A DNA stretch of 33,742 bases. It comes from Bdellovibrionota bacterium (GTDB taxonomy: Bacteria; Bdellovibrionota; Bdellovibrionia; Bdellovibrionales; JAEYZS01). The notes below the pieces were generated by a model. The model searched no databases. It worked only from the letters and a program-made list of their open reading frames with translations, and was not told where the DNA came from. Of the stretch, positions 1 to 33,742 are shown one piece after another. Location: the NCBI GenBank assembly GCA_963169515.1, contig CAUJEF010000152.1, positions 1 through 33,742 of the forward strand. Direction: 5' to 3'. The position numbers and the translations under genes were made by a program. Position 1 is the first letter of the stretch. Each line of letters starts with the position of its first letter.

Positions 1-522
1 GCGCACGTTATCGATGGATCCCTATTGCCTTCAAATGAATATATCGCTCTACCGAGCAAAAAAAGAATTGTAATACACTCAATCCGAAACCATAAACACA
101 TTTTAAAAAGCGCAAGCAAGGGCGAGGCTGTTACGCTATCAATTAACACAAATTTGGATCGAGGGGATCTGCTCGTCCCCTTAAAAAATAAAATACGACA
201 TTCAAAGAGGCTAGACGCCATCATAATTTGGTTTTCACATACGCCACTAAAGGCCGGAATTGACGTTACGCTTCAGAGGATGGCTTCCACTCAACCCGCA
301 ACAATTGAACATGTACACACTAAATTTGACCTAGAAGTCTTTGGGAAACAAATTGCCACGGACAAGCTCGAAATAAATGATACTGGGATTGTCACTATCA
401 TGTCCTCTAATGACATTTATTTTGATGACTACCAAAATTGTAAGAAGATGGGAGCTGGAACAATTACAGACAGAAACAATGGAAAGGTCTTAGGGGCCTT
501 TCTTCTTAAAGGAAACGTTTAA
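1..522 (+). CDS. cysN: Sulfate adenylyltransferase subunit 1 (CysN), C-terminal portion, truncated by window start
   Basis: Frame 1 is open from base 1 (AHVIDGSLLPSNEYIALPSKKRIVIHSI...). Post-GTPase beta-barrel domains resemble CysN: GDLLVPL..., DAIIIWFSHTPLKAG, GAGTITDRNNGKVLGAFLL. The listed TTG start at 25 is probably internal. Confidence 0.85.
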   Translation, partial: AHVIDGSLLPSNEYIALPSKKRIVIHSIRNHKHILKSASKGEAVTLSINTNLDRGDLLVPLKNKIRHSKRLDAIIIWFSHTPLKAGIDVTLQRMASTQPATIEHVHTKFDLEVFGKQIATDKLEINDTGIVTIMSSNDIYFDDYQNCKKMGAGTITDRNNGKVLGAFLLKGNV

Positions 523-1055
523 TGGTTATTTGGATCACGGGCCTCCCCAGCTCAGGAAAAACTACCCTAGCACAACAGTTAGTAATTTTGTTCGAAAAAA
601 ATAGAATCCCGTGCGAGCATATCGATAGTGATCAAATTCGGAAGGTTTTTTCAAATACTGGATATTCGAAGTCCGCACGAAACGAACACACTAAAATGGT
701 CGGATATTGGGCAAGCAGGCTTGAGCATTTTGGAGTTGTGCCCATTGTCTCATTAATTTCGCCCTATGAAGAGTCTCGCAACTACGCCCGGCGTGCTTGT
801 TCTGATTTTTTTGAAATCCATTTAACTACTGCTTTGACAGTATGCGAGTCTCGAGATCCAAAGGGTTTATATAAAAAAGCACGGAATGGGGAAATTCGAG
901 AGTTCACCGGCATAAGTGCTCCGTACGAAGCCCCAACCAATGCAGAACTTGAGCTGGATACTGGCACTCTATCCATCTGCGATTCTACACGCCTGATAGT
1001 AAACCACCTGAATACCCGAAGTGGAAAATATTTATGGAATTCATGTCTGAAATAG
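522..1055 (+). CDS. cysC: Adenylylsulfate (APS) kinase
   Basis: P-loop GLPSSGKTTLA plus DPKGLYKKARNGEIREFTGISAPYEAPTNAELELDT, the APS kinase signature. Overlaps the cysN stop. Confidence 0.93.
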   Translation: MVIWITGLPSSGKTTLAQQLVILFEKNRIPCEHIDSDQIRKVFSNTGYSKSARNEHTKMVGYWASRLEHFGVVPIVSLISPYEESRNYARRACSDFFEIHLTTALTVCESRDPKGLYKKARNGEIREFTGISAPYEAPTNAELELDTGTLSICDSTRLIVNHLNTRSGKYLWNSCLK

Positions 1056-1402
1056 ATTTCCAACGCCTGAAAGCAAAAATCCACCAGCGCGGCTACATTC
1101 GAACTGACCTCCGCGGAACATCGATGTTGCCCCTATTGAAAGATGGCCAGGAAGTTTTAATACAAAAACTGACAGCGGAATTGAAGACTTTTGATTCTAT
1201 TGTTTTCTGGAATGGTAAAGTCTTAATTTGTCACGTAATTAAACATATAAATTCAATTTCAAAAAGCTATGTAACGACCGGCCTACTCCTTCAAAAAGAA
1301 GACACTCCCGTCATGGAACATCAGATTCTTGGACAAGCCACAATTAAAATTCCATTCTTTTTAAAAGTGTATTTAACAATTAAATGGAAACTCAAGGATT
1401 GA
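1034..1402 (+). CDS. S24/S26-like peptidase (signal-peptidase/LexA-fold family)
   Basis: RGTSMLPLLKDGQEVLIQKL (SMxP motif with candidate Ser), then FDSIVFWNGKVLICHVIKHI (His-containing box). Start overlaps the cysC end; internal ATG at 1043 also possible. Confidence 0.7.
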   Translation: MEFMSEIDFQRLKAKIHQRGYIRTDLRGTSMLPLLKDGQEVLIQKLTAELKTFDSIVFWNGKVLICHVIKHINSISKSYVTTGLLLQKEDTPVMEHQILGQATIKIPFFLKVYLTIKWKLKD

Positions 1403-1766
1403 TCAGCGTGATTAACCCCAGCTTTTTTAATTCGTCCGCAAATTTTTTCAACTGGCTTTTAACAGCGTGCTTAGATCTGCCTGCGTCGACCAAGCGACTC
1501 GAAATGTGCTTTAAGGAACTTTTGCCATCGATCAAGACCCAAGCTTTGGCCGCTAAACCATCTATTGTGTAGCATATGGACATTTCCTTCAGATCAATAA
1601 CTGTTACACTGCCATCTTGGTTCGATTTCGTCAAAACCGATCGCCTTTTCCTAAGCATAGAGCGTAAACTGGCCGACTTCATATCCATTACACTAAGGCT
1701 AAACCACGGGCCCTGCAATGTACTAGTTAAATACCAAATGTAATGATACTGCCGCACCTTTTCCAA
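1392..1766 (-). CDS. PqqD-like / RiPP recognition element (RRE) protein
   Basis: SVTVIDLKEMSICYTIDGLAAKAWVLIDGKSSLKHISSRLVDAG...LKKFADELKKLGLITL matches PqqD fold layout. True start may be internal (Met at 1688 or 1682). Confidence 0.7.
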   Translation of the reverse strand: MEKVRQYHYIWYLTSTLQGPWFSLSVMDMKSASLRSMLRKRRSVLTKSNQDGSVTVIDLKEMSICYTIDGLAAKAWVLIDGKSSLKHISSRLVDAGRSKHAVKSQLKKFADELKKLGLITLINP

Positions 1767-1828
1767 ACTCTAATTTATTTGCCAGGCCAATAAAAAAATG
1801 GGACGCTTCAGGCTTACAGGGGCGGATT

Positions 1829-1999
1829 ATGTCGAATGACAAAAGAAGTAAAAAGGCCATCCAAAAAGGGACTGCCACTACCACTGCCCAAAGCAGCTCC
1901 GAAAAAAACTTTAAATTTGGTCAAATAAAAAAAATAGCCTCAACACGTAAACAACACAGGCCAATTATTCATGGCGGATCAGGTACCTGCACCTCATAA
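1829..1999 (+). CDS. Candidate RiPP precursor peptide (56 aa), absent from the supplied ORF track
   Basis: Hand translation: MSNDKRSKKAIQKGTATTTAQSSSEKNFKFGQIKKIASTRKQHRPIIHGGSGTCTS*. AGGGG upstream of ATG; Lys-rich leader-like N-terminus; Gly-Gly then Ser/Thr/Cys-rich C-terminus. Lies between RRE genes and overlaps the sulfotransferase start. Confidence 0.65.
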   Translation: MSNDKRSKKAIQKGTATTTAQSSSEKNFKFGQIKKIASTRKQHRPIIHGGSGTCTS

Positions 2000-2762
2000 G
2001 CAACCGAATATAAAGCCGTATGCGCTGCTAGGGACCGCACGCTCAGGATCGACGCCTTTTTTTCGCCTAACGTCACAATACATACAGCAGCATTCCAACC
2101 AACTCGATGCCCATGAATTTTTGATATATTTAGGTCAAAAATACAAAATAAATAAAGATTATTCCATAGAATATTGGGGTGCTGGAATCTCTGACCCAGC
2201 AAGATTGCCCGGCTTTGGGTCACCTCAGTTCCATAAACGCCTTAACTTTATCCGCAAAAACTATCACCGCTATTATCTGAAGTTCTTTGCATCTATGATG
2301 ACTCCCGATGTTCAACGCTGGGCCATGGACAGCTATCAATGGTTACTTATTGAACGACGAGACTTATTTCAACAACTTCTTAGCCGACTTATTAGTAAGC
2401 TAACAAATCATTGGTATAGCAATGAAGGGACAAACCTATTACAAAATTCTCTCATCGCCCCCTGCCGCGAGGATGGTCGATGTGTCTACATCGATTTTTT
2501 TGCAGAGGAAATGATCACCTACTTTCAAATAAAGAATTATTTGGGCGATCGAGCTCGAACAGTTTACTACGAAGACTTTGTGACCCAACCGGTTGAAATA
2601 ACTCTCGAAAAAATTGGCTTTTCTCAACCGTTTGATATAACCAAATTTGAATGGACGTGTCGGCAAAACCCCATGGATAAATCTTCGATTTTTAAGAATA
2701 TTGGTGAAATACAGCAATGTTACAGGGCCACCGTCTTGCAGAGCTTTTGTCCCATCAAATGA
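1971..2762 (+). CDS. PAPS-dependent sulfotransferase family protein
   Basis: N-terminal 5'-phosphosulfate-binding-like loop LLGTARSGSTPFFRL; WLLIERRDLFQQLLSRL; VYYEDFVTQPVEITLEKIGF; NPMDKSSIFKNIGEI typical of sulfotransferases. Confidence 0.75.
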   Translation: MADQVPAPHKQPNIKPYALLGTARSGSTPFFRLTSQYIQQHSNQLDAHEFLIYLGQKYKINKDYSIEYWGAGISDPARLPGFGSPQFHKRLNFIRKNYHRYYLKFFASMMTPDVQRWAMDSYQWLLIERRDLFQQLLSRLISKLTNHWYSNEGTNLLQNSLIAPCREDGRCVYIDFFAEEMITYFQIKNYLGDRARTVYYEDFVTQPVEITLEKIGFSQPFDITKFEWTCRQNPMDKSSIFKNIGEIQQCYRATVLQSFCPIK

Positions 2763-2787
2763 TTCCAGCCAAGAGGCCATAATAAAA

Positions 2788-3081
2788 ATGATCAACCAAA
2801 TATCAAAAAATAAGATTCCAACAAAACCCAGGGGGGTTTTGTCCAAGCGTGTAAACAAAAACAAAATAGTAATTCAACGCCTAGGCCTGCCTGACAGTTT
2901 TTTTTTCATCGACTTTGTTGCAGCTGAGGCTTGGGATTTAATGAATGGCTCAAACAGCTTCAGCCAAATAGTTGCATTACTTAAAGAAAAACACCCGGAA
3001 GCCACTGTTAATCAAGTAGAGAGCAAGTTGATGGACTTAGTCAATAGCCTTATTAAAAATAAACTTGTGCAAATGGCTTGA
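2788..3081 (+). CDS. PqqD-like / RRE protein
   Basis: KIVIQRLGLPDSFFFIDFVAAEAWDLMNGSNSFSQIVALLKEKHPEATVNQVESKLMDLVNSLIKNKLVQMA. ATG at 2788 fits better than the track start at 2647, which lies inside the sulfotransferase gene. Stop abuts the LanB ATG. Confidence 0.72.
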   Translation: MINQISKNKIPTKPRGVLSKRVNKNKIVIQRLGLPDSFFFIDFVAAEAWDLMNGSNSFSQIVALLKEKHPEATVNQVESKLMDLVNSLIKNKLVQMA

Positions 3082-6018
3082 ATGACAAAAATTAAATGTA
3101 CTGATTTTTTTATAGTACGATATCCAACCTTACCCGCATCCATTTGCTGCGATCTAGACCGTAAAAAAACTGTCGCGCTCATGTCAAATCCCACTATATT
3201 AAAAGCGGTCCAGGTAGCCTCGCCCGTATTTATCGAACATTGGAACAGTAGAAAAGAAAATGATAAGTTGATAATAGATAAAGCCTATCAATATCTTGTA
3301 AGAATGTCATCGCGAACCTTGCCGTTCGGGGCTTTTACCTCTGCAATAACCGGTAAAATCCAAAACACAAATAGCTTAATTCCTCCCAAATTGGATGATC
3401 TTATTTTTAATTTTTATTCTGATGAAGTTGAAGTCGACAAGATTTACAAAGAACTGTTATCGGACGTCAAAACTCTTCAAAATGCAAAATTTTTTTTAAA
3501 TCCAACCATTCGTTTCTTGAACTCAACCACTATTCGCTTATGGTCGTGGAAATGGGAAAAAGGGCAAAGAGATTATCAAGAAGTTTTTCTTAAAATTCCA
3601 CGCCACACATTTTGCGCCATAAAACAAATTCAAAAAGATCTCTGTTATATCGATATAGCAAAAATTTTTACAAAAACAGGCGTCTCCTCAAAAAACCTCC
3701 ATGCATATGTAATGGACTTGCTTGAGCACAAAATTATTTTCCCAGACTTTCACCCTCGCAGCAGTGGGTTCAGTTCAAATCTTAACCGTTGGGCTAAGCT
3801 GCTACCCCATTCTTCAATAAAAAAGAAAATCGAAAAATACAGATCCAGCTTGGGCGCCTACACCAACAAAAACCTCGCCACAGCACCAAACAACAACGTA
3901 ACAGTAATGGTATCCGCAAGGACCGCGCAGAGCTTATCCCATACAACCGTCGAAAGCGTCAGGCTCACAGCACAAAATATGATTCGTGCTTTCGGGCGAA
4001 GGTCCTATGTTGCCAACCAAAACTCTACGGTCGGAGTTTACAAAAAAGAGTTCCTATTAAAATTTGGTACCTCTGCCGTACCGCTATTGGATGCCTTGAG
4101 CCTATTTAATGCTACAAACAACAACAATAATTCTTATCTCGCTGATGGGTTGCTCGAATGTTTTTGGCAGAAACGGTTTTTCACCACTCCCCCTCAGGAT
4201 GATTTGCCAGGATGGAACATTAATCTTACCCAACATGATTGGGTCGATTTGTTTGAAATAGACTCTGCCATAATGAATGCTTCTGACCCCACCCCAAGCT
4301 CTGGCACAATATATTTTTCTCTGTTCGACAACTCGACTGTGATTAATCGAATTCTCGGCTGGTCAGCGGCAAAAATGATTTCTCGCTACTGCCTAAATGA
4401 TTCTTTATTGGTGAAAGAATTGTCAAAATTTAATGAATTCGATCGGTCGCGTTATGATGAACTTGTTTTTGCTGAATTGGAAAATTTTGACACAGGATAC
4501 ACAGCAAATATCTCCAAACGCCCGCCCCTGTTAAGCCATGAAATAAGATTATTTTCCGGACCAGACGCGAAGCTCAAGAACATCAAATTAAACGATCTCT
4601 ATATCCTTCTTCGAAACAATAGGTTTGTCCTCTACTCCGATTCTTTAAAAAAAGAAATTGTACCTCAGTTAAGCGCTCCCATCTGGCCAGGGACGTCGAT
4701 AATACCCGCTGTGCTTTATCGGTTTTTAGCGCTGCTACGTTCTGATTTAGAGTGGCCATACGTTAAACTTATGTTTGGTAATCTCGAGCAGAATGAGCAT
4801 CTTCCAAGAATTACATTTGGTCCAGTGGTCTGTCGGCCTGAAAGTTGGCTTTTGGACCCAAAAAGGATTTTGGCTGCTCTAGAATCCAACAATCTTAACA
4901 CGCTTAAGTTGCCCGACAAGATAAACTGGATCGAATACGATCGAAAAACTCCTATTTTTTTCAAATCAGATCAAAGTGTGTCTGTATTTAAGAGGGGACT
5001 AAAGAAGCTTGCTGGCAAAAGCGCAACCGTTTATCTCGAAGAAATAATCTATGATTTCAATTCTCCCGCAGATGCTTTTAATGAAATTGTATTACCATTC
5101 TATAATGAGACCTATATCCGAAAACAATTCAAAATACCTGACCTTGCCTATTCCAACACTCGCCGCAGGGTAGAACCGGATTGTATCTACTTCCAGTTTT
5201 ATTGTAGCGCAGAAAACGACTACTTTTTAAGCTCAGAACTCGCTCCATTTTTAAAGAGTCAAAAAATTAACAACTATTTTTTTATTCGTTTTGATCAACC
5301 AGATTACCATCTTCGTTTGCGCATCTTTAGCTCCATTAAATCCCATCGTGATGTCCATAGTACCTTGTGGAAAAAGGCGTCTGGCTGGCTTGCAAATGGA
5401 ATCATTAGCGATTTCAAAGTATGTCCATATATTAAAGAGCTCGAAATTTATAGCGGCCCCCAAGGGGTAAATATCTTTGAAAAACTTAGCGTTATAGATA
5501 CGAGGCTTGCTTTAGGGTTCCTTAAGTCTTCTCCAGAGAACAGATTTAAAGATCACACCCTCGATGCCGAAACCTTCGATTTTTTGACAATGAGCGCGCT
5601 TAGCTATGCCCATTTGTTTTGGCCAAGTTATGGGGATCATATTTTAGAAATTAAAAATATTATAAAAAAACAAACACCCATCGCAAGTGTATCAGACAGA
5701 ATATCTAAAGCATCGTATCAAGATCTCAGACGCTCGCTTATGAAACGCACCTTGGACGCACGTAATGAATGTTGGGCTACGTATAAAAAGTGTTCGCACT
5801 TGCGCCGTGATGCAATTATTCAGTTTAGAAAAAATAAGAAAAACAAATCTATTCAGGTCGAAGTTTCTGTATTTTTTGAGAGAATGTTTCACCTTATGAA
5901 TAACCGTATATTCAGCCAGAACAGTGTCATCCATGAAACTCAATTATTACTTACAGTCCTCGCTCTCCTGGAGCGAGAACAGGCATTGGCAGCTCATCGA
6001 AATGAAAAAACTATTTAA
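3082..6018 (+). CDS. LanB-type (SpaB/NisB family) dehydratase with fused C-terminal elimination (thiopeptide-type biosynthesis) domain
   Basis: N-terminal YLVRMSSRTLPFGAFTSAITGKI (LanB R-x-TPFG-type motif). C-terminal YFQFYCSAENDYFLSSELAPFL...NNYFFIRFDQPDYHLRLRI...FERMFHLMNNRIF, typical of the SpaB C-terminal domain. 978 aa. Confidence 0.88.
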   Translation: MTKIKCTDFFIVRYPTLPASICCDLDRKKTVALMSNPTILKAVQVASPVFIEHWNSRKENDKLIIDKAYQYLVRMSSRTLPFGAFTSAITGKIQNTNSLIPPKLDDLIFNFYSDEVEVDKIYKELLSDVKTLQNAKFFLNPTIRFLNSTTIRLWSWKWEKGQRDYQEVFLKIPRHTFCAIKQIQKDLCYIDIAKIFTKTGVSSKNLHAYVMDLLEHKIIFPDFHPRSSGFSSNLNRWAKLLPHSSIKKKIEKYRSSLGAYTNKNLATAPNNNVTVMVSARTAQSLSHTTVESVRLTAQNMIRAFGRRSYVANQNSTVGVYKKEFLLKFGTSAVPLLDALSLFNATNNNNNSYLADGLLECFWQKRFFTTPPQDDLPGWNINLTQHDWVDLFEIDSAIMNASDPTPSSGTIYFSLFDNSTVINRILGWSAAKMISRYCLNDSLLVKELSKFNEFDRSRYDELVFAELENFDTGYTANISKRPPLLSHEIRLFSGPDAKLKNIKLNDLYILLRNNRFVLYSDSLKKEIVPQLSAPIWPGTSIIPAVLYRFLALLRSDLEWPYVKLMFGNLEQNEHLPRITFGPVVCRPESWLLDPKRILAALESNNLNTLKLPDKINWIEYDRKTPIFFKSDQSVSVFKRGLKKLAGKSATVYLEEIIYDFNSPADAFNEIVLPFYNETYIRKQFKIPDLAYSNTRRRVEPDCIYFQFYCSAENDYFLSSELAPFLKSQKINNYFFIRFDQPDYHLRLRIFSSIKSHRDVHSTLWKKASGWLANGIISDFKVCPYIKELEIYSGPQGVNIFEKLSVIDTRLALGFLKSSPENRFKDHTLDAETFDFLTMSALSYAHLFWPSYGDHILEIKNIIKKQTPIASVSDRISKASYQDLRRSLMKRTLDARNECWATYKKCSHLRRDAIIQFRKNKKNKSIQVEVSVFFERMFHLMNNRIFSQNSVIHETQLLLTVLALLEREQALAAHRNEKTI

Positions 6019-7411
6019 GCAAAATTGGTTCTTACTTCTGGTCGGTTCGTTTTTAGTTCTTTCCGCATGGGGCAGGATTAACTTGCCAGCTTTTTGGGAT
6101 GAAACTAAGGTGTATTTTAGGCCTCTTTTTTGGATGTATGAAAATAACGGGAACTTCTTTTCTCTTGCCCCTACAAAATTTGATCGCCCGCCGGGGCTGC
6201 ATTTATTTTATCTTCCATTCCTTTGGCTGTTTGGACCCCACGTTGTAGTTGTCCGCGTCCTGAATGTAATATTTTTCTATATTGGGCTATTTTTTTTCTA
6301 CAAAGTTCTAAGCAGGCAGAACGCCACAACTGCCCAGGTGACAACGGTATTTTTCCTGCTAACACCCATTGTTGAAGTTTATTTTGTACAATATATCGGC
6401 GATGCTCAGCTCTTCATCTTATACTCTGCTGTGCTATATGCCCTTACCTTTTATAAAGATAAATATGTAACCATTTTCATTCTAGGTTTTTTAAGCGGAC
6501 TCGCAAGGGAACCTGCAGTTTTTCTCACCCCTGCAGTTCTTTTTTATTATCGATATGAAAATAAGAAGTTAAAAAAAAATGAATGGCTGGCCTCTTTCGG
6601 GCCTTTTTTCGGTTTCTCGACGGCCATACTCATCACCTTTTTGAAAACCAGATTATTTTTTAATCATTTAACAATCGACTCTGGTCACATAAACTTTTTC
6701 CTAAACCTTTTTGAGAGACTAGACATTCTCAATCGAGCCTTCATAGTCCCTTATAGAATTCTGCCTTTGCTGGGGTTTGCTTCAATCATGTTTTTCTTGA
6801 ATCGGAAGGCGCTTCGAGTTTCTGCATCTGACGCTTACTGTTTGATTATTGGACTTGCAAATCTAACTCTATTTTCTAGTCACACACTTGCCCTGCCAAG
6901 GTACTTTTTTGCTGGTTTTCCATTTATATTATATCTTTTAATCAAAATCTGCTTTGCAGGCTCGACTTCAAAAAGGATGAAAGCCATAATAACAACACTT
7001 ATTTTAGTCCCTGCAATATTTATTGGCACCCCCAAAGTCAAAGACCAAAAAGGCTTTTATTTCATGACAGGCTATCAAGATACGATGGAATATATAAAAG
7101 TGTTAGGGGTCCATAAAAAGGTAATAGCTACAGTTAAGACGGAACTCAGAAGTGCGGACACAATTGCAACCTCCTGGCCTTTCATTTCGATTCTTGAATC
7201 CAAATATGCTGGATATGGACCTCCCGGTGAATTTAATATCACCGCTGATTTAGAAAAGCTCATTGTACCACCACGTGCTATTCTATGGACCAATTTCCCC
7301 GAACAAATACCTCGCGGAGAGATCGACAAAATTTTATCTCATGCACAATATAGAGAAACTGTATTCGATTATCCACCGATTAAAATTCGCCTTTTCCTGA
7401 AGCCCAATTAA
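6002..7411 (+). CDS. GT-C fold membrane glycosyltransferase (ArnT/PMT-like)
   Basis: Multiple TM segments; early acidic motif FWDETKVYF and TKFDRPPGLHLFYLPFLWLFG. ATG at 6002 overlaps the LanB end. Confidence 0.78.
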   Translation: MKKLFKQNWFLLLVGSFLVLSAWGRINLPAFWDETKVYFRPLFWMYENNGNFFSLAPTKFDRPPGLHLFYLPFLWLFGPHVVVVRVLNVIFFYIGLFFFYKVLSRQNATTAQVTTVFFLLTPIVEVYFVQYIGDAQLFILYSAVLYALTFYKDKYVTIFILGFLSGLAREPAVFLTPAVLFYYRYENKKLKKNEWLASFGPFFGFSTAILITFLKTRLFFNHLTIDSGHINFFLNLFERLDILNRAFIVPYRILPLLGFASIMFFLNRKALRVSASDAYCLIIGLANLTLFSSHTLALPRYFFAGFPFILYLLIKICFAGSTSKRMKAIITTLILVPAIFIGTPKVKDQKGFYFMTGYQDTMEYIKVLGVHKKVIATVKTELRSADTIATSWPFISILESKYAGYGPPGEFNITADLEKLIVPPRAILWTNFPEQIPRGEIDKILSHAQYRETVFDYPPIKIRLFLKPN

Positions 7412-7429
7412 TGGTAACTCTAAATACGT

Positions 7430-7735
7430 ATGAAAAGTAAACAACTCCCCGGTACTTTTAGATTTGCTGAAGGTATTTTTATTTGCAATTCACTGAACTC
7501 CCTCCAGTTGGTCAAGATACATCGCTCATCTGGCGTCTACGATCTGGATGGTTTGGTGGCTCAAATCGTAAGAAAAATTGACGGAAAAACTTCCCTACAG
7601 ACAATTGTAGAATATATTGCATCCCAAAATAATATAAATATTGATGATCTTGCCGCAGAAACCACACACTTAGTCGAATACTTACTGGCTGAAAACTTAA
7701 TTAAGATCCAATCAGACTACATCGATATGAATTGA
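7430..7735 (+). CDS. PqqD-like / RRE protein
   Basis: SGVYDLDGLVAQIVRKIDGKTSLQTIVEYIASQNNINIDDLAAETTHLVEYLLAENLIKI. Confidence 0.72.
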   Translation: MKSKQLPGTFRFAEGIFICNSLNSLQLVKIHRSSGVYDLDGLVAQIVRKIDGKTSLQTIVEYIASQNNINIDDLAAETTHLVEYLLAENLIKIQSDYIDMN

Positions 7736-8826
7736 TCTTCCGTAGGCTGAAGCAATTTTACTTTCTTTAGCTCAACAATATTAGAGCGAAGCTGTTCGCA
7801 CGGGGCGGCAAGGTCCAGCACATTCATAGCCCCTCCAAACATTGAATAGAGATGTAATTTTTGATCAATACAAATCACACTAATATCTTCAGCTGGCCTA
7901 AAGCGTTTGCCATCTAGGCTCAATACAAATATTTTTCTCATACTCTCACTCAAATCTACATCAGTAATATTAGCGCTAGACGTGGGGCTGAACGCAACTC
8001 GCAACACTCCCAAAAGGCCTGCGACATTGCTTACGCGATGATAACATTTTTCAAAAAAAGAAAAGCCACTTAAATTTGTTGAAAAGAGTTCTTTTAATAT
8101 AACGCGATAAGCTTCCGAAGTTTTCATTCTGGAGGCCAATGCACAAAACCTTTGCGCACGGCCACAGTGGTAGAAACGCAGCAGATAATCCACTACCCCT
8201 CGATCAAAATAAACTTTGGCCATGGCTCGACGATCGGCGACTATATTTCCTCCAGAAAGAAACAACCTCGTTGATAAGTCAGTGTCCTCAAACCTTGCCA
8301 AAGATTCATCAAACCCTCCAATTGCAACAAAAAAATCTTTGCGATAAATACACGCTGCCGTATTGACGGCAGGGCCAACTCCATTGCGATGTACTACAGA
8401 AATGGCGGTTCCACAATATCGGGATTGATTGAGCTTCTTGCGATAGACATTCAAAAAATTTTTCTCACCGTCAGGAATGACCTGTCCCAACGCAATTCCG
8501 AAATGAGCTTCGTCCAATCTGCGACGCAGAATATCAAGCCACATTTTATCTAACACAACATCGCTATCGATAAATGCCAAAAACTTACCTTTTGCTGCTG
8601 CTACCCCAAAATTTCGAGCTGACCCGGCGCCCTTTTTTTTACAGCTCACGATTTGGATGTCAAATTTTCTCGCAATTTCTACAGTACGGTCGCAAGAGCC
8701 ATTATCAACTAAAATCACTTCGCAATGGCGCCCCCCTCTATAGAGGTTCAAAATGGATTCTATAGTTGCGCCAATAGTCTTTTCTGAGTTTAGCGCTGGT
8801 ATAATAAATGTGGTATCAACTGTCAT
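7717..8826 (-). CDS. Family 2 glycosyltransferase with extra C-terminal domain
   Basis: TTFIIPALNSEKTIGATIESILN...VILVDNGSCDRTVEIA...FLAFIDSDVVLD...GGFDESLARFEDTDLSTRL. ATG at 8826 preferred over TTG at 8862. Confidence 0.88.
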   Translation of the reverse strand: MTVDTTFIIPALNSEKTIGATIESILNLYRGGRHCEVILVDNGSCDRTVEIARKFDIQIVSCKKKGAGSARNFGVAAAKGKFLAFIDSDVVLDKMWLDILRRRLDEAHFGIALGQVIPDGEKNFLNVYRKKLNQSRYCGTAISVVHRNGVGPAVNTAACIYRKDFFVAIGGFDESLARFEDTDLSTRLFLSGGNIVADRRAMAKVYFDRGVVDYLLRFYHCGRAQRFCALASRMKTSEAYRVILKELFSTNLSGFSFFEKCYHRVSNVAGLLGVLRVAFSPTSSANITDVDLSESMRKIFVLSLDGKRFRPAEDISVICIDQKLHLYSMFGGAMNVLDLAAPCEQLRSNIVELKKVKLLQPTEDQFISM

Positions 8827-8916
8827 ACTTGTGCTTTTATACCGAAATAGATTTTTAGACAATTACCTAAAATAATTCCTTGCCAAGTCATAGTCACATT
8901 GTCGTCTAATAATAAG

Positions 8917-9936
8917 ATGAAAACGTGGCTTATTACCGGTGGCGCCGGGTTTATTGGTAGCGCTTTGCTGCGCACAGCAATCGAGGGTGGGCATCGCTGC
9001 ATTGTTTTAGATAAACTCACCTACGCTGGCCAGATTCAAAATATCAAGTCAGTGATCAACGGCGAGTCGGCCGTTTTTATCAAAGGTGACATATGCGATT
9101 CCAATCTAGTCACGACACTCTTGAAAGAATATCAAGTCGATTACATTGTTAATTTAGCGGCAGAGACCCATGTCGACACTTCCATTTCTGATCCCGGGAA
9201 ATTTATTGACACAAATATTAGCGGTACCTATCGACTTTTAGAAGCCGCAAGAGAATATTGGGTAAACTTAAACCCCGAAAAAAAAAGATTCTTCCGATTT
9301 TTACATGTATCTACCGATGAGGTTTTTGGTGAGTTAAATGATTCTGGAATATTTAGCGAGACGACAGCCTATGCTCCTCGATCCCCCTACTCTGCCTCAA
9401 AGGCCGCTGCAGATCATCTTGTACAGTCCTGGCACCACACTTTTGGGTTACCAACAATTGTCACGTTAAGTTCAAATAATTATGGGCCCAGACAATTCCC
9501 AGAGAAATTAATCCCGCGAATGATAAGTTGCGCTATTCGAGAAGCTAATCTTCCTGTTTACGGTCAAGGGCTCAATATTCGCGATTGGATATATGTAGAT
9601 GATCACACCCGCGGCCTGAATCTTGCGCTTGAGTTTGGGAAACCTGGTGCCTCATACTGCTTCGGCGGTAAATCTGAACGTAAGAATATCGATGTGGTCA
9701 ATTCTATTGCGATGAATCTCAATACCCTAAAGCCTCGAAAAAATGGCGCCAACTACAAAGACCTGATATCTTTTGTAGAAGATCGACCTGGACACGATTA
9801 TCGCTATGCCATTGACTCAGCAAAAGCCGAACGAGACCTAGGCTTTACTCTTGTCACCAATTTTGAAGATGGCTTAAGAAAAACTATCATGTGGTACCTT
9901 AGCAATGCCGCTTGGCTAAAAGATATTGCAATATGA
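8917..9936 (+). CDS. rmlB: dTDP-glucose 4,6-dehydratase
   Basis: GGAGFIGS, LDKLTYAGQIQNI, HVSTDEVFGEL, YSASKAAADHLV, NNYGPRQFPEKLIP, RDWIYVDDH. Confidence 0.93.
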   Translation: MKTWLITGGAGFIGSALLRTAIEGGHRCIVLDKLTYAGQIQNIKSVINGESAVFIKGDICDSNLVTTLLKEYQVDYIVNLAAETHVDTSISDPGKFIDTNISGTYRLLEAAREYWVNLNPEKKRFFRFLHVSTDEVFGELNDSGIFSETTAYAPRSPYSASKAAADHLVQSWHHTFGLPTIVTLSSNNYGPRQFPEKLIPRMISCAIREANLPVYGQGLNIRDWIYVDDHTRGLNLALEFGKPGASYCFGGKSERKNIDVVNSIAMNLNTLKPRKNGANYKDLISFVEDRPGHDYRYAIDSAKAERDLGFTLVTNFEDGLRKTIMWYLSNAAWLKDIAI

Positions 9937-10670
9937 TCAACTGCGATTTGCACATTGGTGCAATTTTTATCGCGTATAATGCAGAACAGACATTAGAAAA
10001 TTTCTATAAAAACTTTCCTAAGTCTGAAGTAAAAACGATGATCCTCGTCGATGACGCTTCAACAGATGGAACTTATGGTTTGGCGTTGAAATTAGGAATA
10101 CCCACGTACAGGAATGCCCATAACCTAGGTTACGGAGGGAATTTAAAAAGAGCTCTTGCTCTAGCTGAAAAACACGGGATGGATATAATAATAGATCTCC
10201 ATCCTGATGGCGAATATGACGCCTCTGCAATACCTGCAGCAATTGAAAAAATTAGAAATGGAGCCGATCTTGTAATCGGAAATAGATTTACAAAAATAAC
10301 TGACCAAATAAATAGCGGCATGTATTTATGGAAACTCATTCCAATATTACTGCTAAATACAATTGCAAGGTATACACTCAATTTAAAATTGAACGACATT
10401 CATCAAGGATTTCGTGTCTACACCCGGCATATGCTAAAGAGTATCAATTATAAAGAGAATTCAAATAACTATCTTTTTAGTTTTGAACTAATTGTACAGG
10501 CGGTGATGGCAAATCTAGATATTGCAGAGGTGCCCGTAAAAACCCACTACGTCGGTAATAAACGAGGTGCCACGCTAAAACAAAGCACCCTATACTCATT
10601 AGGTGTTATCAGGATCATTGCGCTTTTCATCCTGTCTAAACTCGGCGCAAAGTCGCGGCTGTTCAGATGA
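9933..10670 (+). CDS. Family 2 glycosyltransferase, dolichyl-phosphate mannosyltransferase-like
   Basis: IGAIFIAYNAEQTLENF...ILVDDASTDGTYGLA...NLGYGGNLKRAL...DLHPDGEYDASAIPA...DLVIGNRF. Confidence 0.85.
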   Translation: MINCDLHIGAIFIAYNAEQTLENFYKNFPKSEVKTMILVDDASTDGTYGLALKLGIPTYRNAHNLGYGGNLKRALALAEKHGMDIIIDLHPDGEYDASAIPAAIEKIRNGADLVIGNRFTKITDQINSGMYLWKLIPILLLNTIARYTLNLKLNDIHQGFRVYTRHMLKSINYKENSNNYLFSFELIVQAVMANLDIAEVPVKTHYVGNKRGATLKQSTLYSLGVIRIIALFILSKLGAKSRLFR

Positions 10671-11890
10671 AGACGTGTCGTATTTGTAATAGCAGAAAAC
10701 TCCGCACATTTTTGTCATTAGGTGATATGCCCCTTCCGAATGGATTTCTTTTAGAGGATGAGCTTAAGAAAACCGAAGCCAAATACGATCTGAGTGTCAG
10801 TATTTGCAAATCATGCTCCCTTGTTCAGTTGAATACAGTTGTACCACCCGAATTGATGTTTACAAATTATTTATATATCCCCTCGACTTCTTCAACGATG
10901 CTTAGCCATTTCGAAAAAATGGCTGATGATTTAATTGAAAAGCTTAGGCTTACCCATGATGACCTTGTCTTAGATATTGGTTGCAATGATGGGACATTTC
11001 TCAACTTTTTTCATAAAAGATCTCTTCCTGCACTTGGAGTTGATCCGGCAAAAAATCTTATCCCCCCCGTGCAAAAAAAAAATATCAACATAATTAGCGA
11101 TTTTTTTTCTAAAGTACTTGCAGAAACCCTAATCTTACAGGGCTACAAGCCTAAATTAATTACAGCAACAAATGTTTTAGCACATATTGATGATTTACAC
11201 GACTTTTGTTCTGGAGTGCATACCTTACTTCGTGGGTCTGGAGTCTTCGTGGCAGAGTTTCCATATCTCGTGGATCTCCTCGAAAAAACACAATTTGATA
11301 CAATTTATCATGAGCATCTCTCATACTTTTCCTTAACCCCTCTTGTTCGTCTGTTTGAAATGCACGATATGGAAATCTTTGATTTGAGCAGAATTCCCAT
11401 TCATGGTGGCTCAATTCGAATTTTCGTAGGAAAAACAGGTGATCATGTGGTTATGCCCTCTGTTGGCGCTTGTCTTCGCGAAGAGGAAAACCTCGAACTA
11501 AACGTAGATCATATTTATGATGAGTTCACAGCGAGAGTAAAATTTAATGCTCATTCTCTAACACAGTGCTTGAAAGACCTAAAGCGCTTAGGGAACCGCA
11601 TAGTCGGTTATGGAGCTCCAGCGAAAAGCAGCGTACTTTTGAATTACAGTGGTATTTCTAACGAACTCATCGAATATATTGTAGATTCAATTCCATGCAA
11701 ACAAGGACGTTACACTCCGGGGACAAGAATTCCTATCCATTCTGAAGAGAAACTGAATTTTGACAATCCTGACTATCTGGTGATATTTGCCTGGAATTTT
11801 AAAGATGAAATATTGAAAAAACAAGCTTCATTTTGCAAACGAGGGGGCCGCTTTATAGTCCCAAGCCCGTCCGTTATGATGTTGCCTTGA
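10667..11890 (+). CDS. SAM-dependent sugar C-methyltransferase (TylC3/NovU-like architecture)
   Basis: N-terminal Zn-binding CRICNSRKL...CKSCSLVQL; SAM motif LVLDIGCNDGTFL; FDTIYHEHLSYFSL; C-terminal RIVGYGAPAKSSVLLNYSGI...YIVDSIPCKQGRYTPGTRIPI. Confidence 0.85.
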   Translation: MKTCRICNSRKLRTFLSLGDMPLPNGFLLEDELKKTEAKYDLSVSICKSCSLVQLNTVVPPELMFTNYLYIPSTSSTMLSHFEKMADDLIEKLRLTHDDLVLDIGCNDGTFLNFFHKRSLPALGVDPAKNLIPPVQKKNINIISDFFSKVLAETLILQGYKPKLITATNVLAHIDDLHDFCSGVHTLLRGSGVFVAEFPYLVDLLEKTQFDTIYHEHLSYFSLTPLVRLFEMHDMEIFDLSRIPIHGGSIRIFVGKTGDHVVMPSVGACLREEENLELNVDHIYDEFTARVKFNAHSLTQCLKDLKRLGNRIVGYGAPAKSSVLLNYSGISNELIEYIVDSIPCKQGRYTPGTRIPIHSEEKLNFDNPDYLVIFAWNFKDEILKKQASFCKRGGRFIVPSPSVMMLP

Positions 11891-12668
11891 GATATTCAAC
11901 TGTTTCAAAAATTTCTCTCCCTAGAGGAGTTAGCTTGGATCGCACATCACCTAGAAACGCCCTCTCCACAAGTGACACTATACTTTCAACAGAAGTTAGT
12001 CTTTTCGAGCAGATATTAATTGTTCCAGTTTCATTGCTATCTTCTAAAACAGCTAACTTGTCAGCAACATTTCGCACATAAACAAAATCATGAGCAGGGT
12101 TCCGTGGGACAATGAGGGGGCGCTCCCCCATGGACAGTCTTTTAACAGTCGCTGAAATCAACTTTTCGGGCGGTTCATGGGGGCCAAACACATAGGATAT
12201 CCTTCCCCAAGCGCTGCTTAAGCCGCGAAAATCTGTTTCAAGAGCACTCTTTAATTTCAGCTTTGAAATCGAATAGTTTGATTTAGATAAAATCTCCGCT
12301 ATGGACCCTGCGATAACGGCTCTGCAACCTCCTGATTTTTTAAAAAAGTCTATCAACTTCAAACTTGCGTCTAACCAGAGAAAGTTTTGTTGTGCCATTG
12401 CATATTCTCCATGTTTCGTGTGCCAAGCTAAATGTAGCAAATGCGTCGGCTCAACTCTTTTTATTAAGTCGGCTACTTGTTGCTCATCCAGCAAATTGGC
12501 CTGATGCCAATTAATCTGTGGAGTGTTTGCCGGGACTGAAGCACGAGAAACCGCATGGATTTTAAAACCTTTTTTTATCAGAATCGGCAAACAATGACTT
12601 CCAATAAATCCTCTTGCCCCAGTTACGAGAATTTTTCTGTTCATTTGTGTGTGCATAATTGCTTCCAC
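11874..12668 (-). CDS. NAD-dependent epimerase/4-ketoreductase (SDR family)
   Basis: KILVTGARGFIGSHCLPIL; LLHLAWHTKHGEY; SISKLKLKSALE; HDFVYVRNVADKL. Confidence 0.85.
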   Translation of the reverse strand: MEAIMHTQMNRKILVTGARGFIGSHCLPILIKKGFKIHAVSRASVPANTPQINWHQANLLDEQQVADLIKRVEPTHLLHLAWHTKHGEYAMAQQNFLWLDASLKLIDFFKKSGGCRAVIAGSIAEILSKSNYSISKLKLKSALETDFRGLSSAWGRISYVFGPHEPPEKLISATVKRLSMGERPLIVPRNPAHDFVYVRNVADKLAVLEDSNETGTINICSKRLTSVESIVSLVERAFLGDVRSKLTPLGREIFETVEYLKATS

Positions 12669-13159
12669 ATTGGGAGCGCTTGGTCTCGCTCAGAAATGAT
12701 CGTGGCGCATGAAGGCCATTGAATAGCTAAATCCGAATCATTCCAACGAATCCCACTCTCAACCGCTGGATTATAAAAATCAGTTGTATGATAGAGAACA
12801 TCTGCAGGAGTATCGCCAAGCACACAAAATCCATTAGCAAAACCGGGAGGGATCCACAGTTCCAGACCATTTACCTCACTTAATTCTACAGAAAAATGCT
12901 TACCGCGAGTTGGTGATTCATTCCGAATATCTACGACCACATTCCATATGCTGCCGCGAACAACTCCGACAAGCTTTCCTTGACCAATTTGATAATGAAG
13001 ACCCCTCAAAGAATTGGGATAAGAGCGCGAATGATTTGTCTGAACAAAGTTTACATGAATATTCTGCTCACTAAACGTACGCTTATTCCAGAGCTCCTGG
13101 AAGAATCCTCGGCTATCTTGAATTTGATGATTCTTTAATATTTTCAAACCTTCAAACAT
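12641..13159 (-). CDS. rmlC: dTDP-4-dehydrorhamnose 3,5-epimerase-like
   Basis: DSRGFFQELWN, QTNHSRSYPNSLRGLHYQIGQGKLVGVVRGSIWNVVVDIR, WIPPGFANGFCVL. Confidence 0.9.
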   Translation of the reverse strand: MFEGLKILKNHQIQDSRGFFQELWNKRTFSEQNIHVNFVQTNHSRSYPNSLRGLHYQIGQGKLVGVVRGSIWNVVVDIRNESPTRGKHFSVELSEVNGLELWIPPGFANGFCVLGDTPADVLYHTTDFYNPAVESGIRWNDSDLAIQWPSCATIISERDQALPMWKQLCTHK

Positions 13160-13237
13160 TGTCCCCTACGCAACAACTGCACTAACATACTCTTAATATA
13201 CTTTTGATGCTATCACTTGTCGATAGGACTTAACATC

Positions 13238-14806
13238 TTACGGCTTAATGGCACCAACGGGAATCCATCCAGGGTTGCTGGATGCGCCGTCGGTTTCATA
13301 GGCGCCGACGTCAAATGGTGCAGCTCGCGTATGGCCGTTAAAATCTATGTCTGCCTTGTATGCGGGATCGGCGGTACCAATTAGTGGGGAGCCTGGGCGA
13401 GGGAAAAAATTCATGGCGGCAGCGTTGATAAATGCATTCGCCGCAGTGCCACCATTGAAAAATCGGTTATTATCAACTGAAGCGCCACTTCCTGTTAGGT
13501 AATTATTTTTTACTATGGCACTACCAAACGATGAACTGACATTGGAATAGACCGCATTATTTGCAAATACCATCCCAGGCAACCCGCTCCATTGCAGATA
13601 TAAATCCGAGTTATAAATTGTATTGTGGGTTACGATGACGTCCCGTCGGCCACTTACCTGCCCATGGTTATAGGACGCAATGCCATAGCCAGAATTAACA
13701 ACTATGTTGTTTCTCACTATCGTATTTGATGTCGCAACAATCCCTTCACCCGTATTCCAGCAAACATTGCCCTCTATAATATTAGCCGTGCTTGCCCCAT
13801 AAGACCAGATACATGGGTACTGCACGCCAGTTTGAGTGTGAATAACATTGTTTCTGACAATATTACCACCGCTACCAACCTTCATTTCAATACCGTCGTT
13901 ACCGCCGCTGTTATCCGAATTTAAATCATGAATATAATTATTTTCAAAAATACTATTCATTACACGGCATGTGTTATTGTTGCAGCCGATATACAATCCC
14001 TCACCTTCCGTGTCTGAACCGGATCGACCCGTATGATGGATATGATTTCTTCGAATAACAATCGAATCGGCATTTCCGCTATTCATTGGAATCGCATTAT
14101 TTAGAGTATTATAAATTTCATTGTCTTCGAAAATAATATTATTACCGCTCATAAATCGAACGCCTGAGCTTCCACCTTCAAATTTAATTCCCTGAATTAC
14201 CAGATAAGAACAGTTGTCGAGCTCAATATTATTTTGGTTGTTAGGGTCATTTTGTTTAAAAATAACTGTTTCGCCCGGTGCGGCCATGATCGTAATATAG
14301 TTTTGTGCATTTCCACGAAGCGACAGCGAGCGGCGTGTGCTTTGACAGTAGGTTCCTCCCCGGATAATCATCCGATCCCCAGGTAAAAGTGTCGAGGCTA
14401 AGTTCTCAAAATCCTCATTGCAAGCACCATTGGCTGGTGGATTCAATGTCACGGTTTTTCCTGTAACAGGCGGAACTGATGGGACCGGAGTTAGCGACGG
14501 GCGGGGTGTTGATGTTGGAGATGGAGGCACAGTTGCCGTAGGCGTAGGCGTAGGCGTAGGTGATGGCCGTGGCGTTGCAGACGGAGTTGCCGTCGGTGAC
14601 GGACGTGGTGTTGTGGATGGAGTTACGGATGGTATAGGCGTAGCACTCGGCACAGGTGTTGGGGTGCTTCCGGCGCAAAGCTCACCTGTGGGACAACTGC
14701 TTGAATTCAAACTCAAAGATTTAAAACCCTCGCCACAGTTATTGAAAAATACAAGAAGGCCCAGAACCACTAAAATTCTTGAAATTTTATGAAGCTTTTG
14801 TTTCAC
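13238..14806 (-). CDS. Secreted or lipoprotein right-handed parallel beta-helix protein with Pro/Thr/Ser linker
   Basis: N-terminal [19 protein letters not shown] (signal/lipobox-like); long [11 protein letters not shown] linker; repeated N-rich coils ([36 protein letters not shown]) typical of PbH1 repeats. Confidence 0.82.
14535..14560. repeat. Short tandem repeat (GGCGTA)n inside the Pro/Thr linker coding region
   Basis: gccgtaggcgtaggcgtaggcgtagg read directly. Confidence 0.8.
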
Positions 14807-14854
14807 AAGTTCTTATCGTCAGCTCTTATTGCGGACTAAAGTCCTGTCTACCTG

Positions 14855-14880
14855 TTTGACAGTTTTAGCCAACTGTCAAA
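14855..14880. repeat. Perfect inverted repeat/hairpin: TTTGACAGTT-ttagcc-AACTGTCAAA
   Basis: 10-bp perfect arms and 6-nt loop, just downstream (minus strand) of the subtilase stop codon. Confidence 0.85.
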
Positions 14881-14887
14881 TCCCTGG

Positions 14888-16327
14888 TTATTTCAAAATT
14901 TCTATATTCCGTGTACTGGCCACCTGCTCGCCATTCCCAGTTGCTGTCACAGTGATTTTGCCAGCAGCTTTTGCAACCAAGGTTCCTGTATCATCTATTG
15001 TCGCCAACGTGCTATTGTCCACGCTCCATTTTACGCCCCCACCAAAACCGTAGGCTGTAAATTGAATTGAACCGTTTTTAGCCAATCTAAACTGGCCAGG
15101 CCAAACCTGTGGGCCGCCTTGAAATTGTCGAAGCGCCATATCTGCATTCGCCAACCCACCCGTTGCAACCGGCAGTGAAGATCCACGAACAGCATTTAGA
15201 ACTGCGTTTTTCAAATCCAAAACACTAAGCCCTGGATGGACGGACAATATAAGAGCGGCAATTCCCGCCACTGCAGGGGTAGCCATCGAAGTGCCACTCA
15301 ACCGACCGTAGGCTTTATTGCTGTTATTTAATGCAGACATAATATTTAAACCAGGCGCGCAAATGTGTGTTGTTCGGCGTCCGTAGTTCGACCAAGATGA
15401 AACACTGCCTGAGTTCGTCGAAGCAGCGCTACATACCGAAATCAAATTAGGTAATTTGTAGCCCGATGGATAGTTTGGGTTTGAATCTGTATTTTGCCCA
15501 CTATTACCAGCGGCCGCAAAAAACAAAACCCCTTTAGATCCGGCATAGACAAGAGAATCATACATTGCCTGATTAAAACTATCACCACCCCAGCTTGCGT
15601 TGATAATCCTGGCGCCATTGTTTGCGGCATACAGAATAGTTTGGATTCCACCCTCTGTGCTACCCGAGCCTGATGCGCTTAAGAATTTCACTGGCATAAT
15701 CGTCACCGACCAGTTTACACCGGCCAAACCCTTACCGTTGTTTCCTTCAGCTCCAATAATTCCTGAAACGTGAGTTCCATGCTTGTTATCATCATTGGAT
15801 TGGTTGGTATTTTTATAGAAATTCCAGCCATGAACATCGTCAATAAATCCATTTCCGTCGTCATCTTTGCCATTGCCATCAATTTCGCCCTTATTGGTCC
15901 AAATATGATTCGCAAGATCTTCATGGGACCATTTGACGCCCGTATCGCTAACCGCTACGACAACATTTTTTGAACCCGTCGATATGTCCCATGCCGGCCG
16001 CAATCGAAGCGCGTCACCCGACCACGCTTTCGGATCGTTTGGTTTTGCATAGGCTTTGATTTTGTGGTTGGGCTCTACATAAAGAACCCTTACGTTTGCC
16101 TTTAATTCAATTAACTTTTCTGGAGTGAATTTATCTTCTGGCTTTCCGACATAAAGATTCAATTCAGGAATAATGTTCGTAATAATCATTCCTGCATCCA
16201 TAATTATTGCTTCAGCCTCAACACCAACCGTGTCTTCTGTAAAACGAACAAGCAACTTATCATCAAAGAGATCGTTCGCAATCGCAGGTAAGCCAAAAAA
16301 TAAGACAAGTATGATTATTTTCTTCAT
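14888..16327 (-). CDS. Subtilisin-like (S8) secreted serine protease with C-terminal bacterial Ig-like domain
   Basis: Catalytic motifs VVAVSDTGVKWSHEDL, HGTHVSGIIGA, GTSMATPAVAGIAAL; C-terminal GGVKWSVDNSTLATIDDTGTLVAKAAGKITVTAT (Big2-like); signal peptide. Start at 16327 with upstream GGAGG. Confidence 0.93.
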   Translation of the reverse strand: MKKIIILVLFFGLPAIANDLFDDKLLVRFTEDTVGVEAEAIIMDAGMIITNIIPELNLYVGKPEDKFTPEKLIELKANVRVLYVEPNHKIKAYAKPNDPKAWSGDALRLRPAWDISTGSKNVVVAVSDTGVKWSHEDLANHIWTNKGEIDGNGKDDDGNGFIDDVHGWNFYKNTNQSNDDNKHGTHVSGIIGAEGNNGKGLAGVNWSVTIMPVKFLSASGSGSTEGGIQTILYAANNGARIINASWGGDSFNQAMYDSLVYAGSKGVLFFAAAGNSGQNTDSNPNYPSGYKLPNLISVCSAASTNSGSVSSWSNYGRRTTHICAPGLNIMSALNNSNKAYGRLSGTSMATPAVAGIAALILSVHPGLSVLDLKNAVLNAVRGSSLPVATGGLANADMALRQFQGGPQVWPGQFRLAKNGSIQFTAYGFGGGVKWSVDNSTLATIDDTGTLVAKAAGKITVTATGNGEQVASTRNIEILK

Positions 16328-16552
16328 TTGTTCCTCCAGAATTTTGGTCACATTTAGGATGGCCGAAATTTTCTATACAGCCTAGCCCTTCCCCCGCATC
16401 GTTGTAAAACTTGGACTTTTTGCTGTAGAACTATTTATCAATATGAAACACATTATTCACCCTAACTACCTCAAACCCCAGTATTTCACAGCTCTGTGAA
16501 CTTCGACCCGGCAGTACATTTGCATTTTAAATAGAATATAAAGGGGGATCTT

Positions 16553-16750
16553 GTGGCAAAACACAGGCATACCAGCGAAGTCGAAAAAATGTATTACGAA
16601 CTAAAGCCATTCTTATTTCTGGCATTGGCCCTCTATGGTATTGCACGATCGTCGGGGTCGACGTTGCTCGGCGTGTCCAGCCTTCTGCTGATGACGTGTG
16701 CTGGTTTAATATTGCACGCCCGCCTCAGATATCGAACTACTCGTCGGTAA
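16553..16750 (+). CDS. Small putative membrane protein
   Basis: GTG start with GGGGG upstream; two hydrophobic stretches (FLFLALALYGIA, LLGVSSLLLMTCAGLIL). Confidence 0.5.
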   Translation: MAKHRHTSEVEKMYYELKPFLFLALALYGIARSSGSTLLGVSSLLLMTCAGLILHARLRYRTTRR

Positions 16751-16802
16751 ATACTAAAAATTTGGCCTTATAAAAGAACTCTGATTTTCCGAATAATCCT
16801 AC

Positions 16803-17897
16803 ATGATTAAGCGTCCTGAAGCTTTGCAAATTCATATTGAGGACTGGACTAAAGACACAGGCCCTCTGCGGGTGTTTTTACTCGATCCCAGCATTACAGA
16901 AATCATGGTCAATAGCCCCACTGAAATTTTTGTAGAAAAAAATGGGGTGCTCATGGAAACGCAAGCCAAGTTTCCAGATGACGAGTCACTCTTAAAAGTG
17001 GTGCAAGCGCTTGTTATAACGTCAGGTCGAGAAGTTAACATTAAAAATCCATGCGTCGACACGAGTCTTCCAGATGGATCGCGCTTAAATTGCGTTATTC
17101 CGCCCGTTGCGGTCAACGGCGCCTCAATGACGATCCGAAAGTTTTCGCCACAGGCGATCACTTACAAACAGCTTCTAGCTACGAAAACGATTGATGACAA
17201 AATGTTGTATTTTATGAATCAGACTGTTCGCGCACAGCAAAACATGATTGTGTCCGGAGGAACTGGAAGTGGCAAGACAACGCTTTTGAATGTATTAAGC
17301 TCTTTCATCCCGACAAATGAAAGAATCATCACACTTGAAGATACTGCCGAACTTCAGCTTCAAGCAAAAAACATTGTACGCCTTGAATCCCGACAAGTTC
17401 GAATGGCCGGATCATCAGTCACAATTCAAGATCTTTTAAAAAATGCACTTCGGATGCGACCAAATCGCATTATCGTCGGCGAATGTCGTGGAGCCGAAGC
17501 GTGGGATATGCTTATGGCCATGAATACGGGTCATGCGGGAAGCATGACAACAATGCACGCCAATTCTTCTTTTGATGCCTTACGACGTCTTGAGGCCATG
17601 ATCATTCGCACGAATCCTGATGCGCCACTTTCAATGGTTCAGGAAGATATCGCAAGCTGTATCCATTTCGTATTTCAGGTAGAGCGATCTACGGACGGAA
17701 AACGACGAGTTATAGAAATCACCGAAGTCGATGGTCGCAACGAAAAGGGTTACATTCTAAATGATATATTTAAATGGGATGCTGCAAATGGATTTCATTC
17801 AACTGGAAATATCCCTCGTTTTGCACGAGAAAATTTAGATCCAAAAATAAAATTCCCACCCAATTTCTTTGATCCTGAATTCACTGTAACACTATAG
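16803..17897 (+). CDS. CpaF/TadA-like secretion ATPase
   Basis: DPSITEIMVNSPTEIFVEKNG; Walker A GGTGSGKTTLLN; ITLEDTAELQL; RIIVGECRGAEAWDMLMAMNTGHAGSMTTMHANS. Confidence 0.92.
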   Translation: MIKRPEALQIHIEDWTKDTGPLRVFLLDPSITEIMVNSPTEIFVEKNGVLMETQAKFPDDESLLKVVQALVITSGREVNIKNPCVDTSLPDGSRLNCVIPPVAVNGASMTIRKFSPQAITYKQLLATKTIDDKMLYFMNQTVRAQQNMIVSGGTGSGKTTLLNVLSSFIPTNERIITLEDTAELQLQAKNIVRLESRQVRMAGSSVTIQDLLKNALRMRPNRIIVGECRGAEAWDMLMAMNTGHAGSMTTMHANSSFDALRRLEAMIIRTNPDAPLSMVQEDIASCIHFVFQVERSTDGKRRVIEITEVDGRNEKGYILNDIFKWDAANGFHSTGNIPRFARENLDPKIKFPPNFFDPEFTVTL

Positions 17898-19764
17898 GTG
17901 GCATAGGGCAGTCCAAGAGGCTCGAAACCGTTCTGAGTAACTCATATTCATCAATGGTAATTTGATCATCTGCGCGCACAGAAATGCCAAGGGCATCGAT
18001 CACTTGTTGTTTAATTTTAGGGCTCGACTTTTTCAAATTTGAAATAGAATTTTCAAAGTTTTCCAATGAACAATCGGATCTCGGTCTTATTGTCGAACGC
18101 CCCAGCGGAACCATTGCACGATCAAAACTGAGCTGGGCCAAAGCCTCGTCTGTTGTGCCGTAATAGCTCACCGTCGAAACAACAATCTCAATATCCCTCC
18201 AAACGCTTTTTAGACTGAATGTCGGATGCGCTGTTTTTTGGGGGAAAAAATGTTGGTCTAGATAATGGCTTAACATTCTGGATATACAGAATTCGAACAG
18301 ATGGGTCTTTTTATCAGAGAGTATCAATCCGTATAGTACAGATTTAAACTTCTCGTACTGTTTTAATGACATATTTTTTAAAGCCGGGAATGACATTTTT
18401 ATCAATGTCAGACGTTCCGTTTTATTCACCTGAGCGACCTTTGCAATCGTCTTTACTGTTTCATCGTAGATAAATGGTTCTACATTTTTTTGTAGATAAT
18501 CAGAGCACGGCGATGGGTAGCTTTCAGCCGCAGCTTCGTAGATTAAAAAAGCAAAGACCAATGCCTGAGCCTGAACGGCATCCCTTGTCAGTAGAACTGT
18601 ATCTTCATTTATATTTTGAATCATTTGAGCCGACAACGCGAGGCTTACAGGGCTCAATTGCCCAACCATTTGTGATGGCTTTTTTTTCGCTGCGGCTGCC
18701 TTTTCAGGATAAATATCTCGAAGTGCTTTGGCGTGTTCTTTTGACAAAGTATAATCTATCGGCGTTGGTTCAACATACTGGCCGTTAAACTGCGGTTCGA
18801 TCGCTTGGATTCGCCTTGTTAACGGCGGATGCGTAGAAAATAAATTTAAGGCCGCAACAGAGTCAAAAAGCATGTGGCTTGCCTCGTCCGCATTGTGAGT
18901 AAATAAACTTCGTCCCTGATGACAGCCACCAATTTTTTTAAGGGCACCCGCTATTCCGCCTGGATTTCGTGTAAATTGAACAGCCGAAGCGTCGGCTAAA
19001 AATTCACGCTGCCTTGAGACCGCGCTTTTAATTAGGTTAGCAAAGAAAACACCGATATAGCCAATAACTAAAAATCCAAGGCCTAAAATTGCAATTTGCC
19101 CGCCGCCCCCTTTGCGTCCCCGTGATGACCGCCCCGTAGACCTCAGTATTCCCCGCCCAACTAGAGCAATAAATAAAATTCCGTTCAATAATCCCATTAA
19201 GCGAATATTGAGTTTCACATCACCGTTTACTATATGGGAAAATTCATGGGCAACGACCCCCTGAAGTTCATCACGATCCAAAAAGCCCAAGGTACCTTTG
19301 GTCACAGCAATTACAGAGTCTCCGGGGGTTAGCCCTGCTGCAAATGCATTGATCGTATTTTCATCATCAAGAACATAGACAGAGGGAACCGGGGTCCCCG
19401 ATGCGATTGCGACCTCTTCGACAATATTGAGAAGCTGCTTTTCTTCTGGATCAGAAGTACCTGGATCGACCTTTCTCCCCCCCATGTATTCGGCAATCCC
19501 TGCCCCGCCTCCATTGGCAAGCACTAGGATTTTGATCAGACTCGCAAGCCCAATTACCCCGCACAGACCTACCGCGACTTTATAAAAAATCTCTGGTCGC
19601 CACAGACTTTCGATGGTGAGAGCTAGCGGTTGCTCTTTTGAGTAGAAGGAAAACAAAATCAAAATATAAACGGCGGCTATGACACACGCGACGGCGAGAA
19701 CAAAAAGAAAAACCAAATATAAGGTCTTTGTTCTCGCACGATCCTGGTGTTCAAAAAAATTCAT
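17881..19764 (-). CDS. M48 family membrane metallopeptidase (HtpX-like) with extended C-terminal region
   Basis: VVAHEFSHIVNGD (HEXXH), REFLADASAVQFTRNP, N-terminal TM segments, roughly 250+ residues after the peptidase domain. Confidence 0.88.
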   Translation of the reverse strand: MNFFEHQDRARTKTLYLVFLFVLAVACVIAAVYILILFSFYSKEQPLALTIESLWRPEIFYKVAVGLCGVIGLASLIKILVLANGGGAGIAEYMGGRKVDPGTSDPEEKQLLNIVEEVAIASGTPVPSVYVLDDENTINAFAAGLTPGDSVIAVTKGTLGFLDRDELQGVVAHEFSHIVNGDVKLNIRLMGLLNGILFIALVGRGILRSTGRSSRGRKGGGGQIAILGLGFLVIGYIGVFFANLIKSAVSRQREFLADASAVQFTRNPGGIAGALKKIGGCHQGRSLFTHNADEASHMLFDSVAALNLFSTHPPLTRRIQAIEPQFNGQYVEPTPIDYTLSKEHAKALRDIYPEKAAAAKKKPSQMVGQLSPVSLALSAQMIQNINEDTVLLTRDAVQAQALVFAFLIYEAAAESYPSPCSDYLQKNVEPFIYDETVKTIAKVAQVNKTERLTLIKMSFPALKNMSLKQYEKFKSVLYGLILSDKKTHLFEFCISRMLSHYLDQHFFPQKTAHPTFSLKSVWRDIEIVVSTVSYYGTTDEALAQLSFDRAMVPLGRSTIRPRSDCSLENFENSISNLKKSSPKIKQQVIDALGISVRADDQITIDEYELLRTVSSLLDCPMPPIVLQ

Positions 19765-19770
19765 TGGCGC

Positions 19771-20349
19771 CTAATTAAAACGAACTTGCGGAGCCTTTTT
19801 TTCTGCGACATTTTCAATCTCGTACATTGCTCCAGCTTGGAAATTAAACAGGTTTGCAATAAAAACATTGGGGAAAACTTCTCGCGCATTATTATAAGCC
19901 AAAACAGAATCATTGTAGGCCTGCCTTGAAAAGGCCACTTTGTTTTCAGTAGAGGTCAATTCTTCTTGAATTTGAAGCATATTTTGATTGGCTTTAAGGT
20001 CCGGATAATTTTCGGAAAGTGCGAACAAGCGACCCAAGACGCCGCCAACTTGCCCCTCAGCCTGTATCAAACTTTTCATAGCGTTGCTGTCTGTGGGATT
20101 CTGGGATGCCTTAACCCGTGCGCCTTCAGCGATATTTCGGGCTTGAATAACAGCTTCAAGGGTCGAGCGCTCATGGCTCATATAGCCCTTGGCAGTTTCG
20201 ACAAGATTTGGGATTAGGTCATAGCGCCGTTTTAGTTGTACATCGATTTGTGAAAATGCGTTTTTAAATCGGTTTCTGAGTTTAACCAAGTTGTTGTAAA
20301 TAGAAATTATAAAAATAGCTATGACAACGCCGGCAATTGCAAAAATCAT
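19771..20349 (-). CDS. lemA: LemA family protein
   Basis: N-terminal TM then YNNLVKLRNRFKNAFSQIDVQLKRRYDLIPNLVETAKGYMSHE, ENYPDLKANQNMLQIQEELTSTENKVAFSRQAYND. Confidence 0.95.
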   Translation of the reverse strand: MIFAIAGVVIAIFIISIYNNLVKLRNRFKNAFSQIDVQLKRRYDLIPNLVETAKGYMSHERSTLEAVIQARNIAEGARVKASQNPTDSNAMKSLIQAEGQVGGVLGRLFALSENYPDLKANQNMLQIQEELTSTENKVAFSRQAYNDSVLAYNNAREVFPNVFIANLFNFQAGAMYEIENVAEKKAPQVRFN

Positions 20350-20420
20350 TCGTCACCTCCGACGACCGTGTTAGAAGTTAATTATTGACCACACAGCGTA
20401 AATAGTAAAACATAAAATTC

Positions 20421-21221
20421 ATGAGAATTAGGCCGTGGCCCATAGTTATAATCGCCTTCGTCTGTATCCTCGCGCCGATATTTAACATTGTCTATAGCGC
20501 AAGCCTTGTTAACAAAGGATATGTTGATTACTTCCGTATAATTTTCGAATACCGACCACTCTGGGAAATTTGCATCTGGTTCTTGTTGCCAATTCTTGTT
20601 GGTATTTCAATTCTTGCCTTCAACAACTGGAGTTATTATCTGTTTTTGGGCTTTATGGCCGTGGTTCTTTTTTTCACTTATGACCAATGGCGAATGTTCC
20701 CTGAGAGATTTTCATTCAGTCTAATGTTACTTGCACAGTGCCTGAACCTTATTGCTATCGGGTACTTCCTTCACCCATCGGTACGGATGATTTATTTCAA
20801 ACCACAACTGCGATGGTGGCAGCAGAAACCACGCTTTATTTGCGATTTGGCGGCGGCATTTGCAGATCGAAACGGCCAACACGATTGCCGCATTAAAAAT
20901 GTTTCCGAAGGTGGTGTCCTGCTTAGCACGCAAAAAACAATTCAATCCGACGACATAATTACTGTTAAATTCAGTATCCCGGGTTGCGATGTGCAAGCCA
21001 TAGGCAAATCCGTGCACAAGGGGTTGGACGGATATGGAATTATGTTTCAAGAGATCAATTCGGATTTAAAAGCATTTAAACTTGCAATGAAGAGCCTTCC
21101 TGAAAAGGGGTTTAAGCCCCGAGTCGAGACCCTGCCCTGGACGTCGAGCTTGAAGGATTGGTTTTTTACCCTTGTTAAAACCGGTAAAGGGTTAATTCCG
21201 AAAACTGACAAAAAATCCTAG
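20421..21221 (+). CDS. Membrane protein with C-terminal PilZ-like domain
   Basis: N-terminal TM helices; C-terminal CRIKNVSEGGVLLST...DIITVKFSIPGCDVQAIGKSVH (PilZ N/DxSxxG motif). Confidence 0.65.
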   Translation: MRIRPWPIVIIAFVCILAPIFNIVYSASLVNKGYVDYFRIIFEYRPLWEICIWFLLPILVGISILAFNNWSYYLFLGFMAVVLFFTYDQWRMFPERFSFSLMLLAQCLNLIAIGYFLHPSVRMIYFKPQLRWWQQKPRFICDLAAAFADRNGQHDCRIKNVSEGGVLLSTQKTIQSDDIITVKFSIPGCDVQAIGKSVHKGLDGYGIMFQEINSDLKAFKLAMKSLPEKGFKPRVETLPWTSSLKDWFFTLVKTGKGLIPKTDKKS

Positions 21222-21284
21222 TGCTAAAATCAAAAAGTTCGGGGATGATGACTGTTATTATCTATCACCATCGGAGATTTTTAT

Positions 21285-21539
21285 ATGAAATCGCAAGACG
21301 AATTGATGAAGGAATTGGAACAATTAAAAGCAGAAAACGAAAAGCTAAAAACCAAAGGCAAAGCCCCTCGTGGAGAAATCAGCTTTAAGGTGAGCGAAAA
21401 AGGAGCTGTTTCTGTTTATGGACTGGGCCGCTTTCCCGTTACTCTCTACAAAGAACAATGGGAAAAACTTCTAGGACGCACTGACGATCTTAAAGAATTC
21501 ATCAAAGAAAACGAAGGCGCCCTCAAAACAAAACACTAA
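21285..21539 (+). CDS. Small conserved-looking protein of unknown function
   Basis: 84 aa; N-terminal coiled-coil (ELEQLKAENEKLKTK), then SFKVSEKGAVSVYGLGRFPVTLYKEQWEKLL. ATG after GGAGATTTTT. Confidence 0.65.
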   Translation: MKSQDELMKELEQLKAENEKLKTKGKAPRGEISFKVSEKGAVSVYGLGRFPVTLYKEQWEKLLGRTDDLKEFIKENEGALKTKH

Positions 21540-21575
21540 GGTACGCCGTACCCTTTCAGGAGACGGTGCGAAAAA
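21538..21575 (+). repeat. REP-like palindromic element, copy 1
   Basis: aaggtacgccgtaccctttcaggagacggtgcgaaaaat closely matches the copy at 26321 (aaggtacgccgttccctttcaggaaacggcgcaaaat). Confidence 0.7.
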
Positions 21576-21660
21576 TATCCGATATTCGGACACAATCCAT
21601 CGTTTTTTGGTGGGATATTTGACACGATAACGGCAGGAAAGCTCATCATAATTTTTAGCC

Positions 21661-23622
21661 TCAGCGATTTTTAATCAACTGATCAACAACACCTGGATCC
21701 GCAAGCGTTGTTATATCACCCAAGTTTTCAATCTCATTCGAAGCGATTTTTCGCAAAATCCTGCGCATGATTTTGCCCGATCGCGTTTTTGGTAGCCCAG
21801 GGGCCCAGTGAATAAATTCCGGAGCTGCGAACGCGCCAATTTCCTTTTTCACATGCGCAACCAGCACCTTTTTCAATTCGTCTGTTTGAGCTTGTCCCGC
21901 ACGAAGAGTGACATAGGCATAAATGCCCTGCCCTTTGATGTTGTGTTCAATCCCAACAACGGCAGCTTCCGCTACTGAAGTATGATTTACGAGCGAGCTT
22001 TCAATTTCTGCCGTCCCAATACGATGGCCCGATACATTGAGAACGTCATCTACCCGACCGGTAATCCAATAGTATCCGCCTTCATCGCGTTTGCATCCAT
22101 CACCCGTAAAATAATATCCTTTGTATTGGGTGAAATAGGTTTCCTCGAACCTCTTGTGATCACCGTATACGGTGCGCATTTGCCCAGGCCAGGTTTGTTT
22201 TAATGCAAGTACACCCTGGCATGGTCCTTCAATTTCAGTTCCTTTTTCCGGGTCAAGAATTACAGGTTCAACGCCAAAAAATGGAACTGTTGCCGAACCG
22301 GCTTTAAGATCGACCGCCCCCGGAAGCGGGGCAATTAAAATGCCTCCTGTTTCTGTCTGCCACCATGTATCCACAATAGGACAGCGACCATCACCAACCG
22401 TGCTGTAATACCATCGCCAAGCTTCAGGATTAATTGGTTCACCCACTGATCCCAAAAGTCTTAATGTTTTTCGCGAATATTTTTTAACAAAGGAATCGCC
22501 TTTAGCCATCAGCGCACGGAGTGCCGTTGGCGCAGTGTAAAACACGGTCACTTTATGTTTATCAATCACTTCCCAAAAGCGACCCGCATCCGGATACATG
22601 GGTATGCCTTCAAAAATGACTTGGGTTGCAGCATTCAATGTTGGCCCATACACAATGTAAGAATGTCCAGTGACCCAACCCACGTCTGCTGTACACCAAA
22701 AAATGTCAGATTCCTGATGATCAAATACATATTTAAATGTTGTTGCAACGTACACCATGTATCCGCCAACCGTGTGAAGTACGCCTTTAGGTTTTCCTGT
22801 GGAGCCAGAGGTGTACAGAATAAATAATGGATCTTCCGCATCCATCCACTCTGGCTCACAAGAGGCGCTTGCCGTTTCCACCAGTTCTTCCCAAATGACG
22901 TCGCGACCCGATTTCATATTTAAAGTTTTTGGATAAGCATTTTTTAGATTGTGTTGGACAATACAGGTTGTGACCGAAAATCCTTTTTTTGAGCATATAT
23001 CCATTGCTTCGTCGGAAATATCTTTGGTCGCAATCAATTTGTCGCCGCGGAAACAGCCGTCTGATGTGACCAAAATCCGGCACTGTGAATCTAAAATACG
23101 ATCCGCAAGAGAGTCGGCAGAAAACCCCCCGAAAACGACAGAGTGTACGGCACCGATGCGAGCACATGCCATAATCGCAACCACCGCTTCACAAATCATC
23201 GGCATATATATAGATACGCGATCCCCTTTTTTCACACCATTTGCCTTCAGTACGTTTGCGAACTTGCACACGTCTTGGTACAGCTCTTTGTATGTCAGTT
23301 TTCTGGTGTTTGCCGGGTCATTGCCCTCGAAAATTAAAGCAGTTTTTTCCCCGTGTTGCTCTAGGTGACGATCTAAGCAATTATAAGCGATATTTGTTTT
23401 TCCGCCCAAAAACCATTTGATATCTACTGGCCCCTTATTTAAATCGAAATTGAATTTACGAACCTTGGAAAAGGGTTGCTTCCAGTAAAATTGATTTGCG
23501 ATCTCCCCCCAAAAAATATCAGGATCGTTCAGAGATTTTTGATATTTTTCCTGGTACTCTTTAAAACTTGTTATGTGCGATTTTTTAGAAAACTCTTTTG
23601 TCGGTTTATAAAGAATTTCCAT
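21661..23622 (-). CDS. acs: Acetyl-CoA synthetase
   Basis: [57 protein letters not shown]-type motif; [50 protein letters not shown] at 23622 preferred. Confidence 0.95.
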
Positions 23623-23788
23623 AACTTGCCCCCTAATTGTATGTCTAAGACGAATATCGAAAATGATATGCAATGTCCAATTTTCCTCATAACAAGGTGT
23701 ATTAAAGTCTAGTCGTGAATATTATAGTACTGAGCTTGAAAAACTAGAGCCGCTAAGCTTTTGAATATAAAATTTAAAAGGTGCAGCT

Positions 23789-24535
23789 ATGACATACATT
23801 TTGGCGTTATTTATTTTGATACCCTCTCTTTCAGGTTTCGCCGCTGAAGGCGGCAAGGTCATTGATGATCCTGTGAAAAAAGCCGACAATCGCTATCGTG
23901 ATCGTTGGACCCTGGCAGATTGGTTTGAAACCCAGCGGAAAGTTCGATTACAAGATCAGTGGCTTTCTGTTCGCATGACATCAAACCCCTATGAGTTTTA
24001 TCTGGGTGGGGATACTGCAGGTTTTGACCGATTGAACCGAACGACAGACCTAACAGACACATTCCGAGTCACACGCGGATATCTGGGTGCGTTTGCTTCG
24101 ATTGTGGGTCTTGAAGGGCAATATATATCCACCGACGAAAAATCCAAGGGCTGGAACGGCCTATTTCACTTGCGTGTTTTCGGAACCTCTGTTCAATCAT
24201 CAAACATTACGTTACAATATGGGTTAAAAAATCGCGACGAAACCATTGAAACAACAAGATATGAATATCAAATTCAGTTTGCAGGGATCGCAGTGGATCT
24301 CTATATTACACAATTTTTTGGCATCGGCGGACTTTATCGAAAATATTTTGAAAACTCAGATAAGCAAAATTTACGTGTCGGTGGCGAACGCGTTGAAGGC
24401 ACTGCCTTTATCGATTATAGCTTCCTACGAATCTACGGCAGGTATTTCAACGAACCTACATGGTACGATAATCTCGTGGTCCGAACAAAGTACGAATCAA
24501 TAGGATTTTTAGTTGGTGGAACATTATTCTTCTAA
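23789..24535 (+). CDS. Secreted/outer-membrane protein of unknown function
   Basis: Signal peptide MTYILALFILIPSLSGFAAEG; alternating beta-strand-like sequence ending in GGTLFF (terminal aromatic). Confidence 0.6.
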   Translation: MTYILALFILIPSLSGFAAEGGKVIDDPVKKADNRYRDRWTLADWFETQRKVRLQDQWLSVRMTSNPYEFYLGGDTAGFDRLNRTTDLTDTFRVTRGYLGAFASIVGLEGQYISTDEKSKGWNGLFHLRVFGTSVQSSNITLQYGLKNRDETIETTRYEYQIQFAGIAVDLYITQFFGIGGLYRKYFENSDKQNLRVGGERVEGTAFIDYSFLRIYGRYFNEPTWYDNLVVRTKYESIGFLVGGTLFF

Positions 24536-24543
24536 GGTGAAAC

Positions 24544-25134
24544 ATGCTTGAAACATTTTTAGTCGCATTTATCCCATTATTTTTTGCCCTCGACGCACCC
24601 GGAATTCTTCCCTCGTTTATTTCCCTCACCTCAGACCTTTCAACAATGCGAAGAAAGACCATTGTCAACCAAGCAACTCTGACAGGCTTGTTGATTAGTC
24701 TATTTTTCATCTATGGTGGTAAGCTTATTTTTAAGCAACTTGGAATTACAGTTTCAGATTTTAAAATTGCCGGAGGGCTACTTCTTTTAATTTTATCAAT
24801 CCAAGATCTTTTATTCAGCAGCAACGGCCGTCGAACCGCAGGGTCTGACGAGCATATTGGAATTGTTCCTGTTGGAACTCCATTGATTATTGGTCCAGCC
24901 GCACTGACAACTCTTCTTCTTTTGGTGGACAAGGTCGGATACACCATGACGATCATTTCATTAACCTTAAATCTTTTTATCGTCTGGGCTGTTTTCTTTT
25001 TCTCTGAACAAATCATTGCCATCATCAGAAAACCGGGTGCGATTGCTATTGGGAAAGTATTTCAGCTATTTTTGGCAGCTATCGCTGTAATGATGATTCG
25101 AAATGGCGTGACAGAACTTATGAAGGCAAGCTAA
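24544..25134 (+). CDS. MarC family integral membrane protein
   Basis: PLFFALDAPGILPSFISLT...GLLLLILSIQDLLF...GIVPVGTPLIIGPAALTTLLLL, with multiple TMs. Confidence 0.85.
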   Translation: MLETFLVAFIPLFFALDAPGILPSFISLTSDLSTMRRKTIVNQATLTGLLISLFFIYGGKLIFKQLGITVSDFKIAGGLLLLILSIQDLLFSSNGRRTAGSDEHIGIVPVGTPLIIGPAALTTLLLLVDKVGYTMTIISLTLNLFIVWAVFFFSEQIIAIIRKPGAIAIGKVFQLFLAAIAVMMIRNGVTELMKAS

Positions 25135-26267
25135 GCAGCCAGTTTAAATCCACAAGCCGCACAAAATTTGTGTGCGGCTTGGACCTCGACTCCACACTCA
25201 GGACACGCTGTCGGAGCTTCGGCAGCTGCCTTTTCGGCCTCTTCACGCATATTGATAAAACCCTGCGCGTTCCATTTGTCTATTTCATGTATGATCTGCC
25301 AATAGGTGTAAACCTTCATGAACTCTCTTTTATCAAATTGCAAAATGACGCCCGCATCTCGGGCTTTTCGATTCATAAATAAGCCCTTTTTTTCAAGCAT
25401 ATCAAAATGCATCGGCTTCAATTCCATCTTGTATTTTGATTTCATTTCATTAGCGAATGTTTCGTAGGGCATCTCTGAACCGCCCTTACGGTCGATCTCA
25501 AGATCTTTCGTAATTTCATTGGTATATTTTAAAATTTTCATCGCAGTTTCATCGACTTTGAGAATTTCGCCCGCCCCGCCCTTGTAGTAATTGTATTGAT
25601 AAAAATCGGCAAATTCGCGGATAAATTCGACGTTTGGTATTTTTATATCAGACAAAACGTCTTCGTCTTCGATTTCGTCGTGTTTGTATACCATCTCTGC
25701 GTGTTTCAATTTTGTTAAAAGTTCTACGGCTTGTAGCAATCGTACTGGAGACTCTAAAAACATACGTGTTGCAAACATTTTCATCGCGTTCCACGATACG
25801 GTGATGACATTTGCTTTTTCATCTTTTATTCCGGACTGTGCGGCATAAAACGCAATAACGCTGAATACGCGTGTCACCTGTCTTTCAGAACATGGGATTG
25901 TATCACCGTCCATTTTCCCGTTAATCATGGTTTTCTGCATCTCTTGAATACGATCGGATAAGCCTTTTAAAAGCATTTTCATCACAGGGTGGCCACTATC
26001 AAGATGCGGTTTCAAAATTGAAACTGGAACTTCGAGAATGCTGGACTCTTGAGATGCCATTACGCAAAACCCAACCCGGCCGCCGGCATACATCGCTTTG
26101 TCACCGATCACATGACCTGCAGTAACAAGGCCCAAGTCCACACGCTTCCCGCCCCGTTCGATGAAAACCGTAAGACGTCCGGACTTCACAAGAAAGACCT
26201 TATCCAAAACGTCTTTTTCATCGAAAAGCTTCTCACCTTTTTTGAGCACTCGTGGTTCCACGTACAT
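25131..26267 (-). CDS. Cyclic-nucleotide-binding-domain protein with C-terminal zinc ribbon
   Basis: N-terminal VLKKGEKLFDEKDVLDKVFLVKSGRLTVFIERGG...VIGDKAMYAGG (cNMP-binding fold); C-terminal CPECGVEVQAAHKFCAACGFKL. Confidence 0.78.
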   Translation of the reverse strand: MYVEPRVLKKGEKLFDEKDVLDKVFLVKSGRLTVFIERGGKRVDLGLVTAGHVIGDKAMYAGGRVGFCVMASQESSILEVPVSILKPHLDSGHPVMKMLLKGLSDRIQEMQKTMINGKMDGDTIPCSERQVTRVFSVIAFYAAQSGIKDEKANVITVSWNAMKMFATRMFLESPVRLLQAVELLTKLKHAEMVYKHDEIEDEDVLSDIKIPNVEFIREFADFYQYNYYKGGAGEILKVDETAMKILKYTNEITKDLEIDRKGGSEMPYETFANEMKSKYKMELKPMHFDMLEKKGLFMNRKARDAGVILQFDKREFMKVYTYWQIIHEIDKWNAQGFINMREEAEKAAAEAPTACPECGVEVQAAHKFCAACGFKLAA

Positions 26268-26319
26268 CCTTAAAAATTAGCCGTTAGACAATACAAAATC
26301 GGAATTTCCCTCCCCAAAC

Positions 26320-27030
26320 TTAAAAGGTACGCCGTTCCCTTTCAGGAAACGGCGCAAAATTTGCCCTATTGACGAGTTCCCCTTCAACTTTAAAGTTTCC
26401 AATAATGTTTTTAATTTCAAGCCCCCGCCTTTTGTCGGGATTGACTATGCTAAATTTGCCCTTTTTCAGGCCATTGCGAATCGCATTTTGTTGTTCTTCT
26501 GAGTACCCCTCATTGAGCCATCTTATGGTTTCCTCTATGTCATCAAATAAAACTGTATCTTCTTCCATCGGAATATGAATTTTTCGAAACCCCAAGAGGC
26601 CGGATAACGTACTAAACTCATACTCTTCTACATTCTTCACCAACCCAACCGCTACAGGATTGCGATAGAGATATTTATATGCTGTCAGAAAATACAGGTA
26701 ACTGTTAAGTTCACTTTTAAAATAGGGACTGCCCCAAATTTGATTTATCCTTCCTGCGCTCTGGGCGAAATTTCGACTGCACTCGCGCATAAAATAATTC
26801 ATCGCCGAACTCATATTCCCTTTGGGAAATTGCATGATCGCATGAAAGTGGTTTTGCATAAGAACAAAACTATAAATCCTGACGCCAAAACCATGGTGGA
26901 TGAAATATAAGTAATCGCTCATAATTTCCCACACTTCAGCCATTGGAATTGAAAACCATTCCTTATTTATGCAACGACCACAGATATGATAAAAGCTTTC
27001 GCTATTAGGTATAATTCTCTTCCGAGGCAT
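26320..27030 (-). CDS. REP-associated transposase (RAYT / Y1_Tnp-like)
   Basis: IYSFVLMQNHFHAIMQFP (HUH-type HFH motif), FMRECSRNFAQSAGRINQIWGSPYFKS, AYKYLYRNPVAVGLV; flanked by REP-like repeats. Confidence 0.83.
   Translation of the reverse strand: MPRKRIIPNSESFYHICGRCINKEWFSIPMAEVWEIMSDYLYFIHHGFGVRIYSFVLMQNHFHAIMQFPKGNMSSAMNYFMRECSRNFAQSAGRINQIWGSPYFKSELNSYLYFLTAYKYLYRNPVAVGLVKNVEEYEFSTLSGLLGFRKIHIPMEEDTVLFDDIEETIRWLNEGYSEEQQNAIRNGLKKGKFSIVNPDKRRGLEIKNIIGNFKVEGELVNRANFAPFPERERRTF
26321..26360 (+). repeat. REP-like palindromic element, copy 2 (overlaps the RAYT 3' end)
   Basis: taaaaggtacgccgttccctttcaggaaacggcgcaaaat; GCCGTT...AACGGC can form a hairpin. Confidence 0.8.
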
Positions 27031-27130
27031 ACTAACAGATTATGCAAAGTGACCATTCCACCTCAGCACACATTAAATTAAGCCTGGTGAACGAAGAGCC
27101 CGGTATCCGGACGCCTGACTCGTCGCTTCT

Positions 27131-27154
27131 TGAAAGGGAACGGCGTACCTTTTA
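27131..27154 (-). repeat. REP-like element, copy 3 (half-element, inverted)
   Basis: tgaaagggaacggcgtacctttta is the exact reverse complement of 26321..26344 (24 nt). Confidence 0.85.
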
Positions 27155-30097
27155 TGGGAGTTTCCAAGGGGAGGTTTCGCGGGGCTCGGTGAGAATCTTT
27201 GGTTCAAAATCACCATTGCCAAATGGCAATTGTTCTTGATGCTCCATCAAATAGAATTGAAATACGTAATTTTTATTTCGGCTTAATGGAACGGGCTGAC
27301 CCTTTTCATTAAGAAGATAAATTTTCGAAATTGGCCCCATATCCGCTGCAAATTGATACAAGCCCATTCGACCATCAATTGGTGAAAGGTCTTGAACTTC
27401 AAATGCTGTCGGATTTTTGTCAGCACGAATTGATCGGTATTCTTGTAAATACCCGCGCGCAGCTATTTTCTGACCACTGTTGGATTGCGCGACACTTGAT
27501 TCGAACAAAAGAATCAAATTCGGATCCGTAGGATTTTTCGATTTATCAAACTTGACCTTGTAATTAAAAAGACGTGGTAAACCCTTGGGAGGGTTTCCAA
27601 ACTCAGGACGTCCCACTGCGGTTATCATCTGTAATTTTTCTACCGCGCCGACCAATTCCTGGGTCATCTGCTCAAGTGGCTTAAAATCAGACGCCTCTGA
27701 ACGCATTCTCAATGCCAGATCACCGCTTTTGACCATTTCTGCAGCCACATCTTTTCCCAATACAAGCATTAAATATGAAAGATACGGTGGGCGGTTCCGT
27801 TCAGTGTACGCAGACAACATTTTCCCGATTTTACCATGATTGTTCAGTGCCTGAACCTCGCGGAACAACTGCAGCAGATTTGTCGCTAATAATTGTTTTG
27901 ATTCGCAATCAAAACCCATGCTAATGCCGTAGCTAGACTTAAAGTCACTACAGCTTCCGTGCGCATTCATCAATTGATCCCATGAATGACCGCCCGTGAT
28001 CATCTCTGCGACTACAGCCCTTACCTCTTCTGAGGACTTTGTCAAAATATGATTAGAAAATTTCCCTGACATATATACATCGCCAAGCACAGCCTGACGG
28101 GTGCCTTCGATCGGGTCTCGATCAGCCGCTCGAAGTTCGTCGATACGTTCTTTTAGTTTTTTCGCGTTTTCATCAGTCTCATAAAGCTCTGGCAAATTAT
28201 CTACCGCAAGTAACATCGCGGTGTTTCGCAATATCGCACGATTGTATTTATAATCTTCCATGCGGCGATCGGATGCTTCAGTCCAAAAATGCGTATTTAC
28301 CGATTGAAGCTCCTTATCTTCGCCATCTGCAGGCTTACCGCCATTGTATAATTTGTCTTGACCGTCTGCCCGGAATTCCACACCACGGAAACTCGCTTCA
28401 TTGTCTGAGTACATCTGAATATCTTTGATAAATAAACGCCACCAATATTTTAGTGCAAAACGAATTCGCAGCTTAGCGTCGTTTCTAATTCTGTGATACT
28501 CCTGACTGATCCCATTGGATTCACACATCTTTACAACCGGACGATTTTCTTTTTCGGCCAGTTCATAATTCACCATACAGCTTTCATACTGATCCTGACT
28601 CATTCTCCACTGATTTTTATAAAGAACAAGATCAAGCTTTCCATCATACTTCACAAAACAACCTCGACGCGGATCTGCACCTTTATCAACGGCCTTTTCA
28701 AGCTTTGAAAGAAGTTTGTCTGCCCTCATGCATGAGTCTTTATTAAATTTTGGATCCACTTGCTGTTCGTCAACTATGTCGGGATCTTTTCCTCTCCATC
28801 CAGCTGAAACAAGTTTCACATTTTCACTGCCTCGCAATGGGGTCATCTTATCCATTGTATCCCACTCTGGATCAAACTTATCTGTAATCTGATTGAATGC
28901 ATCGACGCCATCTTGTTCTGCCAAATTGATTCGATACACCCATTCCACTTCATAGAATTTTCCGGCTCTTCGCTTTGGAGTCAGGAATTTGAAACTTAAG
29001 CCAGCAAACAGATCTGCAGCAGCGCGAAGCTGGGTCCACTCCCATCCCGTCTGTGTTGATTTGCGGATTGTGACCAATACATCAGAGCATTCGTTTTTTC
29101 CGCCGATTTGTTTTTGTGACTTACACTCCGAAGACGGGGCAACGCGCTCAATTGTGCGCTCAGTAATACCATTGAGCATTGGAATAACGCCCGTTTTCAA
29201 TATTCCGGTTTTAAGCCCAGCTCCAAGGTATCCGAACTGCTTGTATCGAACGATACTTAGTGTCTCACCATAATTCAAATTTTTAAGGACGGTTTGATCA
29301 TTTACGTAAAACAGACGATTTTTCATGTCAACAGAAGCAAATGGATCTTGTGAGATCAGAGTCGTCAGCGTCGAGTCAGCAAAATTTCTGTAAATGCTTG
29401 CAAAGGCCTCACCTAACTTCAAATATCCCATTGTTAAAATATTAAACCCAGCCTTTAGCGCTGATATGAATTTAACTTTGAATTTGGGCTTTGATGTATC
29501 CATCGGCTTTGCACGAAGCGGGGCCAAACGGTCTCGCGTGTTTTCGATTTCTTTTCGGCTTGCCGTGGAATCCCGAACGATTGATGTTTTGCGAACGACT
29601 TCGATAGCATCGTAACTCAATGGGCGAATGCCACCACTCACACCGTCACCAATATCATTTGTTTTTACATTTCCGCTTGCAGATAAGCGCGTTTGAAATG
29701 TGTCCAATACCATGAAATAGGACTCTGCATCCGCAGACGGAACGCCATCCTTAACAGTTCCCGCATTTATATTAAAAACTCGTTTACGGGGACGAACATC
29801 AAATCCTAGTTTTACGTTCCCATCCTGGCCGATATCGTATTCGGCTAAATCAGTACCAACCCCGAGGTCTGTTACCCCATAAAGAACGTCTGTTTCTAGG
29901 CTATCCTGCTCGCCATGGAACAATCGTCCAACTTTGTTGCCGTTGCGACTGACTAGCGTCATGTTGTTTAACAAGCTCTTGTCCTTGATGGCTCGGCCGA
30001 CAATTACCGCTTCGGTGTTCGACCCCACAGCCAGTGTTGAGATCGACAATAACAAAGTCACTAAACCAAATTTTCTCAAAGCTTTCTTCGCGCCCAC
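27152..30097 (-). CDS. Large secreted protein of unknown function
   Basis: GTG start at 30097 preceded by AGGAG (track start 30139 less likely); signal peptide VGAKKALRKFGLVTLLLSISTLAVGS; long continuous ORF. Confidence 0.8.
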   Translation of the reverse strand: MGAKKALRKFGLVTLLLSISTLAVGSNTEAVIVGRAIKDKSLLNNMTLVSRNGNKVGRLFHGEQDSLETDVLYGVTDLGVGTDLAEYDIGQDGNVKLGFDVRPRKRVFNINAGTVKDGVPSADAESYFMVLDTFQTRLSASGNVKTNDIGDGVSGGIRPLSYDAIEVVRKTSIVRDSTASRKEIENTRDRLAPLRAKPMDTSKPKFKVKFISALKAGFNILTMGYLKLGEAFASIYRNFADSTLTTLISQDPFASVDMKNRLFYVNDQTVLKNLNYGETLSIVRYKQFGYLGAGLKTGILKTGVIPMLNGITERTIERVAPSSECKSQKQIGGKNECSDVLVTIRKSTQTGWEWTQLRAAADLFAGLSFKFLTPKRRAGKFYEVEWVYRINLAEQDGVDAFNQITDKFDPEWDTMDKMTPLRGSENVKLVSAGWRGKDPDIVDEQQVDPKFNKDSCMRADKLLSKLEKAVDKGADPRRGCFVKYDGKLDLVLYKNQWRMSQDQYESCMVNYELAEKENRPVVKMCESNGISQEYHRIRNDAKLRIRFALKYWWRLFIKDIQMYSDNEASFRGVEFRADGQDKLYNGGKPADGEDKELQSVNTHFWTEASDRRMEDYKYNRAILRNTAMLLAVDNLPELYETDENAKKLKERIDELRAADRDPIEGTRQAVLGDVYMSGKFSNHILTKSSEEVRAVVAEMITGGHSWDQLMNAHGSCSDFKSSYGISMGFDCESKQLLATNLLQLFREVQALNNHGKIGKMLSAYTERNRPPYLSYLMLVLGKDVAAEMVKSGDLALRMRSEASDFKPLEQMTQELVGAVEKLQMITAVGRPEFGNPPKGLPRLFNYKVKFDKSKNPTDPNLILLFESSVAQSNSGQKIAARGYLQEYRSIRADKNPTAFEVQDLSPIDGRMGLYQFAADMGPISKIYLLNEKGQPVPLSRNKNYVFQFYLMEHQEQLPFGNGDFEPKILTEPRETSPWKLP

Positions 30098-30262
30098 GAT
30101 TTTTCTCCTTAAAATAAAGGTATTCTTTTTTGTATACACAGGTACAATTGCATAGCTTGCAAAGAACAGACCCCGCCAGAATCCATAACATATTGATTTT
30201 ACACTTATTTTTTAAAAAAACAGAGGCCAGAAGCCATTAAAACAAAATTGTCACTACGGTGT

Positions 30263-31231
30263 TTAAAAGCTAAACGTCGCCTTTAAGTCAAGGTTCCAAT
30301 GGGGATCAATATCTATCGCCCAGTTCCTTTTACCGTAGTAGCTTTTAGATTCAAAAATCGTATTGTAATAGTCATAGTTCGCGCCCAACGTGATATAAGA
30401 CGTTCTTGAAAAAAGCATTTTTATCCCTGCGTTGATACCCTTTTCATCAAGGATAATTTTGTCATTATCATCAACCCGATCCGAAGCAAAATAATAGTGG
30501 TGATCCACATCCCAGCCTGCATAGGCAAGCAACGGTCCCCAAAATCGATAATTCACATCAAACTTAAAGATAACTGGCAAGATGGCCGTTGCTGAAATCA
30601 CAAGGTTATCCATTGGAACATAAAGTATGTAGTTGGCAGGAATACCTATTACTGAAAAAAGTTCTGGTTTGGGATTCCAAACGTATGCAAATCCAGGAAC
30701 CGGAATCCCCGATAGCACTGTACGATTATTCGTATATGCGATCAAAAACACAAGGTCTGTTGTGAGTGTTTTTTGAATCCTATAAATTGCAAAAATATCG
30801 ACGCTATTGTCTGCTGCTCGATCAAACGGTCGATTCGAGCGTGTACTAAAATTTACGTAGTACGCAACCGCCCGATCATTTTCCAGTTTTTTACGGTAGA
30901 AGGTTCCAAACTGGTAGGCCTCAAAACTATTTTTCATGTCGTTGCGCGCATCTGTTTCAAAATTGTAACCATGAAAATGTACGGCCTGGACATCTGTCGA
31001 AAAGCCAGCCGCCTCCCCACCTTCTTGGTAAATGGGAACATAAACAGATGTTTGGCTTCGATACTGGTCGAGCTTTGCACCCAGATAATTTGTGTTTGAT
31101 GCGGAACTTAGTCTGCTGTCAAAATCTATCTTTGTCTTAACGTCTGCGTTGCCAATGAGAGTCCCCAGAAATTCAAATGAGTGGGAATAAGATAGCGATA
31201 GAAATATTATGTACAGGCAAAGCTGAACCAT
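30263..31231 (-). CDS. Putative outer-membrane beta-barrel protein
   Basis: Signal peptide MVQLCLYIIFLSLSYSHS; aromatic alternating-strand composition; ends in LDLKATFSF (C-terminal Phe). Confidence 0.65.
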   Translation of the reverse strand: MVQLCLYIIFLSLSYSHSFEFLGTLIGNADVKTKIDFDSRLSSASNTNYLGAKLDQYRSQTSVYVPIYQEGGEAAGFSTDVQAVHFHGYNFETDARNDMKNSFEAYQFGTFYRKKLENDRAVAYYVNFSTRSNRPFDRAADNSVDIFAIYRIQKTLTTDLVFLIAYTNNRTVLSGIPVPGFAYVWNPKPELFSVIGIPANYILYVPMDNLVISATAILPVIFKFDVNYRFWGPLLAYAGWDVDHHYYFASDRVDDNDKIILDEKGINAGIKMLFSRTSYITLGANYDYYNTIFESKSYYGKRNWAIDIDPHWNLDLKATFSF

Positions 31232-31389
31232 GACCGCAAGGAATACCGCATTAAGACCTTTGAAGTAAATTAAAATTTTCTATAACGTACCAAATTATTT
31301 CTTTAAATCAGATTCAATTAAACCGATGAAATCATAACTAATTTAAAAGGGTGCTCGTGTCTGAGATACCTGAACCAGAAGGAGATATA

Positions 31390-31788
31390 ATGAGAAAAAA
31401 ATACTACAAGATTGGTGAATACAATTGCTATACGTATTTTACTAACGTGGGTAAAGGATATGAAATTGGCTTTTGCTTTGGCAAAAAAACTATCTTTGTC
31501 GGCAACTTCATTCACTCAAAAGAAGCCGTACAATACTGGGGATATATTAATCGCGAAATCCGTTCATTCGGCAAAAAGTATTGGATTGGCCAAAACGTGT
31601 CGACGACTTGGTACAACAAGTTTTTCACAAACTATTTGTACACAAATTATTATAAGTTCTTAGACAAATTGTTCTTTAAATATCAAAAAACGTACACGAC
31701 TCATTTCAAAAAAGATTATAACCGCTACATGAAAATGAGGAAGCATTGGGCACCTACCAATAAAATGAAATTCAAGGTCGCCGCCTAG
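31390..31788 (+). CDS. Basic, aromatic-rich small protein of unknown function
   Basis: ATG at 31390 preceded by GAAGGAGATATA (strong SD); 132 aa MRKKYYKIGEYNCYTYFTN...; followed by terminator-like hairpin. Confidence 0.75.
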   Translation: MRKKYYKIGEYNCYTYFTNVGKGYEIGFCFGKKTIFVGNFIHSKEAVQYWGYINREIRSFGKKYWIGQNVSTTWYNKFFTNYLYTNYYKFLDKLFFKYQKTYTTHFKKDYNRYMKMRKHWAPTNKMKFKVAA

Positions 31789-31796
31789 ATTGAAAC

Positions 31797-31830
31797 AAAA
31801 AGGCTGACTTTCACCAGCCAGCCTTTTCTT
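31797..31830. terminator. Probable bidirectional intrinsic terminator
   Basis: aaaaaggctg-actttcaccagc-cagccttttctttt: GC stem flanked by A-run and T-run between convergent genes. Confidence 0.8.
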
Positions 31831-33742
31831 TTAGATCGCCTTATACAAACGATCGTAATCTTGCTTTGCCTTTTCGATAAACTTTCTAAATTGCATATCA
31901 TTCATTTGTTTGGGCTCTGCCGTGTTTTCATCCACAATAGTGCGAAACTCTGAACTTGTTGGCGGCAACGGTTGGTTTTCACTTACGATTGGCTCGTTAA
32001 TTTGCAGCAACATGACCGCCACACGTTTTCGAACATTTTCAAGATAGTTCAACAGAATATTAATATATCCATCGAACTTCGCATCAAGATTTTTAACTCT
32101 GCCTTGAATCTGCTGTGCAACAGTCGATGAGGTTGATGCATACAATACATTCAAAGTTGGATTTTCCACGTCAAAGCCGGGAACCATTTTCAATACACTT
32201 TTAAGCTCGTTCGGAAGATCAATCCCTGACGACGCAGCAATCATTAATCCCGCAATTGATAAGCCCTTTTCCTGTAAAATTGCCGGCGTGGGAATCACAG
32301 TATTAAGGTCAATCCCAGCCGCCGCGAACATTTTTGCGATTCGATTTGCTTTATAAGCAGCAAAGAAACGGTTTTCTTTCATCGCCTCGAATGTCTCGGC
32401 CCTCAAAGTACGCGGATCTAGGTTGCGAAATCCGACAAATTCCGTTTGACCTGTCATTGGATTTTTTAATTCCGTATCAACACGAACAATCTTGTAGGTC
32501 TTAATAAGCGTATTGATAAATTTACGATATTGACTAGCGAAGTTTGCGTCGCCTCGAATGATAAACGCATTATTCGAATCCATTGCAAAACTTCGGATGT
32601 CACCGTTTGCCGAACCAACAATCACATCGTCACCAATCAATGAAAGCTTTGTGTGAAGCGAAAACACCTGATCGAATTTTTCGCCATTTAACTCTACTTG
32701 TGTCGGTGCGTTTGAATATTGATAATATTCAATTTTTGCACGCTTGTTCATTTCAGCAATTTTATCTGCCTTGCGTTTTGCGTTTTTTTCTTTATCCACG
32801 GCTTTTTGGTCCGCTTGAATTCGCTTTTCCAAAGCCTGATAGAAAGAATACATCGCAAAGCTTGCGTACATATTCACGGGCGCTAGATCTGTTGATTTTA
32901 CAGAATTCGTGATGATTTTTACGGTAACATTGTGGCAGTCTAAATTTCTCCAGCCGCCTTGTTCGTCGATATCATTAGAATCTTTAAAGATGCGGCCCAT
33001 TTTTCCAAGCGCCATTAAAAGATTCGAAGACGGGAACCAGTACGCTGAATGCAAAATTACTTCTTGCGGACCTGGTTTTTTACAAATACTCAACAATTCA
33101 TCGACCCATAGTTTATGGATGTTTTTCCCCGAATACTGCTCACGGGCATATTCAGCTCCAAAATTACGTTTTTCGTATGTTGCCTTTGATACTTTGCCTG
33201 TTTTTTTATCAAGCCAAAACTTAGAAAATGGTAGATTTTCTAGGTAACCTGCCGCAAGGCCCGAGCTGACCGGAAACACACCATTAGTAATGGTGAATGA
33301 TGAATCCATACCCGCAGTTTGTTTTAATGCAATATCCACAAGGTTATGGGTCTCCTTTGCATTAGCATAGTTCCCTTTAAGAGGTGGGTTAACAACAGCA
33401 GAATCGGCCAGGGCTACATCTGGCGCTGGGCCGTAATCACGAACTTCGGCGTTATATTTTTCAGTTTGTTTATCTATGTTTGCTTTAATATCCGGAAAAC
33501 GCTGCTCAGACGTTTTGAAATTCTTAGTAAGGTACTCAAGCATGCATGCTACACCCTCTTCATCCCCGACGTTCAAATTAATCGCAGCTTCTTCCTCTGG
33601 CGTTAGAATATGATTCGCTTGGTCTTTATATTGGAACTTAATTATTTGTCCCTTAATATTGTGCACTGGGACCGGTGTAAGTTTATTTTGAGCTGCAATC
33701 TGTATTTTTGCAGTAGTGATTGATTGCTCACACGATTTTGCA
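31831..33742 (-). CDS. Phospholipase D-like protein, 5' end beyond the window
   Basis: HTKLSLIGDDVIVGSANGDIRS matches the HxK(x4)D(x6)GSxN motif. Frame stays open from the listed start (33666) to the window edge (AKSCEQSITTAKIQIAAQNKLTPVPVHNIKGQ). Confidence 0.75.
   Translation of the reverse strand, partial: AKSCEQSITTAKIQIAAQNKLTPVPVHNIKGQIIKFQYKDQANHILTPEEEAAINLNVGDEEGVACMLEYLTKNFKTSEQRFPDIKANIDKQTEKYNAEVRDYGPAPDVALADSAVVNPPLKGNYANAKETHNLVDIALKQTAGMDSSFTITNGVFPVSSGLAAGYLENLPFSKFWLDKKTGKVSKATYEKRNFGAEYAREQYSGKNIHKLWVDELLSICKKPGPQEVILHSAYWFPSSNLLMALGKMGRIFKDSNDIDEQGGWRNLDCHNVTVKIITNSVKSTDLAPVNMYASFAMYSFYQALEKRIQADQKAVDKEKNAKRKADKIAEMNKRAKIEYYQYSNAPTQVELNGEKFDQVFSLHTKLSLIGDDVIVGSANGDIRSFAMDSNNAFIIRGDANFASQYRKFINTLIKTYKIVRVDTELKNPMTGQTEFVGFRNLDPRTLRAETFEAMKENRFFAAYKANRIAKMFAAAGIDLNTVIPTPAILQEKGLSIAGLMIAASSGIDLPNELKSVLKMVPGFDVENPTLNVLYASTSSTVAQQIQGRVKNLDAKFDGYINILLNYLENVRKRVAVMLLQINEPIVSENQPLPPTSSEFRTIVDENTAEPKQMNDMQFRKFIEKAKQDYDRLYKAI

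Follow-up and report, generated by a model that had tools for sequence, protein, structure and literature searches.

A candidate precursor peptide at a Bdellovibrionales locus combining LanB, PqqD-like RREs and a sulfotransferase-like protein

Enzymatic sulfation of a bacterial peptide is exemplified by RaxX, which is modified on Tyr by the PAPS-dependent sulfotransferase RaxST in a system comprising neither a LanB nor RREs. In actinomycetes, sulfotyrosine lanthipeptides are produced with the help of the sulfotransferases SslST and SscST and dedicated PAPS cassettes (PMC12135136). In the nisin system, an FNLD box in the leader peptide is bound by the RRE of the dehydratase NisB (PMC8546558).

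The locus described here resembles the sulfotyrosine lanthipeptide clusters in gene content, as it combines a precursor candidate, a lanthipeptide enzyme, a sulfotransferase (assigned by motif) and a PAPS cassette. However, while the actinomycete enzymes target Tyr, this residue is absent from the entire 56-aa peptide of the present locus, which moreover stems from a member of the Bdellovibrionales, encodes discrete RREs and an S26-like peptidase but no LanC, and has a relative (in genome G133) devoid of any lanthipeptide enzyme. A bacterial peptide and a PAPS sulfotransferase are also shared with RaxX/RaxST, sulfation being a prediction in our case, but that system differs in its Tyr target and in lacking LanB and RREs. 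As in class I lanthipeptide systems such as that of nisin (NisB, PDB 4WD9/6M7Y), a full-length, two-domain LanB is present and a leader box is placed like the FNLD box; unlike in the nisin system, the genome contains no LanC, equivalents of T89 and R826 are lost, three separate PqqD-type RREs are encoded and the core would comprise only about seven residues. Literature searches by title and abstract, covering lanthipeptides in Bdellovibrio or Bdellovibrionales and precursors linked to a sulfotransferase and PqqD, returned no matching system. The combination of LanB with a sulfotransferase and a PAPS cassette, no LanC and a Tyr-free core raises the question of whether bacterial peptides are enzymatically sulfated on Ser/Thr and, if so, whether such sulfation competes or cooperates with glutamyl-dependent dehydration. 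We suggest that the 56-aa ORF encodes the precursor of a RiPP from a Bdellovibrionales sulfotransferase/RRE/S26/ABC system that gained a LanB, a reading to which we assign a probability of roughly 0.6.

The window, i.e. the whole 33,742-nt stretch of DNA analyzed, corresponds to one entire contig; the genome to which it belongs (G000) is 2.4 Mb in size and 96% complete. A preliminary description of this DNA had listed a precursor ORF, a sulfotransferase-like protein, a PqqD-type RRE, LanB, a GT-C-like protein and a second such RRE, in this order. Coordinates and Pfam matches bear out this arrangement, and the ORF encodes exactly the 56 residues claimed, with AGGGG 6 nt ahead of its ATG (Table 1). 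A further RRE (RRE 1, on the minus strand) adjoins the ORF upstream, preceded by the S26-like peptidase, CysC and the C-terminal part of CysN; the CysDNC cassette, the peptidase, an ABC exporter, the absence of LanC and the loss of T89/R826 from LanB had all been omitted. The ORF overlaps the start of the sulfotransferase gene (ATG at 1971, the sole plausible canonical one) by 29 nt. Its product begins with a Lys-rich stretch, continues with an FGx[IV]K box and ends in a short Ser/Thr/Gly/Cys tail, a design that recurs in peptides of G133 and G029, each of which represents a further family within the order.

Table 1. Location of features in the window and of a LanB-adjacent protein at other loci
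Feature	Position	Strand	Basis or remark
CysN, C-terminal part (sulfate adenylyltransferase large subunit)	1-522	+	NCBIfam CysN profile positions 251-404; cut by contig edge
CysC, adenylylsulfate kinase (PAPS maker)	522-1055	+	PF01583 E=2.6e-46; TIGR00455 above cut-off
S26-like peptidase, candidate leader peptidase	1034-1402	+	TIGR02228 E=1.8e-5, below curated cut-off
PqqD-like RRE 1, divergent from precursor	1392-1766	-	PF05402 E=0.0013, below cut-off
SD-like AGGGG	1818-1822	+	ATG 6 nt downstream (sequence)
Precursor candidate	1829-1999	+	56 aa, pI 10.8
Putative leader recognition box F28-K-F-G-Q-I-K-K-I36	1910-1936	+	
Predicted core G50-S56 (GSGTCTS), after I47-H48-G49	1976-1996	+	Alignment A6 and precursor sequences; predicted cleavage site
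Divergent PAPS sulfotransferase-like protein	1971-2762	+	PF13469 only E=0.03, below cut-off; motifs
PqqD-like RRE 2	2788-3081	+	PF05402 E=3e-6, above cut-off
LanB dehydratase, full length, glutamylation and elimination domains	3082-6018	+	PF04738 E=2e-40; PF14028 E=9e-26
Polytopic membrane protein, GT-C-like	6002-7411	+	9 hydrophobic segments, WDE and RPP loops; putative, by motif and topology
PqqD-like RRE 3	7430-7735	+	PF05402 E=1.5e-5, above cut-off
GT2 glycosyltransferase with C-terminal extension	7717-8862	-	PF00535 E=6e-29
RmlB-like	8899-9936	+	Pfam
Second GT2	9912-10670	+	Pfam
Sugar C-methyltransferase	10667-11890	+	Pfam PF08484 and PF08421
Epimerase	11874-12668	-	Pfam
RmlC	12641-13159	-	Pfam
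320-350 aa protein beside LanB	L013:5050-6069		
320-350 aa protein beside LanB	L014:1273-2241		
320-350 aa protein beside LanB	L015:9588-10634		
320-350 aa protein beside LanB	L017:9793-10773		

The closest relative of the locus was found via a search for S26 homologues in 359 genomes (61 positive), of which 15 neighborhoods were examined. In this genome, G133, LanB is absent; a 66-aa ORF (MAKNKNAKKKTAKAKKTKVKKKSQNDIKVFKGGFGRVKMFGKLSVSNAPVSVFACAGTGTITMTGT) is followed by an RRE-like gene, a GT2, a sulfotransferase (PF13469, 9.7e-7), a 273-aa ORF, an S26 gene, a PqqD RRE (Pfam, 9.6e-10), CysD and CysNC, and an ABC pair lies 5 kb from the cluster. Identities to the G000 proteins amount to 68% for the ABC ATPase, 56% for CysD, 52% for the ABC permease, 46% for CysC, 41% for GT2 (over 205 aa; L132:8226-9359 in G133) and 30% for S26. 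AAGGA precedes the ATG of the 66-aa ORF, and its stop codon overlaps the start of the RRE gene as ATGA, indicating that the G133 precursor is a translated operon gene. As the closest relative lacks LanB, the window looks like a sulfotransferase/RRE/S26 peptide system to which LanB and the GT-C-like protein have been added. The preliminary description had missed that the sulfotransferase, the RREs and the PAPS supply thus form the part common to both loci.

Homologous small ORFs were looked for and were found, in both G029 and G133, beside sulfotransferase and RRE-like genes. Of 212 small ORFs, the 66-aa ORF of G133 scores highest against the window peptide (alignment score 51, shuffle p ~0.001) and likewise against the G029 peptide (p ~0.0007). 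In G029, a 58-aa ORF (MAKKTKRIKSKARAKSKATGRKDSEASKVGFGTIKQVKTTFLNQKIDVYADTTDPYGC; L013:8143-8319) shares its contig with LanB, S26 and sulfotransferases (PF13469, 1.7e-8 and 2.4e-20), and a 120-aa ORF (L013:327-689) without a Pfam match looks RRE-like by eye. When 510 ORFs of 30-130 aa from five other Bdellovibrionota LanB loci were scored against the window peptide, the precursor candidates of G029, G114 and G267 took the top three places; the G029 peptide ranked best (p 0.018) and, like that of G267 (p 0.014), aligned in register on the FG box, while the G114 peptide scored well but aligned out of register and was not counted. These pairwise similarities are short and weak, and composition accounts for part of them. 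The FG-box motif was recognized only once the sequences had been inspected, but it does not enter into the rank tests. A single-sequence search of 369 genomes of the phylum with the peptide yielded only chance-level matches; with a profile of alignment A6, which comprises the three peptides, only G000, G029 and G133 stood well above background among 140 genomes of the order. On the same G029 contig, an asparagine-synthase-like protein (PF00733, GATase_7; L013:6147-7970) is encoded between LanB and the precursor, and two ORFs lie adjacent to each other, L013:704-1636 (sulfotransferase) and L013:1633-2238 (201 aa, partly similar to the sulfotransferase).

One might argue that the ORF arose by chance upstream of the sulfotransferase gene and that the real substrate is encoded elsewhere, given that 282 ORFs of 30-130 aa are present in the window, that codon usage is uninformative (rank 52 of 131) and that the ORF overlaps the next gene. 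Yet the very same ORF ranks first among these 282 against both the G029 and the G133 peptide, so that the matches are reciprocal and involve partners that both lie beside sulfotransferase and RRE-like genes. Together with the SD site, the position and the collinear leader-to-core alignment, this leaves a chance origin very improbable, and the candidate role of ORF 1829-1999 as a RiPP precursor appears well supported by sequence comparison.

In alignment A6, the FG-x-[IV]-K segments coincide, and the window residues IHG align with VYA (G029) and VFA (G133). Counterparts of the putative leader box read GFGTIKQV in G029, GFGRVKMF in G133 and FEFGSLGRI in G267. In the Cys-rich, lanthipeptide-like precursors of G114, G267 and G193, the tripeptides VYA, AYA and AYA, respectively, directly precede the cores. 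S26 peptidases follow a rule of small residues at positions -3 and -1. The [VIA]-[YHF]-[AG] site resembles this rule and thus predicts GSGTCTS as the core, which is probably the segment released from the window peptide. The earlier proposal that the peptide is the substrate and its last 6-8 residues the core gains support from the equally designed G029 and G133 peptides and their gene neighbors. The LanB/LanC loci of G114, G148, G193 and G267 further resemble the window in having a related LanB and a basic leader start, with [VA]-Y-A preceding the core in three cases, and G148 also shares an ABC exporter and S26 module. They differ in possessing LanC and multi-Cys cores, and inspection of their genes revealed no sulfotransferase.

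The S26-like peptidase of the window bears Ser in GTSMLP and His in ICHVI, has no predicted TM segment and is 35% identical to an S26-like protein encoded beside LanB/LanC in G148. Each of the five LanB genomes other than G000 has an S26 homologue, against 60 of 358 genomes overall (hypergeometric 1.1e-4); in several of the five, it lies away from the LanB locus. LanB specificity of S26 is ruled out, as 61 of 359 genomes carry homologues. Across the phylum, loci devoid of LanB repeatedly place an S26-like peptidase next to ABC permease and ATPase genes (L131, L134, L138, L139, L141, L143, L144). RRE 1 resembles RREs of G141 and G207. In G207 (L141:10388-11249), the gene after a PqqD RRE encodes a protein of 169 aa that contains repeats of YYFGGIE and YDFGGIEEYNLQEI, an FG-box-like N-terminus and a Peptidase_S74 chaperone domain (5e-17).

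The putative sulfotransferase was assigned by motifs read directly from the sequence, i.e. a P-loop (LLGTARSGST), YYEDF and RTVYYEDFVTQP. A PDB search revealed no relative, an AlphaFold model was unusable (pLDDT 35), and a search across 359 genomes placed the protein outside the G029/G133 sulfotransferase family, whose only other member genome among the 359, G259, showed no similar peptide. The remainder of the PAPS cassette resides on contig C163 of the same genome, in which an ABC permease and ATPase are followed by a PF01507 gene, the single PF01507 match in G000, and by the N-terminal part of CysN, which is truncated at the contig end. We read the PF01507 gene as CysD, because it directly precedes CysN and matches its positional equivalent in G133 (56% identity); and since the window opens with the remainder of CysN, C163 most likely lies directly upstream, separated by a small gap. 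With the single PF01507 gene read as CysD, no CysH was found in G000, and PAPS is presumably made for sulfate transfer. Without a Tyr in the peptide, Ser/Thr residues or a sugar would be left as acceptors of any sulfate group.

LanB is encoded in only six of 369 genomes of the phylum (G000, G029, G114, G148, G193, G267). LanC (PF05147) was detected in the latter four but not in G000, nor in G029 (99% completeness). HMMER and MAFFT alignments show that the window LanB retains the equivalents of NisB R14, R83, R87, R464, R784, R786, E823 and the C-terminal His, while T89 is replaced by Leu and R826 by Ile; for D121 and D299, no aligned positions were obtained. As R826 is also missing in three LanC-bearing relatives, the losses do not decide whether the enzyme is active. 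Identity as a PEARL-type amino-acid ligase is ruled out by the presence of both LanB domains. In GTDB contigs, a single-protein scan found no close LanB relatives, and an alignment scan found 80 distant LanB loci, many with LanC-like matches. Next to LanB, four Bdellovibrionota loci encode a conserved 320-350 aa protein with a weak Glycos_transf_1 match, which has no counterpart beside the window LanB (Table 1).

A full-length LanB with most catalytic residues kept, a core with an S-x-x-C spacing and a single Cys, and the sugar-nucleotide genes downstream would also fit a route akin to class I lanthipeptides only, in which LanB dehydrates the core, Cys54 closes on Ser51 spontaneously or through an unrecognized cyclase, and the sulfotransferase, PAPS and GT genes belong to a neighboring polysaccharide locus. 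However, the sulfotransferase start overlaps the precursor, its gene sits between precursor and RRE 2, G133 keeps sulfotransferase, RREs and precursor together without LanB and supplies the third homologous core, and G000 and G029 both lack LanC. We therefore consider this route unlikely.

Under the preferred reading, i.e. a sulfotransferase/RRE system that gained LanB, the Lys-rich leader would be captured via F28-K-F-G-Q-I-K-K-I36 by at least one of the three discrete RREs, which would offer the short core at the C-terminus (probably GSGTCTS) to the modifying enzymes. CysD, CysN and CysC would make PAPS, and the sulfotransferase may O-sulfate a core hydroxyl or a sugar set by the GT2 or the GT-C-like protein. 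LanB, using glutamyl-tRNA, would glutamylate other Ser/Thr residues and eliminate the glutamate to yield Dha/Dhb. Without LanC, a Ser51-Cys54 thioether would depend on spontaneous ring closure; otherwise, the dehydro residues would remain open. Finally, the S26-like Ser/His peptidase would cut after [VIA]-[YHF]-[AG], and the C163 ABC exporter would secrete the product. Several observations run against this explanation. Owing to its divergence, the window sulfotransferase has no significant Pfam match, and it falls outside the G029/G133 family; S26 and ABC pairs often occur in the phylum where LanB is absent, and codon usage gives no support. In addition, G133 apparently makes its peptide without LanB, and the window LanB, as aligned, has no equivalents of T89 and R826.

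A bolder view would be that these loci define a distinct Bdellovibrionales RiPP group, in which RREs and a PAPS sulfotransferase act on core Ser/Thr hydroxyls, LanB is an optional later addition, and the products carry O-sulfated Ser/Thr, dehydration possibly proceeding by loss of either sulfate or glutamate; we regard this as a tentative idea, possible but less than probable. The comparison set of LanB-only, sulfotransferase-only and combined systems is small and suited to co-expression.

The CysNC, sulfotransferase and GT genes could instead serve a surface polysaccharide. In a variant of this idea, the peptide would be a carrier or scaffold for such a polysaccharide, with the RREs docking it, GT2 and the GT-C-like protein glycosylating it, the sulfotransferase decorating the glycan, LanB modifying the anchor and the ABC transporter exporting a glycopeptide. 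The exporter reads as a polysaccharide-like ABC-2 type, RmlB/RmlC, C-methyltransferase and GT genes adjoin, and G000 and G133 share a conserved GT2; but no counterparts of the sugar genes were noticed by inspection of the G029 and G133 regions examined, and the leader/core layout and the [VIA][YHF][AG] site match the phylum's Cys-rich lanthipeptide precursors, which renders a scaffold role improbable. An RRE-like C-terminal domain suspected in the GT2 at 7717-8862 was not confirmed by Pfam, an AlphaFold model of this protein was unusable (pLDDT 39), and the GT-C-like protein had no family match. The genes at 8899-13159 are a possible sugar supply of the cluster, to which their membership is uncertain. 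The C-methyltransferase, epimerase and RmlC genes near RmlB constitute a branched deoxysugar pathway. About 7 kb from the cluster, a subtilase is encoded at 14888-16351 on the minus strand (PF00082, 2.4e-58). As the proteases of class I lanthipeptides are subtilases, this enzyme may be an alternative leader peptidase.
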